Part shown: positions 1 to 64,000 of the stretch, piece after piece
Layout: each line of letters starts with the position of its first letter
Position numbering within the stretch: position 1 is the stretch's first letter
Assembly (NCBI RefSeq): GCF_003426815.1
Contig: NZ_QKYK01000015.1
Span: 62,001 to 126,000, forward strand
From: Desertimonas flava
GTDB lineage: Bacteria > Actinomycetota > Acidimicrobiia > Acidimicrobiales > Ilumatobacteraceae
Direction of reading: 5' to 3'
DNA length: 64,000 nucleotides
The notes under the pieces: model-generated
What the model saw: only the letters and a program-made list of their open reading frames with translations
What the model was told of the DNA's origin: nothing
The model's database searches: none
Made by a program: the position numbers and the translations under genes

Positions 1-590
1 TGCGCCTGGACGGAGACGTCGAGCGCCGAAACGGGTTCGTCGCAGATGAGCACGTCGGGCCGCAGTATGACGGCGCGGGCGATCGAGATCCGCTGGCACT
101 GGCCTCCGGAGAACTGGTGGGGGCGGCGGTCACCCAGGCGGAGCGGATCGATGCCGACGTTGCGCAACATGTCGTCGACGGCTCCGGCGTCGTCAGCGGC
201 GCGGTCCCAGATCGCCGGTCCTTCGGCGACGATCTCTCGAGCGGTCCGGCGTGGGTTCAACGACGAGATCGGGTCTTGGAAGATCATCTGCAGGCGAGGG
301 CGCAGGCGCCGCAGTTCTGCGGGGGCGAGGGTGGCGAGATCCGTGCCCTCGAAGCGCACCGAGCCGGCGGTGGGCGGCGGGGCGTGGACGATGGCGCGCG
401 CCAGCGTCGACTTCCCGCAGCCGGACTCGCCGACGATCGAGACGACCTCGCCCCGGCCGATCGTCAGGCTGACCCCGGCGACCGCCTGGAAGCGGTCTCG
501 GCCACGTCCGTACTCGACGACCACGTCGGAGAGCTCCAGGATCGGCTGATCGCCGTGCCCGTCCATCGACGGTCGACTCGCTGCGGTCAC
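1..590 (-). CDS. Dipeptide/oligopeptide ABC transporter ATP-binding protein (DppF/OppF type), 3' end outside window
   Basis: This is the second ATPase of the peptide importer encoded upstream. It would energise uptake from the cytoplasmic face of the membrane as a heterodimer with the preceding ATPase. About 196 codons are visible: Walker A GESGCGKST, Q-loop FQDP, signature FSGGQ and Walker B DVLICDEP followed by ALDV. The C-terminal third, with the usual Cys-rich oligopeptide tail, lies beyond base 1. I chose GTG at 590 because it forms a GTGA overlap with the stop of the preceding gene; ATG at 566 is an alternative. The family assignment is clear from the motifs, but the substrate cannot be read from them. 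Confidence 0.85.
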   Translation of the reverse strand, partial: MTAASRPSMDGHGDQPILELSDVVVEYGRGRDRFQAVAGVSLTIGRGEVVSIVGESGCGKSTLARAIVHAPPPTAGSVRFEGTDLATLAPAELRRLRPRLQMIFQDPISSLNPRRTAREIVAEGPAIWDRAADDAGAVDDMLRNVGIDPLRLGDRRPHQFSGGQCQRISIARAVILRPDVLICDEPVSALDVSVQA

Positions 591-1621
591 GGTCGCCCGC
601 CATTGCGAGCGAGCGTGGGAGCGGCGAGCGGGAACAGACAGGCGTGGGCGTGGTCGCCGCCCTCGGCGGGTCCGCCGTGACGTCCCTCGGCTGCCACCAG
701 TGGGGGAGTCGTCGACGTGCACTCGGACCGGGCATACGGGCAGCGGGGCGCGAACGCGCAACCGACACGCCGGCCGATCACGACCGGAGGGCTGCCCGGG
801 ATCGTCGCCAGTTCGCGGCCGGGCTCGTCGGACAGTCGGGGAATCGAGCCGAGCAGTCCGGCGGTGTACGGGTGGCGCGGTGCGGTGAAGATCCTCGATG
901 CCGGTGCTCGCTCGACGACTCGGCCGGCGTACATCACGAGGATCTCGTCGGCGCGGCCGGCGACGACGCCGAGGTCGTGGGTGATGAGGATCATCGCCAT
1001 GCCGCGCTCGGCCCGCTCGGCGTCGAGCAGGTCGAGCACCTGTCGCTGCATCGTCACGTCGAGCGCTGTCGTCGGCTCGTCGGCGATCAGCAGCTGCGGA
1101 CCACACGCCAACGCGATGGCGATCATCGCGCGCTGTCGCATCCCTCCCGACAGCTGGTGCGGGTACCGGCGCAGGTGCCGCTCGGGTGCGGGGATCCCGA
1201 CCGACCGGAGTAGATCGGCCGCAGCTTGGCGGCGCTGCCGGCGATCGAGGTCGAGATGCTCGCGCATCGATTCGGTGAGCTGTCGGCCGATGCGCATCGT
1301 GCCGTTGAGCGCGGTCATCGGATCCTGGAAGATCATCGCCGCCTCGCGTCCGCGGACCGCGCGCAACTGCCGCTCGGTCGACGACTGGAGATCGCGGCCG
1401 TCGAGCAACACCCGCCCGGTGACGGTGGCGTTGCGGGCGTCGACGAGACGCAGGATCGAGCGGGAGAGGACGGACTTTCCCGAGCCGGACTCGCCGACGA
1501 TGCCGACGGTCTGCCCACGCGCGACTCGGAGACTGACGCCGTCGACGGCGACGACGGTGCCGAGCGGAGTGGCGAACGTCGTCCGCAGGTCGTCGACCTC
1601 GAGCAACGTGTCGGTACTCAT
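587..1621 (-). CDS. Dipeptide/oligopeptide ABC transporter ATP-binding protein (DppD/OppD type)
   Basis: The 344-residue protein is the first ATPase of the importer. It carries Walker A GESGSGKS, Q-loop FQDP, signature SGGMRQR and Walker B LLIADEP with the D-loop TTALD. After the core comes the Cys-containing extension typical of oligopeptide/dipeptide/nickel ATPases (CAFAPRCPYARSEC), which in some relatives binds an Fe-S cluster. The start ATG at 1621 overlaps the stop of the upstream permease as ATGA, and its own stop overlaps the next start as GTGA, so the ATPases are translationally coupled. The substrate is unknown; peptides, nickel chelates or other small ligands are possible. Confidence 0.88.
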   Translation of the reverse strand: MSTDTLLEVDDLRTTFATPLGTVVAVDGVSLRVARGQTVGIVGESGSGKSVLSRSILRLVDARNATVTGRVLLDGRDLQSSTERQLRAVRGREAAMIFQDPMTALNGTMRIGRQLTESMREHLDLDRRQRRQAAADLLRSVGIPAPERHLRRYPHQLSGGMRQRAMIAIALACGPQLLIADEPTTALDVTMQRQVLDLLDAERAERGMAMILITHDLGVVAGRADEILVMYAGRVVERAPASRIFTAPRHPYTAGLLGSIPRLSDEPGRELATIPGSPPVVIGRRVGCAFAPRCPYARSECTSTTPPLVAAEGRHGGPAEGGDHAHACLFPLAAPTLARNGGRP

Positions 1622-2511
1622 TGCGCCTCGCCCCGGACGTCGATCCGTCCCCGCAGCCGGTCGCCGATCAGGCTCAGGCTGAGCACCGTGAGGAACATCA
1701 CGCTGCAGGGCACGATCACCGGCCACAACGTCTCGTCGAGGTGCCGCTTGCTGTCGGCGATCATCTGGCCCCACGTGGCGTCGGGCGGCTTGACACTGAG
1801 GCCGAGGAAGGCGAGAGAGCCCTCGAGGACGATGACCCGGCCGAGGGCGACGAAGGCGTACGCCGTCAGCGGCAGCACGATGTTGGGAAGGATCTCCCGG
1901 AGCACGATTCGGACACGGGTCGCACCGAGCACGCCGGCGGCGCGGACGTAATCGCGCTCGGTCACCGACATGGTGTTGGCGCGGGCGACCCGGGCGTAGA
2001 GCGGAACCGAGAGCAGGCCGATGATCAGGGAGATGGCGACCAGGCTGCGGCCGACGTAGGCGAGCAGGACGAGGAGCAGGACGAGGCCGGGAAAGGCCAA
2101 GACGACGTCGCTGATCGCGAGCACGACGCCTTCGGTGCGTCCGCGCAGGTAGCCGGCGACCATACCCAGCAACCCGCCGATCACCGCTCCGACGAGCACG
2201 GCGGTGACGCTGACGATCATCGACACCTGCGCGCCGTGCACGATGCGGCTCAGTTGGTCGCGGCCGAGTCCGTCGGTGCCCAGCAGGTGATCGGTGCCCG
2301 GCGGCAGGAGTGCGTTGCGGGGATCGATCTCGTTCGGATCGGGCAGCGGGAGGAGTCGGGCGCCGACGGCGGCGACGAGGACCAACGCCATCCATCCGCA
2401 GGCGAGGACGAACGTGACCCGACCGCGCTGGCGGGGCGCGCCGGCGGCATCGACGTCGTCGGCGGCGCCCGATGTCGTCCCGTCGAGCAGCGCGTCAGCG
2501 GTCGCGGCCAT
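1618..2511 (-). CDS. ABC transporter permease, DppC/OppC type
   Basis: This 297-residue inner-membrane permease is one half of the translocation pore. It has an N-terminal cytoplasmic tail, a first membrane segment (about residues 32-52), a periplasmic loop with the family-typical LGTDGLGRDQLSRIVHGAQ stretch, and the BPD_transp_1 core. The EAA-like cytoplasmic loop (YVRAAGVLGATRVRIVLREILPN is the region) contacts the ATPases. It overlaps dppB by 17 bases and the downstream ATPase by 4 bases, so B, C, D and F form one coupled operon. No periplasmic binding-protein gene is visible here; it may lie beyond base 1 or elsewhere. Confidence 0.87.
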   Translation of the reverse strand: MAATADALLDGTTSGAADDVDAAGAPRQRGRVTFVLACGWMALVLVAAVGARLLPLPDPNEIDPRNALLPPGTDHLLGTDGLGRDQLSRIVHGAQVSMIVSVTAVLVGAVIGGLLGMVAGYLRGRTEGVVLAISDVVLAFPGLVLLLVLLAYVGRSLVAISLIIGLLSVPLYARVARANTMSVTERDYVRAAGVLGATRVRIVLREILPNIVLPLTAYAFVALGRVIVLEGSLAFLGLSVKPPDATWGQMIADSKRHLDETLWPVIVPCSVMFLTVLSLSLIGDRLRGRIDVRGEAQ

Positions 2512-3520
2512 CGCGGATCCTCGGGTCGACCAACGAGTAGATGGCGTCGGTCAGGAAGTTGACGATCACGACGGAGGCTCCGATGACGAGCGCCAACCCT
2601 TGAACGGTGATGAGGTCACGCTCGGCGATCGAGTCGACGAGCAGCCGGCCCACCCCGGGCAGGGCGAACATCGTCTCGATGATGACCGAGCCGCCCACGA
2701 TCGCGCCGATCTGCACCCCGACCACGGTGAGGAGCGACAGCGAACTGGGCCGCAGGGCGTGGAAGAGCATGATCCGCGACGTGGAGAGACCCTTCGATCT
2801 CGCCATCGCGATCGAGTCCTGCCGCAGCGTGGTGATCAGGTCCGAGCGCAGGATGCGCATGAAGATGGCGATCTCGTTGGCGCCGAGGGCGATGGCCGGG
2901 AGGATCACCGACTGGATGTTGCCGGCCGGGTCCTCGGAGAGCGGGACCCAGCCGGTCGACGGCAGCCAGCCCAGCTCGACGGCGAACACGATGATGAGGA
3001 ACATCGCCAGCATGAAGCTCGGCATCGACATCAGTCCGAACGAGGTCGTCGTGAGCACGCGATCCAGTGCTCCTCCCGCCCGGTACGCCGACCAGATGGC
3101 GAGGGGGATCGAGACGAGGAGCGACATCGCCAGCGACACGAGCCCGAGCTCGATCGTCACGGGCAGCCGTTCGCGGATCGCCTCGGTCACATCCTGGCCG
3201 GTGCGGTAGGAGACTCCGAGGTCGCCCTGCAGGGCGTCGCCGAGCCAGACGACGTAACGCTCGGGGAGCGGGTCGTCGAGGCCGAGGTCGTCGCGCAGCG
3301 CGGCGATCTGCTCGTCGGAGGCGTTCTCGCCGAGGATCGTGAGCGCGGGATCGCCCGGCAGCAGGGACGTCAGCATGAACGTCAGGAAGGAGACGGCCAA
3401 CAGCGTGCCGACGAGGCGCGGGAGGCGTGTGAGAAGCCGTCGGGCCCCAGGGCTGAGCACGTGACGCTGCCGTGGCGTGGCGGCTGACGGAGCGGGGGCA
3501 TGGGCCGGGGCGAGGCTCAT
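2495..3520 (-). CDS. ABC transporter permease, DppB/OppB type (first gene of operon)
   Basis: The 341-residue permease partners the DppC-type protein. An N-terminal extension of about 30 residues precedes the first membrane segment (LLAVSFLTFMLTSLLPGD). The large external domain contains the typical LGLDDPLPERYVVWL pattern, and the core has five further membrane segments with an EAA loop (ARSKGLSTSRIMLFHALR region). A good Shine-Dalgarno (GAGGGGA, about 6 bases before ATG) supports the start at 3520. As the promoter-proximal gene its upstream region holds the only free control space for the operon, including the perfect palindrome at 3569-3583. Confidence 0.87.
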   Translation of the reverse strand: MSLAPAHAPAPSAATPRQRHVLSPGARRLLTRLPRLVGTLLAVSFLTFMLTSLLPGDPALTILGENASDEQIAALRDDLGLDDPLPERYVVWLGDALQGDLGVSYRTGQDVTEAIRERLPVTIELGLVSLAMSLLVSIPLAIWSAYRAGGALDRVLTTTSFGLMSMPSFMLAMFLIIVFAVELGWLPSTGWVPLSEDPAGNIQSVILPAIALGANEIAIFMRILRSDLITTLRQDSIAMARSKGLSTSRIMLFHALRPSSLSLLTVVGVQIGAIVGGSVIIETMFALPGVGRLLVDSIAERDLITVQGLALVIGASVVIVNFLTDAIYSLVDPRIRDGRDR

Positions 3521-3568
3521 CCCGGTCCCCTCGCCACCCCTCCGACCCGCATCGTCTCCCCCATTTGG

Positions 3569-3583
3569 CCGATACGTTATCGG
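3569..3583. promoter_or_regulatory. 15-bp perfect palindrome upstream of the dpp-type operon (candidate operator)
   Basis: CCGATA-CGT-TATCGG is a perfect inverted repeat centred about 55 bases upstream of the dppB-type start and in the only intergenic space serving that operon. Its size and symmetry fit a dimeric repressor site (GntR, TetR or LacI size class). No regulator gene is adjacent, so the binding protein is unknown. Confidence 0.4.
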
Positions 3584-3656
3584 TGAGAGGGCGCGCGGTC
3601 AACCTGGCGCGCGCGGATGTCCCGCGGCCCGCCATCGGCCGCATCGCGGCCGTGCG

Positions 3657-4496
3657 TCAGTGGCAGTGCCCGGGCGGCGAGCCGGAATCGAACCCTGCGG
3701 AACCGAGGTCGTCGGAGTGGCCGGCGTCGAGCCGCGGCCACTGCGACGTCGGGCGTCCCCCCGACTCGTCCCACAGCGTCGGCCAGTCGGGCGCGCCGCC
3801 GCGCGTTCTGGTCGCCTGTCCGAGGGGCGGCCAGTCCCGCGGCGAGTCCTCCCACTCCTCCTGACGCCCGAAAACCGTGAGGTCCATCAGGGCGTAGCTG
3901 TAGTCCACAGCCTCGGCTCCCCGACGCTTCGTCCAGTAGGTCTCGAAGACGCGATCGCCGTCGCGCAGGTAGCAGACCAGGTGGAACAGGCCGTGTTCGC
4001 GCCCGACGAGCAGCGTGTCGAGTGACGGCTGCGCCGAGTACCAGGGCATGTGCCAACCCATGAAGTCGCGGTAGCGCAGGCTCTCGTCGTACGACGTGGC
4101 CGCGTCGCCGGGTCCGTAGGCGGTGTTGCGGCCCTGGCAGAGCACGGCGAAGGTGATGTCGCGCGAGTGCAGGTAGGCCAGTTCCCCGACGTGGCTGATC
4201 ACCCACGTGCAGCCCTCGCACTGGTCTGATGCCGGCCGGCCCGGCCACCACATGAAGTAGTAGGCGATGAGCTGTCTGCGACCCTCGAAGGCGTCGAGGA
4301 GGGTGAATCCGGCGCGCGGCCCGAGCAGCGGGCTGTCGGCCGGGACCTCGACCATGGGCAGGCGGCGTCGGGCCGCGGCGATGGCGTCGCTCTCGCGCGT
4401 GTGGGCCTTCTCCCTGGTGCGCAGGGCCTCGACCTGTTCCTCGAACGTCGCGCGATCGACCACGTCCGGTGTCGCGGTGCTTCCGTCGTCGGACAT
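3657..4496 (-). CDS. DUF899 family protein (thioredoxin-fold-like)
   Basis: This 279-residue protein matches the DUF899 family. It has the YFMWWPG...CEGCTW block (CxxC at the position of the thioredoxin-like motif), followed by a long stretch on substrate- or partner-binding residues (FMGWHMPWYSAQ) and the HLVCYLRDGDRVFETYWT region. The family has a thioredoxin-like fold, but its biochemical role is not established. ATG at 4496 is preceded by GGGAGGA at good spacing, so the longer in-frame upstream stretch was excluded. The last ~60 residues are Asp/Trp-rich and less conserved. It is monocistronic, and nothing in the neighbours suggests a substrate. Confidence 0.8.
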   Translation of the reverse strand: MSDDGSTATPDVVDRATFEEQVEALRTREKAHTRESDAIAAARRRLPMVEVPADSPLLGPRAGFTLLDAFEGRRQLIAYYFMWWPGRPASDQCEGCTWVISHVGELAYLHSRDITFAVLCQGRNTAYGPGDAATSYDESLRYRDFMGWHMPWYSAQPSLDTLLVGREHGLFHLVCYLRDGDRVFETYWTKRRGAEAVDYSYALMDLTVFGRQEEWEDSPRDWPPLGQATRTRGGAPDWPTLWDESGGRPTSQWPRLDAGHSDDLGSAGFDSGSPPGHCH

Positions 4497-4683
4497 CGGG
4501 TCCTCCCTTCGTCTCCGGGTGGACTGGACTGCCCATGTCGCCCGGGGGACACAAGCAACGTAGCCACGACGCCCTCCGAGTGCCGGGCGCCCCTGTCGGG
4601 CGTCCAACCGGCCCGAACACCAGATGCTGGTGTGGTGGACCGTCGAGGCATGGCCGCGCCGGGCGAGCGGGTACGACGCGGTC

Positions 4684-4896
4684 ATGACCGACGAGCAGAA
4701 CTGGGCCGAGCAGCTCGACGACGAGGTGTTGTCCGAGAGCACGACCGACGGCGAGCGGATCGAGGACACGGCCGCGGAGGAGGACTATCCGCCCGATCGG
4801 CCGTACGTGGTCGACGACCAGGGCTCCGTGTACGACCTGGAGGACGATCTCGCTACGAGGGTGGCGCGGGAGCAGGACGACGACGACGAGGGCTGA
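4684..4896 (+). CDS. Small acidic protein, possibly DUF5709
   Basis: A 70-residue, strongly acidic protein without membrane segments or cysteines. The pattern LDDE...DTAAEEDYPPDRP resembles the short actinobacterial DUF5709 family, in which a similar YxPPERP/PDRP motif follows an acidic stretch. I give that as a possible match, not a firm one. ATG at 4684 was preferred over the upstream in-frame start at 4624 because the acidic conserved part begins there. It is followed by a strong hairpin at 4949-4995. Function unknown. Confidence 0.55.
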   Translation: MTDEQNWAEQLDDEVLSESTTDGERIEDTAAEEDYPPDRPYVVDDQGSVYDLEDDLATRVAREQDDDDEG

Positions 4897-4948
4897 CGGC
4901 AGAGGAGCGTGGAGGCTGGAACGACACGCCGCGCGGTCGACGCGACAC

Positions 4949-4995
4949 GCGCGATGAGCGATGAGGCTGCCTGCCGGCCTCATCGCTCATCGCGC
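4949..4995. terminator. Bidirectional hairpin between convergent genes (GCGATGAGC family)
   Basis: A 19-bp perfect stem (4949-4967 with 4977-4995) and a 9-base loop lie between the small acidic gene (+) and the SDR gene (-). There is no T-tract, as is common for high-GC actinobacterial terminators. The stem contains GCGATGAGCGATGAG, related to the hairpins at 15341 and 23498. Confidence 0.65.
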
Positions 4996-5017
4996 TGATG
5001 GTCGTCGCGGGCTGCGG

Positions 5018-5803
5018 TCAGTAGTAGATCGCGCCGGGCTGGCCGCCGCCGCAGGCGATGGCGTCGCCGGTGATCGACACCGAGCGGGGCGACGCCAGGA
5101 AGGCGACGACGTCGGCCACCTCGGTGGCGTCGACGAAGTGCCGGGTCGAGTTGCGCACCAGGCTTGTCTCGGCCTCCTCGGCGCTGATGCCGCGGCCGGC
5201 GGCGACGCGGGCGATCACCCCGGGCGTCGCCTCGGTGCGGGTGAGACCCGGGTGCACGACCGTGACGTTGATGCCGTGGGGGCCGAGCTCGTCGGCGAGG
5301 TTCTTCGTCATCGCGGCCACGGCGACGTTGCGCATCGACCCGATCGCCGACCCGGTGGAGCGGGCGCCGAGACCGGAGATGTTGATGATCCGGCCCCAGC
5401 CGGCGGCGATCATGTGGGGCGACACCTCCTGCGCGCAGCGGAGATAGCCGAGCACCTTGACGTTCATGTCGTCCCAGAAGAGCGACTCGGTGATCTCGGC
5501 CAGCTTCGGTGGGGCCGCCTGCCCCATCGGCTTGGCGGCCGAGTTGACGAGGATGTCGATGCGTCCGTGGCGTTCGACCGTGGTGGCGACGAGCCGCTTG
5601 ATCGAGTCGCCGTCGCTCGTGTCGACGGTGATCGCCTCGACCCGGTCACCCAGCTCGGCGGCCGTCGCCTCGAGGTCGGCGGCGGTGCGTGACGCCACGA
5701 CGACGCGGCATCCCTCGGTGGCGAGCGTGCGGGCGCAGGCCTTGCCGATGCCCTTGCTCCCGCCGGTGACGATGGCGACGCGGTCGGTGAGCTGGAGATC
5801 CAT
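5018..5803 (-). CDS. SDR-family oxidoreductase lacking the canonical Tyr-Lys pair
   Basis: The 261-residue protein has the Rossmann fold of the short-chain dehydrogenase/reductases: TGGSKGIG at residues 13-20, NSAA at 87-90, and the PG motif HPGLTRT after strand 6. Ser143 in INISG is kept. Where a classical SDR has YxxxK, this protein reads G-S-M-R-N (about 155-159) before the conserved VAAMTKNLADELG helix, so the usual proton relay is missing. It may be a catalytically altered or non-redox SDR, or use different residues. It is a single gene between a terminator hairpin and the PCD-VOC operon. The fold assignment is certain; the activity is not. Confidence 0.8.
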   Translation of the reverse strand: MDLQLTDRVAIVTGGSKGIGKACARTLATEGCRVVVASRTAADLEATAAELGDRVEAITVDTSDGDSIKRLVATTVERHGRIDILVNSAAKPMGQAAPPKLAEITESLFWDDMNVKVLGYLRCAQEVSPHMIAAGWGRIINISGLGARSTGSAIGSMRNVAVAAMTKNLADELGPHGINVTVVHPGLTRTEATPGVIARVAAGRGISAEEAETSLVRNSTRHFVDATEVADVVAFLASPRSVSITGDAIACGGGQPGAIYY

Positions 5804-5845
5804 GCCGCCAGCTTGGCCGGTGGGAGGGCGCCGTCACGTAGCGGC

Positions 5846-6499
5846 TCAGCCGAGGTCGGGCCACGCGGCGATGTCGACGCCGTGGTTGTCGGGGGAGGCG
5901 AGCGTCCACCACCGGGGGGCGTGCGAGTCGTCGACGAGGCGGCCGCCCGCCGCCAACGCCGCCTGGACTCGTACTGCGGCGACGTCGGCGGGGACCGACA
6001 CGTCGATGTGGGTCCGACCGCGGCCGTTGACGGCCGGCTCGATGTCGTGGAACCACAGCCATGGGCCGCGCCGGTGGGGATCGCCCGAGTCCTCGGGGCC
6101 GTGGTCGACGTAGCCGAGGGCAGCGTTCCAGAAGGGCCGGACGTCGACGCCGGGCCCCTGTGCGACGGCGAGCTGGATCACCTGCAGCACCGACGGGTCG
6201 GGCTCGAGCCCGAGTGCCGATGCCGCCGCCGACACCCGCTGGGCGACTGCCACGTCGGTGGCGTCGAGGCGGTGGTCCGGTCGCGAGGTGCGGACGACCA
6301 CGCCACGTGGCCGCAGGTCGACGTCCGGGGCGCGGTCCAGTTCGGCCACCGTGCCGGCGATGGCCGCGACGAGGGCGGCGCCCTGCTCCAGCGACGTCGT
6401 CCGCCAGTGGGCATGGGCTCCGGTGAAGAGCACCCGCCATTCGCTGACGCCGGGGGCCGCATGGAAGGCGGCGGGCGTCAGGATCTCGGGATCGTCCAC
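5846..6499 (-). CDS. Pterin-carbinolamine-dehydratase-like/VOC fusion protein, copy 1
   Basis: This 217-residue protein has two parts. Residues ~5-105 resemble 4a-hydroxytetrahydrobiopterin dehydratase (FHAAPGVSEWRVLF, later DVDLRPRGVVVRTS and DVAVAQRVSAAASALGL), but the catalytic HHP of true dehydratases is not kept. The C-terminal half is a VOC/glyoxalase-like domain ending in LASPDNHGVDIAAW. I chose GTG at 6499 because it follows GGAGG at normal spacing and lies just after the stop of the paralogous upstream gene. The two genes are clear tandem duplicates. Fusions of this type occur in Actinobacteria, but their function is not established. Confidence 0.75.
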   Translation of the reverse strand: MDDPEILTPAAFHAAPGVSEWRVLFTGAHAHWRTTSLEQGAALVAAIAGTVAELDRAPDVDLRPRGVVVRTSRPDHRLDATDVAVAQRVSAAASALGLEPDPSVLQVIQLAVAQGPGVDVRPFWNAALGYVDHGPEDSGDPHRRGPWLWFHDIEPAVNGRGRTHIDVSVPADVAAVRVQAALAAGGRLVDDSHAPRWWTLASPDNHGVDIAAWPDLG

Positions 6500-6500
6500 C

Positions 6501-7187
6501 TCACGCCTCCTCGTGGACGTCGCCCCACGCGGCGATGTCGATGCCGTGGTTGTCGGGTGAGGCCAGCGTCCACCAGTCGGGTGCATGCGAGTCGTCGGCG
6601 AGGCGTCCGCCGGCGGCCAACATCGCGGCGACCGTCGCGTCGGCCTGGTGGTTGGGAACGGAGACGTCGACATGCGTACGTCCGCGGCCGATCGTGCCGA
6701 TCTCGTCGAACCACAGCCGGGGTGAGCGCCGCAGCGGATCGACGACGAGACCGCCCCGGCGCACGTAGCCGAGGACGGCGAGCCAGAACGGTGCGGTCTC
6801 CACGCCGGGGCCCTCGGCGACGGCGATCTGGATCGGCCGCAGCGCCGACGGGTCGGGGGACAGGTCCATGTGCCGAGCGATCGCCGACACCTGCCGGGCG
6901 ACCTCGATGTCGACGGCGAAGAGTCGCCGGCCGGGACCCGAGGCCGTGCGCACGGTGACGCTCTCGGGTCGCAGGTCGATGTCGGGCTCGCTACCGAGCT
7001 CGGTGGCCGCCGCCACCACCCGGACGACGAACTCCGACGCCTCGGCGTGCGAGCGGGTCGGGAACAGTGCCTGGGCACCCTCGTACAGCACGTGCCAGCC
7101 CTCTGTGCCCGGCGCGTCGTGGAACTGCTTGGCGCTGATCGGGTCGCCGGGCAGGCGCCCGTGGGCGTCGTGTTCCCGTGGGGTCAT
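6501..7187 (-). CDS. Pterin-carbinolamine-dehydratase-like/VOC fusion protein, copy 2
   Basis: A paralogue of the next gene, 228 residues. The N-terminal part (FHDAPGTEGWHVLYEGAQAL ... DIDLRPESVTVRT ... DIEVARQVSAIARHMDL) follows the PCD pattern but has SEPDID where active enzymes have a His-rich HHPD motif. The C-terminal VOC domain ends LASPDNHGIDIAAWGDV, nearly identical to copy 1. It starts 12 bases after the hydrolase gene and is followed within 2 bases by copy 1, so all are probably co-transcribed from the pentapeptide/DinB promoter. The tandem arrangement suggests a recent duplication with divergence in the N-terminal domain. Confidence 0.75.
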   Translation of the reverse strand: MTPREHDAHGRLPGDPISAKQFHDAPGTEGWHVLYEGAQALFPTRSHAEASEFVVRVVAAATELGSEPDIDLRPESVTVRTASGPGRRLFAVDIEVARQVSAIARHMDLSPDPSALRPIQIAVAEGPGVETAPFWLAVLGYVRRGGLVVDPLRRSPRLWFDEIGTIGRGRTHVDVSVPNHQADATVAAMLAAGGRLADDSHAPDWWTLASPDNHGIDIAAWGDVHEEA

Positions 7188-7199
7188 CGGTCGTCGCAG

Positions 7200-7883
7200 T
7201 CAGCGCGACACAGCGTCGGCGAGCACTCGGGCCAGCAGCGCGGGCGCCGTGAACATCGGCCAGTGCCCGGTGTCGATGTCCACGTACTCCACCGAGCGCG
7301 CCTTCGACAGCTCGGGCACGTCGCCGCCGGCCACCCAGCCCCGGGCGTCGTCGGGACCGAACTCGGGGCAGACGATGGTGACCGGCACATCGAACCGGCG
7401 GTCGTCGGACAGCTCCACCGTTCCCCGGCTCACCCCTTCGGGAACCGGCACGGCTGCGGCGGCGACGCGATCGCGCAGGGCGTCGTCGAAGTCCGCCGTG
7501 TCGGGTCCGTCGAACGGCTCCCAGCCGGGAAACGGCATCGCGCCGTCGACGATCTCGAAGTAGTCGGCGTAGGTGTCGCCGTCGGCTTTCGGGAAGCCCC
7601 CGATGAGGATCACCCGCGACACCGCGTCGGGGCGGCGATCGGCGCCGATCCACGCCAGCGTGCACGCCGCCGAATGCCCCACCACGGCCACGGGGGCGGT
7701 GGCGGTGTCGATCGCCTCGACCACGGCGGCAGCCTGATCGGCCAGCGTGGCGCCGTTCGCACCGTCGCCCTGACCCGGCAGCAGCACGGGGATGCCGCGG
7801 TGACCGAGCGCCCGGAGTTCGGGGACCACCTGGTCCCACGCGGTACCGTCGAGCCAGAGGCCGCCGGCCAGCACGATGTCCAT
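7200..7883 (-). CDS. Alpha/beta hydrolase
   Basis: A 227-residue cytoplasmic alpha/beta hydrolase of the small EstA/methylesterase-like type. It has the nucleophile elbow GHSAA (Ser about residue 71), an N-terminal strand with the oxyanion region GGLWLDGTAW, and a late His in DIDTGHWPMF that can complete the triad. No signal peptide is present. Its ATG overlaps the junction TGACATG with the upstream DinB gene, so it is probably translated by re-initiation. The substrate is unknown, and it could be an esterase or lactonase. Confidence 0.75.
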   Translation of the reverse strand: MDIVLAGGLWLDGTAWDQVVPELRALGHRGIPVLLPGQGDGANGATLADQAAAVVEAIDTATAPVAVVGHSAACTLAWIGADRRPDAVSRVILIGGFPKADGDTYADYFEIVDGAMPFPGWEPFDGPDTADFDDALRDRVAAAAVPVPEGVSRGTVELSDDRRFDVPVTIVCPEFGPDDARGWVAGGDVPELSKARSVEYVDIDTGHWPMFTAPALLARVLADAVSR

Positions 7884-7884
7884 G

Positions 7885-8733
7885 TCAGCTCGCCTCCGCT
7901 GCCGGTTCGAGCGCTGCCGGCTCGAGCGCCTCCGCCGGTTCGGCCTGCAGGGCAGCGAGGTCCCGCTCGGCGAACAGCCGATGCTCCCACTCCTCGAACA
8001 GCACGATGTGCAGGCACTCCCTGATGGGGAAGTTCTCCTCCTGGGGCCAGCCCGGCCCCGTCCGGCTCACGGTGGAGTCCAGCTGCTCGTCGGTCAACGC
8101 CTCGATGACCCCGCGCACCATCGCCTGGCGCTCGGCGCGGATGGCGAGCACCTCGTCGAGCGATGGCGTGGCGTCGCGGTCCCCGGGGATCTCCACCGTG
8201 AGGGGGGCCTCGTCCCACGGCAGGTCGAGCGGGTGGAACGGCGACTCGATACCGAGGACCATGCGTCCGATCCATGCTGCGCTGGCGAAGTTGAGGTGGC
8301 GCAGCGTCTGGATGAACGACCACTCGCCGGCGACGCTGCGATGCAGCTCGCTCTCGGGGAGCGTGCGGGCGTGCTCGAGCGTCTCGGCCCAGCGTCGTTC
8401 CAGCATGTCCCACGCCGTGACGTACCCGCGGGCGTCGGTGGGCTTGAGGAGGGTGCGATCGGGCATCCGTCGATCGAGCTCGGCCTCCACGAGCGGTGCG
8501 ATGTCGACGCCGTTCACGACCGTGTTGTGGAGGTCGCCGTCGATCACGACGTCGAACAGCTCGACCCCTGACATCCGTACGCCCTGGAGGGCGGCGCCCC
8601 GGATGGTGGCGCCGGAGAAGTTCACGGTGCGGAACGTGGCGTCGAGGAACCGTGTCCGGGTGAACGTCGCGCCGTTGAGCAGGACTCGTTCGAAGCTCGA
8701 CCCGCTGAGGTCGTCGTCGGTGAATGTCGCCAT
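7885..8733 (-). CDS. Pentapeptide-repeat/DinB-family fusion protein
   Basis: The protein has 282 residues from ATG 8733 (a TTG at 8754 would add seven). Residues 5-60 are pentapeptide-like repeats (A/S-x-F/L pattern: LSGSSFERVLLNGATFTRTRFLDATFRTVNFSGA). Residues ~100-260 form a DinB-like four-helix domain with metal-site-type histidines (LHRSVAGEWSFIQTLRHLNFA and a later CLHIVLFEEWEH). DinB relatives include mycothiol- and bacillithiol-dependent enzymes, which would suit a mycothiol producer, though this is inference. The gene opens a four-gene operon and is divergent from a WYL regulator 71 bases away. The Ala/Glu/Pro-rich C-terminal tail is probably disordered. Confidence 0.72.
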   Translation of the reverse strand: MATFTDDDLSGSSFERVLLNGATFTRTRFLDATFRTVNFSGATIRGAALQGVRMSGVELFDVVIDGDLHNTVVNGVDIAPLVEAELDRRMPDRTLLKPTDARGYVTAWDMLERRWAETLEHARTLPESELHRSVAGEWSFIQTLRHLNFASAAWIGRMVLGIESPFHPLDLPWDEAPLTVEIPGDRDATPSLDEVLAIRAERQAMVRGVIEALTDEQLDSTVSRTGPGWPQEENFPIRECLHIVLFEEWEHRLFAERDLAALQAEPAEALEPAALEPAAEAS

Positions 8734-8768
8734 GCCGGGCACGGTAAAACGCAATCCGGACGATCCTC

Positions 8769-8797
8769 TTCCGGTATCAGAGAATTTCTCGTAGGGT
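8769..8797 (+). promoter_or_regulatory. Candidate leaderless promoter and operator for the WYL regulator
   Basis: TAGGGT (8792-8797) lies exactly 7 bases before the GTG at 8805, the spacing expected of a leaderless actinobacterial promoter. A weak -35-like TTCCGG is at 8769-8774, 17 bases upstream. Between them is the palindrome GAGAA-T-TTCTC (8780-8790), positioned to block polymerase. The divergent operon starts 36 bases beyond the palindrome. Confidence 0.5.
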
Positions 8798-8804
8798 CGA
8801 CGAC

Positions 8805-9764
8805 GTGACGACCGCCCTCAGCCCGACGGCGCGGGCACTCCGGGCGCTCGACCTGCTCCACGCCCGCCCCGGTGCCACCGCCAACGACCTCGCCGACCGT
8901 CTCGGCGTCACCGAGCGGGCGGCTCGGCGCTACGTCGAGATCCTGCGCGAAGCCGGCATCGCCGTCGAGTCCGTGCGCGGTCGCTACGGCGGCTACCGGC
9001 TGCAGCGGGGGAGCGGGCTCCCGCCCGTGGTCTTCACCGAGGACGAGGCGCTCGAGCTCGTGATGGCGGTGCTCGAGAGCCATCCGGCCGCGGCCGGGGA
9101 TCACGACGACGGGGTCGGCGCGGCGCTGGAGAAGGTCATCCGCGTGCTCCCCGAGAAAGTCGGCCGGCAGGCGGCAGCCCTGCGGCAGCACGCGGCGGGA
9201 GCGCCCGATGACCGTTCGGTGCGGCCCGACCCCAGCGTGACCAGCTCGCTCGTCGCAGCGGTCGCCGATCACCGGCGTGTCGAGATCAGCTACTCCAGCC
9301 AGGCCGGCAACCACTGGGTGACGGAGGTCGACCCGTGGGCGGTGGTCGTGCGCTACGGACTGTGGTACCTGCTCTGTCACTCACATCGTGCCGACGCCAT
9401 CCGCACGTACCGCGTCGACCGCATCGGCTCGATCGCCGTGCTGCCCTACCGCTTCACGCCGCCTGCCGGGCTCGACGCCGTCGCCGTGCTCGAGGAGAAC
9501 CTCGGCACCGGCTGGGCGTTCCCCACGCGCGTGGTGTTCGACGCGCCGCGCGACGACGTGGCCCACTGGGTCGGCCCGTCGATGGGACGACTCGAGCCGG
9601 ATGGCGATGGGTGCGTCCTCGTCGGGAGTACCCAGAACCCCGAGATGTACGCCGGCGAATGGCTGGCCCAGCTGCCGTTCTCGTTCCGGGTGGAGGAGGG
9701 CCCTGAGCTGCGCGCTGCGGTCGCCGCGGTGGCCGCCCGCCTCACGAACGCCTGCCGGCCGTGA
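8805..9764 (+). CDS. WYL-domain transcriptional regulator
   Basis: A 319-residue regulator with an N-terminal HTH_11 winged helix (LHARPGATANDLADRLGVTERAARRYVEIL, residues ~19-50), a linker and a WYL ligand-sensing domain (EISYSS ... DPWAVVVRYGLWYLLCH ... RTYRVDRIGSIAVL), followed by a WCX-type C-terminal part. GTG at 8805 is supported by a TAGGGT hexamer 7 bases upstream. It is divergent from the DinB/hydrolase/PCD-VOC operon across a 71-base gap that contains a palindrome. It is therefore the natural candidate regulator of that operon and of itself. The ligand is unknown. Confidence 0.85.
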   Translation: MTTALSPTARALRALDLLHARPGATANDLADRLGVTERAARRYVEILREAGIAVESVRGRYGGYRLQRGSGLPPVVFTEDEALELVMAVLESHPAAAGDHDDGVGAALEKVIRVLPEKVGRQAAALRQHAAGAPDDRSVRPDPSVTSSLVAAVADHRRVEISYSSQAGNHWVTEVDPWAVVVRYGLWYLLCHSHRADAIRTYRVDRIGSIAVLPYRFTPPAGLDAVAVLEENLGTGWAFPTRVVFDAPRDDVAHWVGPSMGRLEPDGDGCVLVGSTQNPEMYAGEWLAQLPFSFRVEEGPELRAAVAAVAARLTNACRP

Positions 9765-9783
9765 CCATCGGCCGCCGCGAGGT

Positions 9784-11007
9784 TCAGCGGGTGACGGTGG
9801 CCTTTTGGACGTCGCGGAAGGGGATGTCGCGGTCGACTTCCGGTTCCTTCGGCAGCCCGAGCACCCGCTCGCCGATGATGTTGCGCTGGATCTGGTCGGT
9901 GCCGCCGCCGATCGACGTGAAGTAGGCGTTGAGCGACAGGAAGTTGGCGGCGTCACCGCGGGGGTTCTCGAGCCCGTCGAGGAGGGCATCGGCGCCGACG
10001 ATCAGCCGCTGGACGTGGGCCCCCTCGTGGAGGATCCGCGACATGGCGAGCTTGCCGAGCGACAGGATGGGCGACGACTCGCCCTGCTTGAGTTGGGCCT
10101 TGGCGCGCTGCGCGTTCCACTTGTTGACCGTGCGGAGGGTGTGGACCCTGACGATCGCCTGGCGGAGCACCGGATCGTCGGCGCGACCGACCTCGCGGGC
10201 GAGCGCGCCGAGATCGACCTCGGCGCTCGACGATGCCGTCGACCCCTCGTCGGGGCTGGCGAACTTCGTGTCGAGCGACTTGCGTGGCCCCCTGGCCATG
10301 TCGCCCATCACGGACCGTTCGTAGGCGAGGGCGGTCTGCAGCACGCGCCAGCCGTCGCCCAGGCCGCCGAGCAGGTTGGCGGCCGGCACCCGTGCGCGGT
10401 CGATGAACACCTCGTTGAAGTGCGACTCGCCGGTGATCTGGCGGATCGGCCGGACCTCGACGCCGGGCTGGCGCATGGGGAAGAAGAAGAACGAGATGCC
10501 GCGGTGCTTCGGCACGTCCCAGTCGGTGCGGGCCACGAGCATCCCGTACTCGGCCTCCTTGGCCCCCGACGTCCACACCTTCTGACCGGTGACGACGAAC
10601 TCGTCGCCGTCGCGGTCGGCGCGTGTCTGCAGTCCGGCCAGGTCGGAGCCGGCCCCGGGCTCCGAGTAGAGCAGGCACATCGCCACGTCGCCGTGGAGAA
10701 GCGGCCGGACCAGCTGGTGCTTGAGCTGGTCGGTGCCGTAGGCGAGGAGCGTGTTCGCCCAGAGGTTGTGGACGTCCTGGCGCGAGCCGGGTGCGCCGAC
10801 CCGCCGGAACTCGTCGGCCACGACCCGGCCGTGGGCACCGTCGAGACCGAGGCCGAACCACTCCGTCGGCCACGTCGGCACGGCATAGCCGGCGTCGATG
10901 ACGCGGTCGATCCAGTCCCGGCGAGGGATGCCCGGGTCCCAGTTGTCGTCGAGCCACGATCGGACGCTGCCAGCGAAAGCGGCAAGGTCGTTCACGGTCT
11001 CGGTCAT
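9784..11007 (-). CDS. Acyl-CoA dehydrogenase family protein
   Basis: This 407-residue flavoenzyme of the acyl-CoA dehydrogenase superfamily would carry out alpha,beta-desaturation of an acyl-CoA with FAD. Visible are the FAD/substrate-binding LYSEPGAGSDLAGLQTRA, the VTGQKVWTSGA block, ITGESHFNEVFIDRARVP and the C-terminal GGGTDQIQRNIIGERVLG. The start at 11007 follows AGGGGGG at proper spacing; the much longer upstream reading frame is antisense to other genes. It does not sit with other beta-oxidation genes, so its natural acyl chain is unknown. Steroid side-chain-type dehydrogenases in Actinobacteria look similar. Confidence 0.85.
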   Translation of the reverse strand: MTETVNDLAAFAGSVRSWLDDNWDPGIPRRDWIDRVIDAGYAVPTWPTEWFGLGLDGAHGRVVADEFRRVGAPGSRQDVHNLWANTLLAYGTDQLKHQLVRPLLHGDVAMCLLYSEPGAGSDLAGLQTRADRDGDEFVVTGQKVWTSGAKEAEYGMLVARTDWDVPKHRGISFFFFPMRQPGVEVRPIRQITGESHFNEVFIDRARVPAANLLGGLGDGWRVLQTALAYERSVMGDMARGPRKSLDTKFASPDEGSTASSSAEVDLGALAREVGRADDPVLRQAIVRVHTLRTVNKWNAQRAKAQLKQGESSPILSLGKLAMSRILHEGAHVQRLIVGADALLDGLENPRGDAANFLSLNAYFTSIGGGTDQIQRNIIGERVLGLPKEPEVDRDIPFRDVQKATVTR

Positions 11008-11063
11008 CGAAATCCCCCCTCGGCGGGTGTCGGAATGCGGCGGCGCGTCGAACGCCGCTGCGA

Positions 11064-11885
11064 TCATGGCCCGGCTGGGAGTGGCGATGCGACTCGTCGC
11101 CGCCCCGTGACCGACACGAGGGCCGGGGTGTACGAGACCGCCGGATGGTCGAGCTCGTCGAACATCGACAGCACGTGGTCGAGTTGCACCTGCGTGACGG
11201 CGCCCGACTGCAGGATGAGCGGGGCGACCTGCTCGAGCGCCGGACGGAACACCGGTGCCAGCGCGGGGATCGTCATCGGATGGACGAGTCCCTCGGCGGT
11301 CACGGCGTCGAGCCCGGCGTGCCGGAGCAGGGCCGGCAGCGCCTGGCCACATCTCAGGTCGGTGCCGCGCCGTCGCAGCACCTCGACGGCCGCCGCGTGG
11401 ACGTCGACCCAGTCGTCGTCGGGCCGATCGATCAGCGCCATCGGCCGCACGTCGTAGTCCTCGACGACGAGGAAGCCGCCGGGGCGGAGGGCGGCGACGA
11501 GCTTGGCGACCACGGCAGGGCGGTCGGGCAGGTGTTCGAGGACCAAACGGGCGTGGACCAGGTCGAAGCCCTCCTCGTCGAGCGGGTCGGCGGTCACGTT
11601 GTGGTGGCGGACGACGATGTTCGTCGAGTCGCCCGCATCCAGCCAACGGGTCTCGACATCGGTGGCGACGACCAGGCCGGTCGTCCCCACGCGGTCGGCG
11701 AGCCACATGGCCACCGAGCCGGTGCCGGCGCCGATCTCGAGGCAGTGCCAGCCGGCGGTGATGCCCGTGGCGGCGAGTCGCCGGAACGTGAAGGCGTCCC
11801 AGAGCTCCCGGTGGGCGTCCAGCCGGTCGCGCTCGGCGTCCTCGGCGGTGCGGAACACGTAGCCGGTCCTGGGCACGGAGCTCAT
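11064..11885 (-). CDS. SAM-dependent methyltransferase, class I
   Basis: The 273-residue protein has the class I Rossmann methyltransferase motif I CLEIGAGTGSVAMWLAD, motif II ATDVETRWLDA, the DLVHARLVLEHLPDR loop (motif IV/post) and LRPGGFLVVEDYD. No substrate-specific domain is recognisable; the C-terminal ~110 residues would cap the active site. ATG 11885 sits in a TGACATG junction right after the hemerythrin stop, so the two genes are co-translated. ATG at 11903 is an alternative. Its methyl acceptor cannot be inferred. Confidence 0.82.
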   Translation of the reverse strand: MSSVPRTGYVFRTAEDAERDRLDAHRELWDAFTFRRLAATGITAGWHCLEIGAGTGSVAMWLADRVGTTGLVVATDVETRWLDAGDSTNIVVRHHNVTADPLDEEGFDLVHARLVLEHLPDRPAVVAKLVAALRPGGFLVVEDYDVRPMALIDRPDDDWVDVHAAAVEVLRRRGTDLRCGQALPALLRHAGLDAVTAEGLVHPMTIPALAPVFRPALEQVAPLILQSGAVTQVQLDHVLSMFDELDHPAVSYTPALVSVTGRRRVASPLPAGP

Positions 11886-11886
11886 G

Positions 11887-12588
11887 TCACCGTTGCCGTC
11901 CACGTGCCGGCCGTGCCGCGGCGCGCAGCTCGCGCAGTGCCCGGTCGCCTTCGGCGCGGCGGTCGGGGATCGTCGCTCTGCCCTCGGGCGGCACGTGCCG
12001 GAAGACGAGGTCGACGTCCGACGGGCAGCCCACCTCGTGAACGAGGGCGATCAGCAGCGGGAGGCCCTCCTGTGGTGCGGAGGCGACCGTTCGTGTCGAG
12101 AACCCCTCCCACTCGTACTCCGGGAGCACGTGTTCGAGGGCGGGGAACAGGACGGGCTCTTCGTGGGCGAGATGCTCGTGGACGAGATCGCGGATGGCGG
12201 TGGCCTGGATCAGCGACGCATCAGGCGCGTCGCCGTCGCCGAGCGGGAGCCCGCGCAGTGCGTCGAGAGCGTGTTGCAGGGCGTCGTGCTCGTGCGTCAG
12301 CCAGTCGAGCTGGGCGGTCAAGCCAGGCGATCGGGCGGCGAGCATCGCCCACAGGTCGTCGTCCTCGGCGGCGTGGTGATGCTCGAGCATCGCCACCACG
12401 AAGTCGCGGAAGGCGGCCACGCCGTCGGCGCGACTGGTGACGATGTCGGCGAGCAGCGACGTGGCGACCCGGTGTACGTCGTGGACGACGCGGGTCTCTC
12501 TCACGCCGGCGACGTCGCGGTCGAAACTGGCGGTTGGTACGTCGGGAATCACACCTTCACCATCCGTCTTCCGGTTCCGCGCGACCAT
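11887..12588 (-). CDS. Hemerythrin HHE-domain protein
   Basis: A 233-residue protein with an N-terminal hemerythrin-type four-helix bundle. Iron-ligand patterns are visible in order: HDVHRVATSLL, EHHHAAEDDDLW, WLTHEHDALQHAL and HEHLAHEEPVLFPAL. The C-terminal ~80 residues are not part of the HHE domain and are not recognised. Such proteins bind a di-iron centre and act in oxygen, NO or redox sensing and storage. It is the first gene of a two-gene unit with the methyltransferase and is divergent from a LuxR regulator 73 bases away. Confidence 0.8.
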   Translation of the reverse strand: MVARNRKTDGEGVIPDVPTASFDRDVAGVRETRVVHDVHRVATSLLADIVTSRADGVAAFRDFVVAMLEHHHAAEDDDLWAMLAARSPGLTAQLDWLTHEHDALQHALDALRGLPLGDGDAPDASLIQATAIRDLVHEHLAHEEPVLFPALEHVLPEYEWEGFSTRTVASAPQEGLPLLIALVHEVGCPSDVDLVFRHVPPEGRATIPDRRAEGDRALRELRAAARPARGRQR

Positions 12589-12661
12589 CCCTCACCTGGG
12601 GGTTCTGCAGATCCCTCAATCGGGGGTTGGCAGGGAGGCGCCCCGATGATGGACTGGGTTC

Positions 12662-13798
12662 ATGGCCCGTTCGCAGGCCGACACGCGTCGCATTCGTGAC
12701 GAGCTGATCGCCCAGGCTCGTCGGGGTACCTCACCCGGCGACGTGTTCGCCCGCGCCTCGGCCCGTCTCGCCCGGCTCGTCCCGTTCGACGCGGCGGCAT
12801 GGCTGGGTACCGATCCGGGGACCGGGTTGCCGACGTCGCCGGTGCGCATCGAGGGGCTGGACGCGATCTCGCAATCGGTGTGCGCCGGACATTGGCAGGA
12901 CGAGTTGCTGCTCGACGACGTCAACCTCTTCCGGCAGCTCGGCCGGGCCTCCGTTCCCGCCGCGTCGCTGCGCGCCACGGTCGGCGTTCCCGCACGGAGC
13001 CGTCGCTACCGGCGCTTCATGCGATCGCTCGAGCTCGACGACGAGCTGCGCGCCGTGCTGCGCGTCGACGGTTCGCCGTGGGGAACGCTCACGCTGTGGC
13101 GTCGCGGGGGGAGCGAGCCGTTCACTCCCGAGGAGACCGCGATCGTCGCCGAGCTGTCGGAGCCGCTCGCCGACTCGATCCGCCGGCACGCCCGCCCGTC
13201 CGAGGCCCTCGGGCAACGCCCGACGAGCGATCGCCCAGGACTCCTGCTGTTCGATGCCGACCACGAGGTCGTCTCCGTCAACGACGAGGCGCGGATGTGG
13301 CTCGCCGAGCTCCCTGTCGAGCCGGGCCATGACACCGATCACGGGGTGGATGTCCCGGTGTGGATGATGATCACCGTCTTCCGCGCCGGCGCCGTGCGCC
13401 ACGGGGCCTGTGACGGCGTGGCCCGCACGCGAGTGCGCACACGGGCCGGGCGCTGGCTCACCTGTCACGCGTCGTGCCTCCGTCGGCCGGACGGCACGAT
13501 CGGGGAGACGGCGCTCGTCATCGAGCCGGCCCTGCCGTCGGCGATCGCGCCGATCGTGATCGAGGCGTTCGATCTCTCCGAGCGAGAGCAGCAGATCATC
13601 GGGATGATCGCTCGCGGCGTCGGCACCGGCCAGATCGCCGACGAGCTCTTCCTCTCCACCCACACGGTGCGCGACCACGTCAAGGCGATCTTCGCCAAGA
13701 CTGGCGTGTCGAGCCGCGGGGAACTCGTCGCCAAGCTGTACACGGACTTCTACGCGTCGGCCCACGCCCCCGACGTGGTTCGCGTCGACTCCACCTGA
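12662..13798 (+). CDS. LuxR-family transcriptional regulator with GAF-like sensor
   Basis: The 378-residue protein has a C-terminal LuxR/FixJ HTH (FDLSEREQQIIGMIARGVGTGQIADELFLSTHTVRDHVKAIFAKTGVSSR region, residues ~312-365). The N-terminal ~170 residues resemble a GAF domain (FARASARLARLVPFDAAAWLG ... WGTLTLWR). A middle PAS-like stretch (LLLFDADHEVVSVNDEARMWL) precedes the HTH. No receiver domain is present, so it would sense a small ligand directly. It is divergent from the hemerythrin/methyltransferase pair and could regulate it. Its 3' end nearly meets the convergent PNPOx gene. Confidence 0.82.
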   Translation: MARSQADTRRIRDELIAQARRGTSPGDVFARASARLARLVPFDAAAWLGTDPGTGLPTSPVRIEGLDAISQSVCAGHWQDELLLDDVNLFRQLGRASVPAASLRATVGVPARSRRYRRFMRSLELDDELRAVLRVDGSPWGTLTLWRRGGSEPFTPEETAIVAELSEPLADSIRRHARPSEALGQRPTSDRPGLLLFDADHEVVSVNDEARMWLAELPVEPGHDTDHGVDVPVWMMITVFRAGAVRHGACDGVARTRVRTRAGRWLTCHASCLRRPDGTIGETALVIEPALPSAIAPIVIEAFDLSEREQQIIGMIARGVGTGQIADELFLSTHTVRDHVKAIFAKTGVSSRGELVAKLYTDFYASAHAPDVVRVDST

Positions 13799-13814
13799 AG
13801 CGGTCGGCGTCGCG

Positions 13815-14249
13815 TCAGCCGTCGGTCCAGTGCGACTTGTCGACCACGTGGAACCGGCGGCCGGTGATCTCGAACGGTTCGATGCGCACGAAGCGGTGCT
13901 TCGGCGCCGCCTGCCAGGGGAACAGCGGCAGATCGAGCGCCTGGAGGATCTCCTCGAGGCGTTCGATCTCGACAGCCCGACCGTGCACGACGACGCTCCA
14001 GGCCTCACCGGCCTCGGCGTCGTAGCCGTCCACCTCGAACGCGACGCCCCGGCCGAGGACCGAGGCGGCGAGCTTCGTGCCCTCGGCCGTCCGGAAGACG
14101 ATCGTGCCGTGATCGACGATGTGGTTGATCGGGAAGATGTCCGGCTGGTCACGGATCGACACCGCCAACCGACCGACCGCCTCACCCCGGAGGAGTTCGA
14201 GGCAGTCGCTCGTGTCCAAGACGGTCATGCCCAGATGATCGGTGTCCAT
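13815..14249 (-). CDS. Pyridoxamine-5'-phosphate-oxidase-like (flavin-binding split-barrel) protein
   Basis: About 144 residues, with the small split-beta-barrel seen in FMN- or F420-binding proteins: GRLAVSIRDQPDIFPINHIVDHGTIVFRT, followed by KLAASVLGRGVAFEVDGYD and a C-terminal RFVRIEPFEITGRRF. It most resembles the single-domain Pyridox_oxase_2 group, many of which lack a known substrate. The start is uncertain: ATG 14249 has GGAGG only one base away, GTG 14273 has none, and ATG 14228 is also possible. It is a standalone gene convergent with the LuxR gene. Confidence 0.75.
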   Translation of the reverse strand: MDTDHLGMTVLDTSDCLELLRGEAVGRLAVSIRDQPDIFPINHIVDHGTIVFRTAEGTKLAASVLGRGVAFEVDGYDAEAGEAWSVVVHGRAVEIERLEEILQALDLPLFPWQAAPKHRFVRIEPFEITGRRFHVVDKSHWTDG

Positions 14250-14315
14250 GCCTCCATCGTCGGTGAGCGGCACGCCGGTCGGTAGTGCCGAACGTCCCGA
14301 CGTGGGCCGGCCCGA

Positions 14316-15311
14316 TCAGTCGGTGTCGCCGGGTGGGGTCGTCGTCGCCACGCTGATGATCTCGCCGCCGTGCAGCACCGACACCGGACCGGCCGACGAG
14401 ACGGCGAAGACGACGGCGCTCGGTTCGTCGCGAGAGAAACGCCGGGCCGACGTGTGCCTGGTCCCCCTGTAGGCGGGCACGACGGCGACGGCCTCTTCGC
14501 TCCACCGCAACGCCACACCGATCCGGTCGACCCGCCCCCCGGGCGACACGAGCGCCGCCCGATCGGTCTGGGCCAGGGCGTTGCGCAGGGCCGCGTAGTG
14601 CTGCCGCTCGGTCATCTCGAGTGGCGGGATGGCGACGCTGGCCCTGACGCCCAGGTGACTCGGCGAGCCGGTGCCTTCGGTCTGCCACACGAGCAACGCG
14701 CCGACGCGGCCGGCGCTCAGCCAGTGGACACAGAACTCGGTGAGCCCGTCGAGGACGGGCGAGAGCAGCTCGGGCCGGGCGGCCCTGATCGTGCGGGCGA
14801 GCTGGCTCGCCAGGGGCTTGGACCACCAGCGGGCGCCGTCCCAGGTGATGACGGCGTTCGGCGCGAACACCCGGATCGAGCCGGTGTACTGGCGTTGGAC
14901 CACGGTGATGCCGGCGCTCGTCGCCACCTGCACCGCGGTCGCTTCGTGCTCGATCGTCCGGTCGAACGACACCAGGGCGACCACACCGTGATCGTGCCGG
15001 GCGATGAACGACGTGCGGCCGTCGGCGAGTCTCCGGACGACGTCGTGGTCGATGTCGGTGATCTCGACCAGGGCGGGGAAGCCCAGCCGCGCCGGATCGA
15101 TCACCTCGTCGGGGACGATGAGCGCCCCGAAGACCGGGGAGACGCCCTCGTGGGTGTGGGGGAAGCGGGCGTAGTCGAGTTCCTCGATGAGCGCCTCGCC
15201 GGAGGCACCGTCGAGGTCGATCGGGACGTCGGCATCGAGCAGTTCCTCGCGCAGGCGCCGCAGTCGACGTCGCCGGCGTTCGCCCGCCGTCTCGGGAGCT
15301 GGGTGCGTCAT
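14316..15311 (-). CDS. Diadenylate cyclase (DAC/DisA_N)-like protein with altered catalytic motifs
   Basis: The 331-residue protein has a C-terminal domain (about residues 200-325) that follows the DAC fold. The order is a strand-DRA-strand region (250-252), LRWSEEAVAVVPAYRGTRHTSARR (TRHT at 284-287), then SAVVFAVSSAGPVSVLHGG. In c-di-AMP synthases the motifs are DGA and RHR; here they are DRA and RHT. The N-terminal ~200 residues are not recognised. They hold a second alpha/beta region (FPALVEITDIDHD ... RHDHGVVALVSFD) that may be a sensor of the DAC-associated kind. Whether it makes c-di-AMP is open. The start is ATG 15311 or ATG 15320; neither has a convincing ribosome binding site. Confidence 0.65.
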   Translation of the reverse strand: MTHPAPETAGERRRRRLRRLREELLDADVPIDLDGASGEALIEELDYARFPHTHEGVSPVFGALIVPDEVIDPARLGFPALVEITDIDHDVVRRLADGRTSFIARHDHGVVALVSFDRTIEHEATAVQVATSAGITVVQRQYTGSIRVFAPNAVITWDGARWWSKPLASQLARTIRAARPELLSPVLDGLTEFCVHWLSAGRVGALLVWQTEGTGSPSHLGVRASVAIPPLEMTERQHYAALRNALAQTDRAALVSPGGRVDRIGVALRWSEEAVAVVPAYRGTRHTSARRFSRDEPSAVVFAVSSAGPVSVLHGGEIISVATTTPPGDTD

Positions 15312-15340
15312 GCGACCCATTGAACGCCGAAATCGGCGCC

Positions 15341-15383
15341 GCGATGAGCCTGACCCGCTCATCGTGCGGGCCAGGCTCATCGC
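15341..15383. terminator. Hairpin after the aldehyde dehydrogenase gene (GCGATGAGC family)
   Basis: Two 18-base arms (15341-15358 and 15366-15383) pair with one G/A mismatch around a 7-base loop. It lies 10 bases past the stop of the minus-strand aldehyde dehydrogenase and before the DAC-like gene. The first nine bases of the arm, GCGATGAGC, are shared with the hairpins at 4949 and 23498. No T-tract is present. Confidence 0.6.
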
Positions 15384-15392
15384 GAGCGCTGC

Positions 15393-16841
15393 TCAGAGTT
15401 GCAGGGACTTCGTCTCGAGGAACTCCTCGAACCCGTGGCGGCCGTACTCCCGGCCGTTGCCCGACTGCTTGTAGCCGCCGAACGGCGCATTGGCGTTGAA
15501 CGCCCCGCCGTTGATCTCCACCTGGCCGGTGCGCAGGCGCCGGGCCACGGCGACGGCACGGTCCTTGTCGGCCGACCACACACCTCCCGACAGGCCGTAC
15601 ACCACGCCGTTGGCGATGCGGACGGCATCGTCCTCGTCGTCGTAGGGGAGGATCGACAGCACCGGCCCGAAGATCTCCTCCTGGGCGATCGTCATCTCGG
15701 GCGTGACGCCGGAGAACACGGTGGGCCGGACGTAGTAGCCGGTGTCGAGCCCTTCGGGGGCTCCCGGACCACCGGCGACCAGCGTGGCGCCCTCGTCGAT
15801 GCCCTTGGTGATGTACCCCTGCACGCGGTCGCGCTGGGCGGCCGAGGCGAGCGGTCCGAGGTGGACGCCCTCTCCGAACGGGTCGCCCACGACGACACGC
15901 TCGACGGCCGCCGCAGCGACCTGCTCGGCCTCGGCGAGCCGGTCCCGGGGCACGAGCATGCGGGTGAGGGCCGAGCACGTCTGGCCGGAGTTGAGGAACG
16001 CCTTCTGCACCCCGTCGCCCACCGCCTTGGCGAAGCCCTCGGTGTCGAGGTCGTCGAGCAGCACGTTGGCGGACTTGCCGCCGAGCTCGAGGGCGACCCG
16101 CTTCACGGTTTCGGCGCCCACCTGGGCTACGCGGGTGCCGGCGCGGGTGGAGCCGGTGAACGACACCATGTCGACGTCAGGGTGGCGAGCGATCGCCTCG
16201 CCGACCACCGGGCCGACACCGGACACGAGGTTGAACACGCCGGCGGGGAGCCCGACCTCGGCGATGATCTCGGCGAGGATGAACGCGTCGACCGGAGCGA
16301 CCTCGCTCGGCTTCAGCACGACGGTGCACCCGGCGGCGATGGCGTAGGCGGCCTTGGCAGCGATCTGGTGGAGCGGGTAGTTCCACGGCGTGATGCAGCC
16401 GACGACGCCGATGGGCTCGCGGACCACCAGCGAGTTGCCGACCGTCTCCTCGTACTGGTAGCTCTCGGCCAGCGCGGCGGCCGACTTGAAGCTGTTGATG
16501 GGCAGACCGACCTGCACGAGCTTGGAGAGCCACGTGACCATGCCCGTCTCCTTGGAGATCGCCGTGGCGATCTCGTCGGTGCGGGCGGCCAGCGCGTCGC
16601 CGATGCGGCTCAGGTACTTGGCCCGCTCCTCGACGGGAGTGGAGGACCACGACTCGAACGCGGCGCGGGCCGCAGCGACCGCCCGGTCGACGTCCTCGGC
16701 CGTGCCGGCCGGGATCGTCGCCATCACCTGCTCGGTGACCGAGTCGACCACGTCGAGCGTCTCGGTGCCCGACGACGCCACCCACGCGCCGTCGATGAAC
16801 AGCTTGTCGAATGCCTTCACGGCGCTCTCTGTCTGTGTCAT
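15393..16841 (-). CDS. Aldehyde dehydrogenase family protein, NAD(P)+-dependent
   Basis: A 482-residue aldehyde dehydrogenase, the normal family length. It has [11 protein letters not shown] (cofactor entry), KPSEVAP, the glycine motif FTGSTRAG, the general-base Glu in [10 protein letters not shown] and the nucleophilic Cys in NSGQTCSA, followed by EEIFGPVL and the C-terminal [17 protein letters not shown] 16841 follows GAAGGGA at good spacing. It is soluble. The substrate is not apparent. It is flanked by a terminator hairpin downstream and has about 100 bases of free upstream sequence, so it is probably monocistronic. Confidence 0.9.
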
Positions 16842-16944
16842 GTTCTCGTTCCCTTCGGGTCGTTCGGGCGTGCCCGCACTCTGCAGGTGTAGTACAGCAC
16901 GACATCGCGGTCACGATCGGACCGCCGTCCCGCCGACGGGGCGC

Positions 16945-17118
16945 TCAGGAGAGCCAGAGCTGCCGGACCACGATCACGGCGGCGACGACCGCGAGCGCGG
17001 CCGCCTCCTTCCACATCACGTGGCGCTCGGCTCGTCGGCTGTCGTCGAGGTCGTCGGGATACTCGGAGACCTCACCGGGGAGGCTCGGCGGGAGCGACGG
17101 ACCGGTTGGATCACTCAT
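16945..17118 (-). CDS. Small single-pass membrane protein at the end of the glycan operon
   Basis: A 57-residue protein with a hydrophilic, Pro/Asp-rich N-terminus and one C-terminal membrane segment (AAALAVVAAVIVVRQLWL). ATG 17118 forms an ATGA overlap with the stop of the glycosyltransferase, so it belongs to the same translational unit. Not recognised as a known family. By position it could be an accessory subunit of the glycosyltransferase, as small membrane partners occur with several processive synthases, but this is inference. Confidence 0.6.
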   Translation of the reverse strand: MSDPTGPSLPPSLPGEVSEYPDDLDDSRRAERHVMWKEAAALAVVAAVIVVRQLWLS

Positions 17119-18599
17119 GAGCGCGCCGCGACCCCGCCCGACTTCACGGTCTTGTCCCACACCAGCTCAGCGTGGCGTGCTTCCTTGACGAAGCCGGTGA
17201 ACGTGATCGCGCACTGCAGCGGTCCGTAGCCGACGATCCACAGGAGCGCTCCGGCGAGCCGATGGTGGCCGGCCCGGTCGACCCGCCACACCAGGTACGC
17301 GGCGACCATGCAGAGCGACACCCAGAGGTACGCGGCGAGGGCGACCGCTCGCTCGATGCCGTCGGTGATGGACACACCCGTGACATCGGAGAACGTGTCG
17401 CGGAGGCCGTCATTCACCGGCGGGAACACGCTGCCGACGATGATCAACGCCGACACGAGTCCCGGGAACATGATCCCGCGCAGCCACGCCCGCCAGCCGA
17501 TCTCGGGGTCCACGAGCCACGTGAAGACGAGGAGGAACAGGAAGCTCAGACCGTTGGCGATCCACAACCACCGGAAGGCATCCTTCTCGAGGGAGGACTC
17601 CATCGCCCAGAGACCGACGAGCGCCGCCGACGAGGTGATCATCAGGATCGGCAGTGCCATGAGCGTGTACCACCAGAGTCCGAACAGGAGGCCGCCGAGG
17701 CGATGCGTCGGCGACGGCCGGAAGAACACCCGGTGGAAGCGGCGCGTGACTTGCACGTTGCCGCGGGCCCAGCGCAGGCGCTGCTTCCACACCCCATCGA
17801 CCGTGTCGGGCTCCTCGGCCCAGACGACGGCGTTGGGATCGAACACGACCTTGCGGCCCCCGAGCTGGGTGAGAAACGTCGTCACCGTGTCTTCGGCCAG
17901 CGTCGAGGTGTCGATCGCCCCGCCGATCGCCTCGAGGTTGGCCCGGCTGTGCAACTGGGCTCCGCCGGCCAGGCAGGCGAGGGCCCCGCCGACGTTCTGC
18001 GCCCGCCGGGCGATCGCCTGGGCGACGGTGTACTCGAAGGCGATCGTGAGACGGATCCCGTTCTTGTCGCCGCTGCCTTCCTTGATGTAGCCGGTGACGG
18101 CCCCGACCTCGGGGTCGGCGAGGTGACGGGTCAGCCGACGCAACGACGGCGGGGTGAACACGACGTCGGCGTCCATGATCAGCACGGCTTCGGCCCAGTC
18201 GTCCGCCAGCACATGGGCCAGCCCGTGGTTGAGCGTGTGGGCCTTGCCTTGGCCACCGTGCTCGCGGCGCAGGTGGACGACCGTGTCCGGATAGCGCTCG
18301 ATCATCGCGGCGAGGACGGCCGGCGTGTCGTCGGTGCTCGCATCGTCGACGACCACGATGCGCAGCCGGTCGATGGGGTACTCGAGGGCGACGAGGCGCT
18401 CGATCGTGTCGCGGAGCACCGGCGCCTCGTTCCACGCAGGGACGAGGATCGCCGTGCGGGGGAAGTACGGAGCGCTGCGGTCGAGGTGGCTGCGGTACCG
18501 GTGTCCTCCGACGATGAGCAGCTGGATCACAGCGACGACGTAGGGGAGCGCCCCGATCACGGCCACGACGACCAGGGCCCACTCGACCGTCCGGCTCAC
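17115..18599 (-). CDS. Processive family-2 glycosyltransferase, membrane-embedded
   Basis: The 494-residue protein has an N-terminal membrane segment (ALVVVAVIGALPYVVAVIQLLIV), a cytoplasmic GT-A domain (AILVPAWNEAPVL, VVVDDASTDDT, the DxD region IMDADVVF, a catalytic TLAEDT) and the QRLRW motif of processive synthases (hyaluronan, cellulose, poly-GlcNAc type). At least four C-terminal membrane segments follow. It would polymerise and extrude a glycan across the membrane. GTG 18599 overlaps the PHP stop as GTGA. The sugar is unknown. The nearby PIG-L deacetylase makes a GlcNAc-containing polymer a reasonable guess only. Confidence 0.82.
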   Translation of the reverse strand: MSRTVEWALVVVAVIGALPYVVAVIQLLIVGGHRYRSHLDRSAPYFPRTAILVPAWNEAPVLRDTIERLVALEYPIDRLRIVVVDDASTDDTPAVLAAMIERYPDTVVHLRREHGGQGKAHTLNHGLAHVLADDWAEAVLIMDADVVFTPPSLRRLTRHLADPEVGAVTGYIKEGSGDKNGIRLTIAFEYTVAQAIARRAQNVGGALACLAGGAQLHSRANLEAIGGAIDTSTLAEDTVTTFLTQLGGRKVVFDPNAVVWAEEPDTVDGVWKQRLRWARGNVQVTRRFHRVFFRPSPTHRLGGLLFGLWWYTLMALPILMITSSAALVGLWAMESSLEKDAFRWLWIANGLSFLFLLVFTWLVDPEIGWRAWLRGIMFPGLVSALIIVGSVFPPVNDGLRDTFSDVTGVSITDGIERAVALAAYLWVSLCMVAAYLVWRVDRAGHHRLAGALLWIVGYGPLQCAITFTGFVKEARHAELVWDKTVKSGGVAARS

Positions 18600-19363
18600 G
18601 GAGGCGCGCCCGCGGCGGTCTCGTCGACGGCCTGTTCGGCAGTCACGTCGGCGGTCAGGTGGGCGAGCGTGCTCGTCACGTAGTCGTAGCGGCCGACCCG
18701 CTGCTCGTGGTGGGCGTCGGTGCTCATCGTGATCGGCACGCCCTCGCCCACGAGCAGGTCGACGACCCGGCGAGACGGGCACGACCACTTCTCGTTCACC
18801 TCGACCACGGCCCCGTGGCGTACCACCGCCTGACCGATGCGTCGCACCAGCGCATCCGGCACCTGGTCCTCGTGGAGGCCGCACTTGGGCAGGATGCTGA
18901 ACAGGTGAGCGACGATGACCCGGTCGTAGCAACCGAGGGCGTTGACGGTGGCCTCGACGAGGTCGGCGATCACCTCGTCGGTCGAGAGCTCGTGCTCGGC
19001 GAGCAGCGCCTCCGCGTCGCGCGGATGCATCGGGCCGTCGGGACGGGGGAGCTGGTGATCGGCGACGAGCACGTAGTCGAGCGTCGGCATGTCGGCCGGC
19101 ATGTCCATCAGCCCGCTGGTGTCGAGGATCTTGGCCTCGACCCCGCACAGCACCCGCAGCCCCGAGTGGCCGTCGAGCGCGCGCACCGCGTCGACGAACG
19201 ACGGCACCCAGTCGGTCGAACGACGGACGTGGTCCACCATGCCGAGCGTGTGCAGACCGTGCCCGGCCGCCGACGCGAGGTTCTCGTCGATCGTGCTCGC
19301 ACCGTCGGAGAACGTGGAGTGCACGTGGAGATCGGAATGGCGGTCCAGTCGGGGAAACGTCAT
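18596..19363 (-). CDS. PHP-domain metal-dependent phosphoesterase
   Basis: The 255-residue single-domain PHP protein has metal-ligand motifs in order: DLHVHSTFSDG (9-20), GMVDHV, CGVEAK, LVADHQ, IVAHLF and the C-terminal STDAHH. PHP proteins include histidinol phosphatase, PolX-type phosphoesterases and the capsule-system protein-tyrosine phosphatases. In a glycan operon a phosphatase role on a sugar phosphate or a regulatory phosphotyrosine is plausible but unproven. ATG 19363 overlaps the ATP-grasp stop as ATGA, and its stop overlaps the glycosyltransferase start as GTGA. Confidence 0.8.
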   Translation of the reverse strand: MTFPRLDRHSDLHVHSTFSDGASTIDENLASAAGHGLHTLGMVDHVRRSTDWVPSFVDAVRALDGHSGLRVLCGVEAKILDTSGLMDMPADMPTLDYVLVADHQLPRPDGPMHPRDAEALLAEHELSTDEVIADLVEATVNALGCYDRVIVAHLFSILPKCGLHEDQVPDALVRRIGQAVVRHGAVVEVNEKWSCPSRRVVDLLVGEGVPITMSTDAHHEQRVGRYDYVTSTLAHLTADVTAEQAVDETAAGAPP

Positions 19364-20370
19364 CGGGCGACCACCGATCGGTCGAGAAGTTCGCTGGGAT
19401 CGAAGTAGGTCTCGGTCCACGTCCGCACCATCGCCAGGGCCCGGATGGGTACGTCGGCGGGGACGTCGCGACCGAGCACGTCGGCGACCGCGAGCACCGG
19501 CATGTCGGCGCCGGCGGCGATGGTGAGCGGCATGCTGCCCGGGAACCGGGGATTGACCTCGAGCAGCCGTGGGGCACCGTTCGCCGCCTGTTTCACCTGC
19601 ACGTTGGCGACCGACGTGAGCCCGAGTGCCTGGGCCACCCGCCGCCCGTAGGTGATGAGGTCCTCGTCCGGATCGACCGTGCCGGCGACGGCGATCCCGG
19701 AGTCGACCTTCAGCCGCGACCGGGGGACGACGGCGGCGACGTGGCCGTCGCGGTAGGCCAGGACGTCGAGGGAGTGCTCCAGTCCCGGCAGCAGTTCCTG
19801 CACGATGTACGAGCCGTCCCGGGGCAGTGAACGCGTCCCCCCCGCAGTCTCGACGAGGGTGACGCCGCGGCCGCCACTGCCGAGCCGCGGCTTGGCGATC
19901 GCCGGAAACGACCACGTCGTGTCGTCGAACCCGTCGTCGAGCACGGCGGTTGCCGGCACCTCGACCACCCCGGCGCACGATCTGAGCACCGTCCACTTGT
20001 CGAGGCAACGCTCGAGCGTCTCCACGGACGATCCGAGCACCTTGGTGCCGCGGGCTTCGAACTCAGTCGTCGCCCTGGCGACGGGGAGCAGTTCGACGTC
20101 GACCGTGGGCACGAGCACGTCGATGCCCCACTCGCCGCACCGCTCGGCGACGACGTCGACGAACTCGGCGGAGTCACCGCGAGGGACGAGCGCTCGTCGG
20201 TCGGCGCCGACGAGGTACAGCCCGGCCGCGTACGGATCGATGTCGACGGCCCAGACCTCGGCGCCGGCGCGATGCACCGACTGCATGAACGCCACGGCCG
20301 CCGGGCCGCCGGCGCCGGTGACCGCGATCCGGACGCCGGAGAGGTCGGTCGGCGACGGGGCGTCAGACAC
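19360..20370 (-). CDS. ATP-grasp family ligase
   Basis: The 336-residue protein has an N-terminal pre-ATP-grasp Rossmann-like region (IAVTGAGGPAAVAFMQSV). The ATP-grasp fold then shows a lysine-bearing AKPRLGSGGRGV loop, QELLPGLEHSLDVLAYRDG and the metal-binding LEVNPRFPGSMPL (Glu and Asn ligands). It resembles carbamoyl-phosphate-synthase-like/PylC-like ATP-grasp ligases, which activate a carboxylate as acyl phosphate for amide or ester formation. GTG 20370 overlaps the upstream stop by 8 bases. In this operon it could attach an amino acid or other acid to a sugar or lipid, but the substrate is unknown. Confidence 0.8.
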   Translation of the reverse strand: MSDAPSPTDLSGVRIAVTGAGGPAAVAFMQSVHRAGAEVWAVDIDPYAAGLYLVGADRRALVPRGDSAEFVDVVAERCGEWGIDVLVPTVDVELLPVARATTEFEARGTKVLGSSVETLERCLDKWTVLRSCAGVVEVPATAVLDDGFDDTTWSFPAIAKPRLGSGGRGVTLVETAGGTRSLPRDGSYIVQELLPGLEHSLDVLAYRDGHVAAVVPRSRLKVDSGIAVAGTVDPDEDLITYGRRVAQALGLTSVANVQVKQAANGAPRLLEVNPRFPGSMPLTIAAGADMPVLAVADVLGRDVPADVPIRALAMVRTWTETYFDPSELLDRSVVAR

Positions 20371-21430
20371 TGGCCGTGGCCCTCTGCGGGCGGGCGAAGC
20401 GCCGGCTGCTCGAGCGGTCACGGACCACCTCCAGCGGCTCGCAGTACCTCGCGTCGCCGAAGCGGCCCCAGTAGCGGCCGGTGGATCGGATCAGCTCGGG
20501 ATCCAGGTAGGCCCTCGTCTCGGTCTGCGTGCGGTACGAGGCGATCACGTCGAGCTTCTCGTCGATGTGGGGCTCGATCGACGCGAAGCGGGCCGGGTGG
20601 AAGTCGACCGTCGCCGATGGGCTCTCGTAGCAGTAGACCCCGGGAACACCACGCGCGGCGACCAGCGTGGCACGGTGGACGTTCCGGTGATCCTGGTGCA
20701 CGTCATGGACGGTGTGCGTGTACACGATCGTCGGCTGGAACTCGGCGATCACCCGCTCGATGATGCCCACCGTCGGGTCCGACTCCGGAATGCGCGTGTC
20801 CTCCAGGTCCTCGAGGACGAGGCGGGCGCCGAGGATCGCGGCGGCCTGGGCCGACTCCTCGGCGCGCCGGCCCTGATCTCCGCCCCGACTCCCGCGACTC
20901 ATGGTGAGCACCGCGGTGATGTCGCCGGCGTCGCGGTGGGCGAGCAGGATGCCACCGACGCCGATCTCGACGTCGTCGGGGTGGGCGCCGATGGCCAGCA
21001 CCCGTTCGGCCGCGTCGTTGCGCCGCGCCTCGGCCACCTGCAGCAGTCGCTCGACCTGGCGGGCCAGCTGGTCGGGAGCCACCGGCTTGGCGAGGAAGTC
21101 GTCGACCTGGCTGCGCAGGGCGCGGACGGCGACGTCCATGCTCGCGTCGGCCGTCGTCAGGGCGATCGGGATCGCCGGCCACCGTTCCTTGATCTCCGTG
21201 ACGAGATCGAAACCGGACCGCCCCGGCAGGCCGATGTCGACGAGGAGGGCGTCGATCGGCGTGGTGACGAGGACGTCGATCGCGTCGGGAGCCGAGCCTG
21301 CTGTGGTCACCCGGTACTCGGCGCGTTCGAGCGCCCGTGCGAAATACGTCGCGGTCGCCTCGTCGTCCTCGACGACCAGCACATGCCGCGGATTCCGCCG
21401 TACCGGCGGATGCTCCCCGTCGGTCACCAC
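20363..21430 (-). CDS. Response-regulator receiver fused to PIG-L-type N-acetylglucosaminyl deacetylase
   Basis: The protein has 355 residues from GTG 21430. Residues ~15-130 are a receiver domain (HVLVVEDDE acidic pair, phospho-acceptor Asp65 in LLVDIGLPG, Lys115 in FLAKP). Residues ~140-300 are a LmbE/PIG-L zinc amidohydrolase with AHPDDVE at 149-155 and HDVHQDHRNVH at 242-252. Family members remove acetyl groups from GlcNAc-containing compounds. The domain order implies that phosphorylation controls the deacetylase directly rather than DNA binding. The probable partner kinase is divergent at 21513. A TATTGT hexamer 8 bases before GTG suggests a nearly leaderless mRNA. It is the first gene of the coupled operon. 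Confidence 0.85.
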   Translation of the reverse strand: MVTDGEHPPVRRNPRHVLVVEDDEATATYFARALERAEYRVTTAGSAPDAIDVLVTTPIDALLVDIGLPGRSGFDLVTEIKERWPAIPIALTTADASMDVAVRALRSQVDDFLAKPVAPDQLARQVERLLQVAEARRNDAAERVLAIGAHPDDVEIGVGGILLAHRDAGDITAVLTMSRGSRGGDQGRRAEESAQAAAILGARLVLEDLEDTRIPESDPTVGIIERVIAEFQPTIVYTHTVHDVHQDHRNVHRATLVAARGVPGVYCYESPSATVDFHPARFASIEPHIDEKLDVIASYRTQTETRAYLDPELIRSTGRYWGRFGDARYCEPLEVVRDRSSSRRFARPQRATASV

Positions 21431-21512
21431 AGACGTCAACAATAGCCAACAGCGACTACTTCTCCAGCCGCATCGCGCTATTCGGCCGAGAAATCTGATC
21501 GACTAGGAACCT

Positions 21513-23495
21513 ATGGGTCCGCCGCCCTCCTCAACAGACGCGCCAGCGTCGTCCCGTCCGCGTACCGCCCGCAAGATGCGCTGGTGGTGGAACCTCCCCC
21601 TCCGCCGGAAGGTCTCCGTACTGGTCATCGTGCCGGCACTGGCCATGGCGATTCCTGCGGCCTACGCGATCGCGCTGAACCATCGTCAGGAGACGACACG
21701 GGAGCATGCTCGCGAGATCCAACGCCTTCGCGACCAGGGGTTCGATCTTGCGGTCGACACCGTCGTGTCCGACATCGGCGTCCTGCGGTACGTGCTGTCC
21801 GAGGACGCCACCGACCTCGAATCCCTGGACCGCCTGATCGCCGGGCACGATGCCGCGATCGCGGAACTCGACGAGGGTCTCGGCGACGACCTGCAACCGG
21901 CGGTCGAGCGGGTCGCCGAACGGCTGGACACCTACATCGAGGCGAGCTCCGAGGTCCGTGATGCGGCCAGCGGACCGTCACCGGTCCCTGATCGGATCCT
22001 GCAGCAGCTACGGGTGGCGGCGGACGAGGTGGCCCGCGAAGTGGGTGATCTGATCGCCGTGCTCGAGGGGGATCTCCAGCAGGCCCGAGCCGACATCGAC
22101 GCCGCCAGCAGGTCGGTGCTGATCGCTCTGGTCACCGGCATGGTCGCCTCGCTGCTCCTCAGCTCGATCGCCCTGATGGTCTTCGTGCGCAACTTCGTGA
22201 AGCGCATCCGGGAGATGAAGGAGCTCGCCGCCCACGTCGTCGCCGGCGGTGATCTCGGCGACGTCGTGCCGGAGTCGCGCGACGAGCTCGGCGTGCTCGC
22301 GTCGGAGCTCGTCGACGCCGGGAAGCTGCTCATCTCGGCGAACGACGACATCGCTCGCAGCCGTGACGCCGCCCTCGCGGCGACCCGCGAGAAGGACGAG
22401 TTCCTCTCGCGGATGAGCCATGAGCTGCGGACGCCGCTCACCGCGATCTTGGGGTTCGGTCAGCTGCTCCAGCTCGAGGAGCGCCTGCACCAGGAGGATC
22501 GGGAGGCGATCGATCAGATCGTCAAGGCCGGCCGTCACCTGCTCGCGCTGATCAACGACCTGCTCGACATCTCGCGGATCGCCACCGGCCACCTGTCGCT
22601 GTCGCTCGAACCGGTCGTCGTCGGCGACGTGGTCGAGAGCGTCGCCGCCCTGCTCGCTCCTCAGGCCGCGGACCGGTCGGTGATGGTGTCGTCGACGGTC
22701 GACCCGGCCTTGGCCGTGACGGCCGATCATCAGCGCATCCGGCAGGTTCTGTTGAACCTGGTGTCCAACGCGATCAAGTACAACTCGACGCCCGGCACCG
22801 TCGTGGTCGCCGCCGAGCGCCAGGACTCGTCCGGCACCGTCGTGGTGAGCGTGACCGACAGTGGCCCGGGCATCAGCCGTGACGGGCAGGCCCGCCTGTT
22901 CCTGCCGTTCGAGCGGCTCGAGGCCACGAGTGCGATCGAGGGCACCGGCGTCGGTCTGGCCCTGTCGAAGTCGCTCGTCGAGGCGATGGGCGGATCGATC
23001 GGTGTCGACAGCGTGGTGGGGCGCGGGTCACGGTTCTGGGTCGAGTTCCAGGCAGCCGAGGCGCCCGCTGCCGCGGACCACGCGGTTCCGGAGGTGGAGT
23101 CGCGATCGGTCGTGGATCACCCGGCTGCCACCACCGTGCTCCTCGTGGAGGACAACCTCGCCAACGTGCGCGTCCTCGAGCGCTTCATGCGCGGTCGCGA
23201 CGAGCACCTCGAGGTGGCGATGCAGGGCGGCATGGCCGTCGAGCTCGCTCGCGAACTGCAGCCGGCGGCCGTGCTCCTCGATCTGCACCTGCCCGACATC
23301 AACGGCGACGAGGTGCTCGCCATGCTGAAGAACGACCCGCGGACGGCGGAGGTCCCGGTGATCGTGCTCTCGGCCGACGCCACCGACGGTGGTCGCCGCC
23401 GGCTCCTCGAGGCGGGCGCCGCCGACTACCTCACCAAGCCGATCGACCTCGAGCGCCTCGGGCGCGTCCTCGACGGACTGGGGGCGACGATCTGA
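21513..23495 (+). CDS. Hybrid sensor histidine kinase
   Basis: The 660-residue membrane kinase has a first membrane segment at ~34-55, an external helical sensor region of ~150 residues (CHASE3-like by length and composition), and a second membrane segment at ~201-225. A HAMP linker follows, then a HisKA box with His303 in MSHELRTPLT and an HATPase (N box NLVSNAIKYN, G1 VTDSGPGIS, G2 GTGVGLALSKSLVEAMGG). The C-terminal receiver has its acceptor Asp in VLLDLHLPDING. The divergent neighbour is a receiver-deacetylase fusion, its likely output. No HPt domain is encoded here, so phosphotransfer to the deacetylase would be direct or through a distant protein. Confidence 0.9.
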   Translation: MGPPPSSTDAPASSRPRTARKMRWWWNLPLRRKVSVLVIVPALAMAIPAAYAIALNHRQETTREHAREIQRLRDQGFDLAVDTVVSDIGVLRYVLSEDATDLESLDRLIAGHDAAIAELDEGLGDDLQPAVERVAERLDTYIEASSEVRDAASGPSPVPDRILQQLRVAADEVAREVGDLIAVLEGDLQQARADIDAASRSVLIALVTGMVASLLLSSIALMVFVRNFVKRIREMKELAAHVVAGGDLGDVVPESRDELGVLASELVDAGKLLISANDDIARSRDAALAATREKDEFLSRMSHELRTPLTAILGFGQLLQLEERLHQEDREAIDQIVKAGRHLLALINDLLDISRIATGHLSLSLEPVVVGDVVESVAALLAPQAADRSVMVSSTVDPALAVTADHQRIRQVLLNLVSNAIKYNSTPGTVVVAAERQDSSGTVVVSVTDSGPGISRDGQARLFLPFERLEATSAIEGTGVGLALSKSLVEAMGGSIGVDSVVGRGSRFWVEFQAAEAPAAADHAVPEVESRSVVDHPAATTVLLVEDNLANVRVLERFMRGRDEHLEVAMQGGMAVELARELQPAAVLLDLHLPDINGDEVLAMLKNDPRTAEVPVIVLSADATDGGRRRLLEAGAADYLTKPIDLERLGRVLDGLGATI

Positions 23496-23497
23496 CG

Positions 23498-23539
23498 GGC
23501 GATGAGCCTGGCCGGCGGGAGGCGCCGGCCAGACTCGCC
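23498..23539. terminator. Hairpin between convergent kinase and leuA genes (GCGATGAGC family)
   Basis: Starting 3 bases after the kinase stop, CTGGCCGGCG pairs perfectly with CGCCGGCCAG around a 5-base loop. The stem extends outward imperfectly through GATGAG/CTC. The left arm begins GCGATGAGCCTG, the same bases as the hairpin at 15341. It serves convergent genes and so is probably bidirectional. Confidence 0.6.
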
Positions 23540-23552
23540 GCGTCCGGCTGCG

Positions 23553-25407
<1,855 letters not shown>

Positions 25408-25414
25408 CGGAGCA

Positions 25415-25444
25415 ACCATACACCGGCCCAGGGGTGGCCATCAA
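25415..25444 (-). promoter_or_regulatory. leuL-leuA promoter
   Basis: The minus strand reads TTGATG (-35, 25439-25444), an 18-base spacer, and TATGGT (-10, 25415-25420), placing the transcription start at or next to the A of the leader ATG (25407). Both hexamers are close to the vegetative sigma consensus. Confidence 0.7.
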
Positions 25445-25482
25445 CGCCGAATGGCCACCTTCCCATTACGCTGAGTTGCACC

Positions 25483-26826
25483 ATGTCTGATGCCTCCCCT
25501 CGGCGGGGTGCCCCCCGCCGCCGGCGACCGCGCCGGCGATCGGCTTCGGAGACCGGTACCGATCCTGGCCTCGACGGCCAGTCGTCCGGCTCGAACCGTT
25601 CCCTCACCTCCACCAACATCCTTCCTCCGGTCGAGCCCCCGACCGGGTTCGCCGACCTCGGCGTGCCGCCGCGTATCGACGACGGACTGGCCGCGGCCGG
25701 GTTCGCCCAACCGTTCGCGATCCAGACCGAGGCGATCCCGGTGGCGATGGCCGGACACGACGTCTGCGGCCGGGCCCGCACCGGCTCGGGCAAGACGCTC
25801 GCGTTCGGTGTGCCGATGCTCTCGCGGATCGTCGATCGGGCCGAACCGCTTCGCCCGCTGGGCCTCGTGCTCGTTCCGACGCGCGAGCTCGCCATCCAGG
25901 TCGCCGAGGTGCTCGAGCCGGTCGCCTCCCACGCCGGAATGAGCGTCCTGCCGGTGTACGGCGGGGCCAGCCGGCCGTACCAGGTCACCCGCCTCCAGCA
26001 GGGCGTCGAGATCGTGGTCGCCACGCCGCTGCGCCTGATCGACCTCTTGAAGTCGAAGGAAGTCGATCTCGGTGCCGTCGACGTCGTCGTGCTCGACGAG
26101 GCCGACCGCATGGCCGACGACGGCTTCACGCCCCAGGTCGAGTGGATCCTTCGTCACTGTGGGGCCCGCACGCAGACGATGCTGTTCTCGGCGACGCTCG
26201 ACGGCGACGTCGGCCATCTCATCCGCCACTATCTGTCCGATCCGGTCGAAGTGGCGATCGATGCGGCCACCGACACGGTCGGCACGATGCACCATCTCTT
26301 CCTCGCCGTCCACCACATGGACAAGTCCCGGGTGGTCGGGGCGATCGGCCAGAGCATCCAGAAGGTCCTCGTGTTCTGCCCGACGAAGCGCCTGTGCGAC
26401 AGGGTGGCCACAGCACTCGAGGAGCTCGGCTTGAACGTCGCGGCGATCCACGGCGACCTCGCCCAGCCCGTCCGCGAGCGGGCGTTGCGTCGCTTCGCCG
26501 AGGGGAAGCTGTCGATCCTCGTCGCCACCGACGTCGCCGCTCGCGGCATCGACATCGACGACATCGGCGCGGTGATCCACTACGAGCCGGCGAAGGACTC
26601 CAAGGACTACCTGCACCGCTCGGGGCGGACGGCACGAGCCGGACGGGACGGGTGGGCGATCACGTTCGTCGAGTACAACCAGCACACGCAGATGCGCATC
26701 CTGCAGCGCACGCTCCAGCTGCCGCTCAAGCCGCCGATCGAGGTGTTCAGCAACGACGAACGTCTCCGCGACCTCTCCCGGTTCGGCGACGACGTGGTCG
26801 ACTCCACGGTGCCCACCGCCGGCTGA
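25483..26826 (+). CDS. DEAD-box ATP-dependent RNA helicase
   Basis: A 447-residue helicase that remodels RNA. Motifs in order: Q motif (FAQPFAIQTEAIPVAM), I ARTGSGKT, Ia PTRELA, Ib TPLRLID, II DEAD, III SAT, IV VLVFCPTK, V ATDVAARGIDI and VI HRSGRTARAG. The first ~50 residues are a basic low-complexity extension (RRGAPRRRRPRRRS), which may bind RNA. The C-terminal tail is short, with no extra RNA-binding domain, so it is closest to the RhlE type. ATG 25483 lies 10 bases after TTACGCT, so the leader would be at most a few bases. It is divergent from the leu attenuator. Confidence 0.92.
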   Translation: MSDASPRRGAPRRRRPRRRSASETGTDPGLDGQSSGSNRSLTSTNILPPVEPPTGFADLGVPPRIDDGLAAAGFAQPFAIQTEAIPVAMAGHDVCGRARTGSGKTLAFGVPMLSRIVDRAEPLRPLGLVLVPTRELAIQVAEVLEPVASHAGMSVLPVYGGASRPYQVTRLQQGVEIVVATPLRLIDLLKSKEVDLGAVDVVVLDEADRMADDGFTPQVEWILRHCGARTQTMLFSATLDGDVGHLIRHYLSDPVEVAIDAATDTVGTMHHLFLAVHHMDKSRVVGAIGQSIQKVLVFCPTKRLCDRVATALEELGLNVAAIHGDLAQPVRERALRRFAEGKLSILVATDVAARGIDIDDIGAVIHYEPAKDSKDYLHRSGRTARAGRDGWAITFVEYNQHTQMRILQRTLQLPLKPPIEVFSNDERLRDLSRFGDDVVDSTVPTAG

Positions 26827-26838
26827 CCTGCGGATCGG

Positions 26839-26873
26839 CCGTTACGGTTGGTGCCTGGCACCAACCGTAACGG
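26839..26873. repeat. 35-bp perfect palindrome with core GTGCCTGGCAC
   Basis: The 17-base arms are exactly complementary around a central T (26856). The outer arm is CCGTTACGGTTG and the core is GTGCCTGGCAC (26851-26861). It sits between the convergent helicase and acyltransferase genes and overlaps the last codons of the acyltransferase frame. It shares its core with the palindromes at 35400 and 35517 but not its outer arms. It could act as a bidirectional terminator, though its recurrence elsewhere marks it as a repeated element. Confidence 0.8.
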
Positions 26874-28002
26874 GCTCCCTGACGCGCTCAGCGGGCTTGT
26901 CGGCCTTGGCCCACTTGCGGCCGAAGAGGTAGATCACCGGCAGCGTGCACAGCAGGGGGCCGACCACCGCGAACGGGCGGCCCAGCCACCAGCCGAGCGT
27001 GGGCCGCGTCGACTCGTAGTTGTCGCCGTCGATGGCGTACCCGATCGCCCGGCTGAGGGCCATGCCGGTGGTGTGGAAGAGGAACAGCGGCAGCGAGAAG
27101 CGGTTGATGACGTCGTTGACCGTCGCCCAGCCGGGCCGCTCCAGGCGACGGCTCACCGCGGGGCGGATGATCTCGACGATGCCGGCCTGGAGGAAGAGCA
27201 GGGCGACGATGCACATCGTGGGCGGCGCCATGTTCGAGCGCTCACCGGGGACCCCCACCATCGAGCCGGGATAGAGCCCGCTCCCCACGAGTCCGGCGAG
27301 GGCGAAGCCGCCGCCGAACAGCATCGTCCAGTCGAGGGTGCGGCGGGCCGCGACGATGCGCTCGTAGAAGAACCCGAACTGATGGCACAGGCCCCAGATG
27401 ATCACCATGTTGAAGATGCCCAGCCAGTCCCAGTCGTAGCGGAACCGGGCCACGTCGATGAGCCCGGCGACGCCCGCCATGACGACGAGAGCGACCGTGT
27501 CGAACCGCCGGTGCAGCCAGAGGGCGATCGGCAGGAGCAACACGAGCATCAGGTAGACGGCCATGAACCAGAGCGGGCTGACCACCAGCGTGACCGCTCG
27601 CCACACCCACGGCCCGCCGAGCGTGAGGCTGAGGACGATGCCGATGACGATCCACACACCGAGGAGGGCACCGGCCGGGATGGCGAGGCGCTTGGCCCGG
27701 GCACCCACCAGCTCCCAGATCGAACGGCCCTCGGCCTGGGCCTTCTCCCACGAGCGGAGGTGGCCGTAGCCGCCGACGTAGAAGAACATCGGCATGATCT
27801 GCAGCGTCCACGTGAAGATCCACAGACCCTTGGTGAAGCCGATCGGGTTGCTCGCGTGGGGACCGTCGTCACGCCAGATGATGATCGTGAAAACCCAGTG
27901 CCAGGCCACGACGACCAGCAGACTGAACGCCCTGATGAAGTCCACGTACGAATCCCGCCCCCGCGCCGCGTTCGCGGTCGGCATCGTCGGGGCGCTCGTC
28001 AT
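26842..28002 (-). CDS. Acyltransferase 3 family membrane protein
   Basis: The protein has 386 residues with about ten membrane segments. It opens with the family's RDSYVDFIRAFSLLVVVAWHW (catalytic-type His in the first segment) and continues with the FFYVGGYG and FLFHTTGMAL regions. Family members transfer acyl groups to sugars, lipids or peptidoglycan at the membrane. I chose ATG 28002, which lies 7 bases after CAGAAT; ATGs at 28011 and 28020 are also in frame. The 5' end overlaps the start of the divergent CPBP gene by 68 bases. The last ten codons (VTVGARHQP) are encoded inside the palindrome at 26839-26873, so the original C-terminus may have been replaced. Confidence 0.8.
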   Translation of the reverse strand: MTSAPTMPTANAARGRDSYVDFIRAFSLLVVVAWHWVFTIIIWRDDGPHASNPIGFTKGLWIFTWTLQIMPMFFYVGGYGHLRSWEKAQAEGRSIWELVGARAKRLAIPAGALLGVWIVIGIVLSLTLGGPWVWRAVTLVVSPLWFMAVYLMLVLLLPIALWLHRRFDTVALVVMAGVAGLIDVARFRYDWDWLGIFNMVIIWGLCHQFGFFYERIVAARRTLDWTMLFGGGFALAGLVGSGLYPGSMVGVPGERSNMAPPTMCIVALLFLQAGIVEIIRPAVSRRLERPGWATVNDVINRFSLPLFLFHTTGMALSRAIGYAIDGDNYESTRPTLGWWLGRPFAVVGPLLCTLPVIYLFGRKWAKADKPAERVREPVTVGARHQP

Positions 28003-28669
28003 CGGCAACATTCTGTCCAATCGCGTGGTGCCGGCCGCGTTCTACGTGCCGACCAATCTCCTGGTCACTGCGACGGTCGTTCTGCTCGCGCGGTTCGAGG
28101 TCGGCGCGCGGGACGTCGGTCTGACCCAGTGGCGCCGCGGTGCAGTGTGGGGTGGAACGGTGGTCGCTGCCGGCGTGGCCCTGTACCTCACGGCCTCCTT
28201 GCTGCCCCCGACGCGGGGCCTGTTCGACGACTCCCGGGTCGACGGCGACCTCGGCCGGATGTTGTACGAAGTCTTCATCCGCATCCCGTCCGGCACGGTC
28301 ATCCTGGAGGAGACTGCGTTCCGGGGTGTGCTCCCTGCCGTTCTCGCTCGTCACATGTCGACCGTCCGGGCCGTGGTGGTGAGCTCGCTGCTGTTCGGTT
28401 TCTGGCACGTGCTGCCGTCGCTGTCGCTCAGCGAGGTCAACCCGGTGCTCGGCGACATCCTCGGCGAGGGGCTCGCCGCCAAAATCGGCGGCGTCGTCTT
28501 CGCCGTGGTCGGCACGTTCCTCGTCGGTCTGTGGCTCTCGTTCCTCCGCCATCGCTCGGGGAGCCTGCTGGCGCCGGTGCTCGTCCACACCGCCAGCAAC
28601 TCGGTCGCCTACGCGATGGCCTGGTTCATCGGCGGCGCCGGCATCCAGGGATCGATCGGCCGGCTCTGA
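27935..28669 (+). CDS. CPBP-family intramembrane metalloprotease
   Basis: The 244-residue membrane protein has the Abi/CPBP signature: EETAFRGVLPA (motif 1, Glu-Glu), FGFWHVLPSL (motif 2 His) and the late VLVHTASNSVAYAM (motif 3 with His and Asn). These residues form the zinc-like active site of Rce1-type proteases. Several relatives process peptides or take part in bacteriocin self-immunity. ATG 27935 was chosen since the first membrane segment (FAVGIVGALVIGN) begins 13 residues later. This puts its start inside the divergent acyltransferase gene. It ends 43 bases before murI. Confidence 0.82.
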   Translation: MKSTYESRPRAAFAVGIVGALVIGNILSNRVVPAAFYVPTNLLVTATVVLLARFEVGARDVGLTQWRRGAVWGGTVVAAGVALYLTASLLPPTRGLFDDSRVDGDLGRMLYEVFIRIPSGTVILEETAFRGVLPAVLARHMSTVRAVVVSSLLFGFWHVLPSLSLSEVNPVLGDILGEGLAAKIGGVVFAVVGTFLVGLWLSFLRHRSGSLLAPVLVHTASNSVAYAMAWFIGGAGIQGSIGRL

Positions 28670-28712
28670 TCGGCCCGGGTCGCCGAGGACGAAACTTCCT
28701 ATCCTTCTTGCG

Positions 28713-29531
28713 ATGGATCGGCCGATCGGGATGTTCGACTCGGGGTTCGGCGGGCTCACCGTCGCCCGAGCCCTCATCGACCTCCTGCCGGCCGAGGACG
28801 TGGTCTACATCGGTGACACCGGCCGCTACCCGTACGGCAACAAGCCGCTCGACGAGGTCCGCGATCACGCCACCGAGATCGCCACCAGCCTCGTGAGCGA
28901 CTACGGCGCCAAGGCTGTCGTCGTGGCGTGCAACACCGCGGCGTCGGCCGGTCTCGACAAGCTCCGCGCCGATCTGCCCGTGCCGGTGATCGACGTGATC
29001 GAACCCGGTGCCCGTTCTCTCATCACCACCACGGTCAGCGGCCGCGTCGGCGTCATCGGCACGGTGGGCACGATCTCGTCGGGCTCGTACGTCCACGCCG
29101 TCGAGGCCGCCGCGGCAGCCGCCGGCCGCGACGACATCGTGCTCACGTCGGCGGCCTGCCCCGGGTTCGTCGAGTTCGTCGAGCGCGGGCAGACGTCGGG
29201 CGACGAGGTGATGGTGCTCGCCGAGCGCCTCCTGGCCCCGATCGTCGCCGCCGACCTCGACGCCCTCCTGTTCGGCTGCACCCACTACCCCTATCTCGCC
29301 CGTGTCGTCACCGACGTCGTCGGCACCGGCGTGACGCTCGTCAGCTCGGCCGACGAGACGGCGTTCGCCGCCGCCGACCTGTTGCGCGAGCTCGGCCTGC
29401 TGCGTTCGTCGGCCGATCGCGTCGGTCGCCGGACGTTCCTGTCGAGCGGCGACGTCGAGATCTTCCGCGAGCTCGGATCGCGCCTCCTCGGCCCCGAGCT
29501 CGACAGTGCCCTGCCCTGGCCGGCCCGCTGA
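28713..29531 (+). CDS. murI: Glutamate racemase
   Basis: A 272-residue cofactor-independent racemase that makes D-glutamate for peptidoglycan. It carries FDSGFGGLTVARAL (Asp7-type base), YIGDTGRYPYGNK, the first catalytic Cys in ACNTAAS and the second in FGCTHYPYL. The length is normal. TATCCT lies 7 bases before the ATG, a leaderless promoter arrangement, so this gene probably starts the unit murI-rph-rdgB-mtr. Rph follows after 30 bases. Confidence 0.95.
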   Translation: MDRPIGMFDSGFGGLTVARALIDLLPAEDVVYIGDTGRYPYGNKPLDEVRDHATEIATSLVSDYGAKAVVVACNTAASAGLDKLRADLPVPVIDVIEPGARSLITTTVSGRVGVIGTVGTISSGSYVHAVEAAAAAAGRDDIVLTSAACPGFVEFVERGQTSGDEVMVLAERLLAPIVAADLDALLFGCTHYPYLARVVTDVVGTGVTLVSSADETAFAAADLLRELGLLRSSADRVGRRTFLSSGDVEIFRELGSRLLGPELDSALPWPAR

Positions 29532-29561
29532 CGCGCCCGACCTCTACGAAAGGACCCCCAC

Positions 29562-30335
29562 ATGAGCACCGACACGACACCGCGTCCCGACGGCCGAACG
29601 CCCGACGAGCTGCGCCCGATCACGTTCGAGCGCGACTTCACCGAGATGGCGGCGGGATCGTGTCTGGTGAGCTTCGGACGGACCCGGGTGCTGTGCACGG
29701 CCAGCATCGACGAGGACGTGCCGCGCTGGATGCGCAACTCCGGCAAGGGATGGGTCACGGCCGAGTACTCGATGCTGCCCGGCTCGTCGCCCGAGCGGGT
29801 CGGCCGCGAGGCGGCCAAGGGAAAGCAGAGCGGCCGCACCGTCGAGATCCAGCGGCTCATCGGGCGCAGCCTCCGTGCCGCCTGCGACATGAGGGCGCTG
29901 GGCGAGCGGCAGGTCCAGGTGGACTGCGACGTCCTTCAGGCCGACGGCGGGACGCGGACGGCGAGCATCTGTGGCGGGTTCCTGGCGTTGCACGACGCCC
30001 TCAGCCGGCTCGTGGCCGCGGGGACGATCGCCCGGCACCCGTTGCACTCGTTCTGCGCGGCGATCAGCGTCGGCATCGTCGGGGGACGACTGGTCCTCGA
30101 CCTGCCGTATGTCGAGGACAGCCGCGCCGAGGTCGACATGAACGTGGTGATGCTGCGTCCCGTCGGCGGTGGCGAGCCCAGTTTCGTCGAGGTGCAGGGC
30201 ACCGCCGAGGGGCAGTCGTTCAGTCGCAGCGAGCTGGACTCGCTTTTGGAGCTGGCCGAGGGCGGCCTGGCCCGCATCGTCGACCTTCAGGCCGAGATGG
30301 TGTCGGTCCCGCCGGCGCCACGTCCCGCACGCTGA
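29562..30335 (+). CDS. rph: Ribonuclease PH
   Basis: The 257-residue phosphorolytic 3'-5' exoribonuclease trims tRNA 3' ends as a hexamer. It shows [13 protein letters not shown] at the N-terminus, [28 protein letters not shown] (phosphate and RNA binding), [16 protein letters not shown] and [22 protein letters not shown] at proper spacing supports ATG 29562. The order rph-rdgB is widely conserved, and here the two overlap by one base (TGATG). Confidence 0.95.
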
Positions 30336-30949
30336 TGATCACGCTCGTCTGCGCGACCGCGAACCCCGGCAAGGTCGCCGAGCTGGAGTCGATCCTCGAC
30401 GGGATCGTCGAACTGCTGCCGCGCCCCGATTCCGTGCCACCCGTCGTCGAGGATGCCGGGACGCTCGTGGGGAACGCCCGCTTGAAGGCGACGGCGGTCG
30501 CCGTGGCGAGCGGTCGGCCGGCAATCGCCGATGACACCGGCCTCGAAGTGGCCGCCCTCGGTGGAGCGCCGGGCGTCGACACGGCGTCGTTCGCGGGGGA
30601 GGGGGCGACCGACGAGCAGAACTGGACGAAGCTGCTCGCCGAGCTCGAGGGGTCCGACGATCGCCGGGCGCGCTTCCGGACCGTGGCGATGGTCGTTTGG
30701 CCGGACGGCCACGAGGTCTGGGCCGAAGGGACGTGCGAGGGAACGATCGCTCCGGCGTCACGTGGCGGCCGCGGCTTCGGTTACGACAGCGTCTTCATCC
30801 CCGCCGGCGGCGACGGCCGATCGTTCGCCGAGATGTCGGCGGACGAGAAGGATGCCGTGAGCCACCGCGGCCGCGCCTTCTCCGCCCTCGTCGGGAAGCT
30901 CGCCGCCCTCGGCGGCGTTGACGATGACGACCCCCAAGGAGAGCGATGA
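30335..30949 (+). CDS. rdgB: Non-canonical purine NTP pyrophosphatase (RdgB/HAM1)
   Basis: This 204-residue house-cleaning enzyme hydrolyses dITP, XTP and ITP to monophosphates. It carries TANPGKVAELESIL, ARLKATAVA, the catalytic-site IADDTGLEV, GGRGFGYDSVF and the C-terminal SHRGRAFSAL. ATG 30335 overlaps the rph stop, and the stop overlaps the mycothione reductase start as ATGA, so all three are coupled. Confidence 0.95.
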   Translation: MITLVCATANPGKVAELESILDGIVELLPRPDSVPPVVEDAGTLVGNARLKATAVAVASGRPAIADDTGLEVAALGGAPGVDTASFAGEGATDEQNWTKLLAELEGSDDRRARFRTVAMVVWPDGHEVWAEGTCEGTIAPASRGGRGFGYDSVFIPAGGDGRSFAEMSADEKDAVSHRGRAFSALVGKLAALGGVDDDDPQGER

Positions 30950-32352
30950 GCGTCATTCACCACGACCTGGTCATCATCGGCAGCGGTTCGGGCAACTCGA
31001 TCCCCGGCCCCGAGTTCGACCACCTGAGCATCGCCATCGTCGAAGGCGGCACGTACGGAGGCACCTGCCTCAACGTCGGGTGCATCCCGACGAAGATGTA
31101 CGTGCACCCGGCCGACCTCGCCGACGGTGCCCGCCGGGCCGCCCGCCTCGACGTGAAGATGCACGTCGACTCTGTCGACTGGCGCAGCCTCCGGGACCGC
31201 ATCTTCGGGCGGATCGATCCGATCTCGACGGGCGGCAAGGCCTGGCGGGAGAGCTCGGACAATCCGAACGTCACCGTCTACACCGGCTACGGACGCTTCG
31301 TCGGCGACAAGACGATGCACGTCGCCACCGGCGACAGAGGCGATTCTGACACCGGCGGCGACGGCGTCACGATCACGGCCGACCGCTGGGTGATCGCAGC
31401 CGGTGGCCGGGCGGTCGTGCCCGACATCCCGGGTCTCGCCCTCGGCCCACGCGTCCACACCTCCGACACGATCATGCGCATCGACGACCTGCCACGGTCG
31501 CTGGCGATCATCGGTGGCGGCTACATCGCCGCCGAGTTCGCCCACGTCTTCTCGGCGTTCGGCGTGGACGTGACCCAGCTGGTGCGTGGCGACCGGCTGC
31601 TGCGCTCTCATGACGCCGACGTCGCCGCCGCCTTCGCCCACGAGGCCGCCGCCCGATGGACGCTGCTCACCGACACCGTGCCGAGCGAGGTGCGCGCCGG
31701 CGACGACGGCGTCGACCTGGTGCTCGGCGATCGCACGCTCTCGGTCGACCTCGTGCTCGTCGCCACGGGGCGAGTGCCCAACAGCGACCGGCTCGATCCC
31801 CACCTGACCGGGGTCGATGTCGACTCCCGCGGGTACGTGGTCGTCGACGCGTACCAGCGCACCACGGCCGACGGCATCTTCGCCCTCGGCGACGTGTCGT
31901 CGCCCTGGGAGCTCAAGCACGTCGCCAATCACGAGATGCGTGTCGTCAAGCACAACCTCGCCCACCCCGAGGCGCTGATCCGTACCGACCACCGCTACGT
32001 GCCGTCGGCCGTCTTCACCGAACCGCAGATCGCCGCGGTCGGGCTGACCGAGGCGCAGGCGCAGTCCGGAGGCATCGACTACATCGCCGTTCGGCACGAC
32101 TACGCCGGCATCGCCGCCGGGTGGGCGCGCGAGGACAGGTCCGGGTTCGTCAAACTGCTCGCCGATCCCAACAGCGGGCTGCTGCTGGGTGCCCATGTCA
32201 TCGGTCCGGAAGCGGCCACCGTGATCCAGCCACTGATCCATGCGATGTCCTTCGGCCAGACCGCCCACGACGTGGCGACCGGGCAGTACTGGATCCACCC
32301 GGCGCTCAGCGAGGTCGTCGAGAACGCCCTCCTCAAGGTCCCGCGGCCCTGA
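30946..32352 (+). CDS. mtr: Mycothione reductase (FAD/NAD(P)-disulfide oxidoreductase)
   Basis: The 468-residue flavoprotein of the glutathione-reductase family has an N-terminal FAD fold (DLVIIGSGSGNSI), a redox-active disulfide GGTCLNVGCIPTKM, an NAD(P) fold AIIGGGYIAAEFAHVF, an FAD motif GIFALGDVSS and the C-terminal dimer interface with the catalytic HPALSEVVENALL. The GSGSGN start and short active-site spacing fit mycothione reductases rather than lipoamide dehydrogenases. It would reduce mycothiol disulfide in the actinobacterial thiol system. It is coupled to rdgB by ATGA. Confidence 0.85.
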   Translation: MSVIHHDLVIIGSGSGNSIPGPEFDHLSIAIVEGGTYGGTCLNVGCIPTKMYVHPADLADGARRAARLDVKMHVDSVDWRSLRDRIFGRIDPISTGGKAWRESSDNPNVTVYTGYGRFVGDKTMHVATGDRGDSDTGGDGVTITADRWVIAAGGRAVVPDIPGLALGPRVHTSDTIMRIDDLPRSLAIIGGGYIAAEFAHVFSAFGVDVTQLVRGDRLLRSHDADVAAAFAHEAAARWTLLTDTVPSEVRAGDDGVDLVLGDRTLSVDLVLVATGRVPNSDRLDPHLTGVDVDSRGYVVVDAYQRTTADGIFALGDVSSPWELKHVANHEMRVVKHNLAHPEALIRTDHRYVPSAVFTEPQIAAVGLTEAQAQSGGIDYIAVRHDYAGIAAGWAREDRSGFVKLLADPNSGLLLGAHVIGPEAATVIQPLIHAMSFGQTAHDVATGQYWIHPALSEVVENALLKVPRP

Positions 32353-32374
32353 CGATTCCTGTCGGGGGCAGGCC

Positions 32375-33343
32375 TCAGGCGGCGGGGACCAGCGTCACCA
32401 CGAAGGCGACGTGATCGCTGCCCGGAACGCCGACGTCCTCCACCGCCGTCGCGACGGCGTGCTCGTTGAGCAGCGCATGGTCGATGCGGACGAAGTTGGG
32501 GATCGGCTGGATGTCGTCGGGCCATGAGGTCGAGAAGCCGCGGCCGAGCGCCTGATGCGCGTCGCGCCATCCGTTGCTCAGCAAGGCACGGAAGCGCGGG
32601 TGCCAGAACGTGGCGTTGAAGTCACCGACGATCACCACCGGCTCGCCGTCGCGCAGGGGAGCGACGTCGAGGTTGCGCAGCTCGCTCGACCAGTCGTCCG
32701 TCGAGATCAGCGGGCTGGTGACGTGGACGGCCAGCACGACGACCGGGTCGGAGGACTCGACACGAGCGAGGACGGCGGCCGATTTCGTCTCCGGCGGCCG
32801 GAACTCGCTCAGCGGGTAACGACTCCACAGCGCGGTGCCCCTCGCCACCGGGTGGGAGTACTCGATGCGGTACGGATACTCGTCGGCGAGCGGACTGGCA
32901 TGGAGCGCGGCGGCCGCGCCCGGCGTGTACTCGGTGAAGGCCAGGACATCCGCATCCGCCGCCGTCACGGCGTCCACGGTCTCCTCGTGACGCGTGTTGA
33001 GATACAGCAGGTTGGCGTGGAAGACCGTCAGTGGCGTCGCTCCGTGGGCGGCAGCCGGCTCGGCCGGCGGGCGCAAGAGCGGCCACGCCATCACGACGAG
33101 GGCGACGGCCACCGCACCGGCGACAGCGGCGAGGGCCCACCGTTGCGTGACGAGGGCTGCGGCAGCGAGCGGAAAGGCGAGGCCGAGCACGTACGGCACG
33201 AGTGACTGCAACGCGGCCACGTACCGATGCCCGGTCCATCCGACGATCTGGGTGACGACCAACGCCACCATCACGGCGACGGCCGCCCAGCCGGCGATCT
33301 CGACAACCCTGCCGATGCGTGATGAGGCGGCGAGCAGGGACAT
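32375..33343 (-). CDS. Membrane-anchored endonuclease/exonuclease/phosphatase family protein
   Basis: The 322-residue protein has three N-terminal membrane segments (to about residue 90) and an extracytoplasmic endonuclease/exonuclease/phosphatase domain. Visible are FHANLLYLNTR, AFTEYTP (metal Glu), AVHVTSP, VIVGDFNATFWH (catalytic Asp/Asn) and a C-terminal IDHALL ... GSDHVAFVVT (catalytic Asp/His). The fold covers nucleases, sphingomyelinases and phosphoinositide phosphatases; the outside location favours a lipid or extracellular nucleic-acid substrate. It is convergent with mtr and divergent from the DUF2207 gene. Confidence 0.8.
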   Translation of the reverse strand: MSLLAASSRIGRVVEIAGWAAVAVMVALVVTQIVGWTGHRYVAALQSLVPYVLGLAFPLAAAALVTQRWALAAVAGAVAVALVVMAWPLLRPPAEPAAAHGATPLTVFHANLLYLNTRHEETVDAVTAADADVLAFTEYTPGAAAALHASPLADEYPYRIEYSHPVARGTALWSRYPLSEFRPPETKSAAVLARVESSDPVVVLAVHVTSPLISTDDWSSELRNLDVAPLRDGEPVVIVGDFNATFWHPRFRALLSNGWRDAHQALGRGFSTSWPDDIQPIPNFVRIDHALLNEHAVATAVEDVGVPGSDHVAFVVTLVPAA

Positions 33344-33436
33344 CGGCCGAGCAGTGTGGCAGCAACCGCCCCGTCCACCACCGCGGCCCGGCGAACATGT
33401 CGGCGCGGAGAGACCGCCTACGGCAGGATGGGGCGC

Positions 33437-35290
33437 ATGGCCTCTCTCGCCAAACTCTCGCCGTGGCAGCACCTGGTGGTCGGGGGATCGGCCGCCGCCA
33501 TCGGGATCGGTGCGTTCACCGGCTTGATCGGTGAGCACCGTCCCGAGCGCTTCGACGCCAAGCAGGTCGTCGTGGCGCCCGACGGTGAGAACGGCCTCCG
33601 GATCACCGAGATCGTCGACCAGGACTTCGGCGAACAGGAGCGGCACGGCTATCAGCGCATCATCCCCGACGACTTCGGCGCGCCGACCGACGTGGTGGCC
33701 ACGTCGACCGACGCGCCCGACGACCTCGACGTGCAGTCGGTGGGCTGGGAGACGCGCATCCGCATCGGCGACCCGGACGTGACCGTGACCGGCCAGCACC
33801 GGTACACGCTGGCCTACACCCTTCCCGCGGCCCGGCTGTCGAGTGGCCAGCTCGCCCTCGACGTCATCGGCACCGAAGAGACGCTCGAGACGAAGCACTT
33901 CGAGTTGGTGGTCACCGGGCTCGAGCTGGAAGACCCCACCTGCAACGTCGGCGGGTTCGGCGACGTCGGCGGTTGCGAGCTCGTCGACGACGGCACCACC
34001 TACCGTGCCGTGTTCTCCCCGCTCGAACCCCACGAGGGCATCACCATCGGCGGTCGCATCGTCGGCCGCCGCGACGTCGTGGACGTCGAGCCGCCTGCCC
34101 TCCCCGACGCGCCGGCCGACCGCCGGGTGCCGCTGGGGATCGCCACGAGCGCCCTCGGCCTGGCCACTGGCGCCGGTACGTACGCCTGGGCGCGTCGCCG
34201 CGGCCGCAACGAAGTGGTGGCGGGCGGGGCGGCCGACGTGGCGTTCGGGTTCTCGGCGGTGCCCCTGCCCCCGCCTCCGGCCGGGACCGCGGTGGCGACC
34301 GATCTCGACGCGCCCGTCCCGTCGGGGGCCTCCGAACGGGCCGCTCAGATGGCCGCTTCCGGCGGCGTCCGGCTCGTCACCGACGACGAGCTCGCCGAAC
34401 TGGCGACGACCGAGTTCGCCCCGCCGGCCGGCGTCGACCCGTGGCTGGGACGTGTCCTCCTCAACGAACGCTTCGACAACGACACCGTGGCGGCCTGGGT
34501 CTCGGCGCACGCCGCGCGTGACGTACTCACGGTCACGCAGCTCGACGGCGACAAGGTGGAGTTGGGCAAGGGGCCGCGCTTCGCCAGCGCTCCGCCCGAG
34601 GAGCAGGCCGCGCTCCAGCGGATGATCGGCGGCGACCGGATCGTGCTCGGCAAGTACTCGAAGAACTTCGCCGCCGGATGGTCCGACATCGCCAAGCGCC
34701 AGCGGCAGTTCGTCGCCGCGTCGGGGTTCTGGAAGCGCCCGATCGGCGGGTCGAGCGGTGCGGGGAGCACCGGCATCGCCACCGTGATCGTCATCGGCGC
34801 CGTGGCGGCGATGCTGTTCGGGGGAGGTGCCCTGCGCGCCGCCCCCGGGCTCGGCAGCCCGGTGGTCGCCCTGCTGCTCGCCGTCGCCGTACCTGGCATC
34901 ACCGCGTTGCTCGCCTACCGGCGCCTACTCCCGGCCCGCACGGTGTCCGGCTCGGCGTTGGCGATCCGAACGGAGTCCTTCCGCCGCTTTCTCGCCGCCA
35001 GCGAGGCCAGCCACGTCGAGTGGGCGTGGAAGCACGGCATGCTGCGCGAGTACTCGGCGTGGGCTGTCGCCCTCGGCACCGCCGACGCCTGGGAGGCGGC
35101 CATGCGGGGCTCCACCGTGCCGCCGGCCGAGTTCAACGCCGCACCGATCCTCCTCTATCACCACGCTGCGGCGATGGGCTCCACCCGCGTGCCGCCGTCG
35201 AGCAGCGGCAGCGGTGGGGGAGGGGGCGGTGGCTTCTCCGGCGGCAGCGTCGGGGGAGGCGGAGGCGGCGGCAGCTCCGGTTCATGGTGA
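33437..35290 (+). CDS. DUF2207-type membrane protein
   Basis: The 617-residue membrane protein has one N-terminal segment (LVVGGSAAAIGIGAFTGLI), a large external beta-rich domain (~35-240), a segment near 250, a long cytoplasmic region, two adjacent C-terminal segments (TGIATVIVIGAVAAMLF and VVALLLAVAVPGITALL), and a Gly/Ser-rich tail (SGSGGGGGGGFSGGS). This is the layout of the DUF2207 (YciQ-like) family, of unknown function. ATG 33437 was preferred over 33428 by spacing to GGGG. The tRNA follows 28 bases later. Confidence 0.8.
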   Translation: MASLAKLSPWQHLVVGGSAAAIGIGAFTGLIGEHRPERFDAKQVVVAPDGENGLRITEIVDQDFGEQERHGYQRIIPDDFGAPTDVVATSTDAPDDLDVQSVGWETRIRIGDPDVTVTGQHRYTLAYTLPAARLSSGQLALDVIGTEETLETKHFELVVTGLELEDPTCNVGGFGDVGGCELVDDGTTYRAVFSPLEPHEGITIGGRIVGRRDVVDVEPPALPDAPADRRVPLGIATSALGLATGAGTYAWARRRGRNEVVAGGAADVAFGFSAVPLPPPPAGTAVATDLDAPVPSGASERAAQMAASGGVRLVTDDELAELATTEFAPPAGVDPWLGRVLLNERFDNDTVAAWVSAHAARDVLTVTQLDGDKVELGKGPRFASAPPEEQAALQRMIGGDRIVLGKYSKNFAAGWSDIAKRQRQFVAASGFWKRPIGGSSGAGSTGIATVIVIGAVAAMLFGGGALRAAPGLGSPVVALLLAVAVPGITALLAYRRLLPARTVSGSALAIRTESFRRFLAASEASHVEWAWKHGMLREYSAWAVALGTADAWEAAMRGSTVPPAEFNAAPILLYHHAAAMGSTRVPPSSSGSGGGGGGGFSGGSVGGGGGGGSSGSW

Positions 35291-35317
35291 ACGCCGCGTA
35301 GTCTGGACCAGACATCC

Positions 35318-35391
35318 GCCGGCGTCGCTCAATTGGCAGAAGCACGACTTTTAGGTAGTCGCAAGTGTGGGTTCGAGTCCCACCGCCGGTA
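35318..35391 (+). tRNA. tRNA with anticodon UAG (Leu by code) but a short variable loop
   Basis: A 74-nt cloverleaf: acceptor GCCGGCG/CGCCGGT (G1-U72 pair), a D-arm with three firm pairs and an A/C mismatch, anticodon stem CGACT/AGTCG with loop TTTAGGT, a 5-base variable loop, T-arm GTGGG-TTCGAGT-CCCAC and discriminator A73. No CCA is encoded. The anticodon loop matches that of bacterial tRNA-Leu(UAG), and A73 fits leucine. But bacterial tRNA-Leu is class II with a long variable arm, absent here. It may be an unusual tRNA-Leu, another-specificity tRNA or a decayed one. Confidence 0.75.
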
Positions 35392-35399
35392 CGACGCGA

Positions 35400-35430
35400 C
35401 TGACGGGATGTGCCTGGCACATCCCGTCAG
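35400..35430. repeat. 31-bp perfect palindrome with core GTGCCTGGCAC
   Basis: Fifteen-base arms (outer part CTGACGGGAT) are exactly complementary around a central T at 35415. It begins 9 bases after the tRNA. It shares the 11-base core with the palindromes at 26839 and 35517, but its outer arm is different. It may double as the tRNA terminator. Confidence 0.8.
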
Positions 35431-35435
35431 ACCGC

Positions 35436-35520
35436 TCAGGAGACGGGGAGCCAGGCGAGGATGAGATTGGCGACCTTGACGTCGGCCTTCTCGGCGGGAC
35501 GTTGGTCGTGGTGATGTCCG
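35436..35520 (-). pseudogene. Broken copy of the 3' end of the downstream HerA-like ATPase gene
   Basis: On the minus strand this 85-base stretch encodes PAEKADVKVANLILAWLPVS and stop, against PAEKTDVKVTQLILAWLPVS at the true end of the ATPase gene (35795-). DNA similarity continues through the stop into about 20 bases of flanking sequence (CCTGGCACATCCCGT). One C is missing relative to the intact gene, which shifts the frame upstream of PAEK. Similarity ends exactly where the palindrome at 35517 begins. It looks like the remnant of a duplicated or related ATPase gene cut by that element. Confidence 0.75.
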
Positions 35521-35545
35521 AGATAGTGCCTGGCACTATCTCGGA
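35517..35545. repeat. 29-bp perfect palindrome with core GTGCCTGGCAC
   Basis: Fourteen-base arms (outer part TCCGAGATA) are perfectly self-complementary around a T at 35531. This is the third element with the GTGCCTGGCAC core. It abuts the truncated ATPase tail, so it may have inserted there or marked the breakpoint. Confidence 0.8.
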
Positions 35546-35794
35546 AGCTGACGGGCTGTGCCCGCGCGGTCAGCGATCGACGGAGTGTGGGTGAGGTGCT
35601 CGTCGTCCCCAGGGAGCGGCGTCATCCCGACGTCGGGAAGGTGTGTGCTGATCGTTGCGATTTTCGCAATCGTCGACACACGCCTCGAGGCACGCGGGTC
35701 TGACGCGTGAACGGATGTGCCAGGCACCTCCGGTCACGGCGACGACGTACCCCAATCTGCCAAGCCCCCCTGGCACATCCCGTGAGATGCTCGG
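35546..35794. other. Gene-free palindrome-rich spacer before the ATPase gene
   Basis: I see no coding region here. It contains GCTGAC ... GTCAGC at 35547-35574 enclosing GGGC-TGT-GCCC, and an imperfect inverted repeat around TTGCGA-TTT-TCGCAA (35655-35668). A degenerate palindrome with the inverted core GTGCCAGGCAC sits at 35706-35738 (two mismatches), and a half element CCTGGCACATCCCGT at 35769-35783 is identical to part of the palindrome at 35400. Together with 35392-35545 this forms a roughly 400-base gap crowded with decaying copies of one element. Confidence 0.6.
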
Positions 35795-38176
35795 TCAGGA
35801 GACGGGGAGCCAGGCGAGGATGAGTTGGGTGACCTTGACGTCGGTCTTCTCGGCGGGGACGTCGGCGGTCGTGATGTCGGCGGCGATGGTGGCCCACTTG
35901 GCCTCGACGTCGGTGAGGTCGGCGGCGAGCTTGGCGTCGAGCTCGGCGAGCTGCGCCTCGATGCGCCCGACCTTGTTGCGGGCCTCGTCGACCCGGTTGC
36001 CGTCGGAGTTCCTGGTGAGGCGTTCGGCGGCGCGGCCGATCTTGCCTGCGGCACTGCGCTTCGACCCGAAGAGCCCGCCGAGGACGTCGCCGGCCGCGCG
36101 CAGCCACGTACCCCGCTTGCGCTCGGCCGCCTGCTCCGACACCATCTCGGCGCGGTCGGCGGCCGCGTCGCGCTGGTCCCGCAGGCGCGCCGCCTTGGTT
36201 TCGTGAGCGGCGGTCACCTTGGCCTTGGCCTCGTCGATGGCGGACTCGGCCGCCGCGGCGCAGCGGGCCTGGAAGTCCACGGCCTGCTCGTCGGGACGGG
36301 AGGCCAGCTCGAGCTGCTTGTTCACCTGCACCGACAGGGGGCGGGTGCGCACGACGTGGTCGACGAGATCGCGGCCCAATTGCTTCCACGCGGCGGCGTC
36401 GCCGAGCGGCGCCTTCGAGATCCGGTACGCGGTGGTGCTGTCCGGCGCATCGAGGAGGTCGGCCAGGTCGAGGGTGACGTCGCGGGCCGCGGCGGCGTCG
36501 AGGCGTTCGCCCAGCGGGGCGATCGCCAACGTGTACGTCACGTCGGTGACGAGATCGAGCTTGGTGTCGTCGTAACGCGCTTGCACCTCGGCGAGGACGA
36601 TCGGCGCCGCGGTCGTGCCGGCGGGATCGCCACCGAGCTCGGTGACGGCGGGGATCGAGGCGTCGAGCCACCGCACCGTGATCCCGTCGGCGACCGTCGG
36701 CATCACCGGGGTGGCATCGCCCGCCGCCGCTGCGGGTGTCGCCTGCGCGGGCACCGCCGGCGTCTCCGGCGCCGCAGCGGGAGCCGGATCTGGAGCCGGT
36801 GCCGTCGTGCCCTCGGTCAGCTGGGCGATCTGATCCTTCGTCATCGGACCGCGGAGGTAGCTCATCGCCCAGCGACTGGTGAGCACCTCGGGCTCGTCCT
36901 TGCCGGCGCGGCGCAGCACGAACTCGCGCTTGGCGAGGCCGCCGATGGTGGCGCCGACCGCCTTGATGTCCACGCCGCCGTCGGCGGCGCTCATCCCGTC
37001 GAGCAGGCGGTCGCGGTCCCGCTCGGTCTGCAGCCGCCCGACCATCCAGGTGCCGGCGTTGGAGATCGCCTTGTAGTCGATGTCGACCGGGTTCTGCGTG
37101 GACAGCACCACGCCGACGCCGAACGCCCGGGCCTGCTTCATCAGCGTCATGATCGGCTTCTTGGTCGCCGGCATGGCGGTCGGTGGCAGGTAGCCGGCGA
37201 CCTCGTCCATGTACAGGAGGGCGCGGAGGTCGGTGGTGCCCGACTGCGCCCGCATCCAGGTGATCAGCTTGCCGAGCACGAGCGAGGTGACGAACTGGCG
37301 CTCGTCGTCGGACAGATGCGCCGTGGTGACGATCGCGCACCGGGCCGTGCCGTCGGACCCGAACAGCATCGACTGGATGTCGAGGGAGACACCTGCGCCC
37401 CACGAGGCGAACGACGGCGATGCCAGCAGGCCGTTGAGCTTCACGGCGAACGCCGTGCGGTCCTTGGCCGGGAAGAACTCGCTGAGCTCGAACACCCCGA
37501 GCTTGGCGATCGGCGGCTGTTGCACCTGACCGACGAGCGCCGGCAGGTCGAGCGACCGGCCGTTCGTCCAGGCGTGGTGGATGAGGTTCGACAGCAGGAT
37601 GTGCTCCCGGCTGGAGAGCGGGTCGGCATCCACGCCGACGAGGCCGAGCAGCCCCGACACGAACCCCTCGATCTGGTCGGCGATGGCCTCGTCGTCGGTG
37701 GTGCTCGGCGCATCGAGCGATCCGACGATGTTGAGCGCCGTCCCCGATCGCGAGCCCGGCGTGTAGATCGTGAAGTCCACCCGTTCGCGGAGGGCGGCGA
37801 TCTGGTCGGGGCCGTAGCCCCAACCCTCGAGGCCCTTGCTCCAGGTGGCGGCCTGCGCAGCGGCGAACTCGTCGGGGGTCTGGCCGGCGTCCTTGGCCTG
37901 CGCTTCGTCGATCCACGGCCGGAAGTCCGACGCGGCGAGCTGGGGGAACGTGAGGCAGAGGTTGGTCAGGTCGCCCTTGGGGTCGATGAGCAGGGCCGGG
38001 ATGCCGGCGCTGAGCACTTCCTCGATCAGGACGACGCCCAGACCTGTCTTCCCCGAACCGGTCATGCCGACGATCACCCCGTGGGTGGTCAGGTCGGCGG
38101 TGTCGATGCGCACGTCGTCGCCCGTGCGTTCGTGGGAACCGGGGTCGACGATCCCGCCGAGGAACAGCTCTGCCAT
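35795..38176 (-). CDS. HerA/VirB4-like P-loop ATPase with C-terminal coiled coil
   Basis: A 793-residue FtsK/HerA-superfamily ATPase. Walker A is GMTGSGKTGL (residues ~37-46), followed by LLIDPKGDLTNL. A Walker B-like segment LRALLYMDEVAGYLPP is near 315, and sensor-type STQNPVDIDYK and GTWMVGRLQTERDRDRLL follow. From ~470 an Ala/Pro-rich linker leads to a helical C-terminal half with long coiled-coil stretches. Relatives are annotated as HerA-like or DUF87/DUF853 ATPases; they are thought to pump DNA or remodel complexes, and the role is not known. It is monocistronic and divergent from the L,D-transpeptidase. A partial second copy of its 3' end lies downstream. Confidence 0.75.
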   Translation of the reverse strand: MAELFLGGIVDPGSHERTGDDVRIDTADLTTHGVIVGMTGSGKTGLGVVLIEEVLSAGIPALLIDPKGDLTNLCLTFPQLAASDFRPWIDEAQAKDAGQTPDEFAAAQAATWSKGLEGWGYGPDQIAALRERVDFTIYTPGSRSGTALNIVGSLDAPSTTDDEAIADQIEGFVSGLLGLVGVDADPLSSREHILLSNLIHHAWTNGRSLDLPALVGQVQQPPIAKLGVFELSEFFPAKDRTAFAVKLNGLLASPSFASWGAGVSLDIQSMLFGSDGTARCAIVTTAHLSDDERQFVTSLVLGKLITWMRAQSGTTDLRALLYMDEVAGYLPPTAMPATKKPIMTLMKQARAFGVGVVLSTQNPVDIDYKAISNAGTWMVGRLQTERDRDRLLDGMSAADGGVDIKAVGATIGGLAKREFVLRRAGKDEPEVLTSRWAMSYLRGPMTKDQIAQLTEGTTAPAPDPAPAAAPETPAVPAQATPAAAAGDATPVMPTVADGITVRWLDASIPAVTELGGDPAGTTAAPIVLAEVQARYDDTKLDLVTDVTYTLAIAPLGERLDAAAARDVTLDLADLLDAPDSTTAYRISKAPLGDAAAWKQLGRDLVDHVVRTRPLSVQVNKQLELASRPDEQAVDFQARCAAAAESAIDEAKAKVTAAHETKAARLRDQRDAAADRAEMVSEQAAERKRGTWLRAAGDVLGGLFGSKRSAAGKIGRAAERLTRNSDGNRVDEARNKVGRIEAQLAELDAKLAADLTDVEAKWATIAADITTADVPAEKTDVKVTQLILAWLPVS

Positions 38177-38317
38177 GAGCGCCGACGGTAGTGGCGCGGA
38201 CGGCCGGCGGAGGACGAGTGGTGCGGCGCCGGCGTCTGGGACGGCCTGCTGGCCGGGGTCGCCCGAGTGCTCCGGGCGGGTCGGCGAAGATCCGCTGCTG
38301 ATAGCCTCGGTTCGACC

Positions 38318-38323
38318 TACAAT
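38318..38323 (+). promoter_or_regulatory. Candidate -10 element (TACAAT) of the L,D-transpeptidase gene
   Basis: TACAAT lies in the 245-base divergent gap, about 100 bases before the GTG at 38422. No convincing -35 hexamer is seen at 16-18 bases, so this is a weak call. Confidence 0.3.
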
Positions 38324-38421
38324 CGCTCAGTGCGTCACGAAGCCCCAGCATGCCGGCCCCTGCACCCGGCTCACCCGGGGCGTTGGGCGTTGACCAGTCG
38401 GGCCCAAATCGTCGGAGGACC

Positions 38422-39465
38422 GTGAACAGGCCAGATCCCCGTGAACGGCGGGTGCTCCAACCCCGCCATCGCCAGCGCGAACGTCTGACCCGCACCATCG
38501 TGGTCGGCTGCACGGTGTTCGGCATCGGCGGCATCGCCCTCGTGGCCGCCGCCCGTGGCGACAACTCGCCGGCGGCCGCCGGCGGCGCCGAGGCGCCCGC
38601 CACCGTCGCCGCACCGACGACGGCTGCCCCCACCACCACGGTCGCCGCGGCGGCGGGCATCGCCGCTCCCGGCGCGGCCGGCGAGGCCGTCCCCGACCTC
38701 GCCATCGCCGAGCCGTCCACCGAGCTCACCCCCGACTGTCAGGTGGAGCCGAAGTCGATCGGCTACAACGCCACCGGCATCGACGTGCAGTGCCTGCAGC
38801 AGGCGCTCGTTCGCGAAGGCTTCTACAACGGCGAGGTCAGCGGCACGTTCGACTACGCCACGGCCCAGGCTGTGGAGGCGTTCCAGACCGAGCACGACCT
38901 GTTCGTCGACGGCGTCGTCGGTCGCGTCACCGGCCTCACGCTCGGGATCTGGCCCGACGAGCAGCTGTTCGTCGAGCACACCGACCCGCTGCCCGCCGGC
39001 ACGATGGACTCGTGGGGCTACCCGGTCTCCTCGGTCACCTCGATCACCAGCAACGCCCCGCCACTGCCCGAGGACTCCGGATCCGGATACCGCGTCGTGT
39101 ACGAGCGGATCAGCCAGCGCGTGTGGGCCGTCGACGAGAACGAGGTCGTCATCCGCTCGTGGCTCGTGTCGGGCAGCCAGTACAACAACGAGCTCCCCGG
39201 CACCCATCAGGTGTATTCACGGTCGGAGCAGTCGACGGCGTGGAACGGTCGGGCGATCCTGCCCTACATGATCCGCTGGCTGAAGACCGAGATCGGGGCC
39301 ATCGGCTTCCACGGCATCCCCACCCACGTCGAGGACGGCTCGGCCTACCAGACCGAGGAAGAGCTGGGCACCCGGCTGTCGAGCGGCTGCCAGCGCCAGG
39401 CCAACCCCGACGCCGCCTTCCTCTGGGCCTTCGCCGACGTCGGCACCCCCGTCGTCGTGATCTGA
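38422..39465 (+). CDS. L,D-transpeptidase with peptidoglycan-binding domain
   Basis: A 347-residue envelope enzyme with an N-terminal signal-anchor (LTRTIVVGCTVFGIGGIALVAAA) and an Ala/Thr/Pro-rich linker. A PG_binding_1 domain follows (GIDVQCLQQALVREGFYNGEVSGTFDYATAQAVEAFQ region), then a YkuD catalytic domain ending FHGIPTH ... LSSGCQR. The nucleophilic Cys is in SSGCQR, a variant of the usual S-x-G-C-x-R with the HG upstream. It would form 3-3 cross-links or attach substrates to peptidoglycan. GTG 38422 follows GGAGG with good spacing, which decides the start over ATG 38350. Confidence 0.85.
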   Translation: MNRPDPRERRVLQPRHRQRERLTRTIVVGCTVFGIGGIALVAAARGDNSPAAAGGAEAPATVAAPTTAAPTTTVAAAAGIAAPGAAGEAVPDLAIAEPSTELTPDCQVEPKSIGYNATGIDVQCLQQALVREGFYNGEVSGTFDYATAQAVEAFQTEHDLFVDGVVGRVTGLTLGIWPDEQLFVEHTDPLPAGTMDSWGYPVSSVTSITSNAPPLPEDSGSGYRVVYERISQRVWAVDENEVVIRSWLVSGSQYNNELPGTHQVYSRSEQSTAWNGRAILPYMIRWLKTEIGAIGFHGIPTHVEDGSAYQTEEELGTRLSSGCQRQANPDAAFLWAFADVGTPVVVI

Positions 39466-39496
39466 TCGCCTGACCGATCCGCCCCGCCCGTCGCCG

Positions 39497-40381
39497 TCAC
39501 TCCGGCGGCGGTCCGAACGCGCGGTTCACGTGCTCGGCCAGCCGGACGAGTGCCGGCCCGGGCGTTGACGACCAGGCCAGACCGAGATCGGCGCGATCGG
39601 CCACGTCGGCGATCAGATGCGACGAGAGGCGGTCGGCGACGGACGGCGCCATCGACTCGCTGAGGACCGCCACACCGATGCCGCTCGCGGCCAGGTCGGC
39701 GATCGCTTCGGCGGCACTGGCCTCCACGGCGATGTCGGGCTCGAGGCCCCGTGCCGCACACGCCCGGTCGAGCACCGTGCGGATGCCGGTGCCGCGCGGC
39801 ATGCACACGACCGGATGCGCGGTGACGTGCTCGAGCGTGACCGGCGACGCTCGGTGCAACGGGTGGTCGGGTGGGGCGAGGACCACCAGCCGCTCGCTGG
39901 CCACCGCACGCCATGCCGTACCCCGCGGCCGGCCGGCGGTGCCGACGAGGGCGAGGTCGACCGTGCCTTGCCGGACCCCGTCGACGAGGCGCTCGGACGT
40001 GTCCTCGAACAGGGTCAGGTCGATCGCCGGGTGAGCACGGTGGAAGCCGGCGAGCCCGGCGAACAGCGGCTGCACGGTGCAGCCCGTCACCATGCCGACG
40101 GTGAGCCGGCCCCGTAGCACCCCGACGACGTCACCGACCGCCTGGCGGACCGCGGAGGCGGCCGCCAAGGCGCCCCGGGCAGGCTCGAGCGCCGCATCCC
40201 CGGCCGGGGTGGGGCGAACGGTTCGCCCCGAACGGTCGAGCAACTCGGCGCCGAGCTCCCGTTCGAGCTGACGGACCTGGGCGCTGATGCCCGGCTGGCT
40301 CACGCCCGTCCGGGCGGCCGCCCGGGTGAAGGTCCCCTCCTCGACGACGGCGACGAAGTACTCCAGCTGGCGAAGGTCCAT
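39497..40381 (-). CDS. LysR-family transcriptional regulator
   Basis: The 294-residue regulator has an N-terminal winged HTH (MDLRQLEYFVAVVEEGTFTRAAARTGVSQPGISAQVRQLE pattern, residues 1-60) and a periplasmic-binding-protein-like effector domain (LTVGMVTGC ... VVLAPPDHPL). The length is standard. It is divergent from the SnoaL-like gene with 70 bases between, which holds a CAAC-N7-GTTG dyad at 40404-40418. LysR proteins usually control the divergent neighbour with a small-molecule inducer. The effector is unknown. Confidence 0.9.
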   Translation of the reverse strand: MDLRQLEYFVAVVEEGTFTRAAARTGVSQPGISAQVRQLERELGAELLDRSGRTVRPTPAGDAALEPARGALAAASAVRQAVGDVVGVLRGRLTVGMVTGCTVQPLFAGLAGFHRAHPAIDLTLFEDTSERLVDGVRQGTVDLALVGTAGRPRGTAWRAVASERLVVLAPPDHPLHRASPVTLEHVTAHPVVCMPRGTGIRTVLDRACAARGLEPDIAVEASAAEAIADLAASGIGVAVLSESMAPSVADRLSSHLIADVADRADLGLAWSSTPGPALVRLAEHVNRAFGPPPE

Positions 40382-40403
40382 AACCAGATGTTCTCACAAG
40401 GAT

Positions 40404-40418
40404 CAACGTCATTTGTTG
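40404..40418. promoter_or_regulatory. Candidate LysR binding dyad CAAC-N7-GTTG
   Basis: A partial dyad in the 70-base gap between the divergent LysR and SnoaL-like genes. The symmetry and A/T-richer centre fit LysR recognition, but the match is short. Confidence 0.35.
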
Positions 40419-40451
40419 TAGTGATGGGCACGTGCCGACAGCCTGGATGGC

Positions 40452-40883
40452 ATGAACGACGACACGAACAGCACACAAACGACCGACGGCCCGTCCCCCC
40501 CGACGCACGACCGGTTCGCCGGCTACCCCAAGGCGCTGGAGCCCGAGGACATCACGCGGCTGTTCGTCGAGCGCTCCAATGCCGGCGACGCCACCGGAGT
40601 GGCCGCGCTCTACGAGCCCGACGCGGTCCTCGCGTACCCGCCGGGGAGTACCACGGTGGGCCGGGACGCGATCGAAGCGCTCTGGGCCGAGGTTCTGGCG
40701 AGCCGACCTCACTTCGAACCCGAGACACCCTTGCCCACGCTGCGAACGGGCGATCTGGCGCTCACCTCCACGCCGCCGCGCGACGAAGCGGGAGCGAGGG
40801 CTCAGGTGGTGCGCCGGCAGCCCGACGGGAGCTGGTTGCGCGTGCTCGATCAGCCCGAGTTCGTGTCACCCGGCGACCGCTGA
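40452..40883 (+). CDS. SnoaL/NTF2-like protein
   Basis: The 143-residue protein has the NTF2-like cone fold typical of SnoaL/DUF4440 members: ITRLFVERSNAGDATGVAALYEPDAVLAYPPG, then TVGRDAIEALWAEVLASRP, and a C-terminal LLTSTPPRD/AQVVRRQPDGSWLRVLDQPEF-type strand pair. Such proteins are small-molecule isomerases, cyclases or binding proteins. It is divergent from a LysR regulator, its probable controller. A hairpin overlaps its stop codon. Confidence 0.75.
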   Translation: MNDDTNSTQTTDGPSPPTHDRFAGYPKALEPEDITRLFVERSNAGDATGVAALYEPDAVLAYPPGSTTVGRDAIEALWAEVLASRPHFEPETPLPTLRTGDLALTSTPPRDEAGARAQVVRRQPDGSWLRVLDQPEFVSPGDR

Positions 40884-40894
40884 CGGGCGTCAGC
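40879..40894. terminator. Short hairpin spanning two convergent stop codons
   Basis: GCTGAC-GGGC-GTCAGC is a perfect 6-bp stem with a 4-base loop. It contains the stop of the SnoaL-like gene (40881-40883) and the stop of the VOC gene (40890-40892), so the arms themselves encode both ends. Confidence 0.45.
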
Positions 40895-41315
40895 TCACGC
40901 AGAACTCGTTGCCCTCGGGGTCGGCGAGCGTCACCCACGACTGCGGCCCCTGGCTGCCGTCCCACAGCTTCGTGGCCCCGAGGGCGAGGATCCGCTCCAC
41001 CTCGGCGTCCCGGCGCTCCGGACCGACGTGCAGGTCGAGGTGGATGCGGTCCTTGATCGTCTTCGGTTCCGGGACGTGCTGGAACAGCAGTCTCGGTCCC
41101 TTGCCCTCTGGATCGCGGCATGCACTGGCGGTGGCCCAGTGCCGCCGGCCGTCGATCTCGATCGTGTCGGCCTCTGTGGCCACGCCGGCGGCGAGCAGCT
41201 CGTTGATCATGTCGTGATGATCTTCCATCTCGTAGCCGGTCACCGCTGCCCAGAAGTTGGCGAGGGCGTAGGCGTCGGCGGCATCGATGGCGATCTGGAT
41301 GGTCGGGGACGTCAT
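40890..41315 (-). CDS. VOC-family (glyoxalase_6-like) protein
   Basis: The 141-residue single-copy VOC protein follows the glyoxalase_6-like pattern: IDAADAYALANFWAAVTGYEM near the start, LLFQHVPEPKTIKDRIHLDLHV in the middle (His and Glu metal-type residues) and TLADPEGNEFCVS at the end. It overlaps the GNAT gene stop through ATGA, with AAGGAGA before its start. The substrate is unknown. Similar proteins often act in antibiotic or electrophile resistance, which is only a family association. Confidence 0.82.
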   Translation of the reverse strand: MTSPTIQIAIDAADAYALANFWAAVTGYEMEDHHDMINELLAAGVATEADTIEIDGRRHWATASACRDPEGKGPRLLFQHVPEPKTIKDRIHLDLHVGPERRDAEVERILALGATKLWDGSQGPQSWVTLADPEGNEFCVS

Positions 41316-41977
41316 CGGGGATCTCCTTGTTGCTCGGGGGTCGGCGGCTGGTCGGGTGTCGATCGCCGACGTTGGTGCAGTCGACGACGCATGACGGGTC
41401 GTTCGGGGGAGGCTCGCCGCGCCCGGACTTCGACGGGGATGAATCCCGCGCGCGCAAACATGCCCACGGTCCCTCGCCAGAGGTCGTTGGAGCGCTTACC
41501 GGTGGTGGTCGGGTACCCCTCGAGGACCGGCACGCCGTGGCGCTCGCCGTAGTCGACGGCGGCGTCGAGGAGGCGGCCGGCGACGCCGTGGCGCCGCGCC
41601 CGGGCGGCGACGACGAAGCACACGACCGACCAGGCGGGGACGTCGTCGGTCGGGCCTGTCGCCGACGCCGCCACCCGAGCGAACTCGTCGCGTGGTCCGA
41701 AGCTCACCCAGCCGACGGCGACGTCGTCCCGGTAGGCGAGCAACCCGGCGGCTCGCCCGTCGGCGGTGGCGTCTCGGATCGCACCGTGGTGCACCGACCG
41801 GCGTTCGTCGGGAGAGAGGCGAGCGAACTCGGCGTTGGTGAGCCGCATCCACGCGCACTGGCAGGTGCGGGGGTCGCCCCGCGCCAACAGCGCATCGAGA
41901 TCCGCGATGCGGTCGGGCGTGATCGGCACGATCTCGATCCCGTCGCTCGCGGGGCGTGCATCGCTGGCCGTGGTCAC
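41312..41977 (-). CDS. GNAT-family N-acetyltransferase
   Basis: The protein has 221 residues. The acetyl-CoA fold is visible in AGLLAYRDDVAVGWVSFGPRDEF and SVVCFVVAARARRHGVAGRLLDAAVDYGERHG (the RxxGxA/G phosphate loop). The N-terminal region has a CQCAW motif seen in one actinobacterial GNAT group. I chose GTG 41977 because TAGCGT lies exactly 7 bases upstream on the minus strand (leaderless pattern), rather than GTG 41986. It is coupled to the downstream VOC gene and divergent from the WYL regulator. The acceptor is unknown. Confidence 0.8.
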   Translation of the reverse strand: MTTASDARPASDGIEIVPITPDRIADLDALLARGDPRTCQCAWMRLTNAEFARLSPDERRSVHHGAIRDATADGRAAGLLAYRDDVAVGWVSFGPRDEFARVAASATGPTDDVPAWSVVCFVVAARARRHGVAGRLLDAAVDYGERHGVPVLEGYPTTTGKRSNDLWRGTVGMFARAGFIPVEVRARRASPERPVMRRRLHQRRRSTPDQPPTPEQQGDPR

Positions 41978-42001
41978 GACGCGCACGCTACGCGAGAATG
42001 A

Positions 42002-42016
42002 GGACAGCTTCTGTCC
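42002..42016. promoter_or_regulatory. Palindrome GGACAG-CTT-CTGTCC between divergent GNAT and WYL genes
   Basis: A perfect 15-bp inverted repeat placed just upstream of the likely -10 elements of both divergent genes (TAGCGT at 41985-41990 on the minus strand; CACACT at 42025-42030 on the plus strand). It is a good candidate operator for the WYL protein encoded at 42037. Confidence 0.5.
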
Positions 42017-42036
42017 GTTCGGGTCACACTGGGGAG

Positions 42037-43005
42037 ATGGTCGACACCACGGCGCGTCTCCTCGGGCTGCTCGCAGCGCTGCAGTCGTCCCCGCGCATCT
42101 GGTCGGGTCCCGAGCTCGCCGAGCGCTTCGGCGTGACCGCCCGCACCGTCCGGCGTGACGTCGACCGACTGCGTCAGCTCGGCTACCCGGTGCTCACCCA
42201 TGCCGGCGCCACCGGCGGCTACCAACTCGGCACCGGCGGAGCGGCGATCCCCCCGCTCATGCTCGAGCGGGACGAGGCGGTGGCGATCGCCGCCGCCCTG
42301 CGTGCCGTGCCCGGCGTCGCCGCCGGCTCATCGGCGCTCGCCAAGCTCGAGCAGTTCCTCCCGCCGACGGCGCGGCGAGAGATGTCGGCGGTCGGCGACA
42401 TGACCCTCGGCCTCGACGGGCGACCGCCCGTGGATCCGGCGATGCTCGTCACGCTCACCACGGCGTGCCGCGACGGCGAACGGCTGCGTCTCGACTACGT
42501 GTCTCGCGACGGTGCGCCGAGCGAGCGCCTCGTGGTGCCCCTCCGGTTGGTCCACGCCGTGGGCCGCTGGTACGTCGTCGCCTACGACCGTGGCCGGAGC
42601 GAGTGGCGCACGTTCCGCCTCGACCGCATCGACTCGATCGTCGCCACCGGGCATCGAGAGACACCACCCGACCCACCGGATCCCCACCGGTTCGTCCAGG
42701 CCGCGCTCAGCATCAACCCGTACCGGTACCAGGCGCGTGTCCTGTTCGCCGCTCCACTCGGCGTCATGGCGGAGAGGATCCCCGCCGAGGCCGCCGTGTT
42801 GACCGCCGTCGACGACGACTCCACGCTCGTGAGCACAGGCGGCGACAGCCTCGACGTCATCCTCTGGCATCTGCTCCGCGTCGGCATCGACTTCGAGGTG
42901 ATCGGGCCGGCAGTGCTCGTCGACCACATGGCCGAGCTGAGCCGGCGTCTGACCGCCCTCACCGGTGCGAACCGGGTCGGTCGGCGGCAGGCTGTCACGC
43001 CGTGA
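42037..43005 (+). CDS. WYL-domain transcriptional regulator
   Basis: The 322-residue regulator has an N-terminal HTH (WSGPELAERFGVTARTVRRDVDRLRQLGYPV, residues ~19-50), a WYL domain (LRLDYVSRDG ... LVVPLRLVHAVGRWYVVAYD ... WRTFRLDRIDSI) and a WCX-type C-terminal region. It is a paralogue in layout of the protein at 8805. GTGA overlap couples it to the aminotransferase gene, and the palindrome at 42002 lies 20 bases before its start. It probably controls the divergent GNAT/VOC pair and its own operon. Confidence 0.87.
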   Translation: MVDTTARLLGLLAALQSSPRIWSGPELAERFGVTARTVRRDVDRLRQLGYPVLTHAGATGGYQLGTGGAAIPPLMLERDEAVAIAAALRAVPGVAAGSSALAKLEQFLPPTARREMSAVGDMTLGLDGRPPVDPAMLVTLTTACRDGERLRLDYVSRDGAPSERLVVPLRLVHAVGRWYVVAYDRGRSEWRTFRLDRIDSIVATGHRETPPDPPDPHRFVQAALSINPYRYQARVLFAAPLGVMAERIPAEAAVLTAVDDDSTLVSTGGDSLDVILWHLLRVGIDFEVIGPAVLVDHMAELSRRLTALTGANRVGRRQAVTP

Positions 43006-44126
43006 CTCTCGACGATCCCTGGGCCGCGTGGGCGGCCGCCCGGCCGGCGCCCCGGCTCTGCCACCTCGACTCCGGAGCGGCCGGCCGGTCGACGACGGCG
43101 GTGCTGGAGGCGGTCGCCGCCCACGCGATGGCCGAGGCGACCGACGGCGCGTATGTGGCAGCGGAACGTGCCGCCGACCGGATCGCCGCGCTGCGCGATG
43201 GGCTCTCCGACCTCACCGGCGTCGACCCCGACGGCGTCGTGCTGGTCGAGAGCGCCGGCGCAGCCTTGGCGGCGGCCCTCCAGGTGGCTCCCATCGCCCC
43301 CGGCGACGAGGTCGCCGTTGCGCCGGGGGAGTGGGGACCGAACCTCCGGCGCTTCGCCTCGGCGGGCCTGGTGCGGCGTCTCCTCGACGTGGATGCGGAG
43401 GGGGTGATCGACACCGACGCCTTGCGTCGGTCCGTCGCCAGTGACCCTCCGGCCTTCGTCCACGTCGTGCAGCAGGCGGCCCACCGCGCTCGACGGCAGC
43501 CCGTCGCCGAGGTGGTGGCGGTGTGCCGCGAGTACGGCGTCCCGGTGTGGGTGGACGCCGCGCAGGCCGTCGGCCACTGCGACGTCGCCTCTGGTGCCGA
43601 CGTCATCTACGGCACGAGCCGCAAGTGGTTGACGGGACCCCGCGGCGTCGGGCTGCTCGTCGTCGCGCCCGAGTACCGGGACCGGCTGCGCCTCGAGCGG
43701 GCACCGGCCCCGCGGCCGATCGGCGGACCGCTCGACGGGCTGGAGTCCCATGAGGCGAACATCGCCGGACGCATCGGTCTCGCCCTCGGCGTGGCCGACA
43801 CCCTGTCGATCGGGGTGACCGCGCTGACGGACCGTCTCGACGAGGTGGGCCGGACGGTGAGGTCAGGGCTGGCCGACGTACCCGGGTGGCGCGTCGTCGA
43901 TCGGGTCGACACGCCTGGCGCGATCTCGGCGATCGCACCGACCACCGGCCAGGACGTGTTCGTCACCCGGAGCCGCCTGCTCGACGAGTTCGGCATCGTC
44001 ACCACGGCGAGCGACGTCGCCCGGGCGCCGCTCGAGCTGACCGAGCCGTGGCTGCGCGTCAGCCCTCACGTCGACGTGACGCCGGCCGACATCGAACGCC
44101 TCGCCGCCGCGCTCGCCGTGCTGTGA
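43002..44126 (+). CDS. Class V aminotransferase fold PLP enzyme (EgtE-like)
   Basis: The 374-residue PLP-dependent enzyme has PLP-pocket features including WVDAAQAVGHCD (Asp for the pyridine nitrogen) and the internal aldimine Lys in GTSRKWLTGPRGVG. The latter matches the ergothioneine C-S lyase EgtE and cysteine-desulfurase-like enzymes. No egtB, egtC or egtD genes are adjacent, so an ergothioneine role is only a possibility. Other C-S lyases or epimerases share these motifs. GTG 43002 overlaps the WYL stop as GTGA, so regulator and enzyme are co-translated. Confidence 0.75.
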   Translation: MTLDDPWAAWAAARPAPRLCHLDSGAAGRSTTAVLEAVAAHAMAEATDGAYVAAERAADRIAALRDGLSDLTGVDPDGVVLVESAGAALAAALQVAPIAPGDEVAVAPGEWGPNLRRFASAGLVRRLLDVDAEGVIDTDALRRSVASDPPAFVHVVQQAAHRARRQPVAEVVAVCREYGVPVWVDAAQAVGHCDVASGADVIYGTSRKWLTGPRGVGLLVVAPEYRDRLRLERAPAPRPIGGPLDGLESHEANIAGRIGLALGVADTLSIGVTALTDRLDEVGRTVRSGLADVPGWRVVDRVDTPGAISAIAPTTGQDVFVTRSRLLDEFGIVTTASDVARAPLELTEPWLRVSPHVDVTPADIERLAAALAVL

Positions 44127-44150
44127 ACCGGGGGCGGGTGGGAGTCGCGG

Positions 44151-45437
<1,287 letters not shown>

Positions 45438-45467
45438 GGAACAGCTCGCGGTGCTGCGTCGCGAACC

Positions 45468-46130
45468 TCAGCCACGCGCTGACGAGCCGGGCAGGAACGG
45501 CGCGACGGTCGCGGCCAGGAGACCGACGACGGCGACGAAGAAGCCGAAGCCGAACGAGATGCCGGTGAGGTCGGACTTGAGGGTGAGGGTGCCGACGACC
45601 GCCCACACGGTGCACACCCCGACCGGGATCGACGCCAACCAGCGCGGGGAGACCGGCGTCGAGCGGATCGCCGCGCCGACCGCGATGAACACGGCGACGA
45701 TGGTGATGATCCAGCCGGTCTCGAAGTAGGTGACCTTCAAGAGCCCGCCGTCGAACACGCCGAGGAGCTGGACGATCCGGGTGTCCTCGAACCACGGGCA
45801 GAGCACGATGGCGAAGAGGGCGATGAGGCCGCCCACGGCACCGACGATGGAACGCGGCGACAGCTCGAGTGCCGGTTCGGCCGAGGTGGTCGACGCCGGC
45901 GCCGGCGGCGTCGCGGCCTGCTGGTACGGGGCCACGGCCGTACCGGGTCCGGTGTAGCCGGCAGGCGCCGCCGGGGCCGATGGCGCGTACGCCTGGCGCT
46001 GCGCGTTCTCGACGGGGTCCGTGCTGCGCCGTCCGTACTCGTCGGCGACGTGCTCGGTCCAGCGAGTACCGTCGAAGTAGCGCTGCTGGTACCGACCCGA
46101 TGGATCTCGCACCCATCCCGGATCAGGCAT
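45468..46130 (-). CDS. DUF2510 membrane protein
   Basis: The 220-residue protein has an N-terminal DUF2510 motif (PDPGWVRDPSGRYQQRYFDGTRWTEHV), a Pro/Ala-rich linker and four membrane segments from ~94. DUF2510 is a short actinobacterial domain of unknown role that often sits on membrane proteins. A clean AGAGGAG Shine-Dalgarno precedes ATG 46130. The 114-bp tandem repeat at 46146 lies directly upstream of its start. Confidence 0.8.
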   Translation of the reverse strand: MPDPGWVRDPSGRYQQRYFDGTRWTEHVADEYGRRSTDPVENAQRQAYAPSAPAAPAGYTGPGTAVAPYQQAATPPAPASTTSAEPALELSPRSIVGAVGGLIALFAIVLCPWFEDTRIVQLLGVFDGGLLKVTYFETGWIITIVAVFIAVGAAIRSTPVSPRWLASIPVGVCTVWAVVGTLTLKSDLTGISFGFGFFVAVVGLLAATVAPFLPGSSARG

Positions 46131-46145
46131 TGTGGACTCCTCTCA

Positions 46146-46373
46146 TTGCGTTCCCCGGCCACGCAGGCCGCGCGCGCCGGCCGGCTCCGCTGGCGCTCCG
46201 CCGGCCTCTCCGCTCGGACTTCGGGACGCTCGCTGCGCTCGCTGAACCGGGCACGCTTGTTGCGTTCCCCGGCCACGCAGGCCGCGCGCGCCGGCCGGCT
46301 CCGCTGGCGCTCCGCCGGCCTCCCCGCTCGGACCTCGGGACGCTCGCTGCGCTCGCTGCACGCTGCACGGTTG
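46146..46373. repeat. 114-bp tandem direct repeat, two near-identical copies plus a degenerate third
   Basis: Copies at 46146-46259 and 46260-46373 match almost completely for about 100 bases; a shorter degenerate piece (CGCTGAACTTCGGGTCGCT...) continues to ~46425. The unit is very GC-rich, includes several GCTCGCTGCG-type short motifs, and contains a partial inverted arrangement (GCCGGC, CCGGCC). Its length is a multiple of three, so it stays open in several frames, but none shows a start or a domain. It fills nearly all of the ~300 bases between the two flanking genes. No promoter was recognised in it. Confidence 0.8.
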
Positions 46374-46427
46374 CTGTGCTCGCTGAACTTCGGGTCGCTC
46401 CGCTGCGCTCGCTCAAACCCGTCATGC

Positions 46428-47957
<1,530 letters not shown>

Positions 47958-47978
47958 GGCTTGACATTCTGTCAAGCC
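47958..47978. promoter_or_regulatory. Palindrome GGCTTGAC-N5-GTCAAGCC at the start of a PLP enzyme gene
   Basis: A perfect 8-bp inverted repeat with inner TTGACA-GAA-TGTCAA lies immediately before the GTG start at 47957. A CAGAAT hexamer inside it is 8 bases from the start and could be the -10. A repressor bound here would block initiation. No regulator gene is adjacent. Confidence 0.5.
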
Positions 47979-48017
47979 GTCCGCCCTACCGCTCGGACCC
48001 GCTCACCGCGTTCGGCG

Positions 48018-49334
48018 TCAGCCCCAGGGGGCGTCGTGGCCGGCCGCAGCCGCAGACGCAGCCGGTCGGGAGCGTCGGGCGAGATCGACGAGCAACCGGG
48101 CGGCCTCCGTGGGCGAGTCGTGGGTGCGGTACACGAGTCCCAGTGCCTCCACTCGGGCCCGGAGCTCGGCGTCACCGAGGAGCCGGCGGACGGCCTTGCG
48201 CAGTCGGGGTGCCGACGGCGCCTTGCGGAAGGCCTCGCCGAGTCCGAGGTGGGCCACCCGGGCCCCGATCTCGGCCTTCTCCTCGGTGTCGCCCACCTGC
48301 AGCACGGGCACGCCGTGGTGCAGCGCCAGGTTGGTGCCGATGTAGCCGCCGTTCGTGACGAACAGGCTCGCCTTCTCCAGCAGCCGCTCGTACGGGACGA
48401 ACGGCGCCGTGCGGACGTTGCCCGGGAGCGGGCCGAGGCATGCCGGATCGATCGGGCCGGTGGTGACGACCACCAGCACGTCGTCGTCGGCGAGGGCGTC
48501 GATCACCGGTCGGACGAGTTCGCCCGGATCGGTACGGATGGTGCCCTGGGTGACGTGCACGACCGGACGGCCGGTGTCGAGCTCGTACCACCACTCCGGC
48601 GGTTCCCAGTTCTCGGGCGGAAGCGGGCGGAGCGCTCCGACGAAGCGCACGTTCGGCGGCATCGGGCGGTCGTATTCGAAACCCGGGACGCAGCCCATGA
48701 GGACGACGTCGCCTTGCCCCATGGCGTCGAAGACCCAGGGATCGGGCCCACCGAGCCCGTGGGCGCGCCGCACGTCCACCCACGTGCGCTGGACGTCGGC
48801 GAAGACGCGCCGCACGACTGCGTTGAGCAGCTGGTTCCTCGTCCTCCCCAACGGTCCCGCCCACGGGCGGAGGCCGGGGCCGAACGGCGGGGCGTGCTCG
48901 TCGAGTGCGGCGAACGGTCCGTCGCCGACGACGGCGTGGGGGATGCCGGTCCGCTCGGCCAGGACCGCCGGGCCGAACTGTGGCCCGGACGACACCACGA
49001 CGTCGGCCGGGAACGAGCCGAGCACCTGCTCGAGCTCACGCACCTGATTGGCCGCGTCGCCGAGGAAGACGCTGCGGAACACCGCCTTCAGCAGCGGCAC
49101 CCCGCTCAGCGCCCGGAACTCGGGGCGGACGTCGAAGACGTCGTCGTACAGCGAGAAGTCCGTCGACAGATGGACCGGAACGTGGGTCACGCCCACTCGC
49201 CGCGCCCGGTCGGCGTGTCGTGCGCCGGCGATCCAGGTGACGTCGTGGCCGGCGCCGGTGAGCGCCGCCATGATCGCCAGCGGGCTGGCGGAGTGGCCCT
49301 CGACCGGCACCGAGGTGAAGAGGAAGCGGGCCAT
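48018..49334 (-). CDS. GT1-family (MGT/UGT-like) glycosyltransferase
   Basis: A 438-residue cytoplasmic GT-B glycosyltransferase. The N-terminal acceptor domain begins FLFTSVPVEGHSASPLAIMAAL (His16-type base region). The C-terminal nucleotide-sugar domain has VTQGTIRTDPGELVRPVIDAL and VTNGGYIGTNLALHHGVPVLQVGDTEEKAE, the expected donor-binding region. Such enzymes glycosylate small hydrophobic molecules, macrolides or carotenoids. The ATG at 49334 forms a TGACATG junction with the upstream cupredoxin-like gene. Substrates are not evident. Confidence 0.85.
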   Translation of the reverse strand: MARFLFTSVPVEGHSASPLAIMAALTGAGHDVTWIAGARHADRARRVGVTHVPVHLSTDFSLYDDVFDVRPEFRALSGVPLLKAVFRSVFLGDAANQVRELEQVLGSFPADVVVSSGPQFGPAVLAERTGIPHAVVGDGPFAALDEHAPPFGPGLRPWAGPLGRTRNQLLNAVVRRVFADVQRTWVDVRRAHGLGGPDPWVFDAMGQGDVVLMGCVPGFEYDRPMPPNVRFVGALRPLPPENWEPPEWWYELDTGRPVVHVTQGTIRTDPGELVRPVIDALADDDVLVVVTTGPIDPACLGPLPGNVRTAPFVPYERLLEKASLFVTNGGYIGTNLALHHGVPVLQVGDTEEKAEIGARVAHLGLGEAFRKAPSAPRLRKAVRRLLGDAELRARVEALGLVYRTHDSPTEAARLLVDLARRSRPAASAAAAGHDAPWG

Positions 49335-49335
49335 G

Positions 49336-50286
49336 TCACGACACCGTGAACGGGGCGATCATGCCGTCGGACAGGTGGGGCAGTCCGTCCTCGAACGGCA
49401 CGTAGCAGAGCAGCGCGTAGTTGCCCGGTTCGAGCTCGGGCAGGGTGAGCCACTGCTCCTCGCCGGGCCCGATCGGGCCGGCACCGGCGAACTCCGCCTC
49501 GAAGGGGGCGGGCTCCGGTCGGCCCTCGTCGCCCCAGGCCACCAACTCGGGCACGCCGATACCGTCGGGCAGGCGCACGATCAGCGCCTCGTGGGTCAGC
49601 GTGTCGTCGCCGTTGACGAAGCGCCACGTCCCGCTGCCGTCGAAGTCCGGCGGCGGGGCGATGAGCATGCCAGGACCGATCTGCACGGTGCCCTCGGCCT
49701 CCGGCGCCTCGTCGTACTCAGCCGTGGCAGGGTCGCCGACGACGAACGGGAGGACGCCGGTGGGCTCCGGCAGGAAGACGTTGTCGAAGGCGATGTAGTT
49801 GCCCGGCTCGAGGTCCAGCGTGAGACCGACGGTGGCGCCGTCGTGCACCGTGCCGACGCCGCCGACGAACGTCAGCATCGTGACGAGTGCTTCTTGACCT
49901 GCTGCGGCCACGTCGGCCGCGGTCGACCCGTCTGCGATGCGGGCGATGTAGACGCTGTGGCCGATCTCGTTGGCCTCCGTCGTGACCGTGAAGTCGACGA
50001 AGCCTCCGGCCACCTGGGCCGGACCGGTCAGCCCGTCGTTGCCCGCCTCGAGCGTGATCTGCGGACGATCGGCATGGTCGCCATGCGCCGGTGCCGCCGC
50101 AGCGGCGGTGGGAACGAGGACGCCGAGCGATGCCAGGGCGAAGAGCGCACGACCCGATCGGTGGGTGCGCGGGCCCGGCGTGTCGCCGTCACCCGTCGGG
50201 GGACGGCGCCGGAGGGCGTCGTGGTCGGCGCCGGGATGAGCTCCCGGCTGTGGGGTGAGCGGCAGGGAGGAACGTCGGGTTCGCAT
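49336..50286 (-). CDS. Secreted protein with two cupredoxin-like domains
   Basis: The 316-residue protein has a ~45-residue basic N-terminus, a hydrophobic segment (ALFALASLGVLVPTAAAAA) and a likely cleavage near AAAP. The mature part seems to have two beta-domains. The second ends PELEPGNYALLCYVPFEDGLPHLSDGMIAPFTV, recalling the C-x-H-x-M copper ligands of blue copper proteins; the first has VYIARIADGS and DLEPGNYIAFDNV. Not assigned to a named family. ATG 50286 follows GGAGA, and the gene is coupled to the glycosyltransferase. Confidence 0.65.
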   Translation of the reverse strand: MRTRRSSLPLTPQPGAHPGADHDALRRRPPTGDGDTPGPRTHRSGRALFALASLGVLVPTAAAAAPAHGDHADRPQITLEAGNDGLTGPAQVAGGFVDFTVTTEANEIGHSVYIARIADGSTAADVAAAGQEALVTMLTFVGGVGTVHDGATVGLTLDLEPGNYIAFDNVFLPEPTGVLPFVVGDPATAEYDEAPEAEGTVQIGPGMLIAPPPDFDGSGTWRFVNGDDTLTHEALIVRLPDGIGVPELVAWGDEGRPEPAPFEAEFAGAGPIGPGEEQWLTLPELEPGNYALLCYVPFEDGLPHLSDGMIAPFTVS

Positions 50287-50308
50287 GAGAAGTCTCCGGT
50301 CTTGGGTT

Positions 50309-50340
50309 GGCCCGGGCGCGGACGTGGTCCCGCCTGGGCC
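50309..50340. terminator. Hairpin upstream of the cupredoxin-like gene
   Basis: GGCCCGGGCG pairs with CGCCTGGGCC (one G-T) around a 12-base loop. It lies between the regulator gene (ending 50432) and the secreted protein gene, 23 bases before the latter's start. It may end the regulator transcript or structure the leader of the next gene. Confidence 0.4.
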
Positions 50341-50415
50341 TCCCACCGTGACGGACCGGTGCTGACCGCCGCTTGGAGACGAGGTGGCGATCTGCTGACG
50401 GCGACCCGATGCGAC

Positions 50416-50433
50416 GACGCGACGCGTCGCGTC
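50416..50433. terminator. Perfect 18-bp palindrome at the stop codon of the winged-helix/hydrolase gene
   Basis: GACGCGA-CGCG-TCGCGTC is self-complementary with a 4-base loop and includes two bases of the regulator's stop codon (50432-50434). By position it is a possible terminator. Confidence 0.4.
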
Positions 50434-51748
50434 AGCCGAGCGGACGCGACGCGGTGTCGCCGGGCGCGCAGGCGTGGCCGACGAGCTGCGGCGCATCGTC
50501 TCGGCCGTCGGGCGCGGCGAGGAAGGCCTCGATCGCCGCGAGGGCCTGCGGCCATGCTGGTTCGTCGGCGAGCGGCAGGTGGTTGCGGCTCGGGAGCGCG
50601 ACCATCTCACTGCCGTCGATGAGCGCCGCCAGCGCCTTGGCATCGATGAGGGGCTGGCGCTGGTCACCGCGCGAGTGGACGAACAGCGTGGGGCAGCGCA
50701 CCAGCGGGGCCAGGTCGGTGACGTCGATCAACCCGAACGTGGTGAGGAACTCGACGGCGTTCTCAGGTGACGTCGTGCGCCGCTGCAGCTCGTTGAAGGA
50801 CTCCCACTGTTCCTGCGAACCGTCCGGGAAGAACTGGCTGGTGAAGACCTGGCGGAACGACGGGTCGTCGCGCTGCCAGCCGACTCGCGCCAGTTCGAGG
50901 TCGAGGAAGGCCACGCGTCGCTCGGCGTCGTTGCGGGCGCGCACCATTCGGCCGCGGCCGTAGGAGCTGACCAGCACGAGGCGGCTCACCCGCTCGGGGT
51001 AGCGGGCGGCGAACGCCACGGCGACCGCGGCGCCCTGGGAGATCCCGAGCAGCGGAAAGCGATCGAGGCCGGCGTCGTCGACCACCATCTTGAGGTCGTC
51101 GACCCAGTCGTCGAACGAGAACGCCTTGATGTCCCAGTCCGACAGGCCGCAGCCGCGCTCGTCGTAGCGGATCAGCGTGTGCCCGGCCGACAGGTCGCGG
51201 AGCCAATGCCCCCATACGGCACTGTCCACGTCGAGGTCGATGTGGGTCATCCAGTTGGCCGCCTTGACGAGGACCGGTCCGGAGCCGCTCGTCGCGTAGG
51301 CGAGGCGTGTGCCGTCGTCGGCGGTGCAGAACCGGAGGCGCTGGATGAACTCGGGCGACGGGACGGTGGCGTCCGCCGCGTCCCCGGACGGCTCGATCTC
51401 GATCCCGGCGGACGCCGGAGCGTGGTCGCCCAGCGAGGCGCTCTCGACGACGGGGGCCACGAACTGGTAGCCGCGACCGAACACCGTGCGGATCACCCGT
51501 TGCGCCGTGCCGTCGTCGCCGACGGCGCGACGGGCCGCCTTGAGGCGGCTCGTGAGGGCGGACTCGCTGACGAACCGGTCGCCCCACACCGAGTCGAGCA
51601 GGTCGTGCTTGCTGACCACGGAGTCGCGGTGTTCGATGAGGTGCACGAGCACGTCGAAGACCTGCGGCTCGACGTGCACCGGGTCGCCGTCGTGCGTCAG
51701 CTCGTAGCGCCGCGAATCGAGCGCGTAGCCGGAGAACTCGTACACCAC
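50432..51748 (-). CDS. OmpR-type winged helix fused to alpha/beta hydrolase
   Basis: A 438-residue two-domain protein. Residues ~1-105 are a Trans_reg_C winged helix ([25 protein letters not shown] ... [17 protein letters not shown] ... [15 protein letters not shown]). Residues ~140-420 are an alpha/beta hydrolase with the nucleophile elbow GISQGAA, a late acid in HSRGDQRQP and the catalytic His in PSRNHLPL. The design suggests a regulator that senses or cleaves a small ester or lactone. It is divergent from clpP across 123 bases. The start is GTG 51748 or the adjacent GTG 51745. Confidence 0.82.
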
Positions 51749-51835
51749 GGCCTCTACCGTTCCGAGTCGGAGGGGGAGGTGTCAACCGACTTTCGCGTCG
51801 CGCCAGCGTCGGAGGGGTCTGCGGTGACCCTCGGG

Positions 51836-51864
51836 CGGACACAGGCACGGGCTCCCGATATCGT
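51836..51864 (+). promoter_or_regulatory. Candidate leaderless promoter of clpP
   Basis: CGGACA (51836-51841), a 17-base spacer, then TATCGT (51859-51864), 7 bases before GTG 51872. This competes with a Shine-Dalgarno GGAGGGG (51811-51817) upstream of an earlier in-frame GTG at 51824. Confidence 0.5.
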
Positions 51865-51871
51865 GCCCATC

Positions 51872-52453
51872 GTGACTCCGCACATGCTCGAAGGTGGCTT
51901 CAACCCGCAGGCCGACGTGTTCAACCGCCTGCTCAAGGGCCGGGTCGTGATGCTCGGCGCGGCCGTCGACGACGAGATCGCCAACCAGCTCTGCGCCCAG
52001 CTGCTCTACCTCGACGCCGAGGACGACTCCAAGGACATCTGGCTGTACATCAACAGCCCCGGCGGATCGGTCACGGCAGGCATGGCCATCTACGACACCA
52101 TGCAGTACGTCAGCAGTGACGTGGCCACGGTGTGCATCGGCCTCGCCGCGTCGATGGGCCAGTTCCTGCTCACCGCCGGCGCCGCCGGCAAGCGCTATTC
52201 GCTGCCCAACGCCCGCATCCTCATGCACCAGCCGCTCGCCGGTCTGCGCGGGCAGGCCTCCGACATCGCCATCCAGGCGCAGGAGTTCTCGTACACCAAG
52301 AAGCGCATGGCCGAGCTCATCGCTCACCACTCGGGACGCACCGTCGAGGAGATCCAGCGTGACTCCGACCGTGACAAGTGGTTCTCGGCCGAGGAGGCCA
52401 AGGAGTACGGCCTGTGCGACAAGGTGATCGTCGGCAAGGGCGACATCCGCTGA
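51872..52453 (+). CDS. clpP: ATP-dependent Clp protease proteolytic subunit
   Basis: The protein has 193 residues from GTG 51872. It carries [19 protein letters not shown] (strand and handle), the catalytic Ser in [11 protein letters not shown], His in ARILMHQPL and Asp in the [20 protein letters not shown] region. It would form the heptameric chamber fed by ClpX or ClpC. The start could be GTG 51824 (strong Shine-Dalgarno, 209 residues), 51863, 51872 (leaderless promoter) or ATG 51884. No clpX or second clpP is adjacent, unlike the paired clpP1-clpP2 of many Actinobacteria. Confidence 0.93.
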
Positions 52454-52462
52454 GACATCCGA

Positions 52463-52494
52463 GCGGCCGGCGGGCGTGACGCCCGGCCCGGCCG
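52463..52494. terminator. Hairpin between convergent clpP and lipoprotein genes
   Basis: CGGGCG-TGA-CGCCCG (52471-52485) is perfect and is flanked by GGCC/GGCC bases that can extend the stem. It is placed between two converging stops, so it is probably bidirectional. Confidence 0.5.
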
Positions 52495-52499
52495 TCGCG

Positions 52500-52976
52500 T
52501 CATCCCGTCGCCGCGGGCGTCGATCCGCTGACGTTGAGCGCGGGCGGGGGGACGGTCCCGACGACGATCGTGATCTGGCAGTTCTCGGCCAGCCAGTCGC
52601 GCACCGCGAGGGCCGGCTGCTCGGAGCTGTAGGCCTCGGTCAGCACCTCTTGCTCGGTCACCTCGGTGGTGTCGGGCTCGAAGGCGAGGGCGGTCTCGAA
52701 GAGCGCCGTCATCGCGTCCCACTCGTCCTCGATGGCCAGCGGGGCCAGATCGCCCACCTCCCGGTAGAGCGCGACGAATGCGTCGCCGTCGTCGACGGTG
52801 CTGATCGCCGAGCCGAACAGGGTGTCCTGGTTGGCCGCCACGGCGTCGCAGAACTCCGCCGTGCCGCCGCCGTCGTCGCCGTCGTCGCCGCACGCCGCGA
52901 GCAGCAGGCTGCCGACGACGGGGACCACGGCGCCGGCCGCGAGGACGAGCCGGTTCGACCGGGGCGTTCGGGGCAC
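52500..52976 (-). CDS. Putative lipoprotein
   Basis: A 158-residue protein with a signal peptide (LVLAAGAVVPVVGSLLLAAC) ending in the lipobox LLLAAC; the Cys would be lipidated. The mature start is Asp/Gly-rich (GDDGDDGGG), then a helical region (AEFCDAVAANQDTLFGSAI) and ending in Pro/Thr/Ala residues. Two further cysteines (EFCDA and ENCQI) could form a disulfide. Not recognised as a known family. GTG 52976 gives the complete signal peptide. Confidence 0.7.
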   Translation of the reverse strand: MPRTPRSNRLVLAAGAVVPVVGSLLLAACGDDGDDGGGTAEFCDAVAANQDTLFGSAISTVDDGDAFVALYREVGDLAPLAIEDEWDAMTALFETALAFEPDTTEVTEQEVLTEAYSSEQPALAVRDWLAENCQITIVVGTVPPPALNVSGSTPAATG

Positions 52977-53162
52977 GGCGCGAGTTTGCCAGCCCTGACG
53001 CGGCGATTCGGGGCACGGCCGGCCGTCGTGGCGCAGGTCACCCGTCACCGACCGTGACACCCCTTGGCTACAGTGACCCCCAGCGTTGTCGGGCCGCCCG
53101 CCCTTCCTCACAGCAACCGCCCCGTCCGTGTGCCGGATCGGGGCGCCGTTCGAGGAGGCCCC

Positions 53163-54695
53163 GTGCTCGCATCCATCCCTTCCGCCATCATCGTCGGCAT
53201 CAACGGCAGCGAGGTCGCTGTCGAGGTCTACATCGGTGAGGGTTTCCCCGGGTACCGCATCGTCGGGATGCCCGACGCCACCTGCCGCGAGTCGCGCGAC
53301 CGCGTCCGGGCCGCGCTGCAGATCAGCGGGTTCGCGTGGCCGGCCAAGGGCATCGTGGTCAATCTGGCCCCCGCCACCGAGCGCAAGAGCGGCGCCGGCC
53401 TCGACGTGGCCATCGCCATCGGCGTGCTCGTCGCGTCGCAGCAACTCGCCCCCGAACGGGTCGCCGGTCTCGCCTTCCTCGGCGAACTCGGGCTCGACGG
53501 CAGCCTGCGCCGTCTCCCCGGCGTGGCCCCGATGGTCGACGCGCTGCGCGGCTACGACGTCGTCGTGCCGGTCGAGAACGCGTCGGAGGCCCTCGTCGCG
53601 GCCCGCCGCAGGGTACGCGTCGCCGCCGACCTCGGCGAGCTGGTCGAGGCCCTCACCGAAGAGGCCGACTGGCGTCGGGTCGACGCATCCGTCGGCAGCC
53701 GGGAGCGCAGCGCGAGCCCGCCCGACCTCGCCGACGTCCGCGGGCAGCCGGTCGCTCGGCAGGCACTCGAGATCGCCGCCGCCGGCGCCCACAACCTGCT
53801 GTTCGTCGGCTCACCCGGCAGCGGCAAGACGATGCTGGCCCAGCGTCTCGCCGGCGTGCTGCCCCCGCTCGATCGCGACCGCGCCCTCGAGACCACGATG
53901 ATCCACTCCGCGGCGGGACTGCGCCTGCCCCCCGAGGGTGTGGTCGAACATCCTCCGTTCCGGGCCCCGCACCACACCACCACCACCGTCGCCCTCGTGG
54001 GCGGCGGGTCGCTGCAACTGCGGCCCGGCGAGCTGTCGTTGGCCCACAACGGGGTGCTGTTCTGTGACGAGCTCGGCGAGTTCTCCCGGTCGGCCCTCGA
54101 GGGGCTCCGCGAGCCGCTCGAGGAAGGCTCGATCCGCATCGCCAGGGCCAACGTCCGCGCCGTGCTGCCGGCGCGTTTCCTGCTCGTCGCCGCCACCAAT
54201 CCGTGCCCGTGCGGCGGGGGACCGCCGGGAGCGTGCCAGTGCGACGACACGGCCCGCGCCCGCTACCTCAGGCGCCTGTCGGGCCCGCTCGCCGACCGCT
54301 TCGACCTGCGGGTCGTCGTGCACCGTCCATCGGTCGACGATCTGCTCGGCGACGAGGCGGGCGAGCCGTCGGCGGTGGTGCGCGAGCGCGTCGTGGCGGC
54401 GCGCGCGGTCGCGCTCGAACGCGGGGGCAAGCTCAACGCCGAGTTGGGCGCCGACGAGCTCGACTCGATCGCCCCGCTCACCGACGAGGCCCGAGGCGTC
54501 CTGCGCGGCGAGATGGAGCGCGACCGTCTGACGGGCCGTGGCTACCACCGCATCCGGCGTGTCGCCCGCACCATCGCCGACCTACGACGGCCGGGGGACG
54601 CGCTGGTCGGCGTCGACGATGTCGAGGTGGCTCTGTCCATGCGCGCCGCTTTGCCGCGCACGATCGTCGCCGAGCGAACGCGATGGATCGCGTGA
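53163..54695 (+). CDS. comM: ComM/YifB family AAA+ ATPase (Mg-chelatase-like)
   Basis: The 510-residue protein has an N-terminal ChlI domain (IIVGINGSEVAVEVYIGEGFPGYRIVG region), then an AAA+ Mg-chelatase domain with Walker A GSPGSGKTML, Walker B VLFCDELGEF and the NPCPCGGGPPGACQC Cys cluster, then a C-terminal domain. ComM promotes branch migration during natural transformation. With dprA directly downstream this is the standard competence-related pair. GTG 53163 has GGAGG four bases upstream, which decides the start against ATG 53064. Confidence 0.92.
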   Translation: MLASIPSAIIVGINGSEVAVEVYIGEGFPGYRIVGMPDATCRESRDRVRAALQISGFAWPAKGIVVNLAPATERKSGAGLDVAIAIGVLVASQQLAPERVAGLAFLGELGLDGSLRRLPGVAPMVDALRGYDVVVPVENASEALVAARRRVRVAADLGELVEALTEEADWRRVDASVGSRERSASPPDLADVRGQPVARQALEIAAAGAHNLLFVGSPGSGKTMLAQRLAGVLPPLDRDRALETTMIHSAAGLRLPPEGVVEHPPFRAPHHTTTTVALVGGGSLQLRPGELSLAHNGVLFCDELGEFSRSALEGLREPLEEGSIRIARANVRAVLPARFLLVAATNPCPCGGGPPGACQCDDTARARYLRRLSGPLADRFDLRVVVHRPSVDDLLGDEAGEPSAVVRERVVAARAVALERGGKLNAELGADELDSIAPLTDEARGVLRGEMERDRLTGRGYHRIRRVARTIADLRRPGDALVGVDDVEVALSMRAALPRTIVAERTRWIA

Positions 54696-55834
54696 ACGCG
54701 GGCGCCGACCGGCCGTGCGCGTCGGGACACGATCCGCTGCGTGTCGGCTATCTGGCGGCTGTGGCCGGTCTCGAGCTCGCCACGGTCGCCCGGCTCCGGG
54801 TCCTCCTCGCGCACCACGGTCCGGAGGACGCCTACCTCGTCGCGGCCGGTCGGCTGCAACCCCATCCCGTCGTCGAACCGATGCTCACCGGCGATCTGCG
54901 CCGGGCGTGGGCGGCCTCGGCCGCGCGGCGTCCCCCCGAGTACTGGGCGGCGCGATGCGCCGAGGCGGGCATCGGCGCCGTCATTGCGAGCGACGCCGAC
55001 TTCCCGGCGCTGCTGTTCACCGACCCGCAGCCACCGGCGGTGCTGTTCCACCGCGGTGACTGGTCGACGCTCGAGCCTCGCCGGGTCGGTGTCATCGGCA
55101 CGCGAAACGCCACCGGGCCCGGGCATCAGTTCGCCGCTCGCCTCGGGCGCGAGCTCGCCGATGCCGGAGTCAGCATCGTCTCGGGCCTCGCCAAGGGCAT
55201 CGACGCCGCCGCCCACCGCGGTGCCCTCGGCGCCGAGCGCGGCGCGGTCGTGGGTGTCGTCGCCAATGGGCTCGACTCCCCGTATCCACGCCAGAACGCC
55301 CAGTTGTGGGAGGCCGTCGCCGCGGGAGGTCTGCTGCTGTCGGAGTGGCCGCCGGGCACGGAACCCGAACGCTTCCGGTTCCCCCTGCGCAACCGCATCA
55401 TCGCCGCGCTCAGCGAGATCGTCGTCGTGGTCGAGAGTCGCGAGCGCGGCGGCTCGCTCACCACGGTGCGCGAGGCCCTCGAGCGGGGGATCGAGGTGAT
55501 GGCCGTCCCCGGCTCGGTGCACAGCAGAGCCTCGGCGGGCACGAACCAACTGCTCCGAGACGGTGCCGCACCCGTCACCGATCCGGGCGACGTCCTCCTC
55601 GCCCTCGGCCTCGATCATCGCCGCCAGCCCGGTCCGGCCTTCGATCCCCGCCCGCTCCCGCGAGGGATCGAGGCCGTCGTCCTCGATCGATGCCGGGCCG
55701 ATCCGTGCACACTCGAGCACGTGGTGTCCGAGCTCGGACTGTCGGTCACCGAGGCGGCGATGACGCTGGCCCGGCTCGAGCGATCGGGCTGGGTGCGCGA
55801 GTCGGGTGGCTGGTTCGAGCAGGTCGTCGCATGA
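54683..55834 (+). CDS. dprA: DNA-processing protein DprA
   Basis: The 383-residue protein loads RecA on incoming single-stranded DNA in transformation. A SAM-like N-terminal region is followed by the Rossmann core with GVIGTRNATGPG, IVSGLAKGIDAAAHRGAL, SEWPPGTEPERFRFPLRNRII and GGSLTTVREALERG. A C-terminal winged helix (DPCTLEHVVSELGLSVTEAAMTLARLERSGWV) is present. ATG 54683 overlaps the comM stop by 13 bases; GTG 54692 would make a GTGA overlap instead. The coupling suggests a shared role. Confidence 0.93.
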   Translation: MDRVNAGADRPCASGHDPLRVGYLAAVAGLELATVARLRVLLAHHGPEDAYLVAAGRLQPHPVVEPMLTGDLRRAWAASAARRPPEYWAARCAEAGIGAVIASDADFPALLFTDPQPPAVLFHRGDWSTLEPRRVGVIGTRNATGPGHQFAARLGRELADAGVSIVSGLAKGIDAAAHRGALGAERGAVVGVVANGLDSPYPRQNAQLWEAVAAGGLLLSEWPPGTEPERFRFPLRNRIIAALSEIVVVVESRERGGSLTTVREALERGIEVMAVPGSVHSRASAGTNQLLRDGAAPVTDPGDVLLALGLDHRRQPGPAFDPRPLPRGIEAVVLDRCRADPCTLEHVVSELGLSVTEAAMTLARLERSGWVRESGGWFEQVVA

Positions 55835-55924
55835 CGGCCCCGGCTCCCGATCCGCGGCGCGTGGTGACCGCAGCGACAGGGGGTGTCCGTCGGTCCGGCC
55901 GGGTCAGCGAATACTCTCGGCCCG

Positions 55925-56899
55925 GTGACCGCCCGCCGTTCCACCGTCGCGACGCCTCGCGTCGCGTCCGGTGGCCGGGAGCACTCCGGCGACGGGAACG
56001 GCGCCGATCCCGTCGACGTCTCGCCGGCCTGGCGCATCGACTCGTTCGGGAGATCGCTCACCTCGTTGTCGGCGCACACGGTGGCGGCCTACTGCACCGA
56101 CGTGCGCGGGTTCGCCGAGTGGGCCGGCCGCAGCGGCATCACCGACCCGGCGCGGGTGAAGCGCACGACGATCCGGCGCTATCTGGCGTTCCTCACCACC
56201 CGCGAGTACGCCCGACGCAGCGTGGCGCGCAAGACGGCGTCGATCCGCCGCTACTTCCGCTGGTCGGTGCGCAACGGCCACGCCGAGACCGACCCCACGC
56301 TCGGGATCCAGGTGCCGGCCGGCACGGGACGCCTTCCCCGGGTGCTCGACGCCCACGACGTCGGCGAACTGCTCGACGGGGCCCGGCCCGAGGACGAGCC
56401 GGTGTGGCGCCGGGCCATGGACGATGCCGTGCTCGAGCTGCTCTACGGCTCGGGGCTGCGGGTGAGCGAGCTGTGTGGGCTCGACGTCGCCTCGGTCGAC
56501 CTCGAGGCGGCGGCCGTCGTGGTGTGGGGCAAGGGCGCCAAGGAGCGGCGGGTCCCGCTCTCGGCGCCGTCGGTGTCGGCGCTGCGACGGTGGCTGCCGC
56601 TGCGTGGCGACGTCGTGTCACCCGAGGGCGACGGGGCGCGGGCGCTGTTCGGCAACGAGCGGGGACGCCGGCTCACCCCTCGCGACGTCCGGCGCATCGT
56701 CGATCGGCGGTCGCCGTCACCCACCCACCCGCACGCACTCCGCCACACGTTCGCCACGCACCTGCTCGACGGCGGGGCCGACCTGCGCGCGGTCCAGGAG
56801 CTGCTCGGCCACAGCGACGTCGCCACCACGCAGCGCTACACCCACGTGAGCAAAGACCGCCTGCGCTCCGCTTACAACGACGCCCATCCTCGTGCTTGA
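55925..56899 (+). CDS. xerC: Tyrosine recombinase XerC/XerD
   Basis: A 324-residue integrase of the XerC/D type that resolves chromosome dimers. It has an N-terminal SAM-like core-binding domain (LTSLSAHTVAAYCTDVRGFAEW) and a catalytic domain with Arg in YGSGLRVSELCGL, Lys in VVVWGKGAKERRVPL, HALRHTFATHLL (His-x-x-Arg), His in LLGHSDVATTQRY and the nucleophilic Tyr in RYTHVSK. The place between dprA and whiG is the usual location of actinobacterial xerC. GTG 55925 is fixed by TACTCT 7 bases upstream (leaderless pattern); the frame extends to 55883. Confidence 0.88.
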   Translation: MTARRSTVATPRVASGGREHSGDGNGADPVDVSPAWRIDSFGRSLTSLSAHTVAAYCTDVRGFAEWAGRSGITDPARVKRTTIRRYLAFLTTREYARRSVARKTASIRRYFRWSVRNGHAETDPTLGIQVPAGTGRLPRVLDAHDVGELLDGARPEDEPVWRRAMDDAVLELLYGSGLRVSELCGLDVASVDLEAAAVVVWGKGAKERRVPLSAPSVSALRRWLPLRGDVVSPEGDGARALFGNERGRRLTPRDVRRIVDRRSPSPTHPHALRHTFATHLLDGGADLRAVQELLGHSDVATTQRYTHVSKDRLRSAYNDAHPRA

Positions 56900-56935
56900 C
56901 GGGCAGCAGCGCGTCACCGGTCCGGATGGCGGGCG

Positions 56936-57697
56936 ATGAGCATCGTCGACGTCGATCCGCACCTGGCCATGCAGTGGGACCGGTGGGCCAAACGCCGCAG
57001 CCCGGCCGCCCGCGACCACCTCATCGTGTCGTACTCACCACTCGTGAAGTTCATCGCCGGCCGCGTCGGCGCTGGATTGCCCTCGAGTGTCGACCCGGGC
57101 GACCTGGTGAGTTCGGGCGTCATCGGCTTGATCGACGCCCTCGAACGGTTCGACCCCGCTCAGGGCGTCAAGTTCGAGACGTTCGCCACCCCGCGGATCC
57201 GCGGGGCCATCTACGACGGCCTGCGCCAGCTCGACTGGGTGCCCCGTTCCGTGCGGACGAAGTCCCGCGACGTCCAGGCGGCCATCAGCGAGCTCGAGGG
57301 TCGGCTCGGCCGCTCACCGACCGACGACGAGTTGGCCGAGCAGCTGGGCATCGCGCGCAGTGTCCTCGACCGCTGGTTGTCGGAGATCGCCAGCACCACC
57401 GTGGGCCCGCTGGAACGGGCCCTCGACGCCGGCATCGAACCCGTCGCCCTGTCGGGCGAGACGCCGGCCGTGCCGTCCAAGGTGGTGGAGCAGCGCGAGC
57501 TCAGCCAGCTGATGCGCGAGGAGATCGCCCGGCTTCCCGATCGCGAGAAGCTCGTGCTGTCGCTCTACTACGACGAGGGTCTCACCCTCGCCCAGATCGG
57601 ACGCGTGCTCGGCGTCAGCGAGAGCCGGGTGCCGCAGATCCACTCGAAGTCGGTGCTGCACCTCCGGGCCCGGCTCTCGGCCGCCGGGATCCGCTGA
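56936..57697 (+). CDS. whiG: RNA polymerase sigma factor of the WhiG/FliA group
   Basis: The 253-residue sigma-28 family factor has region 2 (SYSPLVKFIAGRVGAGLPSSVDPGDLVSSGVIGLIDALERFDPAQGVKFETFATPRIRGAIYDGLRQLDWVPRSVR positions ~32-105), region 3 (GRSPTDDELAEQLGI) and region 4 (RLPDREKLVLSLYYDEGLTLAQIGRVLGVSESRVPQIHSKSVLHL). FliA/WhiG factors control motility or sporulation-like programmes, and no flagellar gene is seen here. The gene lies in the conserved actinobacterial xerC-whiG-M23-rpsB order. Only a poor Shine-Dalgarno is seen before ATG 56936. Confidence 0.9.
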   Translation: MSIVDVDPHLAMQWDRWAKRRSPAARDHLIVSYSPLVKFIAGRVGAGLPSSVDPGDLVSSGVIGLIDALERFDPAQGVKFETFATPRIRGAIYDGLRQLDWVPRSVRTKSRDVQAAISELEGRLGRSPTDDELAEQLGIARSVLDRWLSEIASTTVGPLERALDAGIEPVALSGETPAVPSKVVEQRELSQLMREEIARLPDREKLVLSLYYDEGLTLAQIGRVLGVSESRVPQIHSKSVLHLRARLSAAGIR

Positions 57698-57734
57698 CCC
57701 ACCGGCGGAGGCATCGACCGAACGGGACGAGCCG

Positions 57735-58253
57735 GTGAGCCGGCGGGCCAGGGTGGCTGCCGCGCTCGTCGTGATGCTCGCTTTGCTGCTCGGCGGGCCC
57801 GGACGGATCGCGTCGGCATCCGGGTGCCTGCTGCCACCGGTCGACACACCGATCACGCGGCCCTTCGACGCTCCGGCGTGTCGTTGGTGTGCCGGCCACC
57901 GCGGGGTGAACTACGCGCCGGGGCCGGGAACCCCGGTACGTGCGGCCGCCGCCGGCACGGTCACGTTCAGCGGGGTGGTCGTCGACATCCGCTACGTCGT
58001 GGTGCGTCACGCCGACGGCATCCTGGCCACGTACGGAGGGCTGGAGTCGAGCCACCTCGTCGCAGGAGCGGTCGTCGCCGCAGGAGCGGTCGTCGGCCGC
58101 TCCGGTCCCGAGCTCTACTTCGGTCTGCGCACCGGTCCCGACGAGTACATCGACCCGGCGCCCCTGCTCGGCCAGCTGGTCGTGCCGCCGTACCTGGTCC
58201 CCACGGACGGGACGGGCCGGCGACCGCCGCCTCCGGCCCGCCTCGAGTGCTGA
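57735..58253 (+). CDS. M23-type peptidase-like protein with degenerate active site
   Basis: The 172-residue secreted protein has a signal peptide ([22 protein letters not shown]) followed by a LytM fold: [27 protein letters not shown] ... LYFGLR. An active M23 enzyme needs HxxxD in the first motif and HxH late. Here the first reads HRGVN (Asp to Asn) and the last reads LYFGL (His to Tyr), so zinc hydrolysis is unlikely. It may act as an activator, as EnvC and NlpD do. The M23 gene next to rpsB is common in Actinobacteria. Confidence 0.82.
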
Positions 58254-58318
58254 CCGGCGCTGCGCACCCACCGCGGTTGCCCCGCTCACCGGGCCGTCCA
58301 CCCGCTAAGCTTGCTCCG

Positions 58319-58336
58319 GCTCATCGACCGATGAGC
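58319..58336. promoter_or_regulatory. Palindrome GCTCATCG-AC-CGATGAGC upstream of rpsB
   Basis: Eight-base arms with a 2-base centre sit 94 bases before the rpsB start, after a TAAGCT hexamer (58306-58311) that may be the -10. The arms are the same GCTCATCG/CGATGAGC bases found in the hairpins at 4949, 15341 and 23498. The role is uncertain: leader structure, terminator of the M23 gene or ribosomal autoregulation. Confidence 0.4.
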
Positions 58337-58429
58337 TGCACACCTCATGTACCGCCGCCTCACTGCGGTCGCCCCGCCCTCGGGCCGGGCGCCTGGCGAC
58401 GGTCACAACCGCAGAAGGAGAACACTTCC

Positions 58430-59404
<975 letters not shown>

Positions 59405-59459
59405 GCGGCGGGCCACCACCCCTTTCCGTAGATCTCCCCAGGAATTGCAAGGATCACCA

Positions 59460-60248
59460 ATGTCATTCACCGCCAAGGACGTCCAGGCCCTTCGACAGGC
59501 CACCGGCGCCGGCATGATGGATTCCAAGAAGGCTCTCGAAGCCAACAACGGCGACATCGAGGCCGCCACGCAGTGGCTGCGTGAGCAGGGTCTGGCGGCG
59601 AGCGCCAAGCGCAGCGACCGTGAGAACACCCAGGGCGTCGTCGCCCTGCACGTGGCCGGATCCGTCGGCGCACTCGTCGAGCTCAAGTGCGAGACCGACT
59701 TCGTGGCCGGCAGCGAGCAGTTCAAGTCCGAGGCCGAGACGCTCGCCAAGCTCGTCGTCGCCGGCGACGAGTCCAGCGTGTCCACCCGTCAGGCCGAACT
59801 CGACGACCTCAAGATCACGCTCAAGGAGAACATCGAGCTCGGTCGCGTGGTGCGTCTCGCCGCCGGCTCCGGTGAGATCCTCGACAGCTACCTGCACGTG
59901 CAGGGTGGCCGCGGCGTCAACGGCGTGCTCGTCGTGCTCGCCGGTGGCGACACGGCGCTGGCCCACGACGTCGCCGTCCACATCGGCTTCGCCCGTCCGA
60001 CGTACCTCACCCGAGACGAGGTGCCGGCCGACATCGTCGCGGCCGAGCGGGCCACGCTCGAGACGATCAGCCGCAACGAGGGCAAGCCCGAGGCGGCGCT
60101 GCCGAAGATCATCGAAGGCCGTCTCAACGGCTTCTTCAAGGGCATCGTGCTGCTCGAGCAGCCCTACGCCAAAGACGACAAGCAGACGATCACCCAGCTG
60201 CTGGGCGACGCCAAGATCGTCTCGTTCGCCCAGATCGAGATCGGCTGA
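59460..60248 (+). CDS. tsf: Translation elongation factor Ts
   Basis: The 262-residue guanine nucleotide exchange factor for EF-Tu has an N-terminal UBA-like domain (FTAKDVQALRQATGAGMMDSKKALEA), the DTEAATQWLRE-type linker and the EF_TS core with VALVELKCETDFVA-type motif, YLHVQGGRGVNGVLVVL and KIIEGRLNGFF. Its length is near the family norm. ATG 59460 follows AAGGAT. It is 55 bases after rpsB. Confidence 0.96.
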   Translation: MSFTAKDVQALRQATGAGMMDSKKALEANNGDIEAATQWLREQGLAASAKRSDRENTQGVVALHVAGSVGALVELKCETDFVAGSEQFKSEAETLAKLVVAGDESSVSTRQAELDDLKITLKENIELGRVVRLAAGSGEILDSYLHVQGGRGVNGVLVVLAGGDTALAHDVAVHIGFARPTYLTRDEVPADIVAAERATLETISRNEGKPEAALPKIIEGRLNGFFKGIVLLEQPYAKDDKQTITQLLGDAKIVSFAQIEIG

Positions 60249-60290
60249 CACTGCGGCCTGACCAGGACCGTTGCCACTAGTCTGCGCCCC

Positions 60291-61034
60291 GTGACTCACA
60301 CCGACGCCCCCACTCCACGCTGGCGCCGGGTGGTCTTCAAGCCGTCGGGCGAAGCGCTCGCCGGGCCGTCCGGAACCGGAATCGACCCAGCGACGCTCGC
60401 CCACACGGCCCAATCCATCATCGAGATCCGCCAGGGCCTCGACGTCGATGTCGCCGTCGTCGTCGGTGGCGGCAACTTCTGGCGCGGCCGTGAGGGCGAG
60501 CTGTCGGGGATGGACGCCACGCAGTCCGACCACATCGGCATGCTCGGCACGGTGATGAACGCCCTCGCCCTGCAAGACGCCCTCGAGCGTCTCGGCCAGC
60601 CCACCCGGGTGCAGTCGGCCATCGAGATGCCGCGGATCGCCGAGCCGTACATCCGGCGCCGGGCCGTGCGGCACCTCGAGAAGGGCCGCGTGGTCATCTT
60701 CGCCGCCGGCACGGGCAACCCGTTCTTCACCACCGACACCGCCGCCGCCCTGCGAGCGGCCGAGATCGATGCCGAAGCCCTGCTCAAAGGCACCCATTCG
60801 GGCGTCGACGGCGTGTACGACGCCGACCCGCGCACCACGCCGAGCGCCGTCAAGTACGACGAGATCGGCTACATGGAGGTCATGACGAAGGACCTCAAGG
60901 TGATGGACGCGACGGCCATCGCCTTCTGCCGGGACAACAAGATCCCGATCGTCGTGTTCGACATGTCCCGATCGGGGTCGCTCCGTGACATCGTGCTCGG
61001 CGGCCGGGTCGGCACCATCGTCCACGATGTCTGA
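60291..61034 (+). CDS. pyrH: UMP kinase
   Basis: The 247-residue hexameric UMP kinase of the amino-acid-kinase fold has [12 protein letters not shown] (N-terminal GEAL), [26 protein letters not shown] and [17 protein letters not shown]. The usual KLSGE is FKPSGE here. GTG 60291 has TAGTCT exactly 7 bases before it, a leaderless promoter pattern, so pyrH may also be transcribed apart from tsf. Confidence 0.95.
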
Positions 61035-61055
61035 ACGCGTGGTTACGCTGGTCGG

Positions 61056-61613
61056 GTGATCGACGAGACCCTGCTCGAGACCATCGACAAGATGGACAAG
61101 GCAGTTGCCCATGTGACCCAGCAGTTCCAGACCGTCCGCACCGGGCGGGCGGCGCCTGCGCTCGTCGAGCGGTTGCACGTCGAGTACTACGGCGCCCAGG
61201 TCCCCGTGCTGCAACTGGCCAGCGTGCAGGTGCCCGAGGCCCGTCAGCTCCTCGTGCGGCCCCACGACCGCGCCACCCTCGGCGCCATCGAGCGTGCCAT
61301 CATCGACTCGGACCTCGGCGTCGCGCCGAGCAACGACGGGGTGGTGATCCGCCTGTCGTTCCCGCCGCTCACCGAGGAGCGCCGGAAGGAGTACGTGAAG
61401 GTCGTGAAGAATATGGCCGAGGAAGGCCGGGTGGCCGTGCGCAACCTCCGCCGTGAGGCCCGCAAGGCGCTCGAGCACACCGAGAAGCAAGGCGAGATCT
61501 CCGCCGACGAGCTCGAGCGGGCCGAGAAGGAGCTGGAGAAGATCACCCATGACCACACCGAGGCCATCGACGCCGCTCTGAGCCGCAAGGAGGCCGAGCT
61601 GCTCGAGGTGTGA
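61056..61613 (+). CDS. frr: Ribosome recycling factor
   Basis: A 185-residue RRF, standard length, which with EF-G splits terminated ribosomes. Hallmarks are FQTVRTGRAAPALVERLHVEYYG, VQVPEARQLLVRPHD, RLSFPPLTEERRKEYVKVVKNMAEEGRVAVRNLRREARK and the acidic helix at the end. GTG 61056 has TACGCT 6 bases upstream, again a leaderless pattern, and there is no Shine-Dalgarno. Confidence 0.96.
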   Translation: MIDETLLETIDKMDKAVAHVTQQFQTVRTGRAAPALVERLHVEYYGAQVPVLQLASVQVPEARQLLVRPHDRATLGAIERAIIDSDLGVAPSNDGVVIRLSFPPLTEERRKEYVKVVKNMAEEGRVAVRNLRREARKALEHTEKQGEISADELERAEKELEKITHDHTEAIDAALSRKEAELLEV

Positions 61614-61667
61614 TCCCCGAGCACTCGACGCGGGACGGAGAAGAACGATCGATGAGTGGAGCTTTCG

Positions 61668-63455
61668 ATGAGTGACGACAGGTGGCGACGAAACGGGCGC
61701 GAGGACGACCCGGACGAGGAGTTCGGCGGTCCACTGTTCCCGGACGATCCGTCTGGCGCCGCACGCCGGCCCGCCGACCCGTCGGCGGGCTTCGAGACCG
61801 GGGAACACCGGCTCCGCTTCGGCCCCGACGACACCGGACCGTTGCCCCACTGGACCGATCCGCCCACCGGTGAGATTCCCCGCCTCGACCCGCGGGGCAC
61901 CAGCGCGGGCCCCGGGAACGACGACGCCGAGGATGACGACGTCGACGTGTGGTCGACGTTCACCACGGAGTCGCCCGTCTGGCGCGATGACGAGGAGAAC
62001 CTGCCCACGGGCGTGATCGAGCAGGTGTCGCCCGACTACCCACCGCCGGACGCGAGCGGATCGTTCGAACGGGACCCGAGCACCGGAACGATGCATCCCT
62101 TCGATGCCGCCTCCACCGGTGAGGTCGGCCGCGTCGGTCGTGACCCGAGCGGCGCCGTGCCGCGCGACCCCAGCGGCGGCTACGGCCGCACCGGCGACAT
62201 CAGCCGGCCCATCGACGCCGACGGCAGCCTCTTCGGCGACGATGACGACGACTTCCGGCCGTCGCGCGGCGTCGGCGACCCGTCGGGTTCCGTGCCTCGC
62301 ACCACTGGTTCGCAGCGCCGCGTCACCGGCTCCAACCCGCGGATCACCGGTTCGAACCCCCGCATCACGGGCTCCCAGCTGCGCACCGGCCGGTCGGCCG
62401 AGCGTGGCCTCAACCTCACCGGCGAGGTGCCGCTGCCCCCGCGCCGTGAGCCCGGCCGCATCACCATCGGCACCGACCCGTCGGGCATGCCCCGTCGCCA
62501 GCCCGAGCCCGGTCGTCGCCGGCAGTCGCCCGGACGCGGCGGGGGTCGCCCCATCGGTCCGTCCCGGGCGAGCGCACCGCCCCCGCCGCGCAGCATGTCG
62601 ACGGCCACCATCGCCGGCGTCGTGATGGCCGCGGTGTTCATCGCCGCACTGATCCTGTCGACCGTCGTCACGGTCGCGCTCGTGGCCATCGTGCTGGCGC
62701 TCGCCGGCTGGGAGTACTTCGGCAAGGTCACCGAGAAGGGATACCGACCCGCGGTGTTCCCCGGTCTCGCGGCCTGCCTGTTCATACCGATCGGGGCCTA
62801 CGCGTTCGGCGATCAGGCGTTGACGCTCGGCTTGATGCTGGTGTTCGTCGCCTCGTCGGTGAGCTTCATCGCCGCGCACGGCGTGGAGTCCGGCCCGCTG
62901 CCCAACATGGCGGTCACCACGCTCGGCGTGGTGTGGATCGGCATCCTCGGCGCCTTCGCCGGGCTGATCCTCCGCCTGTCCACCGGCGCCACGGCGTTCG
63001 GCGACACTGCGTTCTTCGGCAACGGACCGAACATCGGCACCGACACGCTGTTCTTCATCGCCCTCGGCATTGCCGCCAACGACATCGGGGCCCTCGCCGT
63101 CGGTTCGGTCGCCGGCAAGTCAGCGCTGCGGGCGTGGGTGAGCCCCAGCAAGACCATCGAGGGGCTCATCGGCGGCTCGGCGGCCACGCTCGTCACGATG
63201 TTCGTCGCCGGCCAGCTCGCTCCCGACGGCAACGTCTGGGGCCAGACCAAGTGGTGGTTGCTTCTCGCCGTCGTGATCATCGTGTTGGCTCCGCTCGGCG
63301 ACCTGACCGAGTCGATGTTCAAGCGCAATCTCGAGATCAAGGACTTCGGCACCATCGTGCAGGGGCACGGCGGTGTGCTCGACCGCTTCGACGGATTCCT
63401 CTTCGTGCTGCCGGGGGCGTACTACCTCACCCTCGTGCTCCTCGCCACGGCGTAG
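61668..63455 (+). CDS. cdsA: Phosphatidate cytidylyltransferase with ~300-residue disordered N-terminus
   Basis: A 595-residue protein. The C-terminal half (~310-595) is a typical CdsA with about eight membrane segments and the signature SMFKRNLEIKDFGTIVQGHGG ... DRFDGFLF, making CDP-diacylglycerol for phospholipids. The first ~300 residues are hydrophilic, Asp/Pro/Gly/Thr-rich, with short repeats (RITGSNPRITGSQ, DPSG) and no predicted fold. ATG 61668 has GGAG at good spacing; GTG 61656 would add four residues. Typical CdsA proteins are 260-300 residues, so the extension is unusual. Confidence 0.92.
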   Translation: MSDDRWRRNGREDDPDEEFGGPLFPDDPSGAARRPADPSAGFETGEHRLRFGPDDTGPLPHWTDPPTGEIPRLDPRGTSAGPGNDDAEDDDVDVWSTFTTESPVWRDDEENLPTGVIEQVSPDYPPPDASGSFERDPSTGTMHPFDAASTGEVGRVGRDPSGAVPRDPSGGYGRTGDISRPIDADGSLFGDDDDDFRPSRGVGDPSGSVPRTTGSQRRVTGSNPRITGSNPRITGSQLRTGRSAERGLNLTGEVPLPPRREPGRITIGTDPSGMPRRQPEPGRRRQSPGRGGGRPIGPSRASAPPPPRSMSTATIAGVVMAAVFIAALILSTVVTVALVAIVLALAGWEYFGKVTEKGYRPAVFPGLAACLFIPIGAYAFGDQALTLGLMLVFVASSVSFIAAHGVESGPLPNMAVTTLGVVWIGILGAFAGLILRLSTGATAFGDTAFFGNGPNIGTDTLFFIALGIAANDIGALAVGSVAGKSALRAWVSPSKTIEGLIGGSAATLVTMFVAGQLAPDGNVWGQTKWWLLLAVVIIVLAPLGDLTESMFKRNLEIKDFGTIVQGHGGVLDRFDGFLFVLPGAYYLTLVLLATA

Positions 63456-63459
63456 CGGG

Positions 63460-64000
63460 ATGGCCGTCCGCGTCGCGATCGCCGGTTCGTCGGGTTCGAT
63501 CGGTACCCAGACGCTCGACGTCGTGCGCGCCGAGCCCGGCCGCTACGAGGTGACGGCACTCGGTGTCGGTTCGTCGATCGACGTGCTGATCGAGCAGGCG
63601 CAGGAGTTCCGCCCCGAGGTCGTCGCCGTGGCCGATCCGGCCCGCCGGGCCGAGGTCGCTGCGGCGCTGCCGTTCGCCACGGTGGTCGACGATTTCGCCG
63701 ATCTCGTCGGTCCAGCCGACGTGGTGGTGAACGCCGTCGTCGGGTTCGCCGGCCTGCCCGTCACGCTCGGCACGCTGGCGGCCGGCAAGCGTCTCGCCCT
63801 GGCCAACAAGGAGAGTCTCATCGCCGCCGGACCGGTGGTGCAGCCGTTGCGATCCACCCCTGGCGCCGAGCTCGTGCCCGTCGACTCCGAGCACTGCGCG
63901 GTGCACCAGTGCCTGCGTTCGTCCGACGCCCCGGTCCGGGAGATCTCGCGGTTGCTCATGACGGCGAGTGGCGGGCCGTTCCGGGGCCGGTCCGCCGCCG
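63460..64000 (+). CDS. dxr: 1-deoxy-D-xylulose 5-phosphate reductoisomerase, 3' end outside window
   Basis: The first 180 residues of Dxr (IspC), the NADPH enzyme that converts DXP to MEP in the isoprenoid pathway. Visible are the NADPH fold VAIAGSSGSIGTQTLDVVRA, VVNAVVGFAGLPVTLGTLAAGKRLALANKESLIAAG and the metal-site region VPVDSEHCAVHQCL followed by LMTASGGPFRG. The ATG at 63460 begins 5 bases after the cdsA stop. The cdsA-dxr order is conserved in Actinobacteria. The remaining ~200 residues lie beyond base 64000. Confidence 0.94.
   Translation, partial: MAVRVAIAGSSGSIGTQTLDVVRAEPGRYEVTALGVGSSIDVLIEQAQEFRPEVVAVADPARRAEVAAALPFATVVDDFADLVGPADVVVNAVVGFAGLPVTLGTLAAGKRLALANKESLIAAGPVVQPLRSTPGAELVPVDSEHCAVHQCLRSSDAPVREISRLLMTASGGPFRGRSAA

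Follow-up and report, generated by a model that had tools for sequence, protein, structure and literature searches.

A receiver-PIG-L deacetylase fusion encoded in an operon with a membrane glycosyltransferase in Desertimonas flava and three further genomes: a possible signal-gated amino-sugar glycan system

The PNAG operons (pgaABCD and icaADBC) combine a membrane glycosyltransferase of family GT2, carrying the QRxRW motif, with a small transmembrane partner and a GlcNAc deacetylase, the latter being an exported CE4 enzyme that acts outside. In the mycothiol and bacillithiol pathways (MshA-MshB-MshC and BshA-BshB-BshC), the common logic is that of a glycosyltransferase, a PIG-L deacetylase and an ATP-using ligase; the mycothiol glycosyltransferase is a soluble GT4 enzyme, and the mycothiol ligase is not an ATP-grasp protein. 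To our knowledge, the control of bacterial amino-sugar glycans is mostly known through transcription or through second messengers acting on the synthase. A PIG-L gene of Clostridioides difficile is reportedly tied, according to the title of a study (PMC12613277), to biofilm formation. As for substrates, PMC4101496 reviews PIG-L/LmbE enzymes whose targets are GlcNAc glycosides, lipid-linked GlcNAc or antibiotics.

The locus described here lies in a stretch of 64,000 nucleotides of the D. flava genome (the window), in which five minus-strand genes span positions 21442-16945 with successive overlaps of 8, 4, 4 and 4 nt. The first of them (20363..21442) encodes a receiver fused to a PIG-L deacetylase (hereinafter RR-PIG-L) and is followed by the genes for an ATP-grasp ligase with a PylC-like N-domain and ATPgrasp_Ter (19360..20370), a PHP-family metallophosphoesterase (18596..19363), a membrane GT2 synthase (17115..18599) and a 57-aa, single-TM (tail-anchored) protein (16945..17118). 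The assignments rest on the open reading frames combined with Pfam in the first three cases, with Pfam, NCBIfam and hydropathy for the synthase, and with the hydrophobic segment and conservation for the small protein. The 8-nt overlap is located at the RR-PIG-L/ATP-grasp junction, the ATP-grasp and PHP genes share the four bases ATGA, and the PHP/GT2 and GT2/small-protein junctions also overlap by 4 nt. The RR-PIG-L gene starts with TTG, although GTG at 21433 or at 21430, both in frame, could serve instead; the start codons of the other genes are, in the same order, GTG, ATG, GTG and ATG. The overlapping five-gene set seen in the first-pass annotation, including a small membrane protein behind the glycosyltransferase with its stop at 16945, is confirmed by direct reading of the open reading frames. 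The hybrid kinase that had been placed divergently at 21513 is also there: on the basis of its open reading frame, Pfam matches and hydrophobic helices, it occupies positions 21513..23495 of the plus strand and contains HisKA, HATPase_c and a C-terminal Response_reg domain. By coordinates, 70 bp (21443..21512), presumed to hold divergent promoters, separate it from the operon. The open reading frame at 23502-25382 (+) was rejected as a kinase-downstream gene, having zero Pfam or NCBIfam matches; that on the opposite strand at 23553-25265 (-) shows a stronger coding signal.

A search of 397 genomes of the order yielded a full-length receiver-PIG-L protein in 6, each of them with two-component genes alongside; the genome searches sampled a single phylum. 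The five-gene order recurs outside the strain, in three further genomes belonging to three families, one of which is the family of the window, and thereby passes the refutation test of strain confinement set in the first-pass annotation. It lies on one contig in G110, where the kinase is again divergent, and in G043, whereas in G605 it is distributed over two contigs and split inside the PHP gene, so that contiguity is inferred there. In G043 and G605, genes for OmpR-type regulators are located upstream in place of the kinase, which adjoins the RR-PIG-L gene divergently in G000, G110, G608 and G726. The overlap between the small gene and the glycosyltransferase gene is 4 nt in all four operons. 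Recurring as they do elsewhere, the gene order and the couplings go beyond chance and support one coupled operon, as the annotation had it; the system is rare, yet it is not the accident of one strain. The wider distribution of the PHP protein was explored on genome contigs, where 63 loci (25-55% identity over the best segment) were retrieved from many named groups; in none of them did tblastn at E<=1e-8 detect ATP-grasp, glycosyltransferase, small-protein or RR-PIG-L matches, many of these loci having short flanks and the scan possibly omitting records near the window's genome. Kinase-domain matches occurred in L009 and L038 and an aldehyde dehydrogenase match in L030.

Turning to the individual products, RR-PIG-L matches Response_reg (2.4e-24) and PIG-L (1.5e-23) in Pfam, the receiver covering aa 21-130 and the PIG-L match aa 149-262. 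The receiver residues D69, T97 and K119 are invariant in the six RR-PIG-L proteins, as expected of a response regulator. The PIG-L domain (84 bits against a Pfam cut-off of 28) retains intact HPDD and HQDH motifs, that is, the HxDD signature and the histidine that provide the metal and base residues; the score against BshB1 (TIGR04001) is below the cut-off (71.2 vs 182.5 bits). By motif, these residues can be matched to Asp16, a metal ligand of MshB, and to His144, whose replacement by Ala leaves <=1% activity, as reported in PMC4101496. No DNA-binding family was matched in RR-PIG-L by Pfam, and no export signal was seen on it; its model built without alignments (AlphaFold) had a mean pLDDT of 34.9. 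The same architecture, a receiver followed by an enzyme with no matched DNA-binding family, is found in the enzymatic-output response regulators, from which RR-PIG-L differs in that the output is a predicted sugar N-deacetylase; literature searches returned no paper on such a pairing, nor any described equivalent of the whole set, in keeping with what the first-pass annotation had stated. In the kinase, the H, N and G boxes are invariant in the four sequences, the two strongest hydrophobic helices of the window protein are located at 36-54 and 202-220, and no Hpt domain was matched by Pfam. The ATP-grasp protein belongs to ATPgrasp_Ter (1.6e-28; 99.5 bits vs 29.1) and PylC-like_N (4.1e-11; 43.3 vs 27), and the fourth enzyme to PHP (3.6e-10; 40.8 vs 26.4 bits); an alignment of three PHP sequences displays HxH and DxH, which we take to be metal motifs.

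The GT2 protein (Glyco_tranf_2_3, 3.7e-32) has a single hydrophobic segment at the N-terminus, four or five more towards the C-terminus, and the motifs DD, DAD, ED and QRLRW. The QRLRW of the first-pass annotation falls at residues 273-277 and, like the rest of the processive signature (D, DxD, ED, QRxRW, accompanied in the window protein by a TM domain), is invariant in the four orthologues. This might suggest a strict synthase of an extruded polymer, similar to that of PNAG or cellulose, with PIG-L and the other enzymes trimming or decorating the chain or its precursor, as the annotation had proposed. Several data are consistent with this: the ED and QRxRW motifs align with those of BcsA, PgaC/IcaA (TIGR03937) is the best NCBIfam model both for the window protein and for the six other glycosyltransferases scanned, and the small protein, which has zero Pfam family matches and a conserved C-terminus R(Q/A)xW, recalls, we assume, PgaD/IcaD. 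However, the window protein scores 133.1 bits against a PgaC/IcaA cut-off of 422.3 and 61.7 against the 699.1 of BcsA (TIGR03030), and reaches the cut-off of none of the NCBIfam families listed; hence a processive, extruded polymer is only plausible. Moreover, no PilZ domain was matched in it by Pfam, the operon contains no exporter or porin gene, and the closest solved glycosyltransferase sequence, 6yv7 (reportedly described in a 2020 J Mol Biol paper), lacks QRxRW; the AlphaFold model of the window glycosyltransferase, built without alignments, had a mean pLDDT of 43.1. With respect to the PNAG operons, the window adds ATP-grasp and PHP enzymes, receives its signal through a fused receiver and encodes a deacetylase that is a PIG-L protein without visible export signal.

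On an E. coli plasmid, genes for a PIG-L protein, a GT2 enzyme, an acetyltransferase and a YaiO barrel are consecutive, presumably resembling the chromosomal yaiS-yaiP-yaiO. As in the window, PIG-L (35% identical over 202 aa) directly adjoins a membrane GT2, which also speaks for a polymer; yet this set includes an outer-membrane barrel and no listed receiver, ATP-grasp, PHP or kinase, and its glycosyltransferase is just 26% identical to that of the window over 221 aa. In G110, genes for an MBOAT acyltransferase and a GH5 protein follow the kinase, which counts in favour of a polymer. They were rejected as core parts, because the MBOAT neighbour is peculiar to G110, relatives being absent at E<=1e-20 from G000, G043 and G605 and located on contigs other than that of RR-PIG-L in G608 and G726. 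On the whole, a strict extruded-polymer synthase appears possible but rather unlikely.

The four enzyme classes also fit the mycothiol scheme, and it can be imagined that, in a pathway for a small-molecule or lipid-linked product similar to mycothiol or GPI, the glycosyltransferase forms a GlcNAc glycoside, PHP dephosphorylates it, PIG-L frees the amine and ATP-grasp adds an amino acid. The window departs from mycothiol and bacillithiol synthesis in having a membrane GT2 with an intact processive signature instead of a soluble GT4, and an ATP-grasp protein instead of their ligases. On the other side, when the four orthologous glycosyltransferases are compared with NCBIfam, second or third place goes to MftF, whose annotation is that of the mycofactocin glycosyltransferase, and the substrates of the PIG-L enzymes reviewed in PMC4101496 are of this kind. 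A wider cluster in which PIG-L has no receiver is also relevant. Among 15 receiver-free PIG-L loci examined, a GT2 gene is nearby in 9, ATP-grasp in 6, and an epimerase plus a HAD hydrolase in 4; a glycosyltransferase homologue is lacking nearby in the other 6, several loci being cut by contig ends. PIG-L, GT2, ATP-grasp, epimerase and HAD genes are clustered together in G063, G673, and in G671 and G227, which belong to one genus. The PIG-L (40-41%), glycosyltransferase (33-35%) and ATP-grasp (34-38%) proteins of this cluster are homologous to those of the window, but it carries a HAD hydrolase and a UDP-GlcNAc 2-epimerase in place of a receiver and a PHP relative, the latter being undetected in six genomes (G063, G671, G227, G673, G647 and G419) at E<=1e-6. 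While the hydrolase fits the mycothiol-type scheme, the epimerase suggests a cell-envelope glycan, and we regard a small-molecule or lipid-linked pathway of this kind as possible but, like the strict polymer synthase, rather unlikely. A one-protein fusion of glycosyltransferase and PIG-L in G673 (L135) is not claimed, an ambiguous base being present in the linker; in G647 (L138) and G830 (L136), the two matches are in different frames by coordinates.

In G608 and G726, two members of one genus, the kinase and RR-PIG-L are present without the other enzymes alongside. In both, Arg takes the place of the HQDH His, and in G726, a genome only 67% complete, HPDD also has its second Asp replaced by Ala. 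In a PIG-L tree of 31 rows (one match per locus; among eight G000 paralogue loci, L008 was dropped, having no profile match), RR-PIG-L proteins form one clade (support 100/99), inside which the G608/G726 pair is nested among the operon-bearing lineages (97/94 and 98/92); long branches were flagged among the paralogues and W_L131, outside the RR clade. The active-site change, seen in one lineage, thus looks derived, and it ties the deacetylase chemistry to the operon: this genus, which has the pair but no such enzymes beside it and a broken site, can be viewed as a natural experiment on that link. The persistence of kinase and RR-PIG-L with a broken site, together with a gene for a solute-binding protein after the kinase in G608, might instead suggest that RR-PIG-L serves mainly in signalling, as a phosphate sink or protein-protein switch, the neighbours being an unrelated biosynthetic operon coupled by chance. 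This appears improbable, given that the site is intact in all four operon-bearing genomes, that the gene overlaps are conserved and that receiver-free PIG-L proteins, too, are found near GT2 genes.

In our opinion, the best explanation, with a probability of about one half, is a membrane-located pathway for an amino-sugar glycan that is gated by a signal. Working from the cytoplasmic face, the GT2 enzyme and its small TM partner would assemble a glycan or glycolipid of the GlcNAc type; the PIG-L domain would strip the N-acetyl groups of an intermediate on the cytoplasmic side, either ahead of its export or while this proceeds; the ATP-grasp enzyme would join a carboxylate (an amino acid or similar) to the freed amine, and the PHP enzyme may take off a phosphate. 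A cytoplasmic PIG-L probably could not readily reach a chain extruded during synthesis, hence it is no less likely that the substrate is lipid-linked, a small molecule or a form that precedes export. The deacetylase itself would be the output domain of the two-component system, with the signal arriving via receiver phosphorylation, and the signal would thus act on enzyme activity rather than through transcription. The substrates, the order of the steps, the gating and its direction, and the phosphotransfer are what we infer from the gene set. More tentatively, receiver phosphorylation may switch the charge of a membrane glycan (amine or acetamide) without transcription, ATP-grasp capping the amine with an acyl or aminoacyl group, in what would be an undescribed surface or lipid glycan. 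The wider receiver-free cluster offers another route to the product. If this is true, the deacetylating enzyme itself is the phosphorylated effector, which would permit a direct biochemical test; the gene set suggests that these cells switch the chemistry of surface or lipid-linked sugars by phosphorylating the enzyme itself.

The five genes are arranged on the minus strand of the window and, on the basis of ORF reading and Pfam/NCBIfam matches, encode a receiver fused to a PIG-L deacetylase (RR-PIG-L, 21442-20363), an ATP-grasp protein (20370-19360), a PHP protein (19363-18596), and a GT2 glycosyltransferase (GT, 18599-17115), followed by a protein of 57 aa whose C-terminal helix is hydrophobic (17118-16945; ORF reading and hydropathy). 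The successive overlaps measure 8, 4, 4, and 4 nt, in agreement with the 4-8 bases reported in the first-pass annotation. A hybrid kinase with two strong hydrophobic helices, HisKA and HATPase_c domains, and a C-terminal receiver is encoded on the plus strand (21513-23495). Behind the operon, an aldehyde dehydrogenase gene (15393-16841; Pfam) precedes a minus-strand gene (14316-15380), the second in this direction, whose product matches DACNK, a probable sensor domain, and DAC, a DisA-type nucleotide-binding domain; Pfam assigned neither product to a glycan or export family. The whole Desertimonas flava genome contains 11 PIG-L domain matches.

The gene order is conserved beyond this strain. 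Genome G110 (locus L102) carries a divergent kinase, then RR-PIG-L, ATP-grasp, PHP, GT, and the small protein on a single contig (identity to the window: kinase 41%, RR-PIG-L 61%, ATP-grasp 59%, PHP 67%, GT 59%). The operon has the same order, again on one contig, in genome G043 (L103; RR-PIG-L 45%, ATP-grasp 47%, PHP 49%, GT 55%, small protein 41% over 37 aa). In a third genome, G605, RR-PIG-L, ATP-grasp, and the beginning of PHP are located on a contig of 3063 bp, and the remainder of PHP, GT, and the small protein on a second one, so that we infer contiguity there. G043 belongs to the same family as D. flava, G110 and G605 to two further families. The overlaps, which in these genomes depend on the start codons that we picked, are in gene order 14, 4, -7 (a gap), and 4 nt in G110; 20, 4, 4, and 4 nt in G043; and 20 and 4 nt on the first contig of G605, with 4 nt between GT and the small protein. 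R(Q/A)xW lies one or two residues before the C-terminus of the small protein in all four genomes.

As for the association of this order with a divergent kinase, it recurs in G110, where a homologous kinase adjoins the operon, whereas G043 and G605 have other two-component genes: in the former, genes for an OmpR-type regulator and a PAS kinase precede the operon on its strand; in the latter, the contig edge upstream cuts a regulator gene, whose remaining end shares 64% identity over 132 aa with the G043 regulator. The divergent kinase also has homologues in G726 and G608, two genomes of one genus (38-41% identity to the window's kinase over the three homologues); a C-terminal receiver was searched for in the G608 kinase and none was matched. 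With the homologous kinase in four genomes and regulators in the other two, every one of the six RR-PIG-L genes has two-component neighbors, which fall into two kinds. On the strand of the divergent G110 kinase, genes for an MBOAT O-acyltransferase and a GH5-family protein come next (L102:2843-5861), an arrangement that can be likened to polysaccharide acetylation loci; the start of the GH5-family protein resembles, by eye, a lipoprotein signal.

These six genomes emerged from a search with RR-PIG-L (E<=1e-25) of 397 genomes of the order, sampled from a larger group: 21 matched, six over both receiver and PIG-L (D. flava itself, G110, G726, G608, G605, and G043) and 15 over the PIG-L part only. 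The same query matched five of 346 genomes of the phylum, both domains being covered in two (D. flava and G043). A GT profile at E<=1e-70 retrieved only these two from the 346 genomes; since the G110 and G605 GTs match far better than this, both genomes evidently fall outside the phylum sample. PHP gave some match (E<=0.001) in 85 of 247 genomes of the class, with only D. flava, G110 (71%), and G043 (48%) far above the others.

G726 and G608 both harbor the kinase and RR-PIG-L, and no ATP-grasp, PHP, or GT was matched in the 15-16 kb around the pair. PHP had no match anywhere in either genome (E<=1e-6), nor GT in genome G608 (E<=1e-20); the sole GT match in G726 shows 32% identity. The absence of ATP-grasp covers the 15-16 kb only, and the G726 genome is 67% complete. 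The PIG-L active-site motifs read HPDA...RKDH in G726 and HPDD...RADH in G608, and HPDD...HQDH in all four operon genomes. The altered residues correspond by motif to His144 and Asp16 of MshB, of which, according to PMC4101496, the former is required (<=1% activity as Ala) and the latter is a metal ligand. In the PIG-L tree, the six RR-PIG-L form a single clade (support 100/99), within which the G608/G726 pair nests beside the window's protein (98/92), inside a group including G110 (97/94). The simplest reading of these sequences would be that the enzymes were lost and PIG-L catalysis decayed; as statistics the case is weak, because it concerns a single lineage. Degradation of the PIG-L active site is seen at both pair loci, L132 and L133. 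Downstream of the kinase in L133, the same strand carries genes for a family-5 solute-binding protein and, judging by eye, a permease-like product.

Hydropathy of the window GT indicates one N-terminal hydrophobic segment, the C-terminal ones being four or five across the four orthologues, in all of which D85-D86, D143-x-D145, E236-D237, and Q273-R-L-R-W277 are invariant. PgaC/IcaA is the top NCBIfam model for this GT and for six of six other GTs, below cut-off every time. The closest solved sequence is 6yv7 (family 2 glycosyl transferase; E 3.4e-25), which we take to be the crenarchaeal mannosyltransferase known for its minimal cellulose-synthase-like fold. When aligned with the window GT, 6yv7 lacks ED and QRxRW, whereas BcsA has both. 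A title naming such a mannosyltransferase is cited by PMC8993221, which states that experiments could not confirm the mannosyltransferase function.

Related genes also occur around receiver-free PIG-L. The neighborhoods viewed (13 of 17 order-level matches plus two from the phylum search) comprise 15 loci, several of which end at contig edges. A GT homologue is nearby in 9/15 (on the opposite strand in L145), ATP-grasp in 6/15 (some 5 kb off in L135), and UDP-GlcNAc 2-epimerase with a HAD hydrolase in 4/15, two of which share a genus; none of the four is present in another six. PIG-L, GT2, ATP-grasp, epimerase, and HAD cluster in L130, L135, L140, and L141. In L135, GT and PIG-L share one reading frame (5675-7939) whose linker includes an ambiguous base, and they may be truly fused. 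PIG-L, ATP-grasp, and GT2 are consecutive on an Arthrobacter plasmid, as are PIG-L, GT2, acetyltransferase, and YaiO barrel genes on an E. coli plasmid (L161:8959-12157); an unannotated gap interrupts the PIG-L, acetyltransferase, and YaiO genes of a second E. coli plasmid. Among plasmid records, 34 match the L141 PIG-L, and Escherichia accounts for 27 of these.

The fusion of receiver and deacetylase in RR-PIG-L, in which no DNA-binding family was matched, points to enzyme activity as what the receiver might control. The operon would supply a synthase, a deacetylase, an enzyme of the acid-amine ligase class, and a phosphoesterase. The GT signature favors a polymer as the product, and the known substrates of PIG-L enzymes favor a cytoplasmic-side intermediate; judged from sequence, the product may be a polymer or a lipid or small-molecule glycoside. 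A polymer deacetylated at its precursor or at its lipid-bound start would fit both alike. In the literature searched, subscription papers lying mostly outside it, nothing was found on PIG-L or LmbE joined to a response regulator or receiver, on PIG-L with ATP-grasp and a glycosyltransferase, or for one set of five terms, in line with the first-pass statement that no described system is known to have this exact set. Every part of the operon falls in a known family, and the combination is what is new.
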